A stretch of 64,000 nucleotides of DNA from an uncultured Kiloniellaceae bacterium. Lineage in GTDB: Bacteria; Pseudomonadota; Alphaproteobacteria; Kiloniellales; Kiloniellaceae. Under the pieces are notes generated by a model. It was not told the origin of the DNA. It worked only from the letters and a program-made list of their open reading frames with translations, and did not search any database. The position numbers and the translations under genes are program-made. The stretch spans positions 1-64,000 of the forward strand of contig CANLSF010000005.1 in NCBI GenBank assembly GCA_947493695.1, given 5' to 3'. Shown here one piece after another: positions 1 to 64,000 of this stretch. How positions within the stretch are numbered: position 1 is the first letter of the stretch; each line of letters begins with the position of its first letter.

Positions 1-3000
1 CCCTTGCTGACAATCACATCGTTACCCGCGTAACCAAAGACTTTATTATTGCCACTGCCGGCAACCACAATGTCGTCACCTTCCAGAGCAAAGATCTTGT
101 CATTCCCGCCGCGACCGATCAGCGTGTCGTCACCGGCACCCCCAAACATATTTCCGCCGCTGGAGGTGGCCTTGATATACACGTCGGGGGCAACATTGGC
201 CGGCAGGCTCCCCACCAGCCAGGTCCCGTCGGCAAAAGCAAAGCTCTCCACGTCGGCAGATACGCGGTCCGTTCCTGCATATGCGCTGTTTTTACCCTGA
301 TACTTCACGGTGGCAGTGTTGCTGCCATCAAGCGTGATCCAATAGTCTTTTCGAAGCCCCGCAAAGACAGCGGTGTCGTTGCCGTCACCGCCCAACAGCG
401 TGTCGTTCCCTCGACCAGCGATTAGGGTATCGTCTCCCAACAATCCGGAGAGATGATCATTTCCACCGCCGCCGGAGAGAGTGTCATTACCTGCACCGCC
501 GAGCATAGTGTTCGCCCTCCCGTCGCCATTCGCGACGATCGGCTTTAGCGCCAGCTCAGCAAGCAAATCTGTAGTCGTGATGGTCTGGTCTGCAAAGGCA
601 AGCGCATCGCCCCATACCCTGTCGGTTCCTTCGTTAAAGATATCGGCGCCTGACATTTCCACCGAAAGAAAGCCATCGGAGCGCTGCACGAAGCTGTAAT
701 CGGCGTAGTTGCCCTGATAGACCGCCGTACCGCCGAAGAGGATGTCGTTACCGGCGCCGCCGATCAGACGGTCACTTGCGACCGCCAGATCCGAGGTGTT
801 GTTTTGAAAGGAAACGACGGTGTAATCGGAAACTTGCGTCAGCCCCCCACCATGCAGCACATCATCGCCAGCACCGCCGCGGATTTCGTCAATTCCTGAT
901 CCTCCATGCAGCGTATCCCTGCCTGCATCTCCATAGAGCGTATCACTTCCCTCATCGCCAAAAAGCCAATCTTCGTGATCGCCACCGTAAAGCGTATCGT
1001 TGCCATGGTTACCAGCCACAAGATCGTTTTCGGCACCGCCGTAGAGCAGATCATCACCGTCTTCGCCCAGGATAAAATCGACACCGTCGCCGCCAAAGAC
1101 CGTATCGTCTCCATTGGCTGCCTGGAGGTCGTCGTCGCCGCCATAGCCATAGATGATGTCAGGCGTATCGAAGCCTCTTAGTTTATTTTCACTCTCATCG
1201 CCATGAATGACGGCGCCGGAAACGTTGTTGCCTTCGGCGAGAGCTTGCGCGAGCGTCACTGTGCGATCCGCGAACTCCAGGAACGAGACCGACTTGAGAA
1301 CGTCAACGCCCTCATCCCCATCAATCGCATTCTGATCAAGGATCAGCACATTGCTTCCACCTGGAATACTGGCGAAAGCGTAATCAGCGAAGTTCCCATC
1401 ATAGACTGCTGTTTCGCCTTCAAGGCTGTCGTTACCTGCACCACCTTTCAAACGATCATTACCGGCTCCGCCCACCAGGGTATCTGCACCGGCACCGCCA
1501 ATAAGTGTGTCTGCGCCCGCATCACCGATGAGACGGTCGTCTCCATCTCCACCATAGAGCAGGTCATCACCTTGTTCGCCATCAAGCGAATCATCTCCTG
1601 CCCCACCATCAAGGGAGTCATCGCCGTCACGACCCTCAAGTGTGTCCGCGCCATCTCCACCGAAGAGCGTGTCCTGGCCACTGGCGCCTTCAAGATAGTC
1701 ATCACCAGCTTCGCCGTAGATCAGGTTTGAACCTTCGAGTCCATACAACTCGTCGTTGCCAGCTCCGCCATAGAGGGTATCGTCCCCGTCGAAACCAGTG
1801 ACAAGGTCATCACCATCGTCGCCAAATAGCGTATCGTTCCCGAGCCCGCCTTCGAGGGTATCGTTTCCGTCTCCCCCCCTGAGCAGGTCATTTCCTTCTT
1901 CACCATAAAGCTGGTCCTTGCCAGCTCCGCCCTCCAACAGGTCGTCGCCTTCACGCCCCTGAAGAATATCGTCTCCTGCAAAGCCATAGAGCGCGTCGTT
2001 CCCGTTGAAACCCTGCAACCAATCAAATCCGTTGGTTCCATTGATCACCAGATCAGGTGCGTCCGGAATAATCAGGCTCTCGACATCGATCGTCTGATCC
2101 GCGAACTCAAGGTAACTCACGTTATGAACGGTATCGGTGCCTTCATCGCCATCTGCTGCATTCAGGTCGATGACCGAAAATTCGATCCTGTAGTTCCAGG
2201 ATATCGAATAGTCGTTGTAATTTCCGGCGAAGCGCGCAACGTCGCCTCCGACAAAAGTATGGGCGCCGCCGTCGATAAAATCATCGCCGAGGCCGCCCAT
2301 CATCGTGCTAGCAGAGGTGTCGCCGTACAGACTGTCCGCCCCTTCACCGCCAAACAACAAGTCGCCGTTCGCCCCCCTACCGATCAGCGTGTCATCGCCC
2401 GCACCGCCATAAAGCGTATCTTTTGAGTTTGATCCGCCCGTAAGTGTGTCGTTGCCAGCGCCACCGAACGCTGTGTCTGCAACAGCATCGACGCTTTCAG
2501 TATTCAGATAGTCGTTCCCGTTTCCTCCGTACAAGAGATCCAACCCATTGCCACCCTCGAGGCGGTCGTTGCCGTCGCCACCTTCAAGACGATCGTCACC
2601 ATCGCGACCATACAGGGTGTCATTGCCGTTCCCACCTAAAAGGACGTCATTTCCAGCGCCGCCATCCAACGTGTCATCACCGTTTCCGCCGTCGAGCGTA
2701 TTGTCCAGCGCGTTGCCGATAATGTTGTCGTGCCACGCACCGCCAACCGCGTTCTCAATCTCCGCACCATAAGCAATTGCGATGTTGTTCGTCATGTTGG
2801 GCGTATCGCTGAACGCCCCTTCGTTCAGATCGATCTTCGCCGTCCCGTAGTAGGAAGTGTATCCGGAGAAATCGAGCGTATCAGTTCCACCAGCATCCCA
2901 GATTGCAATCACGGGATTGCTGTTAATGGTAAAGTCAAAGGCGTCGCGGTCGGCAGTGGAATTAAAACCGTAAACCGTATCTCCCGTCCGGGTGGTGGTA

Positions 3001-3776
3001 TCGACGCCGTAAATCGACTGAATCGCGGCGATATCGTGCAATAATGGGGATGCGGCGAAACGGGTGCCGCCATTGACATGATCCGCGCCCGAATAGCTCG
3101 CACTAAAGTAAGACATTACCGTGAATTCCCGGGTGTCCTGCGCGTATTCGGCTGAGTTGTTGAAGGTAATGGGATTCCCTGAGCCCGCATTGTAATCCCC
3201 GGGATGACCAAGACCCAGTGCGTGCCCCACCTCATGGATCATGGTCAGATAGCCGTAATCGTCGGGCTCTAACTGGCCGTTATGATAGTAATTGGGGTTC
3301 ACCCAGATATCACCGCCCCGACCGCCGCCCGGATAGTAGGCCCAGGCCACACCTGGGCCTGTCGTAGTATTGGCAAAGCGGATGTCGCCGCTGGCATCGG
3401 CGGTCTCGACAAAGGACACGCCCGCCACGTCGTCCCAAAGCTGCATCGCCTCCCGGGCAGCGTCGCGCTGCGCTGCGCTGAAAGCTGAAAACCCACTTCC
3501 CTCGCCGGTGTAACCGGCTGGCGCGGAGTTAAAGAAACTGTAGGAGATCGTTCCGCCGGACCACTCGGCGTTCGAACGGGTCAGATTACTGACAATCTGC
3601 GGCAGATCCCAGAGGGGTTTGGCTCCTGAAGCGCCGGAGGCACTCCCCGCATCGAAGGTCTCGCTCGAGACACCGCCTGCACAGCCGGCGCAGGAACAGC
3701 GATAACCTGTCGTAGCATTATGGACCAGAGTGATAGCAACCTCCTGCTGCAGCGCACCGAAGACGGCAATCCTCAC
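1..3776 (-). CDS. Serralysin-like RTX metalloprotease (partial, C-terminus beyond window)
   Basis: Secreted zinc endopeptidase of the M10/serralysin type. Reading the minus strand gives one open frame of about 1258 residues that runs off the window edge. Zinc site HEVGHALGLGHP lies at residues 181-192 (ligands H181, H185, H191; catalytic E182), followed by the Met-turn VMSYFS (M221) and then dozens of glycine/aspartate nonapeptides of the GGxGxDxLx type that bind calcium in this family. Four non-repeat inserts of roughly 50 residues with a GTDxV...FAD pattern break up the repeats (about 2080-2265, 1240-1435, 570-740, 200-395). There is no N-terminal signal peptide, as expected for type I export by a C-terminal signal, which is outside the window. 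No in-frame ATG precedes the protease domain; a GTG at 3776 just after the upstream stop is the best start. Function is confident; substrate unknown. Confidence 0.93.
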   Translation of the reverse strand, partial: MRIAVFGALQQEVAITLVHNATTGYRCSCAGCAGGVSSETFDAGSASGASGAKPLWDLPQIVSNLTRSNAEWSGGTISYSFFNSAPAGYTGEGSGFSAFSAAQRDAAREAMQLWDDVAGVSFVETADASGDIRFANTTTGPGVAWAYYPGGGRGGDIWVNPNYYHNGQLEPDDYGYLTMIHEVGHALGLGHPGDYNAGSGNPITFNNSAEYAQDTREFTVMSYFSASYSGADHVNGGTRFAASPLLHDIAAIQSIYGVDTTTRTGDTVYGFNSTADRDAFDFTINSNPVIAIWDAGGTDTLDFSGYTSYYGTAKIDLNEGAFSDTPNMTNNIAIAYGAEIENAVGGAWHDNIIGNALDNTLDGGNGDDTLDGGAGNDVLLGGNGNDTLYGRDGDDRLEGGDGNDRLEGGNGLDLLYGGNGNDYLNTESVDAVADTAFGGAGNDTLTGGSNSKDTLYGGAGDDTLIGRGANGDLLFGGEGADSLYGDTSASTMMGGLGDDFIDGGAHTFVGGDVARFAGNYNDYSISWNYRIEFSVIDLNAADGDEGTDTVHNVSYLEFADQTIDVESLIIPDAPDLVINGTNGFDWLQGFNGNDALYGFAGDDILQGREGDDLLEGGAGKDQLYGEEGNDLLRGGDGNDTLEGGLGNDTLFGDDGDDLVTGFDGDDTLYGGAGNDELYGLEGSNLIYGEAGDDYLEGASGQDTLFGGDGADTLEGRDGDDSLDGGAGDDSLDGEQGDDLLYGGDGDDRLIGDAGADTLIGGAGADTLVGGAGNDRLKGGAGNDSLEGETAVYDGNFADYAFASIPGGSNVLILDQNAIDGDEGVDVLKSVSFLEFADRTVTLAQALAEGNNVSGAVIHGDESENKLRGFDTPDIIYGYGGDDDLQAANGDDTVFGGDGVDFILGEDGDDLLYGGAENDLVAGNHGNDTLYGGDHEDWLFGDEGSDTLYGDAGRDTLHGGSGIDEIRGGAGDDVLHGGGLTQVSDYTVVSFQNNTSDLAVASDRLIGGAGNDILFGGTAVYQGNYADYSFVQRSDGFLSVEMSGADIFNEGTDRVWGDALAFADQTITTTDLLAELALKPIVANGDGRANTMLGGAGNDTLSGGGGNDHLSGLLGDDTLIAGRGNDTLLGGDGNDTAVFAGLRKDYWITLDGSNTATVKYQGKNSAYAGTDRVSADVESFAFADGTWLVGSLPANVAPDVYIKATSSGGNMFGGAGDDTLIGRGGNDKIFALEGDDIVVAGSGNNKVFGYAGNDVIVSK

Positions 3777-3985
3777 AAATGCAATCCGTTCCGGGATCCA
3801 GTTAGAGGGGCAGCAAGGCCTTCAAGAGCTTTCTTTTACAGTCGGGAGTATTGCGAAAAAGGACTTATGTTTTCGTTAAAATTTCCCACGAGAGCGTCTT
3901 CGCAAACGAGCTTAATTTGTGCTGTTTATTATTTTAAAACAGATAGGTAACGCGCGTTTTTTGTAACGGATAACAAGACTGCTCC

Positions 3986-4489
3986 CTATACCGGGATCAG
4001 GGCCGCCAGGACCTCCGCAGCCAGATACAAGCCAATTCCGAAGGATGTATGCGCAATGAGGCTGCGCAGGCGAGCCGCAGTGGGATCGGGAGTTTTCGAG
4101 GCCGCAATTCCTGCCCCCATCCCTGGCTGCAGCAGGAAAAATGGCGCAGCCAGCGTCACAAGGCCGGTCAGCAAAGCCGGGAGCAGCGACGGAGAACGGG
4201 CCCATTCAAGGCCGCAAAGGCCCATCAGCGCGCCCGCAAAGACAACCCCGATCGAGTAATGCGCACCCCAACCGATTAAGCCTTCCTGAGGCACGTCTGC
4301 GGCAGCAACAATGTTATTATGGGTGAAACGCCCGCGACACAGATGTCCGAGCCAACGCCCGAACATCGCATAATTCAGCCCGGGTACAGAAAAGGCTCGC
4401 TTCTGTAGGAGCGCCCAAAGATCCATGAAGGCTGTCGCTCCGCCCCCAATGACCACTGCGCGAAAAAGAAATTCGAACTCCTCGGTCAT
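3986..4489 (-). CDS. DUF2938 family membrane protein
   Basis: A 167-residue protein resembling the DUF2938 family of small integral membrane proteins, with about four hydrophobic segments (near residues 8-25, 75-95, 100-120 and 145-165). The start ATG at 4489 has a GGGAG ribosome site a few bases upstream. It is divergent from the ArsR-rhodanese regulator at 4617, and the shared region holds two identical-arm palindromes, so this gene is the most likely target of that regulator. The biochemical role of DUF2938 is not established; from context I infer a role in handling a thiol, sulfur or metal stress. Confidence 0.8.
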   Translation of the reverse strand: MTEEFEFLFRAVVIGGGATAFMDLWALLQKRAFSVPGLNYAMFGRWLGHLCRGRFTHNNIVAAADVPQEGLIGWGAHYSIGVVFAGALMGLCGLEWARSPSLLPALLTGLVTLAAPFFLLQPGMGAGIAASKTPDPTAARLRSLIAHTSFGIGLYLAAEVLAALIPV

Positions 4490-4510
4490 TTTTTACTCCC
4501 ACTCAAAAAC

Positions 4511-4591
4511 ATTCAATTGATTCTTTGAATGAAAACTGTTTGACAAGTTTCTGGCGACAGGTCAAGAAAACATTCAAACTATTGCTTGAAT
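4511..4591. promoter_or_regulatory. Paired operator palindromes in the DUF2938/ArsR divergent promoter
   Basis: Two perfect inverted repeats of the form ATTCAA-N8-TTGAAT lie at 4511-4530 and 4572-4591, 61 bp apart from start to start. They sit 22 bp upstream of the DUF2938 start and 26 bp upstream of the regulator start. ArsR/SmtB family repressors bind palindromes of this size, so the sites are probably where the 4617 product represses both genes. The spacing is close to six helical turns. Confidence 0.75.
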
Positions 4592-4616
4592 GATAGAGCG
4601 TATGTAAAATCCGCAA

Positions 4617-5279
4617 ATGACCGACCATGATATCCAGAGCCAGATCCTCAGCGAAACCGCGAACCTTGGCCGTACGCTCGGGCAAGCTCATCGCCTGAAT
4701 CTGCTTGAAACGATTGCCCAGGGCGAACGCTCGGTGGAGCGTCTTGGGGAGTTGACCGGCCTCTCCATTGCCAATGCCTCCCAGCACCTGCAGCACCTCA
4801 GGCGTGCCGGCTTCGTTCAGACGCGCCGGGACGGAAAGCGCGTGCTCTACCGCCTGGGTGACGGTCCGGTTCTCGAACTGCTCACCGCTCTGAGGCAGTA
4901 TGTCGAGCACCAGCGCACCGAAATCGGCGCTTTCGTCGACGACAGCCGTCATCAACTCAACCGCGTCGAAGGCATTTCACGACATCAGTTGCTGAAGCGC
5001 CTGGAACAGGAAGCCGTAACCCTTCTGGATGTGCGCAGCGAGGAAGAATACGCACTTGGCCACCTGCCTGGCGCTCTGAACATTCCGCTGGAGGAACTGG
5101 AAAGCCGTCTGGCCGAGCTTCCGCTGGACCACGAGATCGTTGCCTACTGCCGGGGGCCTTACTGCGTTCTCTCGGTCGATGCTGTCACGGCGTTATGCGC
5201 CAAAGGATTGAATGCACGTCGTCTGGAACGGGGATTTCTGGACTGGAGAGCTGCAGGACTTAGCGTCGAAACGCTGTGA
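4617..5279 (+). CDS. ArsR-family regulator fused to a rhodanese domain
   Basis: A 220-residue two-domain protein. Residues about 10-95 form a winged-helix HTH of the ArsR type (recognition region SIANASQHLQHLRRAGFV). Residues about 120-215 form a rhodanese domain with the LLDVRSEEEYALGHLPGA signature and the active-site loop YCRGPYCVLS, so the catalytic cysteine is present. Fusion of the two suggests a repressor whose activity responds to sulfane sulfur or oxidation at the rhodanese cysteine. No classical ArsR metal-binding ELCVCDL motif is seen. Divergent from the DUF2938 gene, with paired palindromes between them; autoregulation is likely. Confidence 0.9.
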   Translation: MTDHDIQSQILSETANLGRTLGQAHRLNLLETIAQGERSVERLGELTGLSIANASQHLQHLRRAGFVQTRRDGKRVLYRLGDGPVLELLTALRQYVEHQRTEIGAFVDDSRHQLNRVEGISRHQLLKRLEQEAVTLLDVRSEEEYALGHLPGALNIPLEELESRLAELPLDHEIVAYCRGPYCVLSVDAVTALCAKGLNARRLERGFLDWRAAGLSVETL

Positions 5280-5417
5280 CATCCGAAGTAAACCGAAAGC
5301 CTGATAAGAATTGAAAATGCGCCTTGGAAAGAAACTGAAACCAAGGGAAATCGCCCTGCTGGTCATTACCTTGAGCTTTACCCTCGCTATCAAGCCCCGC
5401 GCCGGCAGGTGCTAACT

Positions 5418-6329
5418 TCACAGAAAAAGCTCACCGGAACTTACCAGCACGCAGTTGCCTGTGATTTCGGCACGGGCCTCGGCAGCGATCACCTCAACTT
5501 CGATCAGGCTCGGCCGTCCAATCTCTAGTCCCTGCTGAATTCGGGCCCTGCAAACTCTGTATCCGCTTGAGGCAGCCAACAGCGACGTGAGAGCTCCCGC
5601 AGCGCTGCCTGTTGCGGGATCCTCGGGCGGATGACCAAGCGGCGAAAAGACCCTGGCACGAAGGTCGAACCGGCCCTCCGCGTCCGAGTTGATGACAAAA
5701 GCCGAAATGGCAAAGCCATCAACTGTCTCCTGGCCCCGCGCTTGCGCAGCCTTGAACGCCGAATTATTAGGCTCGATTGCCTCAAGGGCGGTTAGGTCCG
5801 TAATTTCGGCAAATGCAAAGGGCAACCCAACGCTGGCAACGCAGGGTGCTATTCGCGCGGAGGATATCTGGTCTATGGACAGGCCGAGACAGTCGGCAAT
5901 CATGGCCGGGTCAACTTCACCCAGGACCTCAAGCGTCTGCGGCGCCGTAATCTTTGCACCGGTCAACCTCTCCTGCTGTCGCTGCAAAACAACGGAGACC
6001 GGTCCGCCCATCTCATCAAACACCAGTTCGTCACCATCAACAGTCGCAGCCGTCTCTTCCGAACCGACAACAAACGCGGTGCCAATATTCGGATGCCCCG
6101 CAAAGGGGATCTCATCGAAGGGTGTGAAAATCCGCACCTTCGCATTTGACGCGCGATTAATCGGAGGCATAAGGAATGTGGTCTCCGAAAACCCGAATTC
6201 CTGCGCAATCGCCTGCATCTCATCATCCCCCAGTCCCTGCGCATCCTTTATCACTGCAACAGGGTTGCCGGCGAAACGCTTTGCCGTGAATACGTCGACA
6301 ATGCTGTAAGACACACTCTTTCGGGACAT
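5418..6329 (-). CDS. PhzF-family isomerase/epimerase
   Basis: A 303-residue member of the PhzF/YddE family, which has a diaminopimelate epimerase-like double fold and acts on small amino-acid-like or aromatic acids. Visible family marks are the N-terminal VDVFTAKRFAGNPVAVI, FSETTFLMP (catalytic Glu region), PFAGHPNIGTAFV in the first half, and DPATGSAAGAL in the second. I chose the ATG at 6329 over an upstream one because GGAG precedes it by about nine bases and the protein begins as the family does. The substrate is not predictable; no phenazine genes are nearby. Confidence 0.88.
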   Translation of the reverse strand: MSRKSVSYSIVDVFTAKRFAGNPVAVIKDAQGLGDDEMQAIAQEFGFSETTFLMPPINRASNAKVRIFTPFDEIPFAGHPNIGTAFVVGSEETAATVDGDELVFDEMGGPVSVVLQRQQERLTGAKITAPQTLEVLGEVDPAMIADCLGLSIDQISSARIAPCVASVGLPFAFAEITDLTALEAIEPNNSAFKAAQARGQETVDGFAISAFVINSDAEGRFDLRARVFSPLGHPPEDPATGSAAGALTSLLAASSGYRVCRARIQQGLEIGRPSLIEVEVIAAEARAEITGNCVLVSSGELFL

Positions 6330-6392
6330 CCGAATTTTCTCCGATACGTGATTTGCCCGGAAGCAACCAGGCACGACCTAGGCCGATCTCAA

Positions 6393-6863
6393 TTACACGA
6401 AACGGCTTGCGGTGCGCGCTTTCAGATATGCTGCAGGATCGGGTTCAGAATTCATCATGGTTTCACGCCAGGCTTCCTGTTCGGCGTTGATCACCCCGAG
6501 TTCCCAGACACAGGCGATGACGGGTCGTGCGGCCGTATTCATCGCTTCATCAGTTCCCCAAAGCCTGCGGCGGATATGTTGGCAAAGCACCGATCCCTGG
6601 ATCCACCAATGCGCAACAACGGAAACGCCGAGATCACCGGGATGAATGATAACAAAGCTAAGACCATTGTCCTCGCCCTCCGCTGCCACAAGCGGTGGAA
6701 CCTCTTCGGTCACGAACGCACGGGCATCGGCGATCACTTCGCGCGTAACCTCTTGCCCCTCGGCCACAATTCCGTAGACCTTGAGCTTCAAAGGATCGAT
6801 GTCCCAAAATCCCAGGTCGGACACCGCCCGGGGATGATAGAGTTCCGTACCGCCGTACGCCAT
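6393..6863 (-). CDS. Conserved-looking hypothetical protein, 156 aa
   Basis: I do not recognise this family. The 156-residue product has no signal peptide or membrane segment, is acidic, and has a compact globular composition with aromatic stretches such as FWDIDPLKLKVYG and VVAHWWIQGSVL. The ATG at 6863 is preferred over one 57 bases upstream because AAAGG precedes it and the region before it is non-globular. It lies 63 bases upstream of the PhzF gene on the same strand and could share its transcript. Confidence 0.7.
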   Translation of the reverse strand: MAYGGTELYHPRAVSDLGFWDIDPLKLKVYGIVAEGQEVTREVIADARAFVTEEVPPLVAAEGEDNGLSFVIIHPGDLGVSVVAHWWIQGSVLCQHIRRRLWGTDEAMNTAARPVIACVWELGVINAEQEAWRETMMNSEPDPAAYLKARTASRFV

Positions 6864-6912
6864 GGAGACACCTTTATTCAGGGCAGTCGCATCAGAGCAA
6901 TGCCGGCAAATT

Positions 6913-7119
6913 CTAAGCAAACCCCACCGTCTGCAATGTCAGGGAGCCATGATGTTCGAGAGGCACGCCATCTCGGCAGGGGCTGCGATGTTCCTGACGG
7001 CAGTGATTGTCCCGCCAGCGATCGCCGGTCTTCTTCCAGTCAGTCGATGCGCAGGCAGATAACACAAGACAAGCGCCCGCAAGCACAACGCCAAGCAGCG
7101 TACAGCTGCCAGGTAACAT
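6913..7119 (-). CDS. Small putative lipoprotein
   Basis: A 68-residue frame with an N-terminal hydrophobic stretch (about residues 4-22) ending in the lipobox-like LVLSAC, then a short, charged, Cys/His-containing tail. A GTG three bases further upstream is an alternative start. No strong ribosome site is visible. It could be a genuine outer- or inner-membrane lipoprotein, but the tail is low-information, so the call is tentative. Confidence 0.45.
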   Translation of the reverse strand: MLPGSCTLLGVVLAGACLVLSACASTDWKKTGDRWRDNHCRQEHRSPCRDGVPLEHHGSLTLQTVGFA

Positions 7120-7179
7120 CACATCGACCCGGGCGAAAGTTTCGTCTGAAGATCTGAGCGCAATGGTCTCAATTCGGTT

Positions 7180-7308
7180 TTAGAGCCGAACCGAACCATT
7201 CTCGGACTGATGAGCACTTTCCGCAGAAAAGTCCACCATGTTCAATACCACTGCGGCCCCAACTGAAATGGTAACCGCTGCAATGACGCTCGCCAAAAAA
7301 GCCTTCAT
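7180..7308 (-). CDS. 42-residue single-pass membrane peptide
   Basis: A very short gene with ATG at 7308 right behind an excellent GGAG ribosome site. It encodes 42 residues: MKAFLASVIAAVTISVGAA, a hydrophobic helix of about 20 residues, then a polar tail ending in SVRL. Many alphaproteobacterial genomes carry small proteins beginning MKAFLA and ending VRL, from memory of the family; their function is unknown. It stands alone between the lipoprotein and the WD40-cytochrome gene at the edge of the formate dehydrogenase locus. Confidence 0.7.
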   Translation of the reverse strand: MKAFLASVIAAVTISVGAAVVLNMVDFSAESAHQSENGSVRL

Positions 7309-7395
7309 CTCCAGCACTCCTCTTTATCGTTACGCAGCATTTCTGTATCGGAACCGCGTATAAATTCCACTGATTTACATTGTCTCGTCAAGTCG

Positions 7396-8772
7396 TTAGT
7401 TCGGTTTAGCGGTCGCATCTGTATCACGCTTTCCTTCGCCCGGCGCATTGGTAGCATTGTGATAACCGGCGGCGCGTTTCAGGAACTCGATCAATTCAGC
7501 CCGGTCTTCGTCCTTTGGAATACGTTGCAGCGGCATCTTGCTGCCCGGCGTGACCACATCGGGCCCCAGTCGGAACAAGGCATCGATAGTCTCTTCGTTC
7601 CAGACCAGATCGCCGTCCTTTAAGGCCGGCGAGTAGCTGTAACCCTCGTGCGTGCCGATCCGCCGCCCGAGCACGCCGTGGAGCGAAGGTCCCGCCTTGT
7701 GTTCATCGTCCTCGGTCAGGCTATGACATATCGCGCACTTGCGGAACTGCCAGGCGCCGGGAATGTCGGAATAGTCCGGCGCGCCTGCCCCGGTCGCAGC
7801 AGTCTGTACTCCATCCCTAAGCTCTTTGCCGTTTTCATCCAGGCGCCAAATCCGCGCGAGAGAGTCGGCACCGGCAGAGATCAGCACCGCCGCATCCGGT
7901 GTAAAGGCCAGCGACCAGACCACGCCTTTGTGGGCAACGTCCTGGGGCGAATAGAACTCGTTATCCAGGCGCCAGACCCGCAGCTTGCCGTCCGTGCCGC
8001 CGGATGCCGCAAAGCGGCCATCCTGCGATATTGCCGCCGCGAGGACCGCCCCCTGGTGACCACGCAGAACAGCTATTTCCTCACCTGTTTCGAGGTCCCA
8101 GTAGCGCAAAGTTTCATCAGCCGACGCACTGACCGCATGGCGACCGTCACCGGCGACCGCAATCGAGGAGACCCCGAAGTCATGTGCCGGCATCTGTTGT
8201 TTCAGGTTACCGGAAAGGGAATCCCAAACCCGGATCGTGCTGTCGGCTGCCCCGGTCACCACCTGGCCTTTCTGCGCCAGATAGGCAACCGCATTGACAG
8301 GCGCGCGGTGTTGAAGCACTAGAGGTTCGGCAGTCTCCGCGGCCTGCAGATCCCAGATCCTCACGGTCTGATCCCACGATGCCGACGCCACATAGCGGCC
8401 TTCGACAGAGACAGCGAGGTCGACGATTTTTCCCTGATGACCAGATAGCCGGCGCAATTCCTCTCCGGTCTCCAGGTCCCAGAGAATAACCACCTCGTCA
8501 TCACTGGCTGAGAGCGCCTTCGTACCGTCAGGCAGAAATGCGACCGCATTCACAGCGGCATCATGCCCATCAAGACGATGGGTTTCCTGTTCGCTTTTCA
8601 GGTCCCATAGAATCACGCTGTAGTCGAAGCTGGCGGTCAGCACCGCGGCGCCGTCGGGAGAAATCGCCAGACCATTCACCGGACCACCATGGCCGGCAAG
8701 ATCGGCACGGGCGGCGCCCAGACCCAGCATCAACTGAAGCAGGACTATCGTGGCAAGGAAACGCACCGTCAA
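7396..8772 (-). CDS. WD40 repeat protein with C-terminal cytochrome c domain
   Basis: A 458-residue exported protein. A signal peptide (about residues 1-23, cleaved after RA) is followed by about seven WD40 blades (residues 28-312, with repeated WDL and IWR ends), and then a class I cytochrome c domain. That domain has haem motif CAICH at 346-350, the GPSLHGVLGRRIGTHEGY region, and probable axial Met413. The fold implies a periplasmic beta-propeller carrying an electron-transfer haem. It is the last gene of the formate dehydrogenase strand run, so it may pass electrons to or from that pathway, but this is inference from position. A gap of about 150 bp separates it from the upstream gene. Confidence 0.92.
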   Translation of the reverse strand: MTVRFLATIVLLQLMLGLGAARADLAGHGGPVNGLAISPDGAAVLTASFDYSVILWDLKSEQETHRLDGHDAAVNAVAFLPDGTKALSASDDEVVILWDLETGEELRRLSGHQGKIVDLAVSVEGRYVASASWDQTVRIWDLQAAETAEPLVLQHRAPVNAVAYLAQKGQVVTGAADSTIRVWDSLSGNLKQQMPAHDFGVSSIAVAGDGRHAVSASADETLRYWDLETGEEIAVLRGHQGAVLAAAISQDGRFAASGGTDGKLRVWRLDNEFYSPQDVAHKGVVWSLAFTPDAAVLISAGADSLARIWRLDENGKELRDGVQTAATGAGAPDYSDIPGAWQFRKCAICHSLTEDDEHKAGPSLHGVLGRRIGTHEGYSYSPALKDGDLVWNEETIDALFRLGPDVVTPGSKMPLQRIPKDEDRAELIEFLKRAAGYHNATNAPGEGKRDTDATAKPN

Positions 8773-8925
8773 ATGCTCAACTCTCCCCCGCCGATCCTAA
8801 TTCCATCCTGATCCCCATGCGACATAGAAACGTCGAAAGTCCTTCAGACCATGCCGGAGCAAACATGAGGCCGCGCACATACGCGACCTCATGCTGCGCC
8901 TCAGCGCTCATCTCCGGCCGATCCG

Positions 8926-9345
8926 TCACCGCAGACTGTCTCTGCGTAAATTGTAGTCCGCGCCATCCCTGCCCGGATTGAAACGCGGTGCTCCCGAGAG
9001 ATCGTAGCCAGAATCACCATGTCGGAAGGCAGGCATCAATGCGCCGGTATTCGGATCCGCCAAAAGGCGCGTAACCTGAAAGGCTTCGTTGTAGTCGCCG
9101 CCGCGGTTCATCACGACCAGCTCATACGCACGGGTCCCGTCTTCCAAGGTAACCTCGTTGCTGCGCAAGACCTCGACGTTGTACGCCGAAGCAATCTCCG
9201 CAGCCACAGCTTCCAGAGACTTGTTCTCAGCCTTCGCCGTGCCGGCAAGCATCGTAGCAAACATCAGGATGACCAGACCGGCCATAACGCCGGACTGCAG
9301 CACCCTGCCTGGGTGTGAAGTCCTTTTGACGGCGCTTAGGCCCAT
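8926..9345 (-). CDS. Small exported protein of the formate dehydrogenase locus
   Basis: A 139-residue protein with an N-terminal hydrophobic segment (about residues 18-36) followed by a TAKA-type cleavage site, so probably periplasmic. The mature part contains an alpha/beta stretch (ENKSLEAVAAEIASAYNVEV, then a DGTRAYELVVMNRGGDYNEA segment) faintly reminiscent of PepSY domains, but I would not assign it. Its ATG lies one base after the stop of the gamma subunit gene, which implies translational coupling and a role with the formate dehydrogenase membrane arm. Confidence 0.8.
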   Translation of the reverse strand: MGLSAVKRTSHPGRVLQSGVMAGLVILMFATMLAGTAKAENKSLEAVAAEIASAYNVEVLRSNEVTLEDGTRAYELVVMNRGGDYNEAFQVTRLLADPNTGALMPAFRHGDSGYDLSGAPRFNPGRDGADYNLRRDSLR

Positions 9346-9346
9346 G

Positions 9347-10468
9347 CTAATTCCCTCCGTCGGACGAGGATTGACCCAAAGTCTTCTTCACCCAAAGACC
9401 GTGGTGCTCCTTTGCCCAGTTCAGATCCACGTCGCCGTCGCCCATGGCGTCGAACGCGCCTTCCATGCCGACCGAGCCGATATAGATATGGCCGATGATG
9501 ACGATGGTCATAACCAACGCGACAACCGTATGCCACAGCTGAGCCAGCTGAACTTCCTGCATCATGGTCAGTTGCTCGGGAAGGCCCAACCCGAAGATGT
9601 TCATGACCTGGAATGTCTTGGCAAACATCGGAATCTCGAAGGGGAACAACAAAGCCAGCCCGGAGATGCTGATCGAAACCCCACCCAGCGTGACAAGCCA
9701 GAACAGGATTTTCTGTCCGGCGTTAAACTTCTCCGCTGGTGGATGACTGTGTTTGGAGAAAAGCCCGCCGCCCTTTAGCAGCCAGTTCAGATCCGTTTTG
9801 TTGGGGATATTGTGAACCACCCAGAGCACGAAACTCAAAACCACGCCCGCCATAAAGGCAAAGGCAAGATAGTTATGTGCGTATTTGCCCCAGGACGTGA
9901 TCGCGGCGAAAGCCGTTTTCCCGATCACTTCCGGCAGGAAATAGCGGCCATACAGCATATTCAGACCGGTGAGGCCGAGGATGACAAACGACCCGGCCAT
10001 CAGCCAGTGACTGAAGCGCTCGACGGCGTTGAAACGTCGAATGGTCTGGCTCGAACGGCCGGCTTCGATCTTGATACGCCCGCGAACGGCAAAGAAAACC
10101 GCCAGGATCGCGATAATTCCCAGCAGCCCCCAGACACCGTATTTGGAGACGGGACCGTTGCGGATCGCCCGCCAGTTGTCGCCCTCCGACTGGATCAGGA
10201 CGCCGCCTTGAGCACCTCCTGGTGCCGATAGGTTACCCTCCGCGCCGCGACGGATCGCGCGCCAGAGTTCGGCATCACTGTTACTCCCTAGGGTGTTGCC
10301 GGGAACCTGCCCTTGAGCAACGGTCTCGGCATCTCCATTCGTTGCCTGTGCCACTGCCGCACGGTCCGTCAGCCACAGGCCTCCACCGATGGAAATCGCG
10401 CCATAGACCCCGGCCAGGATCAGAATCGCCGGGATCAAACCCCTCATACTCCGCCTTAAGATAGACAT
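9347..10468 (-). CDS. Formate dehydrogenase gamma subunit (cytochrome b556 type)
   Basis: A 373-residue inner-membrane subunit that takes electrons from the beta subunit and reduces quinone with b haems. An N-terminal hydrophobic segment and a periplasmic extension of roughly 90 residues precede four to five further membrane helices. The family hallmark RRFNAVERFSHWLMAGSF, with a haem-ligand-type His, lies in the middle, and LWHTVVALVMTIVIIGHIYI near the end supplies more candidate haem histidines. The ATG at 10468 is chosen because AAAGGG precedes it; an upstream ATG would add 19 unlikely residues. It sits downstream of alpha and beta but is separated from beta by a small lipoprotein gene and a terminator-like hairpin. 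Confidence 0.93.
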   Translation of the reverse strand: MSILRRSMRGLIPAILILAGVYGAISIGGGLWLTDRAAVAQATNGDAETVAQGQVPGNTLGSNSDAELWRAIRRGAEGNLSAPGGAQGGVLIQSEGDNWRAIRNGPVSKYGVWGLLGIIAILAVFFAVRGRIKIEAGRSSQTIRRFNAVERFSHWLMAGSFVILGLTGLNMLYGRYFLPEVIGKTAFAAITSWGKYAHNYLAFAFMAGVVLSFVLWVVHNIPNKTDLNWLLKGGGLFSKHSHPPAEKFNAGQKILFWLVTLGGVSISISGLALLFPFEIPMFAKTFQVMNIFGLGLPEQLTMMQEVQLAQLWHTVVALVMTIVIIGHIYIGSVGMEGAFDAMGDGDVDLNWAKEHHGLWVKKTLGQSSSDGGN

Positions 10469-10694
10469 CGCCACCCTTTCAATGCATCTAAAGCTCTGAA
10501 GACTTGTTTCCCCGTCGCACGCCACCTGACACTGTCACGAGGATCGTCTTCAATCCAATTCTATTGTCTGCGCCACAGACGCTGTGACACAAATTTAAAT
10601 CCGCACATCTTCTTTTCGGATGACCTGCTCTGCCGAGTGCCTGATCTTTCAGGCCAAACCAACAGAGCAGCACTTCCGAACGCACGGCAACATC

Positions 10695-10901
10695 TCAATC
10701 TCGCTGCAATGTCGCCCGCTGTCTCAAGGCGTTCATATCTTCTTCCGAAAGCCCTTCATCGGGCTTTCCGAGATAGGTTCCCTTTTCATAGCGCAGGCTG
10801 CGTCCCTGCTCTTCTTTCCGGCACGCGGCCAGGGTCAGACCGAGCAGAAGACTTCCACCAATTGTCATGAAGTCGCGCCGAGACTGTTTCGTCTTTTTCA
10901 A
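10695..10901 (-). CDS. Small Tat-signal lipoprotein in the formate dehydrogenase locus
   Basis: A 68-residue product with a twin-arginine motif (SRRDFMTIGG, residues 7-16), a hydrophobic stretch and a lipobox LAAC near residue 27, so it is probably exported folded or lipidated. The mature part is about 40 charged residues. It lies between the beta and gamma subunit genes on the same strand, about 245 bp after beta. Function unknown; position suggests assembly or anchoring of the dehydrogenase. Confidence 0.75.
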   Translation of the reverse strand: MKKTKQSRRDFMTIGGSLLLGLTLAACRKEEQGRSLRYEKGTYLGKPDEGLSEEDMNALRQRATLQRD

Positions 10902-10920
10902 CGCTATGTCCCTCTCGCTG

Positions 10921-10968
10921 GAGCCTGACGGTCAAGTTTTCTTGCAAAACAGACCAGAGGTCAGGCTC
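10921..10968. repeat. Inverted repeat between beta subunit and small lipoprotein genes
   Basis: Perfect 9-bp arms GAGCCTGAC (10921-10929) and GTCAGGCTC (10960-10968) enclose a 30-bp loop that itself contains GTTTT and AAAAC half-arms. It lies just upstream of the start of the small Tat lipoprotein. It may be a leader hairpin or mRNA processing site. No T-run follows on either strand, so it is not a simple terminator. Confidence 0.5.
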
Positions 10969-11088
10969 GTTAAAACGTTACTGAGCAATGCTGAGACCCA
11001 AGCCGCGCGATGAGCGACATCAAGTCCGATCACACACCCAAAGCCCGCTCCTTCCAGCAAGGAAACAAACTTCAGGCCCTTGAAAAGA

Positions 11089-11110
11089 AGGGCGGCAAAA
11101 CAGCCGCCCT
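11089..11110 (-). terminator. Rho-independent terminator after formate dehydrogenase beta subunit
   Basis: On the minus strand the sequence folds as AGGGCGGC, a six-base loop, then GCCGCCCT, followed by TTCTTTTC. The eight-pair GC-rich stem with a T-rich tail, 37 bases after the beta subunit stop, fits an intrinsic terminator. It would end or attenuate the alpha-beta transcript before the lipoprotein and gamma genes. Confidence 0.75.
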
Positions 11111-11146
11111 CCCCTAACACTCAACTTTACGTCACCGGGGTTTGCA

Positions 11147-11743
11147 TTAACCGCCGGTCTTTGCCTGATAAGCCGTGCCCCAGCCCCAGGCGCCCGAACC
11201 GAAGCCGCGGGCGACAACGCGCTCACGGTAGATGTTCGAGACGCTATCGCCATCGCCGGCCAACAGCGCCTTGGTCGAACACATTTCAGCGCAAAGCGGA
11301 AGCTTGCCTTCAGCCAAGCGGTTCCGACCGTACTTCTGGAACTCGGATTCGCTGTGGGACTCTTCCGGACCGCCGTTGCAGAAGGTGCATTTATCCATCT
11401 TGCCACGGGAACCGAAGTTACCTGCCTGTGGATACTGCGGTGCGCCGAAAGGACAGGCGTAGAAGCAGTACCCGCAACCGATACAGAGATCCTTGGAGTG
11501 CAGAACCACGCCCTCTTCACTCTGATAGAAGCAGTCGACCGGACAGACCGCCATACAGGGCGCGTCCGAACAATGCATGCAGGCCACCGAAATGGAGCGC
11601 TCGCCGGGTTTACCGTCATTGATCGTGACGACGCGGCGGCGGTTTACGCCCCAAGGCACCTCGTGCTCGTTCTTACAGGCCGTGACACAGGCGTTGCATT
11701 CGATGCAGCGTTCGGCATCACAAAGAAACTTCATTCTTGCCAT
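11147..11743 (-). CDS. fdh3B: Formate dehydrogenase FDH3 beta subunit (four-cluster ferredoxin)
   Basis: A 198-residue iron-sulfur protein that carries electrons from the molybdenum subunit to the cytochrome b subunit. Four Cys-rich groups typical of the family are visible: CIECNACVTACK, CMHCSDAPCMAVCP, CIGCGYCFYACP and a CTFC...CAEMC set, giving 16 ligands for four [4Fe-4S] clusters. There is no membrane anchor helix at the C-terminus, unlike E. coli FdnH. It starts 15 bases after the alpha subunit gene. Confidence 0.95.
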   Translation of the reverse strand: MARMKFLCDAERCIECNACVTACKNEHEVPWGVNRRRVVTINDGKPGERSISVACMHCSDAPCMAVCPVDCFYQSEEGVVLHSKDLCIGCGYCFYACPFGAPQYPQAGNFGSRGKMDKCTFCNGGPEESHSESEFQKYGRNRLAEGKLPLCAEMCSTKALLAGDGDSVSNIYRERVVARGFGSGAWGWGTAYQAKTGG

Positions 11744-11757
11744 TTCTCAGCTCCTCC

Positions 11758-14631
11758 TTACGCCAGCTCGATACGACAGAGCGTAGCTTTGGTTTCTTGC
11801 ATGTTGGTCACCGAGTCATACCCGTAGGTCTGGGCGGTGTTCGAAGACTCGCCGAGCACGTAAGGATCGGCCCCCTTCGGATATTTGTGCCTGCGGTCCT
11901 CACCCTCCAGATGTCCACCGAAGTGGAAGGGCATGAAGGCAACACCGCGTCCAACCCGTTCAGTCACCATGGCCATCACCTTGACCTTGGAGCCTTCCGG
12001 CGAATGCAGCCAGACCATCGCTCCGTCCCGAATACCGCTTGAGTTGGCATCGAAAGGATTGATCTCAACGAACATGTCCTGCTGGAGTTCAGCAAGCCAG
12101 GGGTTCGAGCGGGTCTCATCACCGCCGCCTTCGTATTCAACCAGGCGACCGGAGGTCAGCACGGTCGGGAAGTCGGTGGAGAAGTCCTTCTTCTGGATCG
12201 AGGCATACATGGTCGGCAGACGATACATCTGGCGATCTTCGTAGGTCGGATAGTCTTCGACCAGATCGCGCCGCGCCGTGTAGAGCGGTTCGCGGTGCAG
12301 CGGGATCGGATCCGGGAAGTTCCAGACCACGGCCCGTGCCTTGGCGTTACCGAAGGGCGAGCAACCGTGCTTGATGGCGACACGCTGGATACCGCCGGAA
12401 AGGTCGGTCTTCCAGTTGGTCTTGTCACCGGCAACGGCTTCGATCGCGGAGCGCTCTTCCGCCGTCAGATCGCCATCCCAGCCCAGTTTCTTGAGCATGG
12501 CCATGGTGAACTCCGGATAACCGTCCTTGATCTCGGAACCAACGGGATAGGACCCCTCGGCCAGAAGGTTATCGCCTTCCCGCTCGACACCGAAGCGCGC
12601 ACGGAAGGAAAGTCCGCCTTCCGCGACAGGCTTGGAAATGTCGTAGAGGTTCGGCGTACCCGGATGACCCATTTCCGCCGTGCCCCATGATGGCCAGGGA
12701 AGACCGTAGTATTCCCCGTCACAAGGCCCGCCGTTCGCAAGCAGGGTTGTCCGGTCAAAGGTGTGCTGGTTCGCCATGTGCTTGCGCAGGCGTTCCGGTG
12801 ACTGACCGGTGTAACCGATCGTCCACATCCCCTTGTTGAACTCGCGGGTGATGTCTTCGACCAGCGGCTCCTTGCCGTCGACTTTGATGTTTTTGAACAT
12901 CTCATCGGCATAACCGAACTTCTCGGCCAGGAGATACATGATCTCGTGGTCGTTCTTCGATTCGAACAGCGGCTCGATGATCTTATCGCGCCACTGGATC
13001 GAACGGTTCGAAGCCGTAACCGAGCCGTAGGTCTCGAACTGGGTACAGGCCGGCAGCAGATAGGCGCCGTCCTTACGGTCATGCAGGATGGCCGAAACCG
13101 TCGGGTATGGATCGACCACGACAAGCATGTCGAGTTTCTCCATCGCGACCTTCATTTCGGTCATACGGGTCTGCGAGTTCGGCGCATGCCCCCAGAGAAC
13201 CATGGCACGGACGTTGTCCGGCTGATCGATGTTGTCCTTGTCTTCCAGCACGCCGTCGATCCAGCGCGACACCGGCATGCCGGCGGTCTCCATGAGTTTC
13301 TGATCCTGGAATTGCTTGAGCAGGTAGTCGTAATCGACATCCCATACCCGCGACCAGTGCTTCCAGGAACCGGCCTTAATGCCGTAGTAACCCGGCAGGG
13401 TGTGACAGAGCACGCCCAGATCCGTTGCACCCTGAACGTTGTCGTGACCGCGGAAAATGTTGGTTCCGCCGCCCGATGTGCCCATGTTGCCCAGCGCAAG
13501 CTGGAGAATACAGTAAGCACGGGTGTTGTTGTTACCGTTGGTGTGCTGGGTACCGCCCATGCACCAGATCACCGTGCCCGGACGGTTGTTCGCCATCAGG
13601 CGGGCAACACGCTTGAGCTGGGAACCGGGAACGCCGGTAACCCGTTCGGTCTCTTCAGGGGTCCACTTGGCGACTTCGCCTTTAATCTGGTCCATACCCC
13701 AGACGCGCTGGCGGATGAACTCTTTATCCTCCCAGCCGTTCTCGAAGAGGTGCCAAAGGATACCCCAAACCAACGCCACGTCGGTGCCCGGACGCATCCG
13801 GACGAACTCGTCGGCGTGGGCCGCCGTGCGGGTGAAGCGCGGATCACAAACGATCAGCGGTGCATTGTTCTGCTCTTTCGCCTTAAGAAGGTGAAGCAGC
13901 GAAACGGGATGCGCCTCGGCGGGGTTACCACCGATCAGGAAAATCGCGCGGCTTTTGTGGATGTCGTTATAGCTGTTTGTCATGGCGCCGTAACCCCAGG
14001 TGTTTGCAACACCCGCGACCGTGGTCGAGTGACAGATACGCGCCTGATGATCCACGTTGTTCGTGCCCCAGAAGGCCGCGAACTTACGGAACAGGTAAGC
14101 CTGCTCGTTGTTGTGCTTCGCCGAACCGAGCCAGTAGACCGAATCAGGTCCGGACTCTTTACGGATGTTCAGCATGCCATCGCCGATTTCGTTGATCGCA
14201 TCGTCCCATGACATCTTCTGCCATTCGCCGTCGACCAGCTTCATCGGGTACTTCAGGCGGCGCTCGCCATGCGCATGTTCACGCACTGAAGCGCCCTTGG
14301 CACAGTGTGCGCCGAGGTTGAACGGACTGTCGAAGCCTGGCTCCTGGCCGACCCAGACGCCGTTATCGACTTCGGCAAGAACCGTGCAGCCGACAGAACA
14401 GTGCGTGCAGACCGATTTGACGATCTCGACGTTGGCTGAGGTGCCTGCGGACTGAGCCTCCGCCTTTTTCACCATACCGCCGCCGATTGCACCGACAGCG
14501 GCCAGGCCACCTGCGGTCAAACCGGAACGACGAAGGAAGGAACGACGATCAATGGCGCCGCCGGTCAAGCCTGCAAGCGTTTTCGAGAGGCGCGGGCTTC
14601 TCGACGCTCCGTTTACTTTTTTCCTGAGCAT
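11758..14631 (-). CDS. fdhA: Formate dehydrogenase alpha subunit (molybdenum/tungsten, Tat-exported)
   Basis: A 957-residue catalytic subunit oxidising formate to CO2 with a bis-molybdopterin cofactor. A Tat signal (DRRSFLRR, residues 28-35) is followed by the cluster motif CTHCSVGC (C75, C78, C82, with C110 as fourth ligand). The active-site segment ARICHSTTVAGV shows that cysteine (C200) replaces the selenocysteine found in E. coli FdnG. GGNPAEAHP and the C-terminal molydopterin-dinucleotide-binding part (SGRLVEYEGGG to the end) are also present. The ATG at 14631 is preferred over one 45 bases upstream because GGGAGAG precedes it. The missing N-terminal selenocysteine requirement means no SelC/SelB dependence. 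Confidence 0.96.
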   Translation of the reverse strand: MLRKKVNGASRSPRLSKTLAGLTGGAIDRRSFLRRSGLTAGGLAAVGAIGGGMVKKAEAQSAGTSANVEIVKSVCTHCSVGCTVLAEVDNGVWVGQEPGFDSPFNLGAHCAKGASVREHAHGERRLKYPMKLVDGEWQKMSWDDAINEIGDGMLNIRKESGPDSVYWLGSAKHNNEQAYLFRKFAAFWGTNNVDHQARICHSTTVAGVANTWGYGAMTNSYNDIHKSRAIFLIGGNPAEAHPVSLLHLLKAKEQNNAPLIVCDPRFTRTAAHADEFVRMRPGTDVALVWGILWHLFENGWEDKEFIRQRVWGMDQIKGEVAKWTPEETERVTGVPGSQLKRVARLMANNRPGTVIWCMGGTQHTNGNNNTRAYCILQLALGNMGTSGGGTNIFRGHDNVQGATDLGVLCHTLPGYYGIKAGSWKHWSRVWDVDYDYLLKQFQDQKLMETAGMPVSRWIDGVLEDKDNIDQPDNVRAMVLWGHAPNSQTRMTEMKVAMEKLDMLVVVDPYPTVSAILHDRKDGAYLLPACTQFETYGSVTASNRSIQWRDKIIEPLFESKNDHEIMYLLAEKFGYADEMFKNIKVDGKEPLVEDITREFNKGMWTIGYTGQSPERLRKHMANQHTFDRTTLLANGGPCDGEYYGLPWPSWGTAEMGHPGTPNLYDISKPVAEGGLSFRARFGVEREGDNLLAEGSYPVGSEIKDGYPEFTMAMLKKLGWDGDLTAEERSAIEAVAGDKTNWKTDLSGGIQRVAIKHGCSPFGNAKARAVVWNFPDPIPLHREPLYTARRDLVEDYPTYEDRQMYRLPTMYASIQKKDFSTDFPTVLTSGRLVEYEGGGDETRSNPWLAELQQDMFVEINPFDANSSGIRDGAMVWLHSPEGSKVKVMAMVTERVGRGVAFMPFHFGGHLEGEDRRHKYPKGADPYVLGESSNTAQTYGYDSVTNMQETKATLCRIELA

Positions 14632-14701
14632 ATTTCTCTCCCACTCAAGCCCGGCAGGATCTCCCGGCCGGGTCATAACTGAAACTCTGGTGGAAAATCG
14701 C

Positions 14702-14899
14702 TTAGAAGCGCGCGAGCTCGTAGTACGTTTTCACGTGCTCGGTTTCGCGATAATCGCCGCCGCTTTCGGCCGACACGACCGCCGCTTCGCCGTCCTTCGA
14801 CGCGCCGGCCAGACCAGCCCCCGCCGAAACAACGCCGAGGCCAGCGAGCTTCAGGAAATCGCGGCGTTTCGCCACTTTCTCTGCCCGTTCCTCTTTCAT
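14702..14899 (-). CDS. Formate dehydrogenase region Tat target peptide
   Basis: A 65-residue protein matching the small formate_TAT family found just upstream of formate dehydrogenase alpha genes. It has a twin-arginine-like KRRDFLKLAGLG motif, a hydrophobic Ala/Gly segment, and a short tail ending HVKTYYELARF. The ATG at 14899 follows GAGGTGG. It may be a small periplasmic or membrane-bound partner needed for activity; the precise role is unknown. Confidence 0.88.
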   Translation of the reverse strand: MKEERAEKVAKRRDFLKLAGLGVVSAGAGLAGASKDGEAAVVSAESGGDYRETEHVKTYYELARF

Positions 14900-15047
14900 A
14901 GGATCCACCTCTTCTTTTGTGTCATCGCTCCACACGATGCGACGTTTAACTCTATCATCCGGAAGGCGTCGACCTCTTACCGGATGCGTTTGAACCCAAC
15001 ACCTCTGTCACCGGTTCAAACAAGTTTCGCTTACTCTGCTTACACTC

Positions 15048-15665
15048 CTAATCGGCAACCATCTTGAACGCGGTCGCTTCGATTTCCATGAATACGCGTC
15101 CGACCGTACCGATCGGCGCGTAAAATTTTGATGTTTCAGCCGCCTCTAGATCCTGAAAGAACTTCGGTGCCCAGGATCCAAGATGAGAATCGAAAAATGC
15201 CTGCTGACCGTGCAGGTTATCTTCGCCGCCGAAGAGTCCATCGACCATCCCGGCCATCATCTCACACAGCGCCGCGATATGGTCCTCCGGCTCGGACACA
15301 TCGTCCGAACGGGCCATCTCAAGCTGGATCATGTGTTTGCGAAGTTTGGCCAGGGGCTTTTCATTCAGAAAACCGGCCAGGTAATAGGAACCGAAGGGCA
15401 CCAGCTCCCCGCGTCCCAGACCGATAAAGAGGGCGTTGTATTCGCGTTCGGCATCCGCCGCGGATGTCTTGCCGGCCAGGACCGCAGCTGTGCTCAGCGC
15501 CTGTCCCAGATCCGTATCATCGCCCTTCAGGCGCGACACGGCCTCCAGCGTAGCCGCGTCCGGCGGCGCGGCCAGAAGGCGCGCCAAAAAACGGTACATC
15601 TGTGCCCGAAGAAGATCTTCCTCGGACATTGATGTTGAATCTGACACCGCGGATGGGTGAACCAT
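15048..15665 (-). CDS. TorD/DmsD-family maturation chaperone
   Basis: A 205-residue all-helical cytoplasmic protein of the TorD family, which binds Tat signals of molybdoenzymes and holds them until the cofactor is inserted. Recognisable parts are the N-terminal AQMYRFLARLLAAPP and the central YNALFIGLGRGELVPFGSYY, close to the family's EYxxLFxGPG and PYESxY regions, followed by EPEDHIAALCEMM (family E-P-DH motif). It precedes formate_TAT and the alpha subunit in the same direction, so its client is almost surely that alpha subunit. An internal ATG at 15629 is a weaker alternative start. Confidence 0.9.
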   Translation of the reverse strand: MVHPSAVSDSTSMSEEDLLRAQMYRFLARLLAAPPDAATLEAVSRLKGDDTDLGQALSTAAVLAGKTSAADAEREYNALFIGLGRGELVPFGSYYLAGFLNEKPLAKLRKHMIQLEMARSDDVSEPEDHIAALCEMMAGMVDGLFGGEDNLHGQQAFFDSHLGSWAPKFFQDLEAAETSKFYAPIGTVGRVFMEIEATAFKMVAD

Positions 15666-16034
15666 TCCGTAGAGAGCCCCTGCTGGTTCTTCTTCTTGAT
15701 GTGTTCAGATTATGACAATTAACGTTTCCAGGCTCAACACTTTGCTGTGACGCCGATGGCACAAAATTTCCAATAAAATGCTGCGACGCAATAAGGCCTT
15801 ATGTAACTGCTCATTTCGAGCGTGTGCAGCGCAGCATTGTCTTGCATTTAATACGAACACTCAGCAATTTTTTTGAATGCATTATTCAGCACACGTACAA
15901 ATTCGCCTTCAAGAACGGCTTATTGGCACAGCGTTCATACCAATATTTGACAAGTGTACTTATGAGTTATTGGATTCGTGCTTCTCTCCGCAACGGCGGA
16001 ACCGCGGTCCGACACGGCGAATTGCAGCCCCTTT
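15666..16034. promoter_or_regulatory. Upstream region of the chaperone-fdh transcript with palindromes
   Basis: This 369-bp AT-richer gap separates DUF3306 from the TorD-like gene. It holds a perfect 12-bp palindrome ATAAGGCCTTAT (15791-15802) and an inverted repeat TGAAT-N5-ATTCA (15874-15888). It probably contains the promoter and regulator sites for the chaperone, formate_TAT, alpha and beta genes. No coding frame in it looks real. Confidence 0.5.
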
Positions 16035-16874
16035 TTAGGCCTTAGCCGCCGGATCGGGGTCAGGCAACGCCTCCTCCGTCCCCAATTGTGCAGCCGGCAA
16101 TTCGCCATCCTCACTGCCCTGGGCAATCTTGCGGGTTTCTCCGGTCGCCGTGTCGTCAGTTCCATCATCTTCAGAGACCGCATCACCGTCTTCAGCTTCG
16201 CCCTCTTCACGTTCCTCAGCGTCAGCGGAGAACTCTTCTTCGAGCTGCTCCCCGGCCTCCAGCTCTGCTTCGAGTTCGGCGTCAGGCTCCTTTGGTTCAG
16301 GCACCATGCCGCGCCCGACCGTGTAGACGGTTTTCATATTCTCGATAACCATAGCCGCATCGGTAAAATCGTCACCGTAATCCAGCAAACCATCGACATT
16401 CGCGAGCACCGGATCCGACAGCCAGAGCTTCCGAAGAGCCTTGCGCTGAAGCTGTTCTGAAACACCTTTCTTCAGGAACGGCGTGAAATCAGACTCTCCA
16501 TCCATCTCCTCGACATCAGGCAGCTCCGACTCTTCAACCTCAGTTTCGCCCTGCGCAGCGTTCTTCTTGTCATTTTCGGTCGGCGCACCGCCCGGCGGCG
16601 AAGTGATCATCCGACCACGCATCGGTTCTTCCGGCGTCACTTCCACTTCCATGTGGGCGGTTGGCTCCGCAACATCGGTCTGCTGGGCTTGAGGCGCTGG
16701 CTCAGGGCCTTTTTTCGGCGACTTGGCCTGAGCGCCCTTGCGGCGAGACCAACGGCGCAAAAACCCGCCCTCTTCCTGTCCAACAGACGGGGAGGTTTCC
16801 GGCGCAGGCCTTTGCAATCCCGATGTCCAGGAGGTCTCCGGTTTATCTCCAGGCGGCGTTTTGTCGTCGCTCAC
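16035..16874 (-). CDS. DUF3306 domain protein
   Basis: A 279-residue protein. A low-complexity, acidic, Pro/Glu-rich first half is followed by the DUF3306 signature around residues 130-190 (FTPFLKKGVSEQLQRKALRK, then LWLSDPVLANVDGLLDYGDD), and a Glu-rich tail. No signal peptide or membrane helix is visible. Known only as a recurrent partner of formate dehydrogenase genes. GTG start at 16874, one base beyond the stop of DUF3305, so the two are translationally coupled. Confidence 0.88.
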   Translation of the reverse strand: MSDDKTPPGDKPETSWTSGLQRPAPETSPSVGQEEGGFLRRWSRRKGAQAKSPKKGPEPAPQAQQTDVAEPTAHMEVEVTPEEPMRGRMITSPPGGAPTENDKKNAAQGETEVEESELPDVEEMDGESDFTPFLKKGVSEQLQRKALRKLWLSDPVLANVDGLLDYGDDFTDAAMVIENMKTVYTVGRGMVPEPKEPDAELEAELEAGEQLEEEFSADAEEREEGEAEDGDAVSEDDGTDDTATGETRKIAQGSEDGELPAAQLGTEEALPDPDPAAKA

Positions 16875-16875
16875 G

Positions 16876-17409
16876 TCAATGATTCCCGCTGCCGCGTTTT
16901 TTGCTCACCAATGGCGGTTTGCCGAACTCAACATCGTGGGTGGCATAGCGCTTGCGCTTGCGCTTCTTGAAGGGTTCATCCACATGATGTTCATCGACGA
17001 AGGCCTGAACCCAGGCGATCATGCCATCCGGCATGGTTACGCCCTCAACGATCTCTTCCCCGGAATCGAGGGAATCCTGCGCCTCATAGGGAGAGACCGT
17101 GACCGACGCAGGCTTGTATTCATACACCGCATCCGCCTGCTCATCAGGCTCCAGCACCACATAAACCACCGGCGTCTTATTCGCGAGGTTTTGCCGATAA
17201 GCCTCGGTTTCCTTGCGATGCAGGGTCAAGGGCAGGGTTGCAGCGTGATAACACACCGACACAGCATCGCTCGAAAGCTCTGTCCAGGCCTCGACATCGG
17301 GTGCACCGGGAATGACCGCAACCGGCCGCCAGCTCCAATCCTGCCAGGGGTTGTCGATCTCACGACGCTCAACCACGACGCCCAGGGGCATCGAAAGCTC
17401 TTTTTCCAT
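16876..17409 (-). CDS. DUF3305 domain protein
   Basis: A 177-residue protein of the DUF3305 family (MPLGVVVERREIDNPWQDW, WRPVAVIPGA, and a later YVVLEP segment are typical). It probably acts in the cytoplasm in maturation of the dehydrogenase, inferred from constant co-occurrence with DUF3306 and FDH genes. The C-terminus is Lys/Arg-rich (KKRKRKRYATHD). The ATG at 17409 is chosen because the frame upstream lacks family similarity and is Cys-rich nonsense-like; a weak AGGCGAAG lies before it. Confidence 0.86.
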   Translation of the reverse strand: MEKELSMPLGVVVERREIDNPWQDWSWRPVAVIPGAPDVEAWTELSSDAVSVCYHAATLPLTLHRKETEAYRQNLANKTPVVYVVLEPDEQADAVYEYKPASVTVSPYEAQDSLDSGEEIVEGVTMPDGMIAWVQAFVDEHHVDEPFKKRKRKRYATHDVEFGKPPLVSKKRGSGNH

Positions 17410-17776
17410 AACTTCGCCTGTTCCAACTTCACCCGGGACCGCGCACAGACACCTCTTCGCGATGCCCCGCGGCGGTTTTCCCCAATTACCTCTCCAAAGG
17501 CAAAAACAGTCTGCGGGAAAGTTGCCCCTGTCACAAGTCGCGCTTATGTGATGCGGCATGAGAGCTACTTATTCGAATCTTTGCGTTTTGACACCGGCCA
17601 CTCTGTGCTCTACTCCGGCGGACGGCGATTATCGAGAAACAAGGGTGGCAATGCCTCTCCCTGACAAACGCAATGCGCAGTGTCATGGGGCCAGGAATAA
17701 AGGATAAGGCGTTGCAAGCCGCAGCTTTCCTGCAAAGGATAAGCTCAAAAATCAGGACGGCGAGGAGACGAGATTG
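17410..17776. promoter_or_regulatory. Divergent promoter region of the formate dehydrogenase accessory genes
   Basis: This 367-bp non-coding gap lies between the start codons of DUF3305 (minus) and the polyferredoxin (plus), so it must carry both promoters. A TTGACA hexamer near 17588 on the plus strand lacks a good -10 partner. A clear GAGGAG ribosome site precedes the plus-strand gene. I see no convincing palindromic operator. Confidence 0.4.
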
Positions 17777-19834
17777 ATGGAAAACGGCGCAAAGCAGCTG
17801 TTAGTTTGCAACTGTGAGAACACCATGCCGTTGCGTGGCGATGCCCTGGCCAAGGCCTGCGGCAACCCCAATGCCGCCAGGATGCACTCGCAGCTCTGCC
17901 GCGCCCAGATCGAAGAGGTGCAGAAAGCCGCAGCTGACGGCGCCCCCATCACCATTGCCTGCACGCAGGAAGCGCCGCTCTTTGAGGAAATCCTTGAAGA
18001 AGCCGGCTACGAAGGGGACGCTCAGTTCGTCAATATCCGCGAAACAGCCGGCTGGTCCGAGCAAGCCGGCAAGGCAAATGCCAAGATCGCCGCGCTTCTG
18101 GCCGAATCTACCATCGCCATTTCTCCGGCCCCCAGCGTGTCCATGCAATCCGAGGGCGCGTGTCTGGTCTATGGCCGGGACGAAATCGCGATTGAGGCCG
18201 CCCGGCAGCTCGCAGGCCGCCTCGACGTGACCGTCCTGCTGAGCAATCCCGGTGACATCCTGCCGCCGCAGGTCATGGATGTGCCGATTTTCAAGGGCAC
18301 TGTCTCGGCTGCCAAAGGACACTTCGGCGCCTTCGAGATCGTCGTCGATGACTATGCGCCCTCCGTCGTCTCCGCACGTGCCACCATGGCCTTCGAAGCC
18401 CCGCGCGACGGTGCCTCCTCCAAATGTGATCTGATCCTCGATCTCACAGGCGGCACGCCTCTCTTTAACGCCCATGAGAAACGCGATGGATATTTCCGGC
18501 CCGATCCAGGCGATCCGGCTGCGGTTCAACGCGCACTCTTTGAACTGAGTGAGCTCAACGGCGAGTTCGAGAAACCGCTCTATGTCAAATACGACGCGGA
18601 CATCTGCGCCCACTCCCGCAGCCGCAAGCAGGGTTGTAATCGCTGTCTCGACGTTTGCCCGACCGGGGCGATCACCTCCGCCGGAGACATCGTGGAATTC
18701 GATCCCTTCGTCTGCGCCGGCTGCGGGTCCTGCAGCGCGGTTTGCCCGACCGGCGCCGCGGGCTATGCGATCCCGGCAACAACCGACATCATGGAACGCC
18801 TGCGTGTGCTGCTGGGCACCTACCACGGCGCGGAAGGTCAGGAACCCGTCCTGCTGATTCACGACGAACAGCATGGCACGCCCCTGATCAGTTTGCTCGC
18901 CCGCTTTGGGGCCGGCCTGCCCGCGAACGTCATTCCCTTCATGGTCAACGAAGTGACCCAGGTCGGCTTCGACATCATGTCCGCCGCCTATGCTTACGGC
19001 GTCAGTCAGGTCATTTTGCTGGCCTCGCCGAAACAGCAGGGCGAACTGGATGGACTGGCGTCCCAGATCGGCATGGCGGAAGCCGTCATGGAAGGTCTCG
19101 GCTACGGCGGCGGCAGAACCGATCTACTGATCGAGACCGATCCGGAAGCTCTGGCCAGGCATCTCAGTGGCCTGACCACACGCACCCAGGCCGATCCCGC
19201 CTCCTTCCTTTTGATGAGTGGCAAGCGCACCAACACACGCATGGCCGTGGAACATCTCCACGCCAAGGCCCCTGCCCCCATCGACGTACTGCCGCTCCCC
19301 GCGGGCGCAGCCTTCGGTGCCGTCGATATCCGCACGGAAGACTGCACCCTCTGCCTGGCCTGTGTCAGCAGCTGCCCGACCGGCGCACTGATGGACAATC
19401 CCGACAAACCGCAGCTCAGCTTCCAGGAATCCGCCTGCGTTCAGTGTGGCCTCTGTGTCGCGACCTGTCCGGAAAGCGTTATGGCTCTGGACCCGCGCAT
19501 GAACTTCACCCCTGAAGCCCGCAACACCAGAACGGTGAAGGAAGAAGAGCCTTTCGAGTGCGTCAGCTGCGGCAAGCCTTTCGGCTCAAAAGGCTCGATT
19601 GAAAAAATTGTCGAGACCCTGGGCAACAAGCATTCCATGTTCAAGAATCCCGAAGCCATCGAGCGCATCAAAATGTGCGAAGACTGCCGCGTGGTCTCCC
19701 AGTTCCAGGCCAAGGACAATCCTTTCATTGCCGCCGACCGCCCGATCCCGAAGACCACCGACGACTATCTGCGCGAACGCGAAATCGAAGACGCCCGCGC
19801 CAAGGTCAAGGCGGACCGGGAACGGGAGAATTGA
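17777..19834 (+). CDS. Polyferredoxin-like 4Fe-4S protein of the formate dehydrogenase locus
   Basis: A 685-residue soluble iron-sulfur protein. Cys groups in order: NCEN near the start, CAHSRSRKQGCNRCLDVCP, CAGCGSCSAVCP, CTLCLACVSSCP, CVQCGLCVATCP, and a C-terminal CVSC...CEDC pair that may bind zinc. The four ferredoxin-type motifs can carry four [4Fe-4S] clusters. A region between residues about 340 and 520 (LLIHDEQHGTPLISLLARFG) is alpha/beta and resembles hydrogenase-associated iron-sulfur subunits. Homologues sit regularly beside DUF3305/DUF3306 and FDH genes, suggesting electron supply or maturation. ATG at 17777 with GGAG upstream is preferred to the TTG three bases earlier. Confidence 0.87.
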   Translation: MENGAKQLLVCNCENTMPLRGDALAKACGNPNAARMHSQLCRAQIEEVQKAAADGAPITIACTQEAPLFEEILEEAGYEGDAQFVNIRETAGWSEQAGKANAKIAALLAESTIAISPAPSVSMQSEGACLVYGRDEIAIEAARQLAGRLDVTVLLSNPGDILPPQVMDVPIFKGTVSAAKGHFGAFEIVVDDYAPSVVSARATMAFEAPRDGASSKCDLILDLTGGTPLFNAHEKRDGYFRPDPGDPAAVQRALFELSELNGEFEKPLYVKYDADICAHSRSRKQGCNRCLDVCPTGAITSAGDIVEFDPFVCAGCGSCSAVCPTGAAGYAIPATTDIMERLRVLLGTYHGAEGQEPVLLIHDEQHGTPLISLLARFGAGLPANVIPFMVNEVTQVGFDIMSAAYAYGVSQVILLASPKQQGELDGLASQIGMAEAVMEGLGYGGGRTDLLIETDPEALARHLSGLTTRTQADPASFLLMSGKRTNTRMAVEHLHAKAPAPIDVLPLPAGAAFGAVDIRTEDCTLCLACVSSCPTGALMDNPDKPQLSFQESACVQCGLCVATCPESVMALDPRMNFTPEARNTRTVKEEEPFECVSCGKPFGSKGSIEKIVETLGNKHSMFKNPEAIERIKMCEDCRVVSQFQAKDNPFIAADRPIPKTTDDYLREREIEDARAKVKADREREN

Positions 19835-19858
19835 GTCTCGGGGATGGGTTGTTCGCTG

Positions 19859-20428
19859 TTACTGCGAAGCCGGGAAGCGATACCAGTGGTGACCGTCAGC
19901 CGCCATTGGCAGGAAGAGATACACCATACCGAAACCTCCGCTCCTGGATTTGACGATCAATGAACTATCTTCCGCCTTTAATAAGACAATTGAGCTGTAC
20001 TCGTAACCTACGAGAGGATTTCCTGCACTACGCGACACTCCGTCGTAGGAGCTGATTTCAGCGTCATTCTCGCTGCAGATCAGAGTACCTTCCTTCTCGG
20101 AAAACCTAGTTTCCGACAGCAGGTTTTCCCCTGTAAAACCACGAACATGAAGCACACGGTCGAGACCAAACTCAAATTCGACCCTCTCCAGATCTTCCAG
20201 CGCTTTCTCGGCCTTAAAAAAATAGTGTCTCAATTTCGGTTTGGCGCGACCGGTATATTCATCACTATTGCCGAAAGCACCCACATCTTCGTATGAGCCA
20301 GCAAGCGCTGCGCAGGCATCCTGCGCCTCCAAAGGCGCCGCCCACCGATCGGGATAGTCCGGATAGGACACACAACTGGCGAGCAGTCCGGCGACGGCCA
20401 AGCAGACCGCTGTGAAACGAATACTCAC
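19859..20428 (-). CDS. Putative lipoprotein of unknown function
   Basis: A 189-residue product with a classical lipoprotein signal: short basic start, hydrophobic VCLAVAGLLASC, and the lipobox LASC near residue 18. The mature domain is mixed alpha/beta, with a DACAALAGSYEDVG start that often marks small lipocalin-like lipoproteins. I prefer the GTG at 20428 because GAGGAAAG precedes it and it puts the signal at the N-terminus; the ATG 60 bases upstream would add a non-signal extension. Ends 24 bp from the end of the convergent polyferredoxin gene. Confidence 0.75.
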   Translation of the reverse strand: MSIRFTAVCLAVAGLLASCVSYPDYPDRWAAPLEAQDACAALAGSYEDVGAFGNSDEYTGRAKPKLRHYFFKAEKALEDLERVEFEFGLDRVLHVRGFTGENLLSETRFSEKEGTLICSENDAEISSYDGVSRSAGNPLVGYEYSSIVLLKAEDSSLIVKSRSGGFGMVYLFLPMAADGHHWYRFPASQ

Positions 20429-20603
20429 CTCTTTCCTCTCCTCTCGTATCCTCGACAATATCCCTGTAGGCAGAGGCACCCCGGACAACGGGAATGCTTA
20501 CCAAATACACGAGCAAGCTGGTGCTCACATGGGGAGACCAGGTCTCGACCACAACCGCCCCCCAAGTATCGCTGCGTATCCGTCACAGCACGCCCTCGTC
20601 GGC

Positions 20604-21368
20604 TTAGAACTTGCCGTTTTCGTTTTTCCAGTCACTCCGAGGTGCGATCTTTTCGGTGGTGTCCCAATGCTCGACGATTTTGCAGTTGGCAATGCGAAAG
20701 AGATCGTAGAAGGCCGAATGGACAGCCCTGCGGCGGCCTTCGCTCACGCAAAGCACGAAGTCGCCATCCGCCAGAACACGATGGATACGTTGGTAGTCGA
20801 TATGCCTGCCGCCTGCATCGCCCGCTTCCAGCGCTAAACACAGGCTCTCCACGCCATCCCCAAGCGACGGGTTATGTTCGCTATAGTCATCTTCCGCGAC
20901 AAAATCCGTCAGGCGTTCGAAGCGGCCTTCGAGCAGAATGGTTTCAGCAAAATCCCGAACCAGACCGCGATTGCTTCCCGTCAGCTCCTGATCCCTAGCC
21001 TCGGTCGGGCCATCGACCATACTGCGGCCTGCGGGGTTGGGCCCCTGCCTTTCCTGGATATTGTCCCAGTGCTCCACGGCCCGCCCCTCGTCAAAGCGGA
21101 AGACTTCGAAGCCGACCTTCCGGCTGGTGAAGTCATATTCGGTGTGAGCAAAGACAAAATCACCGTCCTCGAAAGCCCGTACAATGTTGACCCGGGGCTG
21201 AGTTTTTGACAGCCGCTTGAAGAGCGCCGCCAAACCCTCACTGCCCTCATGAGTCTGCGGATTGTGTTGGACATAACGTGCCTCATCCACCACGCCGATA
21301 GGGCCGGGATCCCCCGTTTCAATGCTCTTCAGCAGCGCCCGTATCTGATCTTTTTTCGATGTGGTCAT
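20604..21368 (-). CDS. Tandem SnoaL/NTF2-like protein
   Basis: A 254-residue protein made of two SnoaL-like halves (about residues 5-110 and 125-250). Each has the family pattern: a YVQHNP or YSEHNP catalytic-like segment, then RVNIVRAFEDGDFVFAHTEY or YQRIHRVLADGDFVLCVSEG, then VEHWDNIQE or VEHWDTTEK. Such domains usually act as small-molecule isomerases, cyclases or dehydratases, or are non-enzymatic. The duplication inside one chain is uncommon. ATG at 21368 gives the expected SnoaL start; an upstream ATG adds 28 residues without similarity. Confidence 0.85.
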   Translation of the reverse strand: MTTSKKDQIRALLKSIETGDPGPIGVVDEARYVQHNPQTHEGSEGLAALFKRLSKTQPRVNIVRAFEDGDFVFAHTEYDFTSRKVGFEVFRFDEGRAVEHWDNIQERQGPNPAGRSMVDGPTEARDQELTGSNRGLVRDFAETILLEGRFERLTDFVAEDDYSEHNPSLGDGVESLCLALEAGDAGGRHIDYQRIHRVLADGDFVLCVSEGRRRAVHSAFYDLFRIANCKIVEHWDTTEKIAPRSDWKNENGKF

Positions 21369-21642
21369 GTCCTGCACCGGAGACGGAAATTCAAAAACAT
21401 TTGATCCTTTCGGCAATGCGGCCAGACTCTCGTGGCGCAAGTCAAGAAACAACTGCCATTCCTCTCAATCTCGACCAACCGCCCCGCCCATATGATCCCA
21501 GCCTTGCGCAGGCAGACTATTCCAAAACCGGAAACAGCATGTTTAACTACCCAACCATTCGTGCGCTGACAGCTGTTTCCGAAAAGCGCATCACCGTCGC
21601 CCCCTTACAGAGGTACCGCGACTGTAAAAGGAGGCAGGCGTT

Positions 21643-22815
21643 TTGCTGCAAAAATACCTATCCGGCGGGCTGATTGCCTGTGCTTCACTGACATTCATGG
21701 CCTGTTTCTCGGCAGGGCACGCCGACACCTTAAACGCGGGAAGTTTCACCTCTGCATGGGAAGGCGAGATTCTCTGGGCCGGTGAAACCGCGCCGCAGCG
21801 CGCAGTGGTATCCCTAAGCAATCAGAAGACCAATGGCGCTGCGGACCTGGCCGCGCCCCTCGAACTAACCCTTGATCTTGGGCAAGCAGGTTGCATCGGA
21901 CCAACGAAAGAAACCGCACGCGTTTCCGGCGGCCGGGTGATACAACTCAAGCCCAGCGGCAAAACGAATTGCAAAGCCGAGGTCGCCAGCATTCAGCTTG
22001 TCGCCACCACCTCCAATGAGATTGGCATACTGGTGTTGGGTGCCACCAATCTCCTGGCGCAGGGCAAGCTCAAACCCCGCGATGTCTCACAGCAATTGGC
22101 AATCGCGCCTCCAACACACCCGGAATTTTCGCCCGAGGCCCTCAAGGGCCCCTCTTCTCTTATCGGATATTTCTACGTCACGCCGGCCGGTTCGGTTTAT
22201 GAGTTGGTGCCCTTCGAGAAGGACTTTGGATTTAAGGTCGTCGCGACCAGCCAGTTTGAAGGCGACGCCGGTGTGCGCCCCGGCGAGCTCGTCGGCAGAG
22301 GCCGCTACAATTCGGCGGCGCTCGCCCTCTCCCGTTCGGAAAAGGTAAAACTCTCGGAGGAAACCAAAGCCGCCTACCGGCATTGTCCCGCCATATACAC
22401 GCGTCCCGAAATCTACGACCTTATCGACCTCACTGACCGCAGCGCCGTCTCCGTGCCCGACGACGTGATCGCGCTCACCCCGCGCAGCAAACAGTTTTGC
22501 ACGCGCGTGCGCACCAGCCGGGAAAGCTGCCGGGTCACGTCCTGCAGCGAGTACACGCCTCACGGCGAGAAAAAGACCTTTCTCGTCAAGGACCGCGCTT
22601 TGGCCCGGAAAATGGGCGACGCCGCCCGTGCGTCCCATACCGCTTCGGAAACCTACGCTCAGGCTGCCGCACGCCTGAAGCGCGACCAGGCCGCTGAGAA
22701 CAGAGCGCGCGGGACTGAGAGCAAAGGTTACTTCGACGCGGGCGGCGCCTGTGGCCCCATCAGCTGCGAGCAGGAAGACACGCTGCAGTTCATAATGGAT
22801 CAGTACTGGAAGTAA
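21643..22815 (+). CDS. Exported protein of unknown function, 390 aa
   Basis: I do not recognise the family. Translation probably starts at TTG 21643, seven bases after a near-perfect AGGAGG. A signal peptide spans residues 1-27 (hydrophobic LIACASLTFMACFSAGHADT). The mature part has two regions: a beta-rich one (about 30-190) with paired cysteines, and a second with clustered cysteines (CPAIYTRPEIYDL, CTRVRTSRESCRVTSC) and a final GGACGPISCEQED. The even number of mature cysteines fits disulfides in the periplasm or outside the cell. It is convergent with the YopT-like gene, 23 bp away. Confidence 0.8.
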   Translation: MLQKYLSGGLIACASLTFMACFSAGHADTLNAGSFTSAWEGEILWAGETAPQRAVVSLSNQKTNGAADLAAPLELTLDLGQAGCIGPTKETARVSGGRVIQLKPSGKTNCKAEVASIQLVATTSNEIGILVLGATNLLAQGKLKPRDVSQQLAIAPPTHPEFSPEALKGPSSLIGYFYVTPAGSVYELVPFEKDFGFKVVATSQFEGDAGVRPGELVGRGRYNSAALALSRSEKVKLSEETKAAYRHCPAIYTRPEIYDLIDLTDRSAVSVPDDVIALTPRSKQFCTRVRTSRESCRVTSCSEYTPHGEKKTFLVKDRALARKMGDAARASHTASETYAQAAARLKRDQAAENRARGTESKGYFDAGGACGPISCEQEDTLQFIMDQYWK

Positions 22816-22838
22816 CGCTCAAACCTGAACGCTTGCCG

Positions 22839-23429
22839 CTACTCGTCCGTTGTGCGGGCGACTTCCGAAACCAGCCGGTACTCGGGAAATCGTTGAAACA
22901 GGTGTTGCAGAATGCCGTCGAGCTCTTGCAGCGTTCCGACATATTCTCCGATATTCGGGTCAAAGACGTGCAGCGCCGCCCGGTGTATGTTGCTTGTCAG
23001 GCTCTCCAGCCCACGAAAGCCCGCGATCGCATGACGACCCGCGCCCGGCATGGCCATAGTCCAGGTCGCCGCCGCCCCCAATTGATCGAGGTCGGCGGAC
23101 ATCCGCCTGCGAATCCCCTCCATTCCCACCAGCGCACGCATGACCAGCGTTTGTTCCGCGAAATCGTGTCCAAGGCTGCGCGCCATGTCCGCGCGCGCAT
23201 CGGTCCGCCCTCGGGTCTGGCGCTGCTGCGCATAAGATTTTTGATATTGAGCGATGCCGGAAGCGTTGGTGCGCAGCACTGTCATGCGCTCCCGTGGCGT
23301 GCGTGTTGTGGGTGCCTTCATCAATGCGAGCCAGTAGTCGCAGAGCGCGACGCAAACGCCGCCTTTCACCGCTGGATCGCTAATACCCTTTAACAAATCA
23401 CCCTGACTGAACGGCGTCAGCTTAGCCAT
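22839..23429 (-). CDS. YopT-like cysteine protease (peptidase C58) homologue
   Basis: A 196-residue protein with the three catalytic landmarks of the C58/YopT-AvrPphB family in order: Cys26 in KGGVCVALCDYWLALM, His133 in GRHAIAGF, and Asp157 in VFDPNIGEYVG. The spacing (about 107 and 24 residues) matches YopT-type domains. Family members are effectors that cleave host proteins in eukaryotic cells, often delivered by type III secretion, but none of that machinery is in this window. There is no signal peptide. The gene is nearly all catalytic domain, so it lacks the N-terminal secretion segment of YopT. The family call is strong, the biological role open. Confidence 0.8.
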   Translation of the reverse strand: MAKLTPFSQGDLLKGISDPAVKGGVCVALCDYWLALMKAPTTRTPRERMTVLRTNASGIAQYQKSYAQQRQTRGRTDARADMARSLGHDFAEQTLVMRALVGMEGIRRRMSADLDQLGAAATWTMAMPGAGRHAIAGFRGLESLTSNIHRAALHVFDPNIGEYVGTLQELDGILQHLFQRFPEYRLVSEVARTTDE

Positions 23430-23668
23430 AATAATTCACCTTCCATCTTTTAAATAGGACCTGGCATCTCCAGGGGAGAAATATTCCCTGGATTTCAACG
23501 CGCCTGATGTTCGCCAAAATTGCGAAAGCGCCTGACTGTAATGCCCTGTTCCAGCCCGCCGCGCCTGTTGAAAATTTGAGACACCGAGGTTGCAGCACCG
23601 GCAGCCTGGCAAATGCCTCCAGCGCGCGGGCCTAACCGCGCAGGTAGGTAACCGCTACATCAAGCAAC

Positions 23669-23719
23669 TTGACATATTTGGACAATTGTCCTATTTCCAT
23701 TTTTAGGACGAGCATCCTA
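23669..23719 (+). promoter_or_regulatory. Promoter with overlapping palindromic operators of the Old Yellow Enzyme gene
   Basis: TTGACA (23669-23674), a 17-bp spacer and TATTTC (23692-23697) form a plausible sigma-70 promoter. The spacer contains a perfect 12-bp palindrome GGACAATTGTCC (23680-23691). A second related site AGGACGAGCATCCT (23705-23718) lies 26 bp downstream, centre to centre. A repressor bound at both would block initiation, as NemR-type or MarR/TetR-type repressors do for enoate reductases. No regulator gene is adjacent. Confidence 0.7.
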
Positions 23720-23742
23720 CAACTTAAAATCATGGAGCTAAG

Positions 23743-24849
23743 ATGCAAAAAGATCTCTTTTCTCCCTTCAGTATGGGCGATCTCACTCTCTCTAACCGGA
23801 TGGTCATGGCACCGATGACTCGTAATCGGGCCAACGACGGCGGCGCGCCGACCGCTTTGATGATGGAACACTACCGTCAGCGTGCCACAGCCGGCCTGAT
23901 CATCTCGGAATCGTCACCGGTTTCGCCTCAGGCTGTGGGCTATCCCCACACGCCGGGCATGTACACGCCCGATCAGACCCGAGGCTGGCTGCGACTGGTG
24001 AATACGGTTCATTCGGCCGGCAGCCTGATCTTCGCTCAGCTTCAGCACTGCGGGCGCATTTCACATCCGAGTCATCAGCCCGGGGGAACCGCCCCTGTCG
24101 CCCCCTCCGCCATAAAACCTAAGGGGCATGCCGTAACAGCCAACGGGTTCCAGGACTATGTTCTGCCGCGCGCTCTCACGCTGTCGGAAACTGAAGATGC
24201 GGTCGAGGAATTCAGGCTTGCCGCCGTGAACGCCCGGGAGGCCGGTTTCGACGGTATCGAAGTCCATGGCGCGAACGGCTACCTGATTGACCAGTTTCTA
24301 CGCGACGGCACCAATCAACGCTTGGACGCTTACGGCGGAACGCTCGAGAAACGCGCGCGATTCCTGCACGAGGTCATCGATGCCGTGACCGGTGTTTTCC
24401 CTGCCTCGCGCGTTGGGCTGCGGCTCACGCCGGAGAACAGCTTCAACGACATGTCAGATTCAGATCCTCAGGGGCACTTTGAACAGATCGTTGCTTCTCT
24501 GTCGGACCGAGGCCTGGCTTACCTGCACGTTCTGGAAGGCGATATGACCGGGGCGGCTCCGATGGTCAACTATCGAAAGCTGCGGGACCTCTTTCGCGGT
24601 GTTTACATCGCAAACAACGGTTACGATAAAGCACGTGCAGAATCTGCACTTGCGACCGGTGCTGCGGACCTAATCGCGTTCGGAACGCCCTTCCTCGCCA
24701 ATCCGGACCTTGTCACGCGCTACCGGCTGGGCCTGCCGCTTAACAGGATAGACCAGTCCACCTTCTACGGCGGCGACGAAACCGGCTACACCGACTATCC
24801 AAGCGCCAGTGAAGCACTGGTCCACGCCAGATCCACAGAGGCCGCGTAA
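23743..24849 (+). CDS. Old Yellow Enzyme family flavin reductase
   Basis: A 368-residue FMN-dependent ene-reductase of the NemA/OYE type, which reduces activated C=C bonds or nitro groups with NAD(P)H. Visible family motifs: N-terminal FSPFSMGDLTLSNRMVMAPM, HSAGSLIFAQLQHCGRISHP, a GFDGIEVHGANGYLIDQFL segment with the H/N ligand pair, GLRLTPENSFNDM, and the C-terminal flavin phosphate site LIAFGTPFLANPDL. Length is normal for the family. ATG at 23743 has GGAG in front. Expression is likely controlled by the palindromes overlapping its promoter. Confidence 0.93.
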   Translation: MQKDLFSPFSMGDLTLSNRMVMAPMTRNRANDGGAPTALMMEHYRQRATAGLIISESSPVSPQAVGYPHTPGMYTPDQTRGWLRLVNTVHSAGSLIFAQLQHCGRISHPSHQPGGTAPVAPSAIKPKGHAVTANGFQDYVLPRALTLSETEDAVEEFRLAAVNAREAGFDGIEVHGANGYLIDQFLRDGTNQRLDAYGGTLEKRARFLHEVIDAVTGVFPASRVGLRLTPENSFNDMSDSDPQGHFEQIVASLSDRGLAYLHVLEGDMTGAAPMVNYRKLRDLFRGVYIANNGYDKARAESALATGAADLIAFGTPFLANPDLVTRYRLGLPLNRIDQSTFYGGDETGYTDYPSASEALVHARSTEAA

Positions 24850-24871
24850 GGCTAATGTTCCGAGTGTAATT

Positions 24872-24938
24872 CGGGGTCAGATCTTGTGGAATGCGGTCCA
24901 AATATCGGGATCCAGTCACAAACCAGGATCTGACCCCG
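24872..24938. repeat. Inverted repeat of a 12-bp motif (possible REP-like remnant)
   Basis: Arms CGGGGTCAGATC (24872-24883) and GATCTGACCCCG (24927-24938) are perfectly complementary around a 43-bp centre. The left arm extends to GGGGTCAGATCTTG, and the same 14 bp occur in reverse complement at 36369-36382. This looks like a mobile or REP-associated repeat inserted in the gap between the Old Yellow Enzyme and HlyD genes. No transposase frame is present. Confidence 0.55.
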
Positions 24939-25137
24939 TTTCTGTTCCAGGGATAGCTGTGGAGTTAACCGTAAATACAGATTCACGAAACGAGGCAGGG
25001 CAAGAGTTGGATGTAAAGCTGCAGGTCCCGGATCGTCACCGGTCTGCCTTGCCGCCAACCCCTCACGGGTAGACAAACGTTTTCGCGCGAGGCTAACTGA
25101 AAATCATCAGGGGCGAATCGAGGACACCGGAACTGCA

Positions 25138-26217
25138 ATGACGGAAGAAAAAGACAAGCTGCAAGGCTTGAGGAAATTCACACTCGGCGTTCTCGGCTTG
25201 GCTGTGATCCTATTCCTCTATTTTGTCATCGCCGATCGCTCGACGCCTTTTGCAGGCGATGCCCGCGTGCAGGCCTTTATCCTGCGGATTGCGCCGGAGG
25301 TCAGCGGCCGGGTGGAGGCGGTTGGGGTCACGGACAATCAGATCGTCGACGCAGGAACTGAACTCTTTCGCATTGAGACCACGCCATACAAGCTGAGCGT
25401 CGAACAGGCCGAGGCTGTTTTGGAGCAGGCCGGACAAGCCGTGGGCGCATCGACGGCCTCTGTCGCAGTGTCCCAGGCGCGTCTCGATGAAGTGCGGGCG
25501 GCAGAGGCCAATGTCCGCGCGCAATCTTCGAGAACCCTGGATCTGGTCAAGCGCGGCGTTTATCCCAAGGCGCGCGAAGACGACGCCGTCGCAGCCATCG
25601 ATGAAGCACGCGCCGCAACGCAGAGTGCGGAAGCAGACCTGCGCCGCGCTCAGGAACAGCTGGGCCCCGGTGGTGCGGAAAACCCTCAGATCAAGGAAGC
25701 TCTCGCTGCGCTCGAACGGGCGCGTTTCGACCTGTCGCGGACTACGGTGCAGGCCCCCGCACGCGGGGTGGTCACCAACCTTCAGCTTGCCGGTGGGCAG
25801 ACCGTTTCATCCGGTCAACCTGCGCTGACATTCATCAGCGCACAGGACGCGTGGCTGCTCGCGCCCCTGCCGGAAAACTCAATCGGTGTTATCGCGGCAG
25901 GCCAGGAAGCCGAGGTCGTTCTCGATGTCTTGCCGGGTCAGGTCTTTCCGGCGGTTGTCCGCACCATCGGCTGGGGTGTCGCAGAGGGGCAGACAAACAC
26001 CAGTACCGGGCTTCCCGTAACACCGAGAGAAACCGGATGGCTGTCGGACGCCCAACGCTTTCCGGTCCAATTGTCCTTCGATCATGAGAACCCTCCGAAG
26101 GGTGCGCGCTATGGCTCGCGCGCAGCGGTGATCATCTACACGGGCGGCAACCCGGTGATGAACGCCATCGCCTGGATCCGCATTCGGCTGATCGCCTTCC
26201 TGACCTATGTCTCCTGA
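25138..26217 (+). CDS. HlyD/EmrA-family membrane fusion protein
   Basis: A 359-residue periplasmic adaptor subunit. One N-terminal membrane helix (about residues 13-32) is followed by a lipoyl-like half (FILRIAPEVSGRVEAVGV), a coiled-coil hairpin (about 85-190), the second lipoyl half and a beta-barrel domain with QAPARGVVTNLQLAGGQTV. Such proteins bridge an inner-membrane pump and an outer-membrane channel. Its 3' end overlaps the start of the DUF2955 permease by 11 bp, so both are one unit. Confidence 0.9.
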   Translation: MTEEKDKLQGLRKFTLGVLGLAVILFLYFVIADRSTPFAGDARVQAFILRIAPEVSGRVEAVGVTDNQIVDAGTELFRIETTPYKLSVEQAEAVLEQAGQAVGASTASVAVSQARLDEVRAAEANVRAQSSRTLDLVKRGVYPKAREDDAVAAIDEARAATQSAEADLRRAQEQLGPGGAENPQIKEALAALERARFDLSRTTVQAPARGVVTNLQLAGGQTVSSGQPALTFISAQDAWLLAPLPENSIGVIAAGQEAEVVLDVLPGQVFPAVVRTIGWGVAEGQTNTSTGLPVTPRETGWLSDAQRFPVQLSFDHENPPKGARYGSRAAVIIYTGGNPVMNAIAWIRIRLIAFLTYVS

Positions 26218-27247
26218 GCAACTGACGTCTGATCAGCGCCGCGCGCTCGCCTATCGTCTGACCTTCGCCGTTACAGTCGGGCTGAGCATCGAAATTCTGC
26301 GGGGCGCATTCCTGCCGCCTCTCTCCGCGGTGATTGCGGTCCAGATTTTGGCGGCGGCGCCTGCCCCGCCCGGACGCATAGCGGCTGTAATGATGGTCGT
26401 TACCGCCGCCGCGGCATCCGCTGCGGCCTTCGGCATCTCGCATTTATCGAGCGACGCGCCCCTGCTCAAGGCACTCTTTCTCTCGCTCATGTACCTCTGG
26501 GGCTTCGTCGCCTGTTTCCAGCCGCGCCTGGCCGTGCTGGGAATCATGGCCCTGACCATGCTGATCGTGGTCTCCAGCGTGACGAACAGCTCAGACGCGG
26601 CGGCACTGCTGATCATCGGAGAGATTGTTACATCGGTCGTTCAGGGCTTCTTCCTGGTCTATGTAAGCCACGCGCTCTTTCCCCACCGGGGCGCAGTCCC
26701 GGCTTCAAACGCCCCTGATGACGCAACGCACCTGCCGCCACTGATCCGCGCCGTCTTTGCGACGGCGGTGATCCTGCCGGCACACCTCTTTCTGAATGCG
26801 GACGGCGTGGCTTCGATGGTGGTTCTGCTGACCATGGCGGCCATGCTGCGCGCGACGAACCTGGACCGCTCGACCCGCTACGCTTTCGGTTTTGCCGCTG
26901 GAAACGCGGTCGGCGCCACGCTCGCGGCCCTTTCGGTGTTCGCTCTCACGCAGCAGCTTGAGGCTGCGCTTCTGATATTGCTGGTATTGGCGACCGCCGG
27001 TTTTTTTGCAGCGCGCATTGCCAAAGGCGATGGCCCCTCGCAGATCTTTGTTCCGGGATTGATCGCCTACTGCATGCTCTTTGGCCTGGTCTATTCAACC
27101 GCACCGCTGGGCGATTCGGTCGACATATTCGGGCGGGTGGCGCAGATCCTTGGAGCCGCGATCTATGTGATCGCCATGGCCAGTCTCTTACTGCCGATCG
27201 GGCGGGGAATCGTCTCTAAGCAATCGCCGGGACTGGACGAAACCTAG
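26207..27247 (+). CDS. DUF2955/FUSC-like membrane efflux protein
   Basis: A 346-residue inner-membrane protein with about 9-10 hydrophobic segments, arranged as two halves (residues 15-160 and 175-340). It resembles the DUF2955 family, related to fusaric-acid/aromatic-acid exporters that pair with HlyD-type adaptors. Substrate unknown. Start overlaps the end of the adaptor gene. No outer-membrane partner is in the window. Confidence 0.85.
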   Translation: MSPEQLTSDQRRALAYRLTFAVTVGLSIEILRGAFLPPLSAVIAVQILAAAPAPPGRIAAVMMVVTAAAASAAAFGISHLSSDAPLLKALFLSLMYLWGFVACFQPRLAVLGIMALTMLIVVSSVTNSSDAAALLIIGEIVTSVVQGFFLVYVSHALFPHRGAVPASNAPDDATHLPPLIRAVFATAVILPAHLFLNADGVASMVVLLTMAAMLRATNLDRSTRYAFGFAAGNAVGATLAALSVFALTQQLEAALLILLVLATAGFFAARIAKGDGPSQIFVPGLIAYCMLFGLVYSTAPLGDSVDIFGRVAQILGAAIYVIAMASLLLPIGRGIVSKQSPGLDET

Positions 27248-27257
27248 GTCTGCGCCA

Positions 27258-27273
27258 GAGTGCAACCGCACTC
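27258..27273. terminator. Short hairpin between convergent DUF2955 and MarC genes
   Basis: GAGTGC-AACC-GCACTC at 27258-27273 forms a compact 6-bp stem that overlaps the final codons of the MarC gene. It lies 11 bases after the DUF2955 stop. No T-run is present, so its terminator role is only suggested by its position between convergent genes. Confidence 0.35.
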
Positions 27274-27922
27274 AGTGAGCAGCGCCGCCGCCTGTGATGA
27301 CCCCCAGTCCTCTTAGTCCCAGCACCATCATCTCCACGGCCAGCGCGGTCAGCAGAATCCCGAAGATCACTTCGGAAATCACCAGCTTTGTTGGCGTCAT
27401 GCGTTTGGCGACAAACTCGATGTTCCGGAAAACCAGCAAGTCGAACGCGCCGACCACGAGGATCAGACCAACGACCAGTCCCCAGGACAGCAGATCCGGA
27501 ACCTTGCTGGAGGCCACGATCAAAATGACAATGCCCGCCGGGTTCAGCATATAGGGAATAGCCAGCGGATAGAGCGCGAGATGATCGTCATCCTCCGGCT
27601 CTGAAACTTTGGTTTCGGCCTTGTGATCTGATGCCGTGATCATTTTCAGGGAAATCGTCATCAATACGATTCCACCCGCAACGCTGACGGCTCCGGCGGA
27701 GACATGCAGCAGGTTCATCAGGAAGTTTCCGATCAGGAAGAGGATCAGCGCGGCAGACACCCCGATAAGCACCATCCTGGTACCGATTTTCTTCTTGCGC
27801 GCCGGCTCGAAGCCCTTCGTCGCATCCAAAAAGGGAACGAGGGCGATCTTCGGCCCCATCCCGATCAGCAGGAGCAGCAGGAGGTTCGTGACCAACGCCA
27901 GATCGAGTACTGAAAAATCCAA
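27272..27922 (-). CDS. MarC-family integral membrane protein
   Basis: A 216-residue, six-helix membrane protein of the MarC/UPF0056 family (MGPKIALVPFLDATKGFEP near the start; IPYMLNPAGIVILIVASS in the fourth segment, a variant of the family IPLLAGPGAI motif). Between helices 3 and 4 is a charged loop KAETKVSEPEDDDHLALY. Transport function is not established for the family. The best start is TTG at 27922, four bases behind a strong GGGGGGAAGGG run. Confidence 0.82.
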   Translation of the reverse strand: MDFSVLDLALVTNLLLLLLIGMGPKIALVPFLDATKGFEPARKKKIGTRMVLIGVSAALILFLIGNFLMNLLHVSAGAVSVAGGIVLMTISLKMITASDHKAETKVSEPEDDDHLALYPLAIPYMLNPAGIVILIVASSKVPDLLSWGLVVGLILVVGAFDLLVFRNIEFVAKRMTPTKLVISEVIFGILLTALAVEMMVLGLRGLGVITGGGAAH

Positions 27923-28153
27923 AAACCCTTCCCCCCTTGGACGCAAAACGATGCGCGATTAGCTCATCCTAGACCGGATCAAGGGTAGCCGGAACCACTT
28001 TATGGTTTCGTCAAAACATCTGCGTCCGTGTCACGTTTGCAGCACCATAGTGGTCAGAGGTCGCGGGTTCATTATGAAGAAGCATCAGACTCCGCATGCA
28101 CCTGCGCAGCGACAACGAAGGCGTCGATCACGTCCTTTGGCTTTGCCGAGTCT

Positions 28154-29014
28154 TCAACCGGCGAGCTTCGCCTGATCCATCTGTGCCGCCTGACCCAAGG
28201 CATCGAACACCACACGGATGCGGGCATTGCGCCGCAAACCCTTGTGACAGACGATCCAGAGTTCGCTTGAACCTTGGGGTAAAGGCCCGGAGAGGCGTGT
28301 GAGGTTGGGCCACTGTTCACCCAGGATCATGGGGATCACGGCGACACCCGCACCGTTTGCCGCCAGACTGGCGCTCAGGATCAGACCGTTCGAATAGGTC
28401 TGAATTTTTCTGTCCGGCGAAGTGATATCCTTGGACTGCAAAATTTTCTCGGCAAATTCCAGCTGGCTGTAGCCGATGACCGGCCCTTCAGCGTCATCTG
28501 TCTCAGAGCTTTTCCGACCGTATTTCGCCCAGGTCAGGTCAGAGAGTTTGCGGCCGACGAGCGTGTCATCGCTTGGCCGGTTGGGACGAAGCGCCAGATC
28601 GGCTTCTCGGTTGGCAAGATTGAGCATGCGATCCTCGGAAAGCACCTCAAACACCAGGTTCGGATAGAGTTTGGCCAAGGTCGGAAGATGCCGCGCGAGG
28701 AAAAACTGCGACAGGACTTCGGGCGCAGTGATTGTCACCCTGCCCTGCAGAGACTGATCGCCGCCGTAAACCAGCCGCTCGGCGCGAAAGACCTCCTGCT
28801 CCATCCGCTCCGCTGCCAATGCCAGTTCGCTCCCGAGCTGGGTTGCTTCGTACAGGCCTTCATCCCGACGAAAAAGCGGCTCGCTGCAGCCCTCTTCGAT
28901 CTTCTCCAGGCGCCGGTAGATCGTTGAAAGGGTCAGGCCGAGAGACTTCGCGGCTGGCGCAAGTTTCCTGCAGCGCACGACAGCCAGTATAATTCTGTAA
29001 TCATCCCACTTCAT
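28154..29014 (-). CDS. LysR-family transcriptional regulator
   Basis: A 286-residue LysR-type regulator: HTH in residues 1-60 (MKWDDYRIILAVVRCRKLAP, LTLSTIYRRLEKIE), then a substrate-binding domain of two alpha/beta lobes. It begins 9 bases after the end of the cystathionine-lyase-like gene at 29024 on the same strand, so the two are probably co-transcribed. Its target and ligand are not evident; the neighbouring enzyme suggests sulfur amino acids. Confidence 0.88.
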   Translation of the reverse strand: MKWDDYRIILAVVRCRKLAPAAKSLGLTLSTIYRRLEKIEEGCSEPLFRRDEGLYEATQLGSELALAAERMEQEVFRAERLVYGGDQSLQGRVTITAPEVLSQFFLARHLPTLAKLYPNLVFEVLSEDRMLNLANREADLALRPNRPSDDTLVGRKLSDLTWAKYGRKSSETDDAEGPVIGYSQLEFAEKILQSKDITSPDRKIQTYSNGLILSASLAANGAGVAVIPMILGEQWPNLTRLSGPLPQGSSELWIVCHKGLRRNARIRVVFDALGQAAQMDQAKLAG

Positions 29015-29023
29015 TGCTCTGGC

Positions 29024-30235
29024 TCACCCCAGGCGCGCGGAGGTCAAACCTGCATCGGCGCCGCGGGCCATTCTCTGATCGAGTTCACCGAAGAACCGGG
29101 CGAGGTCCGTGGTGAGCACATCGGTCTGTTCCAGTCCAATGCTCAGTCGCAATACGATGTCGGGGCCCTGCCAGGTCTTACTTCTGTGATCACTCTCCAC
29201 CGGCATCGGCACCATCAGGCTTTTGGTTCCGCCCCAGGATGCGCCGATCGAAAAGCTCTCCAGAACATCGAATGCATGGCTAAGATGCGGCAGGGCTGCC
29301 TCCTCCAACAGGACGGAGAAAACGCCGCTCGCGCCGGAGAAATCACGTTTCCAGAGCGCGTGCCCCGGACAGGACGGCAATGCGGGATGCAGCACCTGCT
29401 TCGTGACAGCCTGAGCCGCAATCCACCGGGCGACCTTAAGGGCGGAGGCTTGCGATTTTTCGAGACGGATGTAGAGCGTTTCCAGGCCGCGCAGCACCAG
29501 GCCGCAGTCATCCGGCGAAGTGCCCAGTCCCATCCGCCCGGCCGCAGCCTTGATCTTCTGCCCCAGAACCTCGTCCGACGTCGTGACGGAGCCCATCAGA
29601 ATATCCGAATGCCCCGAAATATATTTGCTCAAAGCCTCGACGACGATATCTGCGCCATGTTGCAGGGGTTTAAAAAGAAGGGGCGTCGCCCAGGAATTGT
29701 CGCAGCCGACAAGCGCTCCATTAGCATGTGCAATCCGTGCAATCTCACCCACGTCCTGGAACTCCATTGTTGTGGAGCCCGGTGATTCGATCCAGACAAG
29801 GTCGGTTGTCCGGTCGATCCGGCTCTGCAGGTCAAGCAGGTCTGTGGGGTCGTAGAATTGAACCTCGACGTTCAGCGCCGACAGCTCGTTTTCTGCGAAA
29901 TCGCGAACTGGTGGATAGACCGAGTCCGGCAGGAGAATCTTGCCGCCTGCTGGGACCAGGGCCAGGATTGGCAGGGCGATCGCCGCCTGACCCGAGGGGA
30001 CCAGAACCGTACGCGCACCCTGCTCCAGATCCGTCAGCGTTTTCTCGAGAAACCTGTGGGTCGGCGTCCCATAGAGGCCGTAGATATAGCCATCGACATC
30101 GCGGCTATGCCTGGCTCCATAAGCCGCCGCGTTCGGGAACCGGATCGTTGAGGCGCGGCATATAGGTGTCGTCAGGCTTTCGTAGCCCCGAAAGGAAACA
30201 GTCGATTTTGTCACGCATCTGGTCTGGTCATCCAT
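29024..30235 (-). CDS. Cystathionine beta-lyase family PLP enzyme
   Basis: A 403-residue Cys/Met metabolism PLP-dependent enzyme, fold type I. The cofactor lysine is K204 in SKYISGHSDI; IYGLYGTPTHRFLEKTL and WIESPGSTTMEFQDV are typical of cystathionine beta-lyases (MetC group), which split cystathionine to homocysteine, pyruvate and ammonia. A methionine gamma-lyase-like or transsulfuration activity cannot be excluded. ATG at 30235 has GAGGAAG in front. It is divergent from a LysR gene at 30350 and followed by another LysR gene, a dual-regulator arrangement. Confidence 0.9.
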   Translation of the reverse strand: MDDQTRCVTKSTVSFRGYESLTTPICRASTIRFPNAAAYGARHSRDVDGYIYGLYGTPTHRFLEKTLTDLEQGARTVLVPSGQAAIALPILALVPAGGKILLPDSVYPPVRDFAENELSALNVEVQFYDPTDLLDLQSRIDRTTDLVWIESPGSTTMEFQDVGEIARIAHANGALVGCDNSWATPLLFKPLQHGADIVVEALSKYISGHSDILMGSVTTSDEVLGQKIKAAAGRMGLGTSPDDCGLVLRGLETLYIRLEKSQASALKVARWIAAQAVTKQVLHPALPSCPGHALWKRDFSGASGVFSVLLEEAALPHLSHAFDVLESFSIGASWGGTKSLMVPMPVESDHRSKTWQGPDIVLRLSIGLEQTDVLTTDLARFFGELDQRMARGADAGLTSARLG

Positions 30236-30349
30236 CTTGGCTTCCTCAAATTTTGCGAAGCCATTTGACATAGGCGAAGGCATTCCGTCGAATACCAAAA
30301 AATGCGCAGTCTATTCCCTGAAGTTATTGTTTTTTGAGAACGGGAAATC

Positions 30350-31228
30350 GTGAACTTTCGTCAGATCGAGATCTTTCGAGCCGTAATGATCAACGGCACC
30401 ACCACTGCGGCCGCTGAGGCGCTGCGTGTCTCGCAACCCGCGGTCAGCAAGACCCTTCAGGAGCTGGAATACGGCATTGGCTTCAAGCTGTTCGAGCGGA
30501 TCAAGGGACGCCTGAAACCGACCGCGGAAGGGGCGTTGTTCTTTAAGGAAGTCGAGCAGAGCTTTGCAGGGCTCGTCCATCTGCGGGCCTCGGCTGCGCG
30601 AATCCGGGATTTCGGTTCAGGTGAAATCCGGATCGCCTCGCTCTCCGCGCTGAGCACCAACGTTTTGCCGAAGGCCCTGAGGGCCTTTCAGAAACAGCAC
30701 CCGAAGGTCTCGATTACCTTTCAGACCCATTCGTCCCTGGAGGTGCGCAACCTGGTGGCCGCGGGTCAATTCGATCTGGGGATCGCGGCGGATGAAATCG
30801 ACCAGACGGGCATCGGGATCAAGCCCTTCGCCAACTACAAGGTCATGGTTGCCCTGCCCGAAGGTCACCCGCTTTGCGCAAAGGAGGTGCTGCGGCCAGG
30901 CGATCTCGACGGCTGGAATTTCATCGCGCTCGCCCCTGAGGACACCACCCGGCAGCAGGCCGAACGCCTCCTGGAACAGGCCGACAGCAAACCCAAGATC
31001 GTTTTGGAAACCGCATACTCCACGACCATCTGCGCTATGGTTCAGGCGGGCATCGGCATCGGCCTGGTCAACCCGATCAACGCAAAGCTCTTCCTCGGTC
31101 ACGGTCTGACCCTGCGGCCGTTCGAACCCAGGCTCGAATTCCGCACACTCCTAATCCAGCCGACCAACCGGAAACCGGCCCAGATCATTCTGGATTTCAT
31201 CGACGGACTCTATGCAGTCGCGCATTAA
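30350..31228 (+). CDS. LysR-family transcriptional regulator
   Basis: A 292-residue LysR regulator. The HTH (FRQIEIFRAVMINGTTTAAA, LRVSQPAVSKTLQELE) is close to those of LysR members that control aromatic or amino-acid pathways. The C-terminal effector domain includes AAGQFDLGIAADEIDQTGI. A GTG start is used. It is divergent from the cystathionine-lyase-like gene with about 114 bp between starts, so it most likely regulates that gene. Confidence 0.9.
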   Translation: MNFRQIEIFRAVMINGTTTAAAEALRVSQPAVSKTLQELEYGIGFKLFERIKGRLKPTAEGALFFKEVEQSFAGLVHLRASAARIRDFGSGEIRIASLSALSTNVLPKALRAFQKQHPKVSITFQTHSSLEVRNLVAAGQFDLGIAADEIDQTGIGIKPFANYKVMVALPEGHPLCAKEVLRPGDLDGWNFIALAPEDTTRQQAERLLEQADSKPKIVLETAYSTTICAMVQAGIGIGLVNPINAKLFLGHGLTLRPFEPRLEFRTLLIQPTNRKPAQIILDFIDGLYAVAH

Positions 31229-31363
31229 AGTAGCGGCGGGGGTATGGGCAGAAAACAAAGATCTGCGATACCCCGCTCTTGAGAAGAGATATGCGCGACA
31301 ACAGACATTGACCTGGATATCCTGAACACCAGCCCCCCACAATCGATTGCAACAGGTCGCCAG

Positions 31364-31831
31364 TTGAACGCAAAAGCCAATCCAATCATCCATACCTCCC
31401 GTGACGGCATCAAATTTTGGGTCGAGTATGATTCGCACCGGATCTTGACGGATAAGCCCGACACCTACCTGGAAGAGCTCAAAATTGGGTCCGTGGCCGC
31501 CACATGGTTCAGATTGGTCCTGCACCTAGACGGACACCCGATTGAATTCGCGGGGCCTGATGGTATGCCCTATGAGTTCCGGAGAGAACACAACCCTGCG
31601 GGTGCCCCTCCGATGCTCGCCTTCTGGCGCTTTTCCGGCCTTGGGGAGCTCGGCGACCATTTCACCAGCCGCGCGCAGCAGGATCGCGCGGTGCGGCTAT
31701 TGACCGACATGCTTATCAACTTTAAGCGGGATTGGGTCGGCGCCCGAATTGGCGAGACACAAACGGCGACAGTGGAGTTTTCACAGCAATTTCAGGTCGC
31801 TCTGGATCAAGGTCATTGCATCAGGAAATGA
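31364..31831 (+). CDS. Hypothetical protein, 155 aa
   Basis: An unrecognised frame encoding 155 residues with no signal peptide or membrane segment. It looks globular: a beta-rich part with many aromatic residues (FWVEYDSHRILTDKPDTYL, YGMPYEF-like), then an alpha-rich C-terminus. Start is uncertain: TTG at 31364 is the only usual start in frame after the upstream stop at about 31278. It follows the LysR gene on the same strand by 135 bp. Confidence 0.55.
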   Translation: MNAKANPIIHTSRDGIKFWVEYDSHRILTDKPDTYLEELKIGSVAATWFRLVLHLDGHPIEFAGPDGMPYEFRREHNPAGAPPMLAFWRFSGLGELGDHFTSRAQQDRAVRLLTDMLINFKRDWVGARIGETQTATVEFSQQFQVALDQGHCIRK

Positions 31832-31853
31832 ACGGGTAAATGCCGGATCGAGA

Positions 31854-31910
31854 TCACGTCTCACTTGGCGCGCAAGGCGTCAAAACACCATTGCACAGAA
31901 TGAGACGTGA
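31854..31910. repeat. Inverted repeat between convergent genes
   Basis: Perfect 10-bp arms TCACGTCTCA (31854-31863) and TGAGACGTGA (31901-31910) enclose 37 bp. They lie after the hypothetical gene and before the convergent hydrolase stop. The loop is large and no T-run is present, so it fits a protein-binding site or degraded repeat better than an intrinsic terminator. Confidence 0.45.
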
Positions 31911-32010
31911 CCCTGACATTCAAGGCATCACTGTTTCGGCGTAAGCAGTGTTGCACCACGTGCGCTGGGGGCCACCGGCCCCCAGGGTCGTTTCTTGGTG
32001 GGCCATCGCC

Positions 32011-32847
32011 CTATGCGGCAGCGGCTCGGATTTGCGCCACGGCTTCTTCCGTACTCCAGACCGCATTTGCGATGAAGCGGAAATTGATGAGCGCGGCCAG
32101 GTACCCATCACCTTCCGGCAGTTGGGCTGCGGCCGTCGCATCACGGACAACGGCAACCTCGAAACCGTTTTCGATCAGCTCACGCATGTGCGATTCAGTA
32201 CAGAGGTTGGCAGACATGCCCGCCAAAATGACCTGATCGACACCCTGCTTGCGCAGTTGCAGCGTCAGGTCGTTGGTATCGTTGCCGTAGACCTTGTGGG
32301 GCGAGGTGACGATTGTCTTGCCATCGTTGATGTAAGGCTTGTAGCGCGCCAGCCAATCCGCACCCGAGCCTTCGAACCCCTCCACATCCAAGGCGCTCTT
32401 GCGGTCGAACATTCCGATCTGGTGCATCAGCTTTTCCAACGCGCCTTCGAACTTCCACCCGTGGTCGGTTGGAAAGTAGTAATGCGGCGAAACGGCAACG
32501 GTGATGTCGTGGTCCTTGGCGGTTCGGAACAGGGTTTCGATGTTTTCCACCGTGTTGTGCTCTTCGACGGAGGCGCCGATCACGCCCCAGGTCACGCCTT
32601 CGGGGCTTAGGAAATCGTTCTGAGGGTCGGTCACGACCAGCGCGGCCCGGCTCAGATCGAGCTTCATGTCAGAGGCCGGCAATCCCGGCTCCGCCGGATC
32701 GGCGTAGGGGTTGTCCGCATCCTGGGCCTGAGCGGTGCCTGCCAGGGTTGCGGCCGCCACGACCGCCGAACCTGCCAGTCCGGTCGTCAGCGCCTCGCGG
32801 CGGGAGAGTTTCTTGCCGCCGTGGTCCTGGTCATCGCAATTGCACAT
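32011..32847 (-). CDS. Tat-exported isochorismatase-like cysteine hydrolase
   Basis: A 278-residue hydrolase of the isochorismatase/cysteine hydrolase family. The catalytic triad is visible: D74 (VVTDPQNDFL), K185 (TSPHKVYG) and C216 (MSANLCTES). Unusually the protein has a Tat-type N-terminus (LSRREALTTGLAG, residues 14-26) and a signal-like hydrophobic tract ending AQAQD, so the enzyme probably acts in the periplasm. Substrate unknown: isochorismatase relatives hydrolyse nicotinamide, biuret or similar amides. Divergent from the AraC-type regulator at 32975. Confidence 0.87.
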   Translation of the reverse strand: MCNCDDQDHGGKKLSRREALTTGLAGSAVVAAATLAGTAQAQDADNPYADPAEPGLPASDMKLDLSRAALVVTDPQNDFLSPEGVTWGVIGASVEEHNTVENIETLFRTAKDHDITVAVSPHYYFPTDHGWKFEGALEKLMHQIGMFDRKSALDVEGFEGSGADWLARYKPYINDGKTIVTSPHKVYGNDTNDLTLQLRKQGVDQVILAGMSANLCTESHMRELIENGFEVAVVRDATAAAQLPEGDGYLAALINFRFIANAVWSTEEAVAQIRAAAA

Positions 32848-32974
32848 AGGGTCGTTCCTTTTTTTGATGTATCTAGGACTCTAAGATGCGCCACCCGATG
32901 TGCCTTTTCGTCTTGATTTTGACCGCGCGCGGAAATTACCGTGACGGCGCTTGGATCTGGGTCATTATGGCGAG

Positions 32975-33892
32975 ATGAGCTTCGACCATATTTTCGACCA
33001 GCTGGACATCCGTACCGAACCCTTTGCGATCTGCGAGATCCACGGAACCTGCCACGTCGCACTCAAGCCGGATTCAGCGGTTACACTGCACTACATCCTG
33101 TCCGGCGAGGGACAGATCACGATCCGTAAGCAGCCGCCAATCAAGATCGGCAAGGGCAGCCTCGTCTTGATTCCGTCGCTGAGCAGCCATGAGGTTTTGA
33201 ACGAGGGCGCAAGGGTCGTGCCGGGCCCGGCCTGCAAGCCAGCCGCATTAAACCTGGCACGAATTCTGAAGTCTGCCCCCGAGGAGGAGCCTTCAGCGAG
33301 CCGTCTGGTTGCGCTTTGCGCCCACGTGAATATCGGGCTGATGGGGGCGACCGATGTTGTCAATTTGATCCGCGAGCCTTTGGTCGCTCAAGCCGCCGAG
33401 GGGAGTGCGTTGCTTGCCCTGGTCGAAACACTGATGCACGAAGTGTCTGAACCACGTGTCGGAAGCCGCGCCTTGATCCGCGCTATTTTGCTGCAAGCCG
33501 TTATCGACATGCTGCGCAATCGGATAGCGGCAGAGGACAGCACGATGGATTGGATGGCTGCCTTGCGCGATCCCATGATCTGGAAGGCCATGAGCGCTAT
33601 GCTGGACAATCCTGGTCATCCGCATTCAGTTGAATCCCTGGCGGAGGTTGCCGGTATGAGCCGGGCCGCTTTTGCGAAACGCTTTACCGAGGCTTATGGC
33701 GCGGGTCCGATGGAATTGCTGCGCAGTTTGCGTATACGCAAGGCTGGCGAACTGCTGCGCAACACAAATCTACCCGTGAAGCGGGTCGCCGAAACCATTG
33801 GCTTTTCAAGCCGAAGCGCCTTCAGTCGAACCTTCGAGGCAACCTCCGGCCAAAGCCCGGGCGCGTTTCGCAAGGAGGCAAGAGCGTCGTGA
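32975..33892 (+). CDS. AraC-family transcriptional regulator (cupin-type ligand domain)
   Basis: A 305-residue regulator. The N-terminal half (residues 15-190) is a cupin-like ligand domain (ALKPDSAVTLHYILSGEGQI) and the C-terminus holds two HTHs, the first VESLAEVAGMSRAAFAKRF, the second VKRVAETIGFSSRSAFSRTF. I start at the ATG at 32975 after GGCGAG, instead of the TTG 24 bases upstream. It is divergent from the Tat-exported hydrolase, its likely target. Confidence 0.88.
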   Translation: MSFDHIFDQLDIRTEPFAICEIHGTCHVALKPDSAVTLHYILSGEGQITIRKQPPIKIGKGSLVLIPSLSSHEVLNEGARVVPGPACKPAALNLARILKSAPEEEPSASRLVALCAHVNIGLMGATDVVNLIREPLVAQAAEGSALLALVETLMHEVSEPRVGSRALIRAILLQAVIDMLRNRIAAEDSTMDWMAALRDPMIWKAMSAMLDNPGHPHSVESLAEVAGMSRAAFAKRFTEAYGAGPMELLRSLRIRKAGELLRNTNLPVKRVAETIGFSSRSAFSRTFEATSGQSPGAFRKEARAS

Positions 33893-34284
33893 GTTCGGTT
33901 CTGTCTTTTTGTCGGCCCCGACCCCGTGTCGCTGCTAGAGCGGCTTTTCCCGACTTCGATGACCCGAACAGAGACTAACCGCTCAGGCATCTTGTTGTCA
34001 CTTGAGCCCGAAAGACAGCTCAGTGGATAAGACAAATTTTTCCAGCGGTCAGTGGAGGTGCAATGACCGGAAAACTGGAAAGCCCCCGTAATAAAGCAAA
34101 AGCGGGGTGCGCAACTCGACGCGCAAAGATCATAAGGTCTTGCGAAAACAGAAGTCGATGCTGAAGTAGGTGCGGTCTGGTCCGATATTGTGCGTCTGGC
34201 AGTAATGCGTGGCACACAAATTCGGACCTGCCCCTCGTCATAGAATGTCGAGTTAAACTACCGATTTTGGTACGGAACCACCCT
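33893..34284. other. Non-coding gap, possibly degraded DNA
   Basis: This 392-bp stretch has no convincing gene. A 33-codon frame beginning with ATG at 34063 behind GTGGAGG (running to about 34164) has a plausible ribosome site but gives a short, basic, low-complexity peptide. Composition is closer to that of degraded sequence than to that of the neighbours. No inverted repeats of insertion-sequence type are visible. Confidence 0.3.
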
Positions 34285-34656
34285 CTACATCGCAATGAGG
34301 GTGCCGATTAGGTCTCCCCGAACACCAATGGTCTTTGGTGACGAGCCGCCTTTGTCACGAATAGCAAAACCGAACTCGTCGGTAAGTGGATCGTAGAATT
34401 CCAGGTAATCGCCTAATTCTGCAACAACCCAATAATTCGCTTCATCAGGGGGAGATTTGGATATCTGCTCCAATGAGCCTCTGAGCACAAATCGCTGCTC
34501 GTACGGCTTAATAAGAGCGTCTTTCAATTTTTCGATATGCGAACGGATTTTGGCTTCCGGCCAAGGTGAACCAATTGCTGTGCCGGGAGCCGGCGCCACG
34601 TATTCGAACGATGCGATCTCATGTTCTACAAGTCTTTGTAACTCTTGTCGGGTCAT
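34285..34656 (-). CDS. Hypothetical protein, 123 aa
   Basis: A 123-residue protein of unknown family, acidic and apparently soluble. The sequence PYEQRFVLRGSLEQ and YWVVAELGDYLEFYDPLTDE suggests a small mixed fold. The ATG at 34656 sits directly behind a strong AAGGAGAG site. It follows the disulfide oxidoreductase gene by 29 bases on the same strand and is probably co-transcribed with it, so a role linked to that enzyme is possible. Confidence 0.7.
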   Translation of the reverse strand: MTRQELQRLVEHEIASFEYVAPAPGTAIGSPWPEAKIRSHIEKLKDALIKPYEQRFVLRGSLEQISKSPPDEANYWVVAELGDYLEFYDPLTDEFGFAIRDKGGSSPKTIGVRGDLIGTLIAM

Positions 34657-34685
34657 TCTCCCGCCCTCTCCTTAAAGCCCACCCC

Positions 34686-36032
34686 CTAAAACATGTTTTT
34701 CAAGTCGGAGGAGAAGGTCGGGAAGGCAAACATGTCGTCCTTGAGTTTGCTGGCTGAAATTCCGTGACGCATGGCCATTGCGAAATAATGGATTAAATCC
34801 TCGGCCTGATGACCAACCATGTGTGCGCCGACAATCCGGTCACTATCCTCGTCCACCAAAACCTTCGCGTAGGCCACGGATTCGGCGTAGGTCTTGCCGG
34901 AAAACCATCCCGTCATGTCGTTGACGGCGACTTTAACATTCAAGCCTTTTTGCTTTGCCTCTTCTTCGGTCAAGCCGACGGTGCTGAGGGCCGGTACCGT
35001 GTAGATTCCGCTTGGAATGACATTGTAATCCGGTGTGACGCTAGGGCCGTTGACGATGTTCTGGCCGACGATCCGCCCCTCGTAGGTCGCGATCGGCGAA
35101 AGCTGAGGCGAAGTGACGAGCGCATCCCCGCAGACCCAGACCGAGGAATTCGTTGTCGAACGTAAAAACTCGTCCACCTCGACGGCGATCCGGTCGTGCT
35201 TGACGTTTCCCGCGGTGAGGTCGAGCGATCCGACATTGGCAATGCGCCCCGCGCCATTGACCACCCGGTCGGCGCTGATGGTAAGGGCGACGCCTTCGTG
35301 TTCATAGGCGACGCAGAGTTTGCCGTCCTGCTTGGTGATTTCCTTGACCTGGACGCTGGTCTTAACAGTGATGCCGATCCGTTCACTCTCAGTCTGCACC
35401 GCAGCAACAGCACCTTCTTCTACACGCGGCAACAATCGGGGCATGACCTCCAGGATCGTAACCTTGGTTCCCGCCCGGGCGTATACGTGGCTGAACTCCA
35501 TCGCAATTACACCGCCGCCGATGAAGACGATTTCGTCCGGCTGGCTTTCCTCCGAAAGTACCTCGTTGGACGTGATCATGTGCTCGGCGCCCGAGATCGG
35601 CAAAGGCCGGGGAGTCGAGCCCGTGGCGATGACGATGTTTTCTCCCTCCAGGACCTGGCCATTCACCTCGATCGCATTCGGACCGGCGAATTTGGCGGAT
35701 CCTCTGAAGACATCACCTCTTTTTTCTGCAAGACCGGCCATGCCGCCGGGCACGCCGCTAACCATCGACTTCGTCCGCTGGATGAGGCCTGCCCAGTCAA
35801 GCTTAGGTTTGCCAACCGTAATGCAGTGCGCGCTGGCGAGTTCAATCTCATGAAGCGCGTGAGCGGCTGCAACCAGAAACTTCTTCGGCGTGCAACCCCG
35901 GTTGGGGCAGGTGCCGCCGAAGTCCCACTCTTCGACAAATGCCAGTTTCTTGCCGGCTTCTTGCGCGATTGCAGAAACACCAAACCCCGCATTTCCACCA
36001 CCCAAAATGATCACGTCGTATCTGTCAGCCAT
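34686..36032 (-). CDS. FAD-dependent disulfide oxidoreductase lacking the C-terminal His-Glu site
   Basis: A 448-residue flavoprotein of the glutathione reductase/mercuric reductase superfamily. FAD motif IILGGGNAGFG at residues 9-19, redox-active pair C42/C47 in GGTCPNRGCTPKK, NAD(P) motif VFIGGGVIAMEF, and second FAD region VWVCGDAL. The usual C-terminal active-site HPTxxE is replaced by FAFPTFSSDLKNMF, so the catalytic His and Glu are missing. This defines a subfamily of unknown substrate that is not a true glutathione or dihydrolipoyl reductase. Confidence 0.9.
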   Translation of the reverse strand: MADRYDVIILGGGNAGFGVSAIAQEAGKKLAFVEEWDFGGTCPNRGCTPKKFLVAAAHALHEIELASAHCITVGKPKLDWAGLIQRTKSMVSGVPGGMAGLAEKRGDVFRGSAKFAGPNAIEVNGQVLEGENIVIATGSTPRPLPISGAEHMITSNEVLSEESQPDEIVFIGGGVIAMEFSHVYARAGTKVTILEVMPRLLPRVEEGAVAAVQTESERIGITVKTSVQVKEITKQDGKLCVAYEHEGVALTISADRVVNGAGRIANVGSLDLTAGNVKHDRIAVEVDEFLRSTTNSSVWVCGDALVTSPQLSPIATYEGRIVGQNIVNGPSVTPDYNVIPSGIYTVPALSTVGLTEEEAKQKGLNVKVAVNDMTGWFSGKTYAESVAYAKVLVDEDSDRIVGAHMVGHQAEDLIHYFAMAMRHGISASKLKDDMFAFPTFSSDLKNMF

Positions 36033-36453
36033 GTTTTTTTGTGCTCCGCCAATTCAGGTCTTCTAGAGTGTGATCGCTCTTGGTTTTAGCGAGCAAGACC
36101 GCAAGCCACTCTCAAGGTACATGACTAAGCCGACAGATCCCAGATGGAGTTTATTCACGCGATGAGATCGGCTGCGCAAAACACGCGTATTAGTCTTCCC
36201 CAACGAAATTACCGAATCATTGCTGGGGGCGCGGGCATCGCAGACTGCAACCCGCCAGAACGCAACCATCACCTTGCCGACAAGGGGCGGACCATACATT
36301 CTTTTGCGCGTCTTTTATCGCGGCTAGGGTGCCAAATGCTATCTGAGCTAACCTAAAGATCCACAAATCAAGATCTGACCCCAGTCGAAAGCCATACTCA
36401 AATTGCTACAATAGCGTTGGTTTCAAGAAACGGCTCTTGCCTTGGAGATAAAT
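36033..36453. other. Non-coding gap with a copy of a dispersed 14-bp motif
   Basis: This 421-bp gap between the oxidoreductase and a divergent unknown gene holds no credible coding frame. At 36369-36382 lies CAAGATCTGACCCC, the reverse complement of 24873-24886 near the Old Yellow Enzyme gene. The oxidoreductase promoter must lie in the left part of the gap. Confidence 0.4.
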
Positions 36454-37290
36454 GTGAAAATTGTGCTTTCGGACTCTGCCGCGCGGGATGCGATCACTTT
36501 ATGTGAACAGCTTTTGCGCCTGATATTTGCCGGGCGCAAATTCCAGCTTTTCGCCCCAGACATACAAGGCCGGCTCAAGAGGTATTTAGCGGTACTGTCC
36601 GTGTCCGGCCTGGATTTCAACCGGTCGTACAGGACCAACGATGCATTGACCGGCAATTGGGAACCTACGCGCGATACAGAAACAATCATTATGGATCTCT
36701 TTTGTGAGGGGGCAGCCGAGCTTGGCCTTTGGAAGCATTTCCAGATGATCGAGCAGAATAAAGCTCTGATTCTCTCCAAGCCGATGAGGGAGATGGATGC
36801 AAACAGGCAACTCCGCCTGCAGTTCGAGGATCCGCGGACTTTCACACGGCACGAAGCATTGATGCGAAAATGGCAAATACTCGGCGAACCTCTTTTTGAT
36901 GATGCCTTGCACAGACGCATGACAGATGCCTTAGGCGTCGAGTGGCGTGATGGTTTGAGCTTTAATACCTACTGGATCGATCGGATTTTGGAGTCCGAGG
37001 CCTTTGCCCGTATGCAGGAACCAAACGGCATACAGGGCTATGCAGCCAAATTACGTCTATCCAACGACATGGTGTCCGTACTGCGCCAGGTCGGCATTGA
37101 CTGGCGCCTGGACCTCTGGTCTTTCGAGGATATGAGAGCGGATCAGCATTATTTCGATATCGGTCTCACCAACCTGGGCATTCTGGCTCTTTACTCCGGA
37201 CGCGGCATGCAACGGCACTTCAATGTTTTAAGCTGGCCCGACCGCACACATCTGCACCGTTTGGATTATCCGGAACGGCCGTCCAGGTAA
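36454..37290 (+). CDS. Hypothetical protein, 278 aa
   Basis: I do not recognise the family. A 278-residue soluble, largely helical protein with conserved-looking stretches such as DANRQLRLQFEDPRTFTRHE and FNTYWIDRILESEAF. No membrane segment or signal peptide. The GTG at 36454 is favoured over the TTG at 36442, since GGAG ends seven bases before the GTG. It stands alone between divergent and convergent neighbours. The downstream end is about 110 bp from the convergent VOC/cupin gene. Confidence 0.7.
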   Translation: MKIVLSDSAARDAITLCEQLLRLIFAGRKFQLFAPDIQGRLKRYLAVLSVSGLDFNRSYRTNDALTGNWEPTRDTETIIMDLFCEGAAELGLWKHFQMIEQNKALILSKPMREMDANRQLRLQFEDPRTFTRHEALMRKWQILGEPLFDDALHRRMTDALGVEWRDGLSFNTYWIDRILESEAFARMQEPNGIQGYAAKLRLSNDMVSVLRQVGIDWRLDLWSFEDMRADQHYFDIGLTNLGILALYSGRGMQRHFNVLSWPDRTHLHRLDYPERPSR

Positions 37291-37398
37291 TCGGGAGTAG
37301 ATCGAGTTTTGTGCGAGATAATCTCAACAGTTCATAGAGCTCAATTAGTTTTGCTTGTAACAGTCGATCCGTTGCAAGCAAATGAACCCATCTCCACC

Positions 37399-38520
37399 CT
37401 ACGGACCCAACTCAAACCCATAATCCGCCGGCAGCGCCACTTCGAGTAATTCGAGATCATCAGAAGCGCCCTCCAATCCAAACACCATCCCCTCCGGAAT
37501 GACGAAGGAATCTCCCGCAGCCAGATCCTGCGCCCCCTGCCCTTGCGCCTTCAGTGAAACCGTCCCTTCCAGCACAAAATAGAACACAAACTCCGCCCGA
37601 TGGCTCGCAGCCGGGATCTGCGTCGCCCCCGGTTTCAAGCGCCAGACCTGCGCGCTCGCCAGCCCCGCCGTTGCCGCCGCAATGCCGATGTCCCGGAACT
37701 CGACGCCTTCCAAACGCCCTGCCACCCAGTCCGCCTTCTCCGCCTGATGAAAAACGAAGCGCTGCCCGTTAAAAACCCGGTCCGGATTCACCGCGCCGTT
37801 AGGCAGTGGCATCTCATGGTCGATGCAGGTCATGTGCTCGGCGGGGCAGCCGATTTCGATGACCTCGAAGCCGGGGGAGCACTCCAGGACCCGGTGGCGG
37901 ATTTCCGGCGGCTGCAGGACACAGTCGCCCGCCTTCATGGTGAACTGCGGACCTTGGTCCTCGTAGAGCAGGTGCACCCAGCCCTTATGGCAATAGATCA
38001 TCTGAAAGCGGGCTTTGTGAAAGTGCACCATGTCGGGCACCAGGCCGCCGTCGGGAATGGCAATGTGCGAGGCAATGAAGCGCCCGCCCTGCCGGTTCGG
38101 GATCAGGTCGCGGTAGCGCATGCCCGCCCGACCGACGCCCCAGGTCTCCGGGCCGCCCATTTTGGTGAGGACGAAGGACTGGACGATGGGCGGCAGATCC
38201 AGTGGTGGGTTGGCGTCCTTCAACTGGATGCGCGTGCCGTTCGGCGCGACCAGCTCCGTTTCGCCACCGGCCAGCGCCTTGGGGTCGCGGCAGTGCAGTG
38301 CGAGTCTACCAGGATCGCGGGCCGCCGCAGCGGCATCTTTCTCCAGTCTGATCCGCAGACCGTGCCCCGAGATCACCGCCGTCGCCGGGGCGTCCGCAGG
38401 AAAAATACGCTCCAGCCGGAACCCCAGCCGCTCGGTATAGAACTTTAAGCTCTCAGGAAGCTTCTCGCAGGGCAGAACAATCTCTGCCGCCTGGATCTGC
38501 TGGTCTCCGTTCTCACTCAT
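37399..38520 (-). CDS. VOC-cupin fusion protein
   Basis: A 373-residue protein with an N-terminal VOC (glyoxalase/dioxygenase) domain (residues 8-105: AAEIVLPCEKLPESLKFYTE through an Arg-rich strand) and a C-terminal bicupin (about 150-370). The bicupin includes HFHKARFQMIYCHKGWVHLL, with HxH ... E/H-type ligands, and HRAEFVFYFVLEGTVSLKA. Proteins of this layout may bind metal and act on aromatic or amino-sugar compounds; the substrate is unclear. It overlaps no neighbour and is followed by a small membrane protein gene. Confidence 0.82.
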   Translation of the reverse strand: MSENGDQQIQAAEIVLPCEKLPESLKFYTERLGFRLERIFPADAPATAVISGHGLRIRLEKDAAAAARDPGRLALHCRDPKALAGGETELVAPNGTRIQLKDANPPLDLPPIVQSFVLTKMGGPETWGVGRAGMRYRDLIPNRQGGRFIASHIAIPDGGLVPDMVHFHKARFQMIYCHKGWVHLLYEDQGPQFTMKAGDCVLQPPEIRHRVLECSPGFEVIEIGCPAEHMTCIDHEMPLPNGAVNPDRVFNGQRFVFHQAEKADWVAGRLEGVEFRDIGIAAATAGLASAQVWRLKPGATQIPAASHRAEFVFYFVLEGTVSLKAQGQGAQDLAAGDSFVIPEGMVFGLEGASDDLELLEVALPADYGFELGP

Positions 38521-38560
38521 ACCCGAACTCGAAATCCTGTCTCAGAAAATAATACCCGCG

Positions 38561-38848
38561 TCATTGCCCCGGAACGGTGGCCCGGCAAAGGGCTTCGGCG
38601 CGGGACTTGAAAAGGCTCGCCTGGGCATCGTCGACCACGCCGTCGCGGATCATGTCGTCAATCTGGCCATGGCGCTCGTTGACGCAGGCCTGATAGGCGT
38701 TGTCCTCTGCCGAGACGACCTCCGAAGCGGGCAGAAAATCGGCGCGGTTGATGTAGAGCAGCAGTGCGACACTGGCCACCGCTACCCCCACCGCAAGCAA
38801 ACGTGCCAGAGGGCCATCGAGGAAAGAAGGGCTGCTGGAAGTCGTCAT
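38561..38848 (-). CDS. Small membrane protein, 95 aa
   Basis: A 95-residue product with one hydrophobic helix (about residues 14-35, ARLLAVGVAVASVALLLYI) and a soluble C-terminal domain that contains two cysteines (YQACVNERHG, EALCRATV) which could form a disulfide in the periplasm. Family unknown. The gene lies 40 bp upstream of the VOC-cupin gene on the same strand and may share its transcript. Confidence 0.65.
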   Translation of the reverse strand: MTTSSSPSFLDGPLARLLAVGVAVASVALLLYINRADFLPASEVVSAEDNAYQACVNERHGQIDDMIRDGVVDDAQASLFKSRAEALCRATVPGQ

Positions 38849-38900
38849 AAATCGCTCTGTTTATAGAGAATTGAAAAAAGCGGACCCGGCAGGTTGCGCG

Positions 38901-39389
38901 CTATTTTATGATGACCTGATGGGAGAACTCGCGACCGTTTGAAATAGTGATCTGCTCGAAACCGAGCATCTTGGCCAGATCGAAAAAGGTGAACCAGTCC
39001 TGGACCCCGAACTCCTGAAATACCGGCAGGACACGGGCGACGGCGGTCATATTCGCGAAAATCGCGCGCGCCCGGAAGAGAGTATCGATGCGCTCGTCCT
39101 GCAGGGCGATAATGATCAGCTTTTCCGCCTGCTCCCCCTTGGCGAAAATCGCGGCCTCGGGCGGATAAGGGCTTTTCAGTTTCTCATTGGTGATGCCGGT
39201 CACAAACCCGATCCGCTGGGTTCGGCCAACCCCGGCAAGCTTCTGGGACCTGGCTTCATAGACCTCAACCTCCATGGGCTCCGGATAGTAGTAGCCGGCA
39301 TGCCGGTCCTCCGCCCGCACAAGGTTGCCCACCGCCGCAGCAAGCATGACAGCCAGGAAAACTCCGGTCGTGACGCAACTTCGCAACAT
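38901..39389 (-). CDS. Exported protein of unknown function, 162 aa
   Basis: A 162-residue protein with a signal peptide (residues 1-26, cleaved after VRAED). The mature sequence starts HAGYYYPEPMEVEVYEARSQ, then a hydrophobic-core alpha/beta fold. Similar proteins are widespread in alphaproteobacteria and are sometimes annotated as molybdopterin-guanine dinucleotide biosynthesis proteins without clear support. Divergent from NAD kinase by about 205 bp. Confidence 0.72.
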   Translation of the reverse strand: MLRSCVTTGVFLAVMLAAAVGNLVRAEDRHAGYYYPEPMEVEVYEARSQKLAGVGRTQRIGFVTGITNEKLKSPYPPEAAIFAKGEQAEKLIIIALQDERIDTLFRARAIFANMTAVARVLPVFQEFGVQDWFTFFDLAKMLGFEQITISNGREFSHQVIIK

Positions 39390-39593
39390 ATCCGCTCCCG
39401 TTCGTATTTATTCTTCTTGCGTTAAAGTGCATTCACATCCGATCTTTGACAAGCTTGCTAACGGGCAGAAAAGCCGTGAACCGGCTGACGATGCCGCCTG
39501 GACAAGCAGGACGACCCGTTTTCACGCGTAGTTTGCGCGAACTCTTCCAAGAGCGCCTGAAACAAGATCGCGGCGCGAATGACATGGGGTAGT

Positions 39594-40364
39594 ATGACGA
39601 CCGATCCTCGCCTCGCCTTTGTGGCCAACGGCACCGACGAAGCCAATGGCGCACTGGAACGCCTTTCGCAACGTTACAGTCATGTCGCGCCGGAGGAAGC
39701 GGACGTGATCGTCGCGCTGGGGGGCGACGGCTTCATGCTGGAAACCCTGCACGCTCATCTGGATCGCCGGGTGCCGATCTACGGCATGAACCGCGGGACC
39801 GTTGGCTTCCTAATGAACGAGCACAACGAGGAGGATCTGGTTGAGCGGGTCGTCAATGCACGCACGGCGACACTCCATCCCCTGCGCATGACCGCGACCA
39901 ACATGTCGGGCGCGTGTTTCGATGCCCTGGCGATCAATGAGGTGTCGCTGCTGCGCGAAAGCCGGCAGGCCGCGAAACTCAAGATCAAGATCGACGATGT
40001 CGAGCGCATGGAAGAGCTGGTCTGCGACGGCATCATTGTTGCCACGCCGGCAGGCAGCACCGCCTATAATCTCTCCGCCCACGGACCGATCGTGCCGATC
40101 CGCGCGGCGCTGCTGGCGATCACGCCAATCAGCGCCTTTCGGCCCCGACGCTGGCGCGGCGCCCTTCTGCCGAACTCGGCGCACATTTCCTTTGAAGTCG
40201 TGGAACCCGCAAAACGCCCGGTCAGTGCCACAGCGGATTACACCGAGATCCGCGACGTCAAAGAGGTCTCGGTCTACGAAGACCCCTCTGTCGAGCTCGA
40301 CCTGCTGTTCGATCCCGAACACAGCCTGGAAGAACGGATCGTCAAAGAACAATTCATAGTTTAG
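39594..40364 (+). CDS. nadK: NAD kinase
   Basis: A 256-residue ATP-NAD kinase, which makes NADP from NAD. The catalytic GGDG loop is at residues 43-46 ([13 protein letters not shown]) and the second motif NEVSLLRE plus [19 protein letters not shown] are intact. Slightly shorter than E. coli NadK and typical of alphaproteobacteria. ATG at 39594 is preferred over one 15 bases upstream because GGGGTAGT lies right in front of it. Directly downstream lies the tandem hairpin array. Confidence 0.95.
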
Positions 40365-40365
40365 A

Positions 40366-40840
40366 GTAGATCGCGTTCCATCGAGCTAAACGTATTTTCT
40401 GTCAGATCCGAGGGAGCGTTTGCATAGCACAACGCGTTCGGATCAGGCGGAAAATGCCATCTTACGCGATCAGCTCCAGCGCGTATCGCGTTCAAAGAAA
40501 TAAGTATATTCGATGGCCGATCCGAGGCAGCGTTTGCGTAGCACAACGCGTTCGGATCAGTCGGAGAATGCACTTAAACGCGATCTGCGCAGCGCGTATC
40601 GCGTTCCATCTAAAAAAAAAGATCTATTCGAAGGTCAATCCGAGGCAGCGTTTGCGAAGCATAACGCGTTCGGATTGACCAGAGAATGCCGTTAAACGCG
40701 GTATGCGCAGCGCGTAACGCGTTCCACCGAGCTAAAGGTATTTTCTGTCAGATCCGAGGGAGCGCTCGCGGAGTGCAGGGCGTTTGGGTCAGACATGGAA
40801 TTCAGCCAAAGACGGTCTGCGTCGACACGTGCCGTTTCGA
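40366..40840. repeat. Tandem array of hairpin elements (about 115-bp unit, 3-4 copies)
   Basis: Immediately after nadK comes a series of repeating units with a period of about 114-118 bp (element A beginning near 40405, 40519, 40637 and 40751). Each unit has element A, a hairpin with a GATCCGA/TCGGATC outer stem and an inner GCGTT/AACGC stem around a TGCGTAGCAC-like loop, and element B with AACGCGAT/ATCGCGTT-type arms (best at 40577-40605). In the third copy the outer stem is AATCCGA/TCGGATT, a paired change that keeps pairing. The fourth copy is degenerate; a half-unit of B starts the array. No convincing ORF is present. Confidence 0.85.
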
Positions 40841-41065
40841 GCCGGGCCGATCTATAAGAAAGCATATGACCGGGTACACGGCAGCCAGCGACACGCGTCA
40901 GCAGGCCCACCGCTCCTACCCCCCGGGAGGACGGGGACCGGATCGCGAACATGCCAACCGACATGCTCTGCCATTTTCGCTGACTTTTCATCGTCTCAGG
41001 GGAATAAATACCCGTCGCAGGGGATAAACGCCCTGATGCTGTGACATTTACACGTCAAAAAGAAA

Positions 41066-41111
41066 TGCCGCCGCTTCAATCCGGCAGGGGATATCGAATG
41101 AAGCGACGGCA
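41066..41111 (-). terminator. Rho-independent terminator of the DUF1127 gene
   Basis: On the minus strand a 12-of-13 pair stem (arms 41099-41111 and 41066-41078, TGCCG-CGCTTCA type) is followed by ATTTCTTTTTG. It lies about 140 bp downstream of the DUF1127 stop codon. The loop is 20 bases, longer than usual. The 40841-41249 gap around it holds no coding frame that I can support. Confidence 0.6.
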
Positions 41112-41249
41112 CTAAAGGCAGGCGGGCGAATCAGTCTCGCAGGGAAGTGAAGTGGATTTGCCCAAACCTGGATAATGTCAGGGTACAATTTTTTTGCTCA
41201 GACTATCCGAGCGTAGAGGGCCTTACCTTTCCGTGTAAACGAACTCGGG

Positions 41250-41492
41250 TTAAGCTCTCCAGAAGGGTTTTGAGACTTCTCCGCCGACGTCCGCATGCGA
41301 CAATCCCATGTCGCGCAAACGGCGGTCGCTGAGCGACGCCAGGTGGTGTCGTTGGGTCGCGCGATCTTGCCAGGTTAGCAAAACATTAAACACATACAAG
41401 ACGATACGCGGTAGGAACAGAGCGACATCCGCAGGGGTTTTCAGGGTCAGGCCGATGGGCTGTTCGTGGGTCTCAATGGAAAAATTTGTCAT
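41250..41492 (-). CDS. DUF1127 family small protein
   Basis: An 80-residue protein. Its C-terminal half (TWQDRATQRHHLASLSDRRL, then RDMGLSHADV) is the DUF1127/YjiS domain, a short helical, Arg-rich motif widespread in alphaproteobacteria and linked in some to RNA or phosphate metabolism. ATG at 41492 follows AGGAG. It is divergent from a GcvA-like LysR gene. Confidence 0.88.
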   Translation of the reverse strand: MTNFSIETHEQPIGLTLKTPADVALFLPRIVLYVFNVLLTWQDRATQRHHLASLSDRRLRDMGLSHADVGGEVSKPFWRA

Positions 41493-41635
41493 CTCTCTTC
41501 TCCTATCCTCTGCCCGGTGGAACCGATTTCGACCGGGCTGTAGTGCGTCTTGTGTGAGTAATAGATATTGCGAATTGCGCATTGGTTCAAACGATGATAA
41601 TTGATGTATCGCATTAGAATTATTGATCTGAATTT

Positions 41636-42574
41636 ATGGTTCGTAAACTTCCTCCTCTCAACGCCCTGCGTGCCTTCGAGGCCGCGGCCCGGCATCTGTC
41701 CTTCACCAAGGCGGCGGAAGAGCTCTTCGTCACCCAGGCCGCGGTGAGTCATCAGATAAAAACACTCGAGGCACACCTTGGGATTCAGCTTTTCCGGCGG
41801 CTGAACCGGCGGCTTCAACTGACCGATGCAGGGCAGGATTACTTCCCGGTTCTGCGGGATGCCCTGGATATGATGAACGGCGCCACGCTGCGGCTGCGCG
41901 GTCACGACAAGACCGGCAATCTCAAGATCAGCGCCCTGCCCTCCTTTGCCGCAAAATGGCTGCTACCAAGGCTTCCACGCTTTAGCGAGCATAACCCCTC
42001 CATTGACGTCCTGGTGTCGGCCAACGACCAGATTGTCGATTTCGATCAGGATGATTTCGATCTGGCGATCCGCTATGGGTCGGGGAATTATCCGGGCTTG
42101 AGGGTGGATCGTATGATGGGCGACCGTATCTTTCCGGTCTGCAGTCCGCGCCTCGTCGAGGGCGAGAAACCACTGCAGCAGCCCAACGATCTTCGCCATC
42201 ATATCCTGCTGCATGACGACATGGCGCGCACGGATGCCTCAGCGAACGACTGGCACGGCTGGCTCCGGGCGGCCGGCACGACCTCTGTCGATCCTGACCG
42301 GGGCCCCGCCTACAGCCACTCCAGCATGGTGATTCAGGCGGCAATAGAGGGCCATGGCATTGCCCTGGGCCGCACATCTCTGATCGGCGACGATCTTGCG
42401 GCAGGCCGGCTTGTCTGTCCCTTTGGCCCCGTCATACCCGGCCCCTTCACCTACTATCTGGTCGGGCCGGAAGAGACCGCCGACCAACACAAAATCAAGG
42501 CCTTCAAAACCTGGATTCAGGAGGAGGTCGCCGCTTTTTCCTATCCTGAACTGTCATTACCCACGGTCGAGTAG
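41636..42574 (+). CDS. GcvA-like LysR transcriptional regulator
   Basis: A 312-residue LysR regulator with the GcvA-group N-terminus (LPPLNALRAFEAAARHLSFT, VTQAAVSHQIKTLEAHLGI). The effector domain is complete (DLAIRYGSGNYPGL). It is divergent from a DUF1127 gene, an arrangement often seen in alphaproteobacteria, and may regulate it. Name GcvA is by similarity; control of glycine cleavage genes is not implied. Confidence 0.9.
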   Translation: MVRKLPPLNALRAFEAAARHLSFTKAAEELFVTQAAVSHQIKTLEAHLGIQLFRRLNRRLQLTDAGQDYFPVLRDALDMMNGATLRLRGHDKTGNLKISALPSFAAKWLLPRLPRFSEHNPSIDVLVSANDQIVDFDQDDFDLAIRYGSGNYPGLRVDRMMGDRIFPVCSPRLVEGEKPLQQPNDLRHHILLHDDMARTDASANDWHGWLRAAGTTSVDPDRGPAYSHSSMVIQAAIEGHGIALGRTSLIGDDLAAGRLVCPFGPVIPGPFTYYLVGPEETADQHKIKAFKTWIQEEVAAFSYPELSLPTVE

Positions 42575-42667
42575 CACGACGACGAGCCGTTAGCTGCCAG
42601 ATAAGCGCGGAACGCAGGGCGGCTCCGCGTCCGTGGATATGGCCTTCAGGTAAAAGCTCTGCCATGC

Positions 42668-43912
42668 TTGCATCAGATTCATACTCCACGCGAGAGTTCA
42701 TCCATAGCAGACGCCTCCCCGATAAATGCTGAAGTAACAGCAGCCAGCATCGCGATGCTTGAGCGTCTGGTGGCGTTTGACACGACCAGCCGCAACTCCA
42801 ACCTGGCGTTGATCCACGACGTTCGGGATTATCTGTCGGACCTGGGTGTCAGCTCTCAGCTTTCCTTCGATGAAAGCGGCCAAAAAGCTAATCTCTATGC
42901 CACCATCGGGCCAACCGACCGAGGGGGAATCGCCCTGTCCGGGCACAGTGATGTGGTGCCTGTCGACGGACAGGATTGGTCGTCCGACCCCTGGTCGCTC
43001 AGACGCAGCAACGAGAGGCTCTACGGTCGCGGCACCTGCGACATGAAAGGCTTCTTAGCCGTGGCGCTGGCCAAGGTGCCAAGGTTTCTGGAAGCGGATC
43101 TTAAGCTGCCGATCCATCTTTGCCTGTCATTCGATGAAGAGGTTGATTGCGGCGGCGTTAAGCGCCTCATGACCTTCCTGCAGTCGCAGGATGTCACACC
43201 AAAGGCCTGCGTGATCGGAGAACCGACGGATATGCAGGTCGTTACCGCACACAAGGGTGGCGTCGGCTATCGCTGTGACGTTCAGGGCATGGAATGTCAC
43301 TCCTCCCTCGCCCCCCATGGGGTGAACGCGGTTCAGGCCGCGGCGCATGTTATTGCGCGCCTGGACGAAATGGCCCGACGGAAAGCCACTGAAGGCCCCT
43401 TTGATCACGACTACGACGTGCCGCATACGACGATCCAGGTTGGGCTCGTTCAGGGTGGCACCGCACTCAACATCGTTCCGAAAGACTGCAGCTTCGAATT
43501 TGAAGTACGCAATATCCCACAGGATGACCCGACCGTCTTACTGAAGGAAATCCAGGACTACGCCCGAACCAGACTTGAGCCGGGAATGAAAGCAATCGAT
43601 CCCGACAGTGGATTTAGCTGGCAGGAATTCTGCGACTATCCGGCACTTTCACTTGCCGAAGACAGCGACCTCGTCACCCTGATCAAGAACTGCGCCGAAG
43701 CAAACGCAACCACCAAAGTTGCCTTCTGTACCGAAGCCGGTTTTTTTCAAAGACACGGCATCGCAACGATCGTCTGTGGCCCGGGTTCCATCGCCCAGGC
43801 GCACAAACCCGACGAATACATCTCGCTTGAACAACTGGCCGCCTGCGAAGCCTTCATGGAACGTCTGACCCAACGCCTCAGCGACGAGAATATCCACACC
43901 CTCGCTTTCTGA
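42668..43912 (+). CDS. argE: Acetylornithine deacetylase (ArgE-like M20 peptidase)
   Basis: A 414-residue M20-family amidohydrolase. Dinuclear zinc site: LSGHSDVVPVDG, GRGTCDMKG, and SFDEEVDCGG; the C-terminus has the conserved HKPDEYIS. Typical of acetylornithine deacetylases, which release ornithine from N-acetylornithine, though related deacetylases exist. The start is uncertain: TTG at 42668 is assumed, with a first in-frame ATG only at MLERLVAF, which would remove a typical beginning. It is followed 28 bp later by a HAD hydrolase gene and may form an operon with it. Confidence 0.86.
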   Translation: MHQIHTPRESSSIADASPINAEVTAASIAMLERLVAFDTTSRNSNLALIHDVRDYLSDLGVSSQLSFDESGQKANLYATIGPTDRGGIALSGHSDVVPVDGQDWSSDPWSLRRSNERLYGRGTCDMKGFLAVALAKVPRFLEADLKLPIHLCLSFDEEVDCGGVKRLMTFLQSQDVTPKACVIGEPTDMQVVTAHKGGVGYRCDVQGMECHSSLAPHGVNAVQAAAHVIARLDEMARRKATEGPFDHDYDVPHTTIQVGLVQGGTALNIVPKDCSFEFEVRNIPQDDPTVLLKEIQDYARTRLEPGMKAIDPDSGFSWQEFCDYPALSLAEDSDLVTLIKNCAEANATTKVAFCTEAGFFQRHGIATIVCGPGSIAQAHKPDEYISLEQLAACEAFMERLTQRLSDENIHTLAF

Positions 43913-43940
43913 TAAACCTACGAGAACAGATCCAGGCTTT

Positions 43941-44540
43941 ATGACAAAGACGATAATCTTCGACCTCGGCGGCGTCCTGATCGATTGGGACCCGCGTTAC
44001 CTTTACCGCAAGCTCCTCGACAGCGAGGCGGAAGTCGAACACTTCCTGAGCAAGATCTGTACCCATGACTGGAATGAGCAACAGGATGCGGGCAGGCCCT
44101 TCGCTGAGGGCATCGCGCTGCTGAGTGAGACACATCCGGAACAGCGGCATCTGATCGAAGTTTACTTCGAACGCTGGAGTGAAATGCTGGGCGGCGCGCT
44201 TGAAGGAACCGTGGATATCCTGGACGGGTTGCGAAAGCGCGATGTCAGGCTCTTTGCCTTGACCAATTTCTCGGCGGAGACCTTCCCTATCGCCCGCCAA
44301 CGCTTTGAGTTTCTGAGCTGGTTCGAAGGCATTCTGGTTTCCGGCGAAGAAGGCATGAAAAAGCCCGATCGCAGGATTTTCCAGCTCCTGGCCGAACGCT
44401 TCGACCTTCAACTCGAAGGCGCTGCCTTCATCGACGACGTCCCTAAGAATGTAGAAGCGGCGCGGCAACTGGGCGTTCACGCCATTCACTTTACCTCGAC
44501 CGCAAAGCTACAGGAAGAGATCGATCAGTTCCTCTCCTGA
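43941..44540 (+). CDS. HAD-superfamily hydrolase
   Basis: A 199-residue HAD-like phosphatase/dehalogenase. Motif I is IFDLGGVLIDW, with only one of the usual two aspartates (Asp8); the other is replaced by Gly, as in epoxide hydrolase N-terminal-type or YihX-like members. Motif II NFS, motif III Lys KKPDRRIF, motif IV FIDDVPKNV are intact. Likely a sugar or nucleotide phosphatase of YihX type. Spacing suggests co-transcription with the ArgE gene. Confidence 0.88.
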   Translation: MTKTIIFDLGGVLIDWDPRYLYRKLLDSEAEVEHFLSKICTHDWNEQQDAGRPFAEGIALLSETHPEQRHLIEVYFERWSEMLGGALEGTVDILDGLRKRDVRLFALTNFSAETFPIARQRFEFLSWFEGILVSGEEGMKKPDRRIFQLLAERFDLQLEGAAFIDDVPKNVEAARQLGVHAIHFTSTAKLQEEIDQFLS

Positions 44541-44590
44541 GCTCCACAAACCCAGAAAGACCTCTCCTGAAAATTTCCGACGGTCCCGAT

Positions 44591-45691
44591 TTGTCACAAA
44601 CTGATTCATCCCCCTCCACCCCCAGGAAGCCGACACTCCAGACCACGCTGCTTGCGCTGACGATTGGCGGTCTAGGCGGTTGGCTTGCGACCCTGGTTGC
44701 GATCCCCCTGCCCTGGATGATCGGCAGTATGGTCGCGGTAACCGCGGGCGCGATGCTCAAGCTGCCGCTCGCACTGCCCAATCAGATGCGCAGTGTCATG
44801 GTCGTAGTTCTTGGGGTCATGCTGGGCAGCGGCTTTACCCCCGCGATCCTTCCGCGTCTGGGGGACTGGGCACTGAGCCTCTCCAGCCTGGTGCTCTACG
44901 TGATCGTTTCGGGCGGGATCGGCATCTGGTTTTTCCGCCGCTTCTGCAGGTACGACGGGATCACTTCCTATTTCTCCGCCATGCCCGGCGGGCTCTCCGA
45001 AATGACCGTGGTTGGGGCCGAGATGGGCGGGGACAGCCGGGTGATTTCTCTGACCCATGCCTGGCGCATCCTCGCGGTCATCATGACCCTCCCCTTCATG
45101 TTCCAGCTCTGGCTGGCTTATGACCCGGCAACCCGGCCATCCATTGGCCTGCCGCTCGCTGAAGTGCCTCTGAAGGACATGGCGCTGCTCACAGCCTGCG
45201 CCATTGCCGGTTTTTTCGCGGCCAAGGCGCTCCGCATCCCCGCAGCCGCCATCGTCGGACCAATGATCCTGAGTGCTGTTGTGCATCTGGCAGGCTGGAC
45301 AACAGCAAACCCGCCGAGCGAGCTTATCGCCATTGCACAGGTGGTTGTCGGCGCCGCAATCGGCTGCCGCTTCGCGGGCATCAGGCTTGCCGTCATCGGA
45401 AAATGCATCGTCGCGGCAACCGGCGGTACAATAATCCTGGCTTCGATCTCACTGCTGTTCGCCTGGGCACTGCACAATCTGACCGGCCTTTCCTTCGCGG
45501 CGCTCTTTCTGGCGTTTGCGCCCGGCGGACTGGCTGAAATGAGCCTGATCGCGCTCTCTCTCTCCCTGGACAGTGCGTTTGTAGCCACCCATCACATTGT
45601 ACGTATATTCATTATCGTTGTCTGCGCGCCCCTGCTTTTTCGGCTGCTGCAACGGTTATTAGGGGAATCCCGTGGCAAGCAGGCAGAGTAG
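44591..45691 (+). CDS. AbrB-family membrane protein (Gneg_AbrB_dup)
   Basis: A 366-residue integral membrane protein with about ten helices in two repeated halves. Each half contains a GLGGWLATLVAIPLPWMIGS-type or FFAAKALRIPAAAIVGPMI-type unit and PGGLSEM or PGGLAEM, the family's glycine-proline motif. Often labelled ammonia monooxygenase, without evidence. Function unknown; a transport role is inferred from topology. A TTG start (44591) lies near the end of the HAD gene, so translation coupling is possible. Confidence 0.85.
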   Translation: MSQTDSSPSTPRKPTLQTTLLALTIGGLGGWLATLVAIPLPWMIGSMVAVTAGAMLKLPLALPNQMRSVMVVVLGVMLGSGFTPAILPRLGDWALSLSSLVLYVIVSGGIGIWFFRRFCRYDGITSYFSAMPGGLSEMTVVGAEMGGDSRVISLTHAWRILAVIMTLPFMFQLWLAYDPATRPSIGLPLAEVPLKDMALLTACAIAGFFAAKALRIPAAAIVGPMILSAVVHLAGWTTANPPSELIAIAQVVVGAAIGCRFAGIRLAVIGKCIVAATGGTIILASISLLFAWALHNLTGLSFAALFLAFAPGGLAEMSLIALSLSLDSAFVATHHIVRIFIIVVCAPLLFRLLQRLLGESRGKQAE

Positions 45692-45696
45692 TCTTC

Positions 45697-45728
45697 GAGG
45701 CAGCGTCCCCCAGGAGGGACGCCACCTC
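45697..45728. terminator. Bidirectional hairpin between convergent genes
   Basis: Arms GAGG-CA-GCGTCCC (45697-45709) and GGGACGC-CA-CCTC (45716-45728) form an 11-pair stem with a small internal loop and a 6-base loop, only a few bases after the AbrB stop and before the end of the convergent gene. There is no T-tract on either strand, so it may be a Rho-dependent or bidirectional stop signal. Confidence 0.55.
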
Positions 45729-45739
45729 GATTACCTTCG

Positions 45740-46264
45740 CTAACCGGCCGCTTCAAGCCGAGCCAGAACGACCTTCCTGTAGAGGCGGCTGCGCGCCTCC
45801 GGTGACTTCGGCCTTACCCAGTCGTATTCGATCGCACGCCAGTCCTTATCAACGGGGTCCAGCCCCATGGTTCGGATGTAATCCGCGTCAACGATCAGAA
45901 AATGATGCTTGTAAGCCAACAGATAGCCACCGACATCACGATGGATTTCCTGAGCTTCCCGATAGCTCGCCGACCAGATGTTCGAGTGCACGGCACACCT
46001 GCCCGGATACAACAGCTTGCCGAAATCCGTGTTGTTTTTCCCGCGCAAGACTTGTGCAGCGTGAGTCCAGCCGTCGAACCCAAGTTCGCGTGCCAATGCG
46101 CTCAAGCCATGCCGGCGCTTGACCGCAGATTTCAGCGCCATGTCCTCGAGTTTGGGATTTTCGTGGACCTTGCGAATACGCGCCAGTGCGGCCGGATCGC
46201 CATCAGAAGCCTTGCGATGAAGTACGCGCGCCTCTGTTTTCAGTCTGTCGATAATATCAACCAT
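45740..46264 (-). CDS. Hypothetical protein, 174 aa
   Basis: A 174-residue protein, no signal peptide or membrane part. The middle has an RRHGLSALARELGFDGWTHA segment of a kind seen in small alphaproteobacterial proteins of unknown role. The ATG at 46264 follows AAGGAG and is preferred to upstream alternatives. Convergent with the AbrB gene, with a hairpin between. Confidence 0.7.
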   Translation of the reverse strand: MVDIIDRLKTEARVLHRKASDGDPAALARIRKVHENPKLEDMALKSAVKRRHGLSALARELGFDGWTHAAQVLRGKNNTDFGKLLYPGRCAVHSNIWSASYREAQEIHRDVGGYLLAYKHHFLIVDADYIRTMGLDPVDKDWRAIEYDWVRPKSPEARSRLYRKVVLARLEAAG

Positions 46265-46558
46265 AACCGTTTCTCCTTGCTCGGATCGTCCCGCTCCATG
46301 TGATCCAAGAGAACCGTTGGGATGACATTGGAAGTTTCGAACCAGGGTGAGGAGTCTTTCGGCGGGCGAGGCACCCCTGGGCACCTGCTGCCCGTTCATA
46401 GCGAAGCCCGGCCGGGATATCAATCGCTATCGGATGCCAAAAGCGATCAGGTCATGACAATCTCTGAGGTAAAGTCTGCTATTTGACACACCCGTTAAGG
46501 ATTTCTGGAGGCCAAAGTCATTAACAGCGCTCAATAAGCCCGGGACCCTTCGAGGGAT

Positions 46559-46807
46559 ATGAACTCTTTCTTTCTGCCTTTTACGCTGACTCTTGCTATG
46601 GCAGTGCCGCTTCTCTGGTATCACCTGGACGGAACCGATCCGCTCGACATTGCTGTTCGTGCGCCAAGTCAGGAGGAAATCAATTTCTCGGAAACCCGTG
46701 CGCTTATGGATGATCTGGATAGCGGCCTCTATGGTCCTTCAGCACGACAAGAGCCGACAGCCCAAGATTTCATCGTCACAATCGAAGCGCAAGAACCAGG
46801 ATATTGA
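46559..46807 (+). CDS. Small hypothetical membrane protein, 82 aa
   Basis: An 82-residue frame with a hydrophobic start (FFLPFTLTLAMAVPLLWYHL) that could be a signal anchor, then an acidic polar tail. GAGGG lies just in front of the ATG. No homology that I recognise. The next 360 bases up to the tRNA gene hold no convincing gene. Confidence 0.5.
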   Translation: MNSFFLPFTLTLAMAVPLLWYHLDGTDPLDIAVRAPSQEEINFSETRALMDDLDSGLYGPSARQEPTAQDFIVTIEAQEPGY

Positions 46808-47167
46808 AGTCTTATCAGCGGTTCAGACTTTTTCCTGAAACATCGCCCGGCAGACACTGAGAATCGCGAATTTTGATCATCTGGTTCACATCTTCGTTAG
46901 TGTAGGCATCCTTCAGAGCCTCGCGGATCATCCGCTTGTTCATCAGCCCAGACCAGAGGAACCTGCCATCACAACAATCGCGACCCGATCCTTCAACCTT
47001 CCCTGCATCTCCATCCCCCGTTCGTCGTTGTTTTTCGAGATGGAGACACACTAACTGCTTTCGCTATGTCCCAAAGACGAAAACGCCGTTGCAGACTCGG
47101 CACGGCTTTGGCACAAGAAGAGCTGTTGCCATGTATCAGACGGTTCCCCTCGAGAATCCGTCCTGCA

Positions 47168-47254
47168 GCCCGCTTGATGGAATTGGTAGACATACAAGAC
47201 TTAAAATCTTGAGGCCGAAAGGCCGTCCCGGTTCGAGTCCGGGAGCGGGCACCA
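47168..47254 (+). tRNA. tRNA-Leu (anticodon TAA)
   Basis: A complete class II tRNA with encoded CCA. Acceptor arms GCCCGCT (47168-47174) and AGCGGGC (47244-47250), discriminator A, anticodon loop CTTAAAA at 47200-47206 with anticodon TAA at 47202-47204, and a T-arm GGTTCGAGTCC. It decodes UUA and UUG. It lies immediately before the iron-uptake cluster. Confidence 0.96.
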
Positions 47255-47416
47255 CCACAGCGGTTCATTTAAATTGGTATCAGCCGGCGGAGCTAAGCCA
47301 ATCGCTTTCAGTGATGACCTTCTCGTGCCTGTCTCACCGATTAACACCTTAAATCACATCCAAAACTGCAAAAGATTGTCACCAGTGACGCTTCACTGTA
47401 GAACAAGCTCAATTAG

Positions 47417-47433
47417 TTGCGAGCGATTCTCAA
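47417..47433. promoter_or_regulatory. Candidate iron-regulator box upstream of the ECF sigma gene
   Basis: TTGCGAGCGATTCTCAA (47417-47433) is an imperfect palindrome that resembles the TTCTCA half-sites of Fur-type boxes. It lies about 130 bp upstream of the sigma factor start, within the expected regulatory region of an iron-starvation sigma gene. The match is weak and only supportive. Confidence 0.35.
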
Positions 47434-47565
47434 AATCATGCAGTTTCAAACCTCGTCAACAGGGCACAAACTGCGTTGAGATTTCTCGTACTCGAATTAA
47501 AGGATTGAGAGACTGCTGCGCATTTGTCGTCGGAATGAAGCGAAGCAGTCGAATTCTAAGGGCGT

Positions 47566-48093
47566 ATGCGAGAAACGGTGCTGATAGAGGCTTACAGGGA
47601 GCACGAGTGGGAACTCTTGCGGTTTCTCGCGAAACGTCTTGGCTCTCCCACACTGGCTTCTGACATCGCTCAGGATCTCTATGTCAAGCTGCTTGCGGCG
47701 CAAGAGTATCCGCCGATCCGCGAGCGGCGCGCCTATCTTTTCAGCATGGCCGCCAATCTGGCTACGGACCATCTTCGGGTTGAGAAACGCCGGAGGGAAA
47801 TTCTGGCCGAGGCGGATGGGCTCGTCTGGCGTCAGACCGATGAACTCACCCCTGAGCGCCATGCCCTGGCCCGCGCAGAGTTCCTGTACCTCCAGGCTGA
47901 AATCGCAAAACTGCCCCCGCGCTGCCGACAGGTTTTCTTTCTCAACCGCTTTCAAGGTCAGACCCAAGCGCAGATCTCCGAATCGCTTCAGATTGGCTTA
48001 ACGACTGTTTACAAGGATCTCAAACGCGCGATCGCCGTCATGATTGAAGCGCGCCGCGAGTTTCGCGGATCAGATTTCGGGGACAAGGAGTGA
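47566..48093 (+). CDS. FecI-like ECF sigma factor
   Basis: A 175-residue extracytoplasmic-function sigma factor. Region 2 (YREHEWELLRFLAKRLGS through ERRAYLFSMAANLATDHLR) and region 4 (LPPRCRQVFFLNRFQGQTQA, then QISESLQIGLTTVYKDLK) are clear. With FecR and an STN-bearing receptor downstream it is a FecI-type iron-starvation sigma factor. It should direct transcription of the receptor and transport genes. Confidence 0.9.
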   Translation: MRETVLIEAYREHEWELLRFLAKRLGSPTLASDIAQDLYVKLLAAQEYPPIRERRAYLFSMAANLATDHLRVEKRRREILAEADGLVWRQTDELTPERHALARAEFLYLQAEIAKLPPRCRQVFFLNRFQGQTQAQISESLQIGLTTVYKDLKRAIAVMIEARREFRGSDFGDKE

Positions 48094-48172
48094 GAGAAAA
48101 TGTGCCCCCACTCGTCTACCTTATAGAGCCCATGATTTACGTCCTCCTGAACAACGGACTTTGGGAGGAATC

Positions 48173-49261
48173 GTGCCGCTCGCCCCAACGCAACACCGCC
48201 GAGAACCAATAACAGAATTGATGCCCCAGAACCTGCCGATCACACCCGCCGAAAATGCCGCTCAGGACTGGATTCTGCGCCTCACCTCGGGCGAGGTAAG
48301 CGAAGCGGATCTCAATGCCTTCAAGGCTTGGCGTGATGCAGACCCGGCGAACCTTGAGGCCTTCCAGGAGATCCGCGCGCTCTGGAATGATCTGGAAAGC
48401 CTGGGGCCGGCATTCGCCGCTCCATCGGGCGCAACGCCACCGACCGACATCCCACAGGCTCCCCAAGAGCCAGCTGCGGCAGAAGTCGTCCAACTCGATC
48501 TTAAGCGGAATCCGCGCCGCACCGGGCATCGCGTCGCTCTTGGCGGCATGCTGGCCGCCTGTCTGATGCTTGTCGGCCTCTTCGCCTCGGACATTTCAAC
48601 GGTCTTCAAAGCTGATTTCATCACCGGCGTCGGTGAGCAAGCGAGTCTGTCCCTACCCGATGGGTCTAACGTTCATCTCAACACTGACAGCGCCATTGCG
48701 CTCGACTTCACCAGTGAGAACCGCAACATCATTCTCTTGCAAGGCGAAGCTCTCTTCGAGGTCAGGAAAGACCCCGACCGCCCCTTCAATGTGAAGACTC
48801 TCGAGGGCACCTCAACCGCGATCGGAACATCCTATGCAGTACGAAGTCGCAACGATAATGCTTTGGTGACCGTTATCGAAGGGCGTGTCCGCGTGTCAGT
48901 AACGACAGGCGCAGCAGCAGCTGCCGCCGATAGAGTTCCGCATGTCGACCTGACCGCCAATCAACAGGTCAGTTATCAGCGAGGCGGCCCGCTGGGCAGC
49001 GTGACGCCGATCAAGGCAGAGGAAGCAGCGGCGTGGCGGCGCGGACTGATATTGATCGACGGCCTATCCTTTGCGGATGCCGTCGCGGAAATAGATCGTT
49101 ACCGTCCCGGCCAAATTATCGTATTGCGTGATTCAACAGAGATCGAACCGATAACTGCTCGGATCGCGCTGCAGGAAATTGACGGTGGTCTCAAGGCCTT
49201 AGCAACGCTGCACGGGTTAAGCGTTACCCAAATGACGGGTTATCTGACGATCCTGCATTGA
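48173..49261 (+). CDS. FecR-family anti-sigma/signal transducer
   Basis: A 362-residue FecR-type protein: an N-terminal DUF4880-like cytoplasmic domain (AAQDWILRLTSGEVSEADL, then AFKAWRDADPANLEAF), one membrane helix (about residues 117-135), and a periplasmic FecR domain (LPDGSNVHLNTDSAIALDF, FNVKTLEGTSTAIGTSY). I choose GTG at 48173 because GGGAGGAAT directly precedes it. It transmits the receptor signal across the membrane to the sigma factor encoded just upstream. Confidence 0.9.
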   Translation: MPLAPTQHRREPITELMPQNLPITPAENAAQDWILRLTSGEVSEADLNAFKAWRDADPANLEAFQEIRALWNDLESLGPAFAAPSGATPPTDIPQAPQEPAAAEVVQLDLKRNPRRTGHRVALGGMLAACLMLVGLFASDISTVFKADFITGVGEQASLSLPDGSNVHLNTDSAIALDFTSENRNIILLQGEALFEVRKDPDRPFNVKTLEGTSTAIGTSYAVRSRNDNALVTVIEGRVRVSVTTGAAAAAADRVPHVDLTANQQVSYQRGGPLGSVTPIKAEEAAAWRRGLILIDGLSFADAVAEIDRYRPGQIIVLRDSTEIEPITARIALQEIDGGLKALATLHGLSVTQMTGYLTILH

Positions 49262-49412
49262 GCCTCACCTGAACAGCTTTTCATGATCAGGCTGAAAAAA
49301 TCACTTTTTTAGCACCGGTCCCCTTAGCGTCACTCGTCTCGTTAACAGATGAAATTAAGATTGCGACGCAGTTGCAATTTATACGATAGCTTACGACGTG
49401 ACGGGGGACAGA

Positions 49413-51740
49413 ATGGATCGAAGACTCGCCGAGACCGAGGCCGATGGCTACGGATCAACAACAGTTTCAAACAAAAGGGGGCGACGGGACGCGGTGCTTG
49501 CAAGTACGGCACTGACCACGATCTGCGCCTTAACGCTCGCAGCCCTGCCATTGGGCGCTTCAGAGACAATCCAGCCCGGCCAGGAGCGGCAAGAATTGGC
49601 AGCGGCCGATACTCTTCTGAACTTTGCAATTCCGGCACAGTCTCTCGCCACGGCCCTGAAGAGTTTCTCCGAACAGGCCGGCATTTCTTTCGCCTACAAG
49701 ACCGGCGATATCTCCGCACTCAAGTCGCTTGGCGTCTCGGGAGAACTGACAACCTCGGCAGGCCTGCAGCAGCTTCTGTCTGGCACAGGCATCAGCTTCG
49801 AATTCACGGCATCCAACACCGTCGTGCTCATGAAGACAGCGAACGGGGACTCAAATGCCGAGTTGCTGGACACCATCCAGGTCGAAGGCGCGTCAGGCAT
49901 CGGAGATCATACCGGCGCAGCCGACAAGGCCAACTCGATCTACATCGAGCGCGATGACTTGGAACGACGGAATCCTCAAACCGTAAAGCAGGTCTTTGCC
50001 GGTGAGTCCGCTGTTTCTGTTGGCGGCGCTATTCGCTCCAGCCAAAAGCTCTACGTTAACGGCGTCGAAGAGACCAATCTGGCCGTCACTATCAACGGCG
50101 CACGTCAGAACAATAAAGTGTTCCACCACAATGGCACCAACCTGATCGAACCCAGCCTGCTTAAGGGTGTGCGCGTCGACCCTGGTGTAGCGCCCGCCGA
50201 TGCGGGTCCCACCGCCCTGGGCGGAGCGATTGCTTATGAGACGGTCGATGTCGGCGACATTCTGCCCGCCGACCGCTCGGTTGGGGGTTTTGCCACCGGC
50301 AGCTTCGACACCAACAGCGGTACCTTTACGAACGGTGTCTCGGGCTACGGTCGCACCGGTGGATTCGAGGCACTCGGCTACTTCAAATGGGGTATTGGTG
50401 GTGAATACGAGAATGGCGATGGCGACACCGTTCCAGGTACGGAAACCGATCTGCGCAGTTTCCTCGGCAAGGGTGGCTACGAGACCGACAGCGGCCATCG
50501 CTTTGAGATTTCCGCCGAGCATCTGCGCGATCGTGCCGCCCGCCCTTTCCGCGCCAACATTGGCGACCTCACAAACCGTATTGAGCCCGATACGCGGAAG
50601 TACGACACCGAGCGTCAGAATCTGGTGTTCAACTACAACAAACCAAATGCAGAGGGTTTCTGGGACCCGACAGCGGTTCTGGGCTACGGCGTGACGGAGC
50701 TGCGTGTTCCGGTTCCCTTTGGAAGCGAAGGCGAGACCAGCAGTCTGTCGGGTAAGTTCGAAAATGCCTTCAATTTCGACGGTTTCGGGTTCAGTGACAG
50801 CATAACGCTAGGCACGGATTTCTACCACGACCGTGCCAAGTACGATGATCCCAGCACCAAAGTCTCTGAGCGGGCAACCAATGCAGGACTATACGCTCAG
50901 GCACGTCTGCAGCCGATCGAGCCCTTGCGCCTTTCCTTTGGACTCCGTGGCGATCATCAGTGGTTCGAAGGTGTGGATGGATCTGAAATCAACGACGCCG
51001 GTGTCAGCGGAAACGTCTCCGGCGCCTATGACGTAACGGATTTCCTAACCCTGAAGGCAGGCTATTCCCAGGTTTGGGGCGGTGTGTCACTTGCTGAAAA
51101 CTTTATCCTGAATCCCGACTGGAGCTACGAGGGCGATATCAAACCCGTGCGCTCCGAGAACTTCACCGCCGGCTTCGAAGTTTTTCATGAAGGTTTCTCT
51201 TTCGATGCCGGTATCTTCCGCAGCGATTTCAAAAACGCGCGTGACCCCTCCTTCGGTGGCGGACCCGGGCTCACATCCGACTTCAAGACACGCGGTTTCA
51301 ACCTCGGTGCAGGTTACAACTGGGACGCGGGCTTCGTGCGTGTGAGCTACACGGATAGCGAAATCAAAGTCGATGGCGGCGCATCTGATTCGGACGTCAC
51401 ACAGTATTTCGGGGCGCCACTGGGCCGCATCTTTGCCGTCGAGACCCTTCATCATTTCGAAAACACCGGCGTCACGATTGGCGGCAGTATCGATGCCGCG
51501 CTCGTAAATACCGATACCGCCGACGCCGGGGGCGAAAAACTCGACTCCTACGAGGTTCTTGGCCTTTTCGCCGAATATCAGCCCGACTTCGCTGAATACC
51601 TGACCTTGAGGGTCGAGGCCAACAACATCCTGGATGAGGACTACTCGGACCGCGCCACCTATGGACAGGATTTCGCAAACGTAGAGCCCTTGAGGGAACC
51701 GGGACGCTCGTTCCTGTTCCTGGTTCGAGCAGAGTTCTGA
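49413..51740 (+). CDS. TonB-dependent receptor with STN signalling domain
   Basis: A 775-residue outer-membrane receptor. Signal region (residues about 25-50) is followed by the secretin/TonB short N-terminal (STN) domain (residues 68-141), as in FecA and FpvA-type transducers. A likely TonB box (LLDTIQVEG) lies at 151-159, then the plug (about 170-300) with RQNNKVFHH near residues 230-240, and a beta-barrel ending in Phe (LVRAEF). The STN plus FecI/FecR neighbours indicate a receptor that controls its own transcription. The ligand is probably a ferric siderophore or ferric citrate, not determinable from sequence. ATG 49413 has GGGGGACAG before it. Confidence 0.93.
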   Translation: MDRRLAETEADGYGSTTVSNKRGRRDAVLASTALTTICALTLAALPLGASETIQPGQERQELAAADTLLNFAIPAQSLATALKSFSEQAGISFAYKTGDISALKSLGVSGELTTSAGLQQLLSGTGISFEFTASNTVVLMKTANGDSNAELLDTIQVEGASGIGDHTGAADKANSIYIERDDLERRNPQTVKQVFAGESAVSVGGAIRSSQKLYVNGVEETNLAVTINGARQNNKVFHHNGTNLIEPSLLKGVRVDPGVAPADAGPTALGGAIAYETVDVGDILPADRSVGGFATGSFDTNSGTFTNGVSGYGRTGGFEALGYFKWGIGGEYENGDGDTVPGTETDLRSFLGKGGYETDSGHRFEISAEHLRDRAARPFRANIGDLTNRIEPDTRKYDTERQNLVFNYNKPNAEGFWDPTAVLGYGVTELRVPVPFGSEGETSSLSGKFENAFNFDGFGFSDSITLGTDFYHDRAKYDDPSTKVSERATNAGLYAQARLQPIEPLRLSFGLRGDHQWFEGVDGSEINDAGVSGNVSGAYDVTDFLTLKAGYSQVWGGVSLAENFILNPDWSYEGDIKPVRSENFTAGFEVFHEGFSFDAGIFRSDFKNARDPSFGGGPGLTSDFKTRGFNLGAGYNWDAGFVRVSYTDSEIKVDGGASDSDVTQYFGAPLGRIFAVETLHHFENTGVTIGGSIDAALVNTDTADAGGEKLDSYEVLGLFAEYQPDFAEYLTLRVEANNILDEDYSDRATYGQDFANVEPLREPGRSFLFLVRAEF

Positions 51741-51749
51741 CTTTCCAAG

Positions 51750-52922
51750 ATGTTTTCGGAATCCAGTCATAATGCCTCTAACCCGATCCACTATAAGTGG
51801 ATCGGGTTGATCCCATCCGCGCTCCTTGTCGTCGTGACGGCTGTTCTGTCGCCTGTCCGGGCAGAGCCGCTAACTCTGACCGATCTTGCGGGGCGTGAGG
51901 TCAAACTTGAACGACCGATCACCCGCTTCGTCATGAGCGAAGGACGCTATATACCCTTACTTGCATTGCTGAGGCCCGGGGAACCAACCGCCGGCCTTGT
52001 TGGTACGATGTCCGGGTTGGGCGACACTGATCCGGCGCTGCAAGCGCAACTCTTTGCGAAATTTCCGCAGTCGCGTGATATCCCCAGGTTCGGGACGAAG
52101 AGTGCTGACAGCGTTTCTGTCGAAAAGATTATCGACCTCGCACCACAGTTAGCGATCTTTGGACTGAGTGATCATGGCCCAGGAAGCCGGGCCGGAGAAC
52201 TGATAGATCAACTCTCAGCCGCGGGGGTTGCCGTCGTCTTCATAGATTTCAGGTTGGATCCCCTGAAAAACACCCTCCCGTCGATCGAACTGCTGGGTCG
52301 GATACTCGGCGAGGAAGCCCGCGCGTCCGATTATTCGGAATTCTACCGCGCGCGCGTGGAAATGGTTCGGCAACGAACCGCGGGCGTCAGAAAGAAACCA
52401 AGCGTCTTCCTCCAGGTCCACCCAGGTCGCTTCGAGTGCTGCTGGGGTATGGCCGAGGGGATGCTTGGGCCCTTTGTCGAACTTGCAGGCGGCACAAACA
52501 TTGCCGATGCAGTCGCACCGGGACCAACAGCACAACATACCGCCGAATTCCTGCTGACCGAAAACCCCGACATCTGGATCGGAACGGCATCAGGCACTTC
52601 AGAAGAATATCTCGCCAATGCCTCGCCGGTGGCACTGGGTGCGAGGATGAGTCAGAAGATGGCCGCCGAGAGTTTAACGCGTTACCTCTCAGCGCCAGAA
52701 TTTCAGGCACTCGACGCCGTTCGCAATGGCCGGGCTCACAGCATCTGGCATAACTTCTACAACTCGCCTTTCAACATTGTCGCCCTTGAAGCCTTTGCAA
52801 AATGGATTCACCCGGAGCTCTTCCAGGACATCGATCCACACACCACCCTGCAGACAATCTTCGAGCGCTTCACGCCTTTCCAGCTGGAAGGAACCTACAG
52901 TGCGTCGGTGCGACGTGACTGA
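51750..52922 (+). CDS. Iron-siderophore ABC transporter substrate-binding protein
   Basis: A 390-residue periplasmic binding protein of the FecB/BtuF class III fold, with a signal peptide cleaved about residue 38 (SPVRAEP). LTDLAGREVKLERPITRFVM is the typical first strand, then the two-lobed body with PSVFLQVHPGRFECCWGMAE. It would deliver ferric siderophore to the permease encoded next. It begins 9 bases after the receptor stop. Confidence 0.9.
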   Translation: MFSESSHNASNPIHYKWIGLIPSALLVVVTAVLSPVRAEPLTLTDLAGREVKLERPITRFVMSEGRYIPLLALLRPGEPTAGLVGTMSGLGDTDPALQAQLFAKFPQSRDIPRFGTKSADSVSVEKIIDLAPQLAIFGLSDHGPGSRAGELIDQLSAAGVAVVFIDFRLDPLKNTLPSIELLGRILGEEARASDYSEFYRARVEMVRQRTAGVRKKPSVFLQVHPGRFECCWGMAEGMLGPFVELAGGTNIADAVAPGPTAQHTAEFLLTENPDIWIGTASGTSEEYLANASPVALGARMSQKMAAESLTRYLSAPEFQALDAVRNGRAHSIWHNFYNSPFNIVALEAFAKWIHPELFQDIDPHTTLQTIFERFTPFQLEGTYSASVRRD

Positions 52923-53964
52923 TATCGGCGTCTCCCTGCAGGATCGTTTTAACCGCATAAAAAGCAGACGGCAGATCATTCTGGCCCTGCTGACTTTAGC
53001 GACTCTCGCGAGCCTCGCGATGGACCTCCAGGCCGGACCGGCGTCACTTGGATTGAGCGATGTATTCGCTGGAATTATCGACCCAGCATCTCTGGACCTG
53101 CGTCAGCGCATTATCCTGTGGGAGGTTCGTTTACCGGACGCCCTGATCGCACTATCCGTCGGCGCGGCACTGGGTCTCGCGGGCGTCGAGGTACAGACGA
53201 TCCTGGACAACCCACTGGCCAGTCCCTTCACACTCGGCGTGTCGTCTGCCGCCGTGCTGGGCGCCAGTGTCGCGATTGTCCTCTCGCCCTCGATCACATT
53301 CCTACCTGAAGCTGCGATTCTGCCCGCCCTTGCCCTTGTCTTCGCCCTGGGGTCCGGTCTGTTCATCCTGGCGGTCGTGCGCTTTGGCGGTGGCGCGCGG
53401 GAGACTGTCGTGCTTTTCGGAATCGCCCTGGTGTTCCTCTGCAACGCCCTGACAGCCGCCCTGCACTATGTCGCCGACGCAGATGCAATCCAGCAGATCG
53501 TGTTCTGGACCATCGGAAACCTCACGCGGGCGGGGTGGGCGGAAGTCTGGGTCGTCACCGCCTGTTTCCTCGTCATCCTTCCGTTCAGCCTGCGCCACGT
53601 CTGGGTCTTAACCCTGCTTCGGGGTGGTGAAGCGCATGCGCTCAGCCTGGGCATTAATGTGTCTCGATTGCGTACCTGGGTTATTTTGCGCAGCAGTTTG
53701 CTTACCGCATTCGCCGTTTGCTTCGTGGGAGCCATCGGGTTCATCGGACTGGTCGGTCCGCATATCGCGCGTCTGCTGCTCGGGGAAGATCACCGTTTTC
53801 TGGTTCCCGGAGCTGCACTTTGCGGAGCACTCATCCTCTCGCTGGCTTCTTTTCTCTCCAAAGCACTGATCTCAGGCGTGATCATTCCGGTCGGCATTCT
53901 GACTGCTGTAGTGGGTGTTCCTGTCCTGCTCGGCTTGCTATTCCGTCAGAGGCGGATGCCATGA
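52915..53964 (+). CDS. Iron ABC transporter permease (FecCD family)
   Basis: A 349-residue inner-membrane permease with about ten helices of the FecCD/BtuC type (RLPDALIALSVGAALGLAGV, NPLASPFTLGVSSAAVLGAS, FVGAIGFIGLVGPHIARLLL are classic). GTG start at 52915 lies within GTGACTGA, overlapping the substrate-binding protein's stop by 8 bases, so translation is coupled. Confidence 0.93.
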   Translation: MTDIGVSLQDRFNRIKSRRQIILALLTLATLASLAMDLQAGPASLGLSDVFAGIIDPASLDLRQRIILWEVRLPDALIALSVGAALGLAGVEVQTILDNPLASPFTLGVSSAAVLGASVAIVLSPSITFLPEAAILPALALVFALGSGLFILAVVRFGGGARETVVLFGIALVFLCNALTAALHYVADADAIQQIVFWTIGNLTRAGWAEVWVVTACFLVILPFSLRHVWVLTLLRGGEAHALSLGINVSRLRTWVILRSSLLTAFAVCFVGAIGFIGLVGPHIARLLLGEDHRFLVPGAALCGALILSLASFLSKALISGVIIPVGILTAVVGVPVLLGLLFRQRRMP

Positions 53965-54734
53965 CGCGCGTTGAAGTTGTCGGTGTATCGGCAGGGTACG
54001 GTAAGAAACAGGCGCTTTTCGATGTAACCCTACCCGAACTCAGGTCGGGAGAGATCCTGGGGTTACTTGGCCCGAACGCGTCGGGCAAATCGACCCTGAT
54101 GCGTTGCTTGGCGAGAGAGAAGAGAGCCAAGGGACGTATTCTGTTGAATGACAGGGAACAACTCAGCATTCCCCAAACCGAATGGCATGAACAGGTCGGC
54201 AGTATGCCCCAGGCTCCCCCCGCGCCCTCCGCCCTGCTGCCAACAGAACTTATGTGGAGCACAGCCCGTGCCCTTGCGCTTGACCTGTCAGACGCTGAAC
54301 TTGCAGCAAAGATCGAGCAGGTTTTTTCGCGACTGGGTCTGGACGCCGTTGCCTTATCTCCGCTTCATACCCTCTCCGGCGGCAAACGCCAGCTTGTCGG
54401 GCTGGCTTTGGCTATGATTCGCGAGCCCTCACTCCTTTTGCTCGATGAGCCAACAGCCGCCTTGGACCTCCATTGGCGCATGGCTGTTCTTGAAATGGTC
54501 CGCAAAGAGATCTCCGGGCGCGGGGGAATTGTAGTGGCCGCTCTCCACGATCTGGATCTGGCGGCCCGCTACTGTGATCACATTGCCATGCTGGACCATG
54601 GCCGCATTGTTGTCGCCGGCTCACCCGAAGAAGTCTTAACGGCTGATACTCTGGCAAAAGTCTATCGTGTAGAGGCTCAGATTCGTAAAGATTCCGATGA
54701 TTGTCTTGCGATCGATATATTGCGGCCCATCTGA
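53961..54734 (+). CDS. Iron ABC transporter ATP-binding protein
   Basis: A 257-residue ATPase. Walker A GPNASGKST at residues 37-45, signature LSGGKRQLVGLALA, Walker B LLLLDEPTAALD, then an HDLDLAARYCD switch region. ATGA overlap with the permease stop. Powers import of the ferric siderophore. Confidence 0.94.
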   Translation: MTRVEVVGVSAGYGKKQALFDVTLPELRSGEILGLLGPNASGKSTLMRCLAREKRAKGRILLNDREQLSIPQTEWHEQVGSMPQAPPAPSALLPTELMWSTARALALDLSDAELAAKIEQVFSRLGLDAVALSPLHTLSGGKRQLVGLALAMIREPSLLLLDEPTAALDLHWRMAVLEMVRKEISGRGGIVVAALHDLDLAARYCDHIAMLDHGRIVVAGSPEEVLTADTLAKVYRVEAQIRKDSDDCLAIDILRPI

Positions 54735-54791
54735 TCAAGGCACCCCATATCCAACAATACCGAGATGCAACATCAGCTGACAGGAACGCAC

Positions 54792-55598
54792 ATGGGACTG
54801 ATAGACGCCGCAAAGACTATTCTGAAGCCACGCCCTTCGCCCCGCGTCTTAACCGTGAAGCACAAAACGCGGCTGACACCTAATATGATTCGCATCACCT
54901 TTGCGGGGCCGGAAATTGAAGGAATCAGAGCGGGGTGCGAGGGCGCCAACTGTAAATTGATGTTCGCGGCTCAAGATCAGTCTCGTGAGGCTTTTGCCCT
55001 GCAATTGGAGAAAGGCCCTAAACCGACGACCAGAACCTACACGGTCCGGCATCTGCGACAGGATGTTCAGGAAATGGACATCGACTTTGTAGATCATGGC
55101 AATGAAGGCCCTGCCAGCGCCTGGGCGAATGCAGCCGGGCCAGGTGATTTTTGCGGTTTTGCCGGTCCCGGACCGCTCAAGATGAAGGAATTCTATGCCG
55201 ACTGGTATCTGGTTGCAGCGGACATGTCCGCACTTCCAGTGGCCGCAGCCGCACTGGAGGCGATGCCCCGGGACGCCAAGGGTCTGGCAATATTTGAGAT
55301 CACGGAAGCAAGCGACCGTCAGGTCATAGACGCACCAGCCGGGATCGAGCTCCATTGGCTCCTGCATCCCGATCCCCACCGCCCCTCAAGCGCACAGCAA
55401 AAGTTCATTACCGAAATGGAGTGGCCAGCAGGTGTCGTTCAAACCTGCATTGCCGGCGAAAGCGGTGTGATCAAGGCTCTGCGTGATTATCTTGCAAATC
55501 AGCGCAAAGTTCCGCGCAAAGACACCTATGTTTCTGGTTACTGGAAAATCGGCCTGGTCGAAGATGAGCATCAGGCCATGAAGCGCAAGGAGAGTTGA
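54792..55598 (+). CDS. Siderophore-interacting flavoprotein
   Basis: A 268-residue FAD-binding reductase of the ViuB/SIP family, which releases iron from siderophores by reduction. Residues about 30-130 form the FAD-binding barrel, with TRTYTVRHLRQDVQEMDIDF (flavin-binding RxYT motif). The second half is the NAD(P)H-like SIP domain (WYLVAADMSALPVAAAALEA). AGGAA precedes the ATG at 54792; the ATG 27 bases upstream is an alternative. Completes the uptake cluster: import, then reductive release. Confidence 0.9.
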   Translation: MGLIDAAKTILKPRPSPRVLTVKHKTRLTPNMIRITFAGPEIEGIRAGCEGANCKLMFAAQDQSREAFALQLEKGPKPTTRTYTVRHLRQDVQEMDIDFVDHGNEGPASAWANAAGPGDFCGFAGPGPLKMKEFYADWYLVAADMSALPVAAAALEAMPRDAKGLAIFEITEASDRQVIDAPAGIELHWLLHPDPHRPSSAQQKFITEMEWPAGVVQTCIAGESGVIKALRDYLANQRKVPRKDTYVSGYWKIGLVEDEHQAMKRKES

Positions 55599-55638
55599 GA
55601 CCTCTCACTTAGCCGCGGGGTTCTGTGCTTTCGGGAAT

Positions 55639-56670
55639 TTATCGCAGGAAGAAAGCGACGGGCACGACCACTTCCAGTCGACCACTATCCATATCATCGG
55701 GCATTGTGGGGAGCGGATTTGCGCGTTCAATCATCGCAGCGACCTCTGTATCCAGAAGCTTGTGCCCCGAGCTTTTTGTGATGTGGTAGTCCAGAACATT
55801 GCCTTTACGATCCATCACGAATGACAGAATCGCTGTGCCCTGTTGCCGGCGTGTCCGAGCGCGGCGTGGATACTTCTTGTGCTTTTCAAGCCAGGCTTGA
55901 ATGAGAGCCGTGAAATCGGCCGCAGCCCCAGGTTGCCCGCCGCCAGAGGTTGAGTTACCACTCCCGGTCGCAGATGCGGATTTTGTGCCGGATTGACCGT
56001 CACTGCCGGCGACAGAAGTAATCTGGCCAGGCATGGTTGTCGGCTCGGCCGTTTGTTCCAAGGCTTCAGCAATTTCCTCGGGTTCCGCGGGTCTGGCAGG
56101 CTCTGGTTGCTTTGCTTTCACCGCTTCTTTCTTGAGAGGTTCCGGTTTCTTCGGCGGGACAGGCTTGGCCTGTGGAGGTTCAGGAACTTTGCGGGCGACC
56201 ACCTCTTGCACTACCGCTTCGACCTGTTCTTCAACGGGGTCTACTGGCTTCGCTTCAACGGTCTCAGGAGTAACCTCTACTGGCGCTTCGGCGTCAAGCT
56301 CCAGAGGAATCTCTGCTTCGACTTCCTCGACGGGTTCTTCAATAACGTCAACCGGTGTCTCAACCGCTTCCAGCGGAACTTCGACGAGCGGTGCCTGCTC
56401 AGAAACCTCTAGCTCGTTGATTTGCTCCGTCACTTCCGCTGTCTCGAAGATTTCAGGCTCCTCTTGTGGCGCAGGCGCTTCCTCAACGGTCCCGGGCGCA
56501 GCACCAGCCATCCCAAGGCCGATCTCAGTTCCGCCCACACCGGTGCTCGGCGTGCCCGCAGAAGGCGTCTGCCAGAATAACGTAACTGCAAACGCAAAGT
56601 GCACCGCCAGCGAGATAATAAGGACCAACGCCAGATGTCGGAAAGAAATCGGAACCACGCCTTGCTGCAT
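55639..56670 (-). CDS. tonB: TonB energy transducer
   Basis: A 343-residue TonB-like protein. One N-terminal membrane helix (HLALVLIISLAVHFAFAVTL), a long acidic then Pro/Lys-rich spacer (KPVPPKKPEPLKKEAVKAKQ and Glu-Val repeats), and the C-terminal TonB fold (ALIQAWLEKHKKYPRRARTR through VVPVAFFLR). ExbB and ExbD genes are not in the window. Convergent with the siderophore-interacting protein gene. ATG at 56670 is preferred over one 48 bases upstream. It presumably energises the 49413 receptor. Confidence 0.88.
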   Translation of the reverse strand: MQQGVVPISFRHLALVLIISLAVHFAFAVTLFWQTPSAGTPSTGVGGTEIGLGMAGAAPGTVEEAPAPQEEPEIFETAEVTEQINELEVSEQAPLVEVPLEAVETPVDVIEEPVEEVEAEIPLELDAEAPVEVTPETVEAKPVDPVEEQVEAVVQEVVARKVPEPPQAKPVPPKKPEPLKKEAVKAKQPEPARPAEPEEIAEALEQTAEPTTMPGQITSVAGSDGQSGTKSASATGSGNSTSGGGQPGAAADFTALIQAWLEKHKKYPRRARTRRQQGTAILSFVMDRKGNVLDYHITKSSGHKLLDTEVAAMIERANPLPTMPDDMDSGRLEVVVPVAFFLR

Positions 56671-56959
56671 TTCCCTGCCTTGGGGAGATTCATGGAGAAC
56701 TCGCGAACTCCAACACACTGGAGAAAATCCAACGACATTAAGTTGAACACCCCCTTGCCGCTATTGATACTCAATAGCGGCCACAAGCTAGCAACCTCTT
56801 GAGCCCACTGCAATCTTTCCTGCGCTTCTTCCAATACACCACTCAAAAAATCTACGATTTCATCGCTGCCGGCATTTGTGCCAGTCGGTTGGGCATAGTA
56901 GATTTTTCCGCACGCTCGCATTTTCACAAAATGGTAAATAATCATAAAAAGAAAAAGAC

Positions 56960-58306
56960 ATGGAACTAATAATTGTTTTACTAGGTGAGTTCTTGTTGTT
57001 TCCTGTTATTGCGGCAATTGGCGCATTCGCAAATTTAGTGGCAGGTCTTCTTGGCTTGACGTTTGAGTTGGCCCATCTCACGACCTCCGCAACGGGCAAG
57101 AAAAAGCCTCAGATACCAACACCTGCAGCGGTGAGTCCTAAACGGAAATTTCCGTTCAGGGTCTTGGCCAGAATTGCAGGTGTCTCGGTTTTAGTCGTTC
57201 TTGGAGCTTTGGTGGCGGTAAACACGTTTTTATTTGAACCAACAGCACGTTTCATTGCTTCCAAAGTGGAAGACAAAACGAAGGTGGAAATCTCTTTTTC
57301 TTCCGTAAGCGGAGACCTCTTTTCGGGCACGCTAAAGATGGATGAGCTGCGGGTTCAAAGAGACAACCATGCACAACTCGATTTTGACATAGTGGTTCAG
57401 AGTACAAATTTGGATATCGACATCTTCAGTTTGCTCTCAAATCCCATTGCCTTGGAGTCTCTGGCTGTCGACGGCGTCAAAGGTGCCATATGGCACAAGG
57501 CAGAGCAAAAAGATGAGAGCCAGAACAGGAGTGCTGCTAACGGTAAATCAGACCTAGAGCCGAAAAATGAGAACAGGACTGAAAAGAATTCACCAACCAG
57601 GAGACTGGAAGCGAAGAAAGCATTCGTTATCAACAACCTGGCGATAAACGATATCGAGCTGGAGGTTCGTAAAAATGCGACCGAACCCTTAGACTTGGTC
57701 TTAAATCAAATTCAAAGCGCTCCGTTCCGAAGCAACTACGCGGTCTTCGACACCTTCTTTAGGTCAAACATTGACGGCAGTTTAAGCGGTCATGAGATCA
57801 AGATTTCCACGGAAGAGACAGAATACGGCCGTAAAACCAGATGGAAGCTCGATAATCTTCCCGTCAGCCTGATCAAGAACTATGTACAAAAGGCACCGTT
57901 CAGTTGGTTCAGAAGCGGCACGATCGACATTTCAGTCGAAGATGAATGGCAGCGCCGTGAAAATGCCGAAATTGAAATGGACTGGAATTTGCTGCTGAAG
58001 GGCGTTGTTGTTGAAGCACCGGAGAATGCATCTGTTATCAGTAAAGCTCTTGCGCACCCCTTCGTGAATTACATCAATGAGCGTGAGGATGAAGTTGATC
58101 TCCGCTTTTCTCTCGTAATGAACGAAGAGCAATTTGAAAACACATTATCTCTGGATGCTGCCGGCCTTTGGGATTCCGCGATAGATGCCTTGTCCAAGAA
58201 AATCGCAGACCTCGCGGGTACGAAAAAAGAAAAGATAAAACAGGGCGTCGAAGGTGGCTTCCAGGGGTTCAAGGACTTCCTCAACAGGAACCGGGTTAAG
58301 GAGTAG
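56960..58306 (+). CDS. AsmA/DUF748-like membrane-anchored protein, AT-richer
   Basis: A 448-residue protein. Two hydrophobic segments (residues 1-38 and about 70-92) are followed by a large periplasmic part with beta-strands (SFSSVSGDLFSGTLKMDELR, LESLAVDGVKGAIWHK) of the AsmA/DUF748 kind, proteins thought to bridge membranes for lipid transport. A Lys/Glu/Asn-rich linker lies near 185-215. Its codon use and base composition are visibly more AT-rich than those of its neighbours, which suggests later acquisition. Its start is just 20 bp past other features and has no clear ribosome site. Confidence 0.65.
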   Translation: MELIIVLLGEFLLFPVIAAIGAFANLVAGLLGLTFELAHLTTSATGKKKPQIPTPAAVSPKRKFPFRVLARIAGVSVLVVLGALVAVNTFLFEPTARFIASKVEDKTKVEISFSSVSGDLFSGTLKMDELRVQRDNHAQLDFDIVVQSTNLDIDIFSLLSNPIALESLAVDGVKGAIWHKAEQKDESQNRSAANGKSDLEPKNENRTEKNSPTRRLEAKKAFVINNLAINDIELEVRKNATEPLDLVLNQIQSAPFRSNYAVFDTFFRSNIDGSLSGHEIKISTEETEYGRKTRWKLDNLPVSLIKNYVQKAPFSWFRSGTIDISVEDEWQRRENAEIEMDWNLLLKGVVVEAPENASVISKALAHPFVNYINEREDEVDLRFSLVMNEEQFENTLSLDAAGLWDSAIDALSKKIADLAGTKKEKIKQGVEGGFQGFKDFLNRNRVKE

Positions 58307-58405
58307 TTGGGTTTTAATTGAACCTGCTTCGATCCATTTCCAGAAGTGATTGTTTGGTAAAATGGCGTTAGAGACTTTATGCATCGAAGGGTTTGAAAGA
58401 GACCG

Positions 58406-59266
58406 TCAGATCATCTTGCCTTCCAGGTCGCGCGCAAAGTCATTGAGTTCGTCGACAGGGAGGTCACCCACCAGCATCAGGCTGTAGCCATCCTTCGCCC
58501 AGTGGACGATGTTCAAGCCGCTGCGCACTTCATTTTTAGCCGTTCGGTCCGCTTCATCCAGCCGGACGATGCAAAAAGCGATGGGGATATCGTCCTTGTA
58601 GAGATACGCGAGCTGCGCCAGAGGCTGCTCGCCGAATTTAAGGATCTGCGCACGCTTGTAATCCAGCCCGGGAACTTTCGAGACAGCATCCGGCAATGCC
58701 AAACCAAGCGCCTCAGCAACCCGCAGCAAACCTGCTGACTGAACGATAGGATCGGTCAGGCTCGTTGAGAGAGTTTCGCGAGTATAAAGCGCCTGATAGT
58801 CAGCGACAGCCTGACGCCAAAGCTCAGCCTCCGTCCCTAACGCACTGGCAATCTGAGGCTTTTGCACTTCATTTGTACCGTAACCTGCGGCGAAACCGAT
58901 CATAAGAGTGACTGCAACGCAAGCCGCCATGGCGGGACGCCACCAGCTCTGTTTGGGTTGATCATTCGCGGGCAGCGGTCGATTCAATTCAACCGCGGTC
59001 GGCGCTGGCGCAGTCTCTTCGATCGCGCGCATGGCGGCGGCGAGCCCCGCCTCCAGCTTCGCCGTCGGTGCCTGCTCAAGCAGCTTCTCAAAGGCATTTT
59101 CCCACGGTCGCTCGCCATCCCGCAGGAGGTCCAGGCGCTGGCTTATCTGCACGTCTTCTTCCAGCGCCCTCTCAACAAGCGTCAGGTCATCGGGCGTCAA
59201 CTCGCCATCAAGGTAAGCGACAAGCATTTCGTCTGTTATGCCGGTGTCTTTCACTTCGCTTGTCAT
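58406..59266 (-). CDS. Anti-sigma factor
   Basis: A 286-residue transmembrane anti-sigma factor. A cytoplasmic N-terminus (EMLVAYLDGELTPDDLTLVE, the ASD-like LVAYLDGEL motif) is followed by a membrane helix (PAMAACVAVTLMIGFAAGYG, about residues 112-131) and a periplasmic domain. The ATG overlaps the end of the sigma gene by four bases (ATGA), so the pair is co-translated. Confidence 0.88.
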   Translation of the reverse strand: MTSEVKDTGITDEMLVAYLDGELTPDDLTLVERALEEDVQISQRLDLLRDGERPWENAFEKLLEQAPTAKLEAGLAAAMRAIEETAPAPTAVELNRPLPANDQPKQSWWRPAMAACVAVTLMIGFAAGYGTNEVQKPQIASALGTEAELWRQAVADYQALYTRETLSTSLTDPIVQSAGLLRVAEALGLALPDAVSKVPGLDYKRAQILKFGEQPLAQLAYLYKDDIPIAFCIVRLDEADRTAKNEVRSGLNIVHWAKDGYSLMLVGDLPVDELNDFARDLEGKMI

Positions 59267-59817
59267 TGTCCTGTCTTCGTCCGCCGTTTCGAACCATCGT
59301 CTTCAGTGCGTTTTAGCGCTGCGAGTTTGAGCCTCGCAGCCGCCAGCCTGCTCATAACCGTTCCAATCGGCACTTCCAATGTTTCCGCCGCTTCGGCGTA
59401 GGTAAGTCCCTCGACATAAACCAGCAAAACCGTGCTTCTTTGCGCTTCCGGTAATGCCTGTACCTCCGCCAACACCTCAGCCAGCAAAATATTCGTTTCT
59501 ATTTTTTCCGCGCCATCCGTGACCAGCACTTCCTCAGCATCTACGAAACCGCCTCCACGCCGGATGCGCTCAGCCCGTAACTCATTCTTCCAAAGTGACG
59601 CCATGATCGAAAACGTCCAACGGTCAAGATGTGTGCCCGTCTGAAACTGATCGCACTTCTGAAGTGCCCGCAAACAGGTCGCCTGCACCAGATCTCCTGC
59701 GGCTTCCTCGTTATGCGACAGCACCATCGCGAAGCGCCAGAGCCGGGAAAGGAGCTCCGGCAGGCCGGCCTTCACCGGATTTGGGTCAGAATCTGTCATT
59801 TCGTGTTGAATTTTCAT
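59263..59817 (-). CDS. ECF sigma factor
   Basis: A 184-residue ECF sigma factor: region 2 (LLSRLWRFAMVLSHNEEAAG, AGDLVQATCLRALQK) and region 4 (LPEAQRSTVLLVYVEGLTYA, AETLEVPIGTVMSRLAAARL). Its anti-sigma partner follows with a four-base overlap. AAGG precedes the ATG. Target genes are not apparent here. Confidence 0.92.
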   Translation of the reverse strand: MKIQHEMTDSDPNPVKAGLPELLSRLWRFAMVLSHNEEAAGDLVQATCLRALQKCDQFQTGTHLDRWTFSIMASLWKNELRAERIRRGGGFVDAEEVLVTDGAEKIETNILLAEVLAEVQALPEAQRSTVLLVYVEGLTYAEAAETLEVPIGTVMSRLAAARLKLAALKRTEDDGSKRRTKTGQ

Positions 59818-60255
59818 CGGCCTTCTACATTGACGGAGAGTAAGAGTAGCTAAGAACCGACACGTCCCAAACAGAATTCAGTCTGGACAATGAGATCGTC
59901 CCGCAAATTATTGACTCAAATAAGCTTTATACCTCACCCTTCGACAGAAAGGTCAGCCATCCCATTCCTCACAGCAGTCAAACTTGACAAGGACCGCACC
60001 ATTTACGCAGCGGTAAAAACCCTTTTCACCCATCAAACGGCATCCCCCTGGATCTTTCACAAGGTGGAAATCCAGCGCGCATAACCGGTCGAAGACTATT
60101 ATCCGGCTTATTGCGCCGGTAGGCATAAAATGGCCTTCAGCCGGTCCTCTGCAAGTGCTATCCAACGTTGGAAGCCTTGAATGAGGGCAAACTCACTCCC
60201 TCGTGATATCCCGCGATCTCCCTGACTCCAGCGAAACGAGCTCTTCAGGCTCCGC
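59818..60255. other. Non-coding gap
   Basis: This 438-bp region between two minus-strand genes contains the presumed promoter of the sigma/anti-sigma operon at its left end. Several short frames are present but none has a credible ribosome site or protein-like composition. No repeats or hairpin stood out. Confidence 0.4.
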
Positions 60256-60960
60256 TCAAAGAGAGGGTACACCCGCGGCATCCAGCGCCTCCAGGACTGC
60301 TCCGCGATCACGATAATCATTGAGAATATGAGTGACACCCTGTGAAGCCAGGCGCGTTTGGATTGCAGGCTCAACCGCCATTCCGACCAAAGGCATAGCG
60401 ATTTTCGCGCATGTCTTTACATCCCAATTGCCATCTCCGACATAAACGACGCGCTCAAAATCCTTGTTTCCGTTCGCAGTCTTTGCGCGCACCTGGGCAA
60501 TAGCCATTATATCCTCACGCGCCATCGCATCATTGGCGCACCCAAGCGCGAGCGCCTCGTGAGCGATATCAGCGCCGGCAAGTTTGGCACGTGCGCTTGA
60601 TCCCCAGCCTCCCGTCGCGACGGCAACCATCCAATCCGGATCCGCTTCCAGATGGCGAAGCATATCCCTGGCACCAGGCACTTCGACTTCGTCGAACGGC
60701 AGTCCAGCAAGAAACGTCTGCCACAGACTCTCAAAATAGCGTTCGGTGGCCGCCAGAGCACTTTGGCTGGGATCACGGTCGAACTGACGACGATATAGCT
60801 CCTGTGTGATCCCGCTGTCCGTCACATGCTGAAAATCAGTCCACTCGAAGGGCTGGCGGATCACCCCCAAGACCTCAACGAGCGCCTGCCAGAAAAGACG
60901 ATCTTCATGCGGATCGCTTCTCACCAGCGTACCGTCTATGTCAAAGATCACCAGCTTCAC
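60256..60960 (-). CDS. HAD-family phosphatase
   Basis: A 234-residue HAD-superfamily phosphatase with an intact catalytic DxD (VIFDIDGTLV), VATGG (motif II), Lys-containing linker and GDGNWDVKTC (motif IV). The GTG at 60960 stands behind GGGGAGGAGAG, so it is preferred over the ATG 78 bases upstream. Substrate unknown; phosphoglycolate phosphatase-like members share this shape. Confidence 0.88.
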   Translation of the reverse strand: MKLVIFDIDGTLVRSDPHEDRLFWQALVEVLGVIRQPFEWTDFQHVTDSGITQELYRRQFDRDPSQSALAATERYFESLWQTFLAGLPFDEVEVPGARDMLRHLEADPDWMVAVATGGWGSSARAKLAGADIAHEALALGCANDAMAREDIMAIAQVRAKTANGNKDFERVVYVGDGNWDVKTCAKIAMPLVGMAVEPAIQTRLASQGVTHILNDYRDRGAVLEALDAAGVPSL

Positions 60961-61074
60961 TCGACTCTCCTCCCCGATCAGATCACGCACACACCAATCG
61001 GCGCCGACAGCGCTGAGGACCAGGCCACACCCGCGCAAGAAAAATACAGAAAATCAGTTGGATGGGCGGAGTTT

Positions 61075-61341
61075 TTAATGCCTCAACACGCGAAGAACAT
61101 CGTCGATGAGGGTCACAATTTCCCCGGTAGCCTCTATGTCCTGGTAGTCCCGATCCAATGAGCGGTCGAGCTTATGGGCCATTTCCCGGGCGAGCTCCAA
61201 CTTTATAATGGCGTCATCCAGGTTCAGGGCATGTTGGCCAATGATCAATCGGTCCAGCTCTGCGATGCGAGTCTGATCGTGCTCTCCTTCACCTCGCAGG
61301 AGGCGGGCTTTATGGATGGCAAGTTCATTAAGTGTCAGCAT
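61075..61341 (-). CDS. Small hypothetical protein, 88 aa
   Basis: An 88-residue, mostly helical, charged protein with no family I recognise. Regular spacing of Leu/Ile in EMAHKLDRSLDRDYQDIEA suggests a helix or coiled coil. The ATG at 61341 has GGGA near it; a TTG six bases upstream is an alternative. It is encoded on the same strand as the HAD phosphatase, about 115 bp upstream. Confidence 0.5.
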   Translation of the reverse strand: MLTLNELAIHKARLLRGEGEHDQTRIAELDRLIIGQHALNLDDAIIKLELAREMAHKLDRSLDRDYQDIEATGEIVTLIDDVLRVLRH

Positions 61342-61521
61342 TCCCAATCATATCACAGCTTTGTGAGATTTTCTCTGTGTTATATTCGAGGTTGTGTTTT
61401 TTTTCGTTCCCGAGCTCAGTGATTGAATTTCATGTACGATAAGAAGGCCTATGCGAAGTGGTAGAGGTCAGAGCCCACTTATCCCGAATTGCATTTTTCT
61501 CGACAAACAATCATAGGTATA

Positions 61522-61790
61522 TTGACAATCTTGGTTAAAATAAGCACTATATGGCCCTGCGTTGCTGGTAAACCGGTGACGAAATAGCCGCCGCAATGCC
61601 TGTGCGGTGACTCCTAGAGGACTGTCTCCAAATTCGCTCAGTGCAACATTGAGTTGAAGTCCCGACGTTACGTCGAGTTGAATATTCAGAGTTGATCTGT
61701 GTCGAAAGTGAAAACCACTTGTGTGGCTTTACCTCGGGAACACGAAGCGAAATAACGGGAGCCTCCATTCGGAAGGCTCCCGTTTATTGA
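61522..61790 (+). ncRNA. Candidate orphan small RNA with promoter and terminator
   Basis: On the plus strand TTGACA (61522-61527) with an AT-rich spacer and CACTATAT (61545-61552) forms a promoter-like site. About 230 bases later there is a perfect 11-pair terminator hairpin (61754-61784) followed by TTTATTG. No frame in between is convincing; stem-forming segments such as CGACG-TTA-CGTCG are present. I do not recognise it as a known RNA (not tmRNA, 4.5S or clearly 6S). The hairpin may equally serve the convergent PilZ gene. Confidence 0.4.
61754..61784. terminator. Strong bidirectional intrinsic terminator
   Basis: Arms AACGGGAGCCT (61754-61764) and AGGCTCCCGTT (61774-61784) form a perfect 11-pair stem with a 9-base loop. 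The plus strand continues TTATTGA and the minus strand TATTTCG. It would end the PilZ transcript (stop at 61877, minus strand) and any RNA from the 61522 promoter on the plus strand. Confidence 0.8.
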
Positions 61791-61876
61791 CTCAAACTTC
61801 AGAACCGGAAAACCCGCGCGTTGCGGTCTTGCCTCCCGCAGGAAGGCGACGAATATTTTTCTATGTTTACAAATGG

Positions 61877-62224
61877 TTATATTGAACTTCTCAGATCCGA
61901 CACTGTCCGAAGCTTCGGTAACAGTGCTGAAATCATCTCAGCGACACGTTCAGGTGCATGGGAGAATGCTACCCCCATCTCCTCACCCTGGCGCCGAATG
62001 ATACGACCTCCAAAGTGCACCGCGCCGGGCATGATGAGCGTTACTTCCGTTCCGACAGGTACGACGGTATCGCCATCAAGACGTACACCGCTGACCGAAG
62101 CATCCAGTACTCGACAGGGGATTTGTTGTCCATCGCCGGTCTGAAGCCGCACCTGAAGCTGCGTGGCCAATCGCGGGAAACGCCGTCTATCCTTGCGATC
62201 GTCGCCGCCTGTTCTTCCTGTCAT
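61877..62224 (-). CDS. PilZ domain protein
   Basis: A 115-residue single PilZ domain, the cyclic-di-GMP binding fold. The RRRFPRL (RxxxR-type) motif at residues 11-17 and DASVSGVRL (D/NxSxxG type) are both present, so binding is likely. No partner domain is attached. ATG at 62224 is assumed; a nearby in-frame alternative lies 33 bases upstream. Terminator at 61754-61784. Confidence 0.85.
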   Translation of the reverse strand: MTGRTGGDDRKDRRRFPRLATQLQVRLQTGDGQQIPCRVLDASVSGVRLDGDTVVPVGTEVTLIMPGAVHFGGRIIRRQGEEMGVAFSHAPERVAEMISALLPKLRTVSDLRSSI

Positions 62225-62463
62225 AAACAAGAAACCTGTCAAATCTGGGCAGCGCAATGGCTTACGCCGGGTTCAGGGCGCAGGGTACACTCCACCGCAT
62301 TGAAATATGCGAGTTCATCTACAGCTATGTAGTTCACAATGCTGGGTGCCCTGCCCCAAGTTTTGTGCCGATGGGCCGAACAAGCGCTGTAAGTGTACGG
62401 CCTTGGTCTTGCCAGAATGTTAAGTCTTTAGATTAACCCGCCTCGCGAAATCCTCTAGAAAGT

Positions 62464-62832
62464 ATGGTGAAAATGACGGACAACAGATTGAATAATAAAG
62501 AAACCTCTTCGATTTCGGGTTATCACGCGCATGTCTATTACGATGCGGGGTCCAAATCACGAGCCGAGCGTTTGCGGGCTGCCATAGAAGAGCGCTTTGA
62601 TGTTGAGATGGGCCGGTGGCGTGACAATCCCGTTGGACCGCATCCGACCGGAAGCTATCAGGTCGCCTTCGCGCCCGAGCTCTTTGGAGAGATCCTCCCT
62701 TGGCTCGCCCTCAACCGGGACGGCCTTACCATCTTCACGCACACCGAAACCGGCGATCACTTGGCAGACCACCGTGATCATGCCATCTGGCTCGGCGATC
62801 AACAGGAGCTGAAGCTCTCGATTTTTGAATAG
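62464..62832 (+). CDS. DOPA 4,5-dioxygenase family protein
   Basis: A 122-residue small protein of the DOPA 4,5-dioxygenase family, non-haem iron enzymes that cleave catechol rings extradiol. Candidate iron ligands and conserved segments are YHAHVYYD at residues 20-27, GPHPTGSYQVAF, and LTIFTHTETGDHLADHRDH. In bacteria the physiological substrate is generally unknown. Stand-alone gene with no obvious operon. Confidence 0.85.
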   Translation: MVKMTDNRLNNKETSSISGYHAHVYYDAGSKSRAERLRAAIEERFDVEMGRWRDNPVGPHPTGSYQVAFAPELFGEILPWLALNRDGLTIFTHTETGDHLADHRDHAIWLGDQQELKLSIFE

Positions 62833-62962
62833 GGCCGCTAGTTGCTGGGAGTCATGCTTTGCCGAATAAATCTATTCGGCTGCAGACCCAGGTCATGGGT
62901 CTCAGAGCAAGAGGCTTGTATGGGTTACAAGATACGCTTAAACGCGACGGGCGTTCACCACA

Positions 62963-63778
62963 TCAGGCTTCACGGACGGGCTCATCCCCCAGGCTACGCA
63001 CGGTCGCCGCAACAACCTCGACGGCCGCCTCCAGGTCCGCTTCATCCGGCGAACGCAAAACCAGCCGGACGCCAAAGCGCTCGCCGATCCGGTATGGGTA
63101 GCTGCCGATCTCGACATCGGGAAAGCGCGCCTGGGCCTCGCCCAGCCCCTTTGCAATCGTACCTTCCGGGAGGGCAACCGCCAGGGTTACGCTGCGCACC
63201 GGCGCGCCCCCCGTCAGATCTGCCTTCAGACTTTCAAACATAGCCTGCATGACCCGCGGGATGCCTGCCATCACGAAGACATTTTCCATCCGGAAGCCGG
63301 GCGCTTTGCTGACCGGATTTTCGATCAGTGAGGCCCCTTCCGGCGTATGGGCCATACGCAGCCGCGCTTCGTTCAGATCGCCCTCGGCATAGTGCGCCTT
63401 GAGCAAAGCATGCGCCTCAGGATGCAGTGTCCATTCAACACCAAAGGCCTTGGCAACGCAGGCAGCGGTAATGTCATCGTGTGTCGGGCCAATCCCGCCG
63501 GTCGTAAAGACGTAGTCGAACTTCGCGCGAACCTCGTTCAATGTCTCGACGATTACGGCCTCAATATCCGGAACGACCCTGGCCTCAATCAGACGCACGC
63601 CAATCTCGTTCAATTGCTCGCCCAGGAAACCGAGATTGGCGTCCTTAGTGCGTCCTGACAGGATCTCGTTGCCGATGATCATCAGGCACGCCGTGACAAC
63701 AGTCTTTTCTCCCGAACCAGATCCCTTCGGTGACGCAATGTGGGTGTCGGGGGCAGTGTTGTCGGACTCTGAAGGCAT
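62963..63778 (-). CDS. CinA/MoaB-like molybdopterin-binding protein
   Basis: A 271-residue protein with the MoCF/CinA N-terminal fold: CLMIIGNEILSGRTKDANLG near residues 31-50 and FTTGGIGPTHDDITAACVAK, the two typical regions of competence/damage-inducible protein A and MoaB/MogA. It lacks the C-terminal CinA amidase domain, so it is the short form. ATG at 63778 behind GGAAGAC. The remaining sequence up to 64000 shows no gene that I can support. Confidence 0.88.
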   Translation of the reverse strand: MPSESDNTAPDTHIASPKGSGSGEKTVVTACLMIIGNEILSGRTKDANLGFLGEQLNEIGVRLIEARVVPDIEAVIVETLNEVRAKFDYVFTTGGIGPTHDDITAACVAKAFGVEWTLHPEAHALLKAHYAEGDLNEARLRMAHTPEGASLIENPVSKAPGFRMENVFVMAGIPRVMQAMFESLKADLTGGAPVRSVTLAVALPEGTIAKGLGEAQARFPDVEIGSYPYRIGERFGVRLVLRSPDEADLEAAVEVVAATVRSLGDEPVREA

Positions 63779-64000
63779 GGGCAGTCTTCCGGTTGAGGTG
63801 CAAATCAGGCCCGGCAAGAGAAGGGAGTCACGCCTGCCTGTCAGTCTGGATGGGGATAGTCTACAGGCCGAATCGCTGCCACGTCACGCTCACAGCAAAA
63901 CCACAGCCAAGCCGCCTGAGGTTCAGATCCGTCAATCCAGCCTAGTTCAGCGTGCAGCGTAGCCTTTTGAACGCATGCAGGTGGAAAACAGCGAACGACG

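Follow-up and report, generated by a model that had tools for sequence, protein, structure and literature searches.

A dispersed palindromic element of about 117 nt behind nadK in an uncultured Kiloniellaceae bacterium, probably an IS630-type MITE with a conserved structured tip

Results

Four copies of one nested hairpin lie behind nadK

The window, a stretch of 64,000 nucleotides from contig CANLSF010000005.1 of an uncultured Kiloniellaceae bacterium, carries a hairpin array directly behind nadK. The array consists of four tandem copies of one palindromic element of about 117 nt, covering 40361–40824, and the nadK stop TAG (40362–40364) forms positions 2–4 of copy 1, hence lies inside the copy. 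The features are listed below, with bit scores from a covariance model of the element (R1) and z values from RNA folding.

39579..40364, + strand: open reading frame nadK; NAD kinase is the label given by the sequence-only reading, and the product name is putative
40361..40478, + strand: element copy 1, YTAG end fused to the nadK stop; R1 103 bits, RNA z -5.99
40409..40441, + strand: 33-nt apex of copy 1, one mismatch, consensus CGAGGCAG...CGCGTTCGG (apex-pattern coordinates)
40476..40592, + strand: element copy 2; R1 120.5 bits, RNA z -5.71
40523..40555, + strand: 33-nt apex of copy 2, no mismatches
40578..40605, + strand: junction of copies 2 and 3 (the former 'element B'), a 3' inverted end followed by a 5' inverted end, from sequence and alignment
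40589..40710, + strand: element copy 3, co-changed arms, middle stem of 11 perfect pairs; R1 112.2 bits, RNA z -7.97
40641..40673, + strand: 33-nt apex of copy 3, no mismatches
40707..40824, + strand: element copy 4, decayed; R1 74.5 bits, RNA z -0.31
40755..40787, + strand: apex of copy 4, eight mismatches to the apex pattern

The array was re-found by a direct-repeat search (repeats at 40380–40840, start spacings of 114, 118 and 114, identity to the reference copy of 60–83%) and by Tandem Repeats Finder (period 118, score 391, at 40401–40726). The sequence-only reading had reported a hairpin array after nadK with a period of about 115 bp; array and period are confirmed, and the copy number, given there as three to four, is fixed at four. 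The nested stems that it described, GATCCGA/TCGGATC outside and GCGTT/AACGC inside, are present in the sequence, as are the altered outer arms of copy 3 with their 11 pairs, GGTCAATCCGA/TCGGATTGACC. Direct reading of copies 2 and 3 shows two pairs altered in both partners, with C-G in copy 2 replaced by T-A in copy 3 and G-C by A-T. Folding of each copy as RNA, which the same reading had proposed, bore it out for three of them: copies 1, 2 and 3 reached z values of -6.0, -5.7 and -8.0, with 0 of 200 shuffles as good in each case. Copy 4 folds no better than its shuffles (z -0.3, 69 of 200 as good) and is thus decayed. As DNA, copies 1–3 gave z values of -4.7, -3.6 and -6.2, and copy 4 one of -0.3. 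Four short arrays with a 27-bp period, possibly nine-residue protein repeats, lie elsewhere in the window at 445–2609.

Alignment of isolated copies defines the unit of about 117 nt as TNAGCGCGTGTCGCGTTCAAT, about 10 nt, TATTCGANGGCAGATCCGAGGCAGCGTTTGCGGAGCANAACGCGTTCGGATNGGCCNGAGAAT and GCAATTAAACGCGACATGCGNTN. Specifically, it is a single nested hairpin comprised of outer arms, a middle stem and an apical internal loop capped by a small hairpin, with YTAG at both element ends. TA occupies positions 2–3 in 31 of 55 copies, 30 of these after T or C, and the element ends in TA in 23 of the 55, 20 of these before A or G. The array had been parsed as two alternating elements, A and B. We rejected this parse, since isolated copies form one nested hairpin and B (ACGCGATCTGCGCAGCGCGTATCGCGTT) is absent from them, existing only at copy junctions; the element ends are mutually inverted repeats, so that a 3' end together with the next 5' end mimics a separate element.

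With about 117 nt, the unit is too short for a transposase gene. Short forms of 78–79 nt lack a core of about 40 nt, the apex hairpin, and are found at L063, L064, L066, L115, L119, L121 and L122; L122 and L089, from two species, share their flanks, and only one of the two has the apex. In Rfam 15, the window gave nothing at the gathering cut-off except one tRNA, and the array locus (L001) gave no match on the element at E up to 5. A search of L001 together with six Rhodobacterales loci returned one below-cut-off match to a nematode snoRNA, on the opposite strand of the copy at L132. Integron attC sites, which share the look of a structure with bulges, were also considered.

Copies in the genome, the genus and another order

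A BLAST search of the genome (6.46 Mb, 20 contigs) with the array returned 20 places at E up to 0.001, the array included. Model R1 gave 25 matches with E no higher than 6.2e-12, of which one is truncated at the end of its contig, and two weaker matches (E 2.8e-7 and 5.6e-5), giving a total of about 27 copies on several contigs. Additionally, it found three short forms of 78–79 nt and a piece at another contig end; two contig ends thus lie inside copies. Over 41 genomes, this one included, R1 matched in this genome, in three congeners (G001, Pelagibius sp. Alg239-R121; G002, uncultured Kiloniellaceae; G003, Denitrobaculum tricleocarpae R148) and in G030. The G030 matches, a different palindrome of 134–135 nt with its own flanks, were discarded. 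We also excluded antisense hits on copies already counted and two matches in G003, one weak and partial (C21:23329) and one to the second model R2 only (C6:209910). The four genus genomes hold 63 copies (27, 8, 16 and 12, weak ones included), 36 of them in the congeners, and G002 has a second array of three copies 115 nt apart. The covariance-model search suggested by the sequence-only reading did yield further copies in the genome and its relatives, with paired arm changes kept.

Two local observations belong here. On contig 3 of G000, five copies (L040, L041, L042, L046 and L050) within 285–325 kb have common flanks on both sides, and like-flanked copies occur in two sister species (also L105, L106 and L108); the 532-aa frame flanking L042 had no Pfam match. 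Loci L071, L075, L079 and L083, from a genome of another family of the order, are unrelated near-perfect palindromes of 134–135 nt with similar flanks (ACCAAGGARC).

A 33-nt apex pattern run against a species-genome collection hit 23 stretches. Seven are from this genus, and 15 Rhodobacterales genomes account for the other 16. R2, which is 68 nt long and includes the apex, matched in all 15 of these pattern-positive Rhodobacterales genomes, with 28 matches in one MAG. R2 matched at least 35 of 390 sampled Rhodobacterales genomes (best E under 1e-6 in 21 of the 35) and at least 2 of 385 genomes class-wide, both of this genus; these are lower bounds, since 13 candidates per genome were scored in the two scans. 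The short form had no match among plasmids, and a Rhodobacterales copy had two weak matches among phages. In the literature searched, mainly open access, no description of the element was recognised, which is not proof of its being unpublished.

Paired changes and G-U pairs in the arms

Covariation across the copies is strong. The first 23 copies show two-sided changes in 18 of 43 pairs, with 39 double-changed cells compared with 16.5 +/- 3.3 in shuffles. For 52 copies from both orders, two-sided changes affect 15 of 26 pairs, with 91 cells compared with 27.1 +/- 4.1 in shuffles and 16–45 in slid controls; relatedness of the copies inflates both shuffle tests. The 52 comprise 41 of the 63 genus copies and 11 from Rhodobacterales, weak, indel-bearing and near-duplicate genus rows being excluded. 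Over 108 sites, which come from 100 loci chosen among all fetched, with antisense matches removed and the alignment fitted to the model, pair columns such as GC 45 / CG 21 / TA 13 / AT 10 require many independent changes. Many arms of Rhodobacterales copies are unrelated in sequence, yet paired over most of their length. RNAalifold by itself recovered the inner stem and missed the outer one, which was placed by hand and then counted.

Pairing is thus preserved through two-sided changes in this genome, in the genus and in another order, which excludes what the sequence-only reading had named as the refuting outcome, namely stems without covariation or simply duplicated sequence. Simple local duplication was likewise rejected on the grounds that the copies are dispersed and that orthologous empty sites exist.

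A strand that functions as RNA should accept G-U more readily than A-C. Over the 108 sites, G-U was counted 126 times and A-C 63 times; clustering at 85% left 114 versus 59 (p 3.5e-5), with 58/33 in Kiloniellaceae and 56/26 in Rhodobacterales, two pairs with a G-U consensus being excluded from these counts. Among BLAST-found copies, on which no pairing model had acted, the counts were 60 versus 33 (p 0.007) in 19 of the 23 copies, four near-duplicates excluded. The excess is modest, about 2:1, and some pairs are reversed (19-85: 1 to 6); the cells are not independent, and strand-biased mutation is possible. These sequence counts suggest, without proving it, a lean towards selection on RNA.

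The apex is conserved between orders

The 33-nt apex holds 10 of the 14 invariant columns in 23 whole-element BLAST copies. Over the 108 sites of both orders, the columns of CGAGGCAG and CGCGTTCG are 87–99% conserved, and the capping hairpin is variable. Conservation of the apex between orders is partly built in, since the Rhodobacterales copies were found via the apex pattern and the apex-containing model, by which the same arms with another middle would be missed. The 29 fixed apex bases match exactly in genomes whose arms differ, so that homology of the copies between orders is safe.

Insertion sites and stop codons

Removal of near-end and flank-duplicate sites left 115 distinct sites from 138, and the genes around them were called with a home-made codon-usage script, not taken from curated annotation. 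By these calls, the element often lies at gene stop codons in these marine alphaproteobacteria. Of the 40 Kiloniellaceae sites, 15 have a sense stop adjoining the 5' end, with its last base exactly at element position 4 in 13; the corresponding numbers for the 75 Rhodobacterales sites are 24 and 13. An antisense stop adjoins the 3' end at four of the Kiloniellaceae and 19 of the Rhodobacterales sites. When only one side is occupied, sense stands against antisense at 13 versus 2 in Kiloniellaceae (p 0.007), 20 versus 15 in Rhodobacterales (p 0.5) and 33 versus 17 in both orders (p 0.03).

Seven sites were aligned with sister species. Five of them (L056, L038, L059, L052 and L058) are empty in the sisters, and L065 and L054 gave no clear reading, empty or filled. 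At nadK, L056, L059 and L052, sisters without the copy have the same stop codon. The near-empty nadK site of G001 has 53 bp from nadK to a conserved downstream block. No clean TA duplication is visible, as the flanks of filled and empty sites are too diverged. Where the array would lie, the nadK 3' regions of the two other congeners (L123, L124) have different short repeats of a GACCAGATTCGGGTTGGCC type.

Some roseobacter plasmids carry the element between virB2 and virB3. In four element-free plasmids that were examined and have both genes annotated, virB2 and virB3 overlap in three and lie 15 bp apart in one. Plasmid-type Rhodobacterales loci with an insert between these genes are L131, L147, L129, L134, L137, L353 and L354; L131 and L147 have the element on the strand of virB2, and L129, L134 and L137 have it on the other strand, so that insertion there requires no fixed orientation.

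The element ends resemble those of IS630 elements

Comparison with a Roseibium aggregatum IS630 (about 1.06 kb) gave 21 of 24 matching positions between the Kiloniellaceae arm consensus and the right end, 17 of 24 between this consensus and the left end, and 24 of 28 between one Rhodobacterales arm and that left end. The corresponding values of the consensus are 19/24 and 13/24 for the ends of a Rhizobium sp. L51/94 IS630 (about 1.05 kb), and 15/24 and 13/24 for those of an IS630 of 1093 bp in the congener G002. The G002 element has the ends TAGAGCGTGTCAGG / TAGAGCATGTCCGG, and its first TAG doubles as the stop codon of an adjacent 408-aa gene, presumably ABC-like by its motifs. DDE_3 domains are found in all three IS proteins, and the IS630 helix-turn-helix in those of Roseibium and G002. 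At L344, 1282–2302 on the - strand, the congener IS630 transposase lies in two frames (HTH 2302–1943, DDE_3 1893–1282). The two plasmid matches that revealed the IS ends were weak in BLAST, with E of 0.09 and 4.

A DDE_3 (IS630) search of this genome gave no match. Six of 11 other carriers have a DDE_3 match, some of them only pieces, and the carriers G433, G434, G520, G424 and G422 have none, so that the mobiliser is absent from several carriers, or diverged, lost or unassembled. Three of 11 IS630-type loci have an end within 4 mismatches of 16, L344 and L347 at two or more places; this threshold is loose, chance matches occur, and two further L344 matches are not ends. IS630-type mobility is accordingly argued from the element ends, the active enzyme for this genome being unseen. 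The element is short and dispersed, has no transposase gene of its own, bears IS630-like terminal inverted repeats and is polymorphic for insertion. It is probably an IS630-type MITE that uses YTAR targets and has an unusual conserved structured tip.

Discussion

Taken as an IS630-type MITE, the element would move as follows. Its outer arms, which resemble IS630 terminal inverted repeats (TAGMGCGTGTCGCGTTYAAT), may be recognised in trans by an IS630-type transposase. Insertion would occur at YTAR, often the TAG or TAA stop of a gene, with duplication of the TA target, and the first G of the element would complete a TAG, leaving the gene product unchanged. Insertion of one copy into the dinucleotide that ends another may build the arrays, as may duplication afterwards; subtracting 2 from 117 would give the 115-nt period. 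A copy placed in a stop codon would become the start of the gene's 3' UTR. That selection maintains the hairpin, probably in its RNA form, is suggested by the conserved apex, the paired arm changes and the excess of G-U.

The paired changes have a possible mutational explanation, in which structure is under no selection and template switching during replication makes one arm of a DNA palindrome match the other. Such correction is known for bacterial quasipalindromes, and some Rhodobacterales copies (e.g. G421 and G434) are indeed near-perfect palindromes of about 40 pairs, many with unrelated arms. However, conserved mismatches have stayed uncorrected: columns 14-55 of alignment A4 are unpaired in 27 of 52, about 10 nt stand opposite 2 nt between the outer and middle stems, and the apex bulges are kept. 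Strand-symmetric correction also does not give the excess of G-U over A-C, which is found after clustering (114/59), in each order and in the BLAST-only copies (60/33). We consider this explanation unlikely, though one to be taken seriously. The selection for structure put forward in the sequence-only reading is partly supported, in that paired changes are kept across the genome, the genus and another order, and palindrome correction may contribute to them.

Explanations that do without an IS630-type MITE fare worse. Vertical inheritance of an immobile RNA element in the 3' UTRs of particular genes would suit the sites common to three species (flanks of L045 at 578, L086 and L082) and the sense-side stop excess in the genus (13 versus 2, p 0.007), but the empty orthologous sites largely refute it, and the patchy occurrence (at least 35 of 390 and at least 2 of 385 genomes), the IS630-like ends and the use of both orientations in Rhodobacterales (20 versus 15) leave it next to no probability. 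Mobility by a Y1 (RAYT) transposase recognising a tagged single-stranded hairpin, as for REP/BIME-type elements, would agree with the hairpin shape, with Y1 matches in this genome and three congeners (2, 2, 3 and 1) and with ends that supply stop codons, as one study reports for GTAG REPs (PMC3733652). Yet the element measures about 117 nt against 20–40 and has YTAG at both ends against one GTAG or CGTC tag. Three of eight carriers have no Y1 match, a fourth (28 element-model matches) has only a 72-aa Y1 piece with a stop, and the contig with the best Y1 gene carries none of the 50 element matches listed for this genome. With its length, its two tags, Y1 not tracking the carriers (5/8) and IS630-like ends, the element very probably lies outside the REP/BIME group to which the array had been likened. 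The alphaproteobacterial CIR repeats, intergenic and associated with GANTC methylation sites, share a similar size of about 110 bp and a 5' TA according to a review (PMC2229807), and GANTC is found at one fixed position in 26 of 81 Rhodobacterales copies. In the genus, however, GANTC is depleted (8 of 63 copies versus 23.4 expected from shuffles), and CIR, compared by description only, is two arms and a linker where copies 1–3 are one nested hairpin; a CIR identity is highly improbable.

The closest known kinds of element appear from our comparison to be RUP (IS630-Spn1) and Correia/NEMIS, both likened by description, not by sequence. RUP of pneumococcus, according to the review, is 107 bp long, has IS630-like terminal inverted repeats and a TA target, and is thought to be mobilised by IS630-Spn1 (PMC2229807). 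Size and IS630-like ends are common to both, and our element would share the TA target; the host differs, and that review gives no functional motif for RUP, whereas the apex of our element is conserved. Correia/NEMIS elements of Neisseria are described there as having classes of 107 and 155 bp with an internal difference of about 50 bp, TA ends and hairpin transcripts, for which RNase III processing is proposed (PMC2229807). Our element also has two sizes, 78–79 and about 117 nt, which differ by a core of about 40 nt, in another host. GTAG REP/RAYT systems are palindromic, and REP ends often give the TAG stop of neighbouring genes (PMC3733652), so that the stop-codon habit is not new in kind; length, the tag at both ends, the IS630-like terminal inverted repeats and the lack of a consistent Y1 set our element apart. 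CIR of Caulobacter and Brucella are intergenic, with stem-loops, and in the same review two-armed with a conserved GANTC (PMC2229807), neither of which is in our element. Br-REP1 and Br-REP2 of Bradyrhizobium are palindromic 3'-UTR repeats of alphaproteobacteria as well, and their consensus sequences, of about 20 and 40 nt as printed, look unlike ours by eye (PMC5082802).

The element accounts for a virB2-virB3 insert of such kind on several roseobacter plasmids. MITEs are usually recognised by their ends, and their middle drifts. Unlike usual MITEs, this element is best conserved, within the genus, in its middle, which is recognisable in another order as well, and its arms co-change and still pair. 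A pure MITE gives no reason for the conservation of the apex between orders. As a speculative reading that we ourselves think improbable, the apex CGAGGCAG / CGCGTTCG, including the bulged G and A and the hairpin that caps it, could be a functional RNA motif in a transposon-borne 3'-UTR module, selected after insertion and bound or cut by a trans-acting factor common to Kiloniellaceae and Rhodobacterales. Filled, empty and apex-less sites of the same genes form a natural experiment on whether a mobile element supplies a working bacterial 3'-UTR structure. If the reading of the apex as such a motif is true, every stop-codon insertion would wire a gene into common post-transcriptional control.
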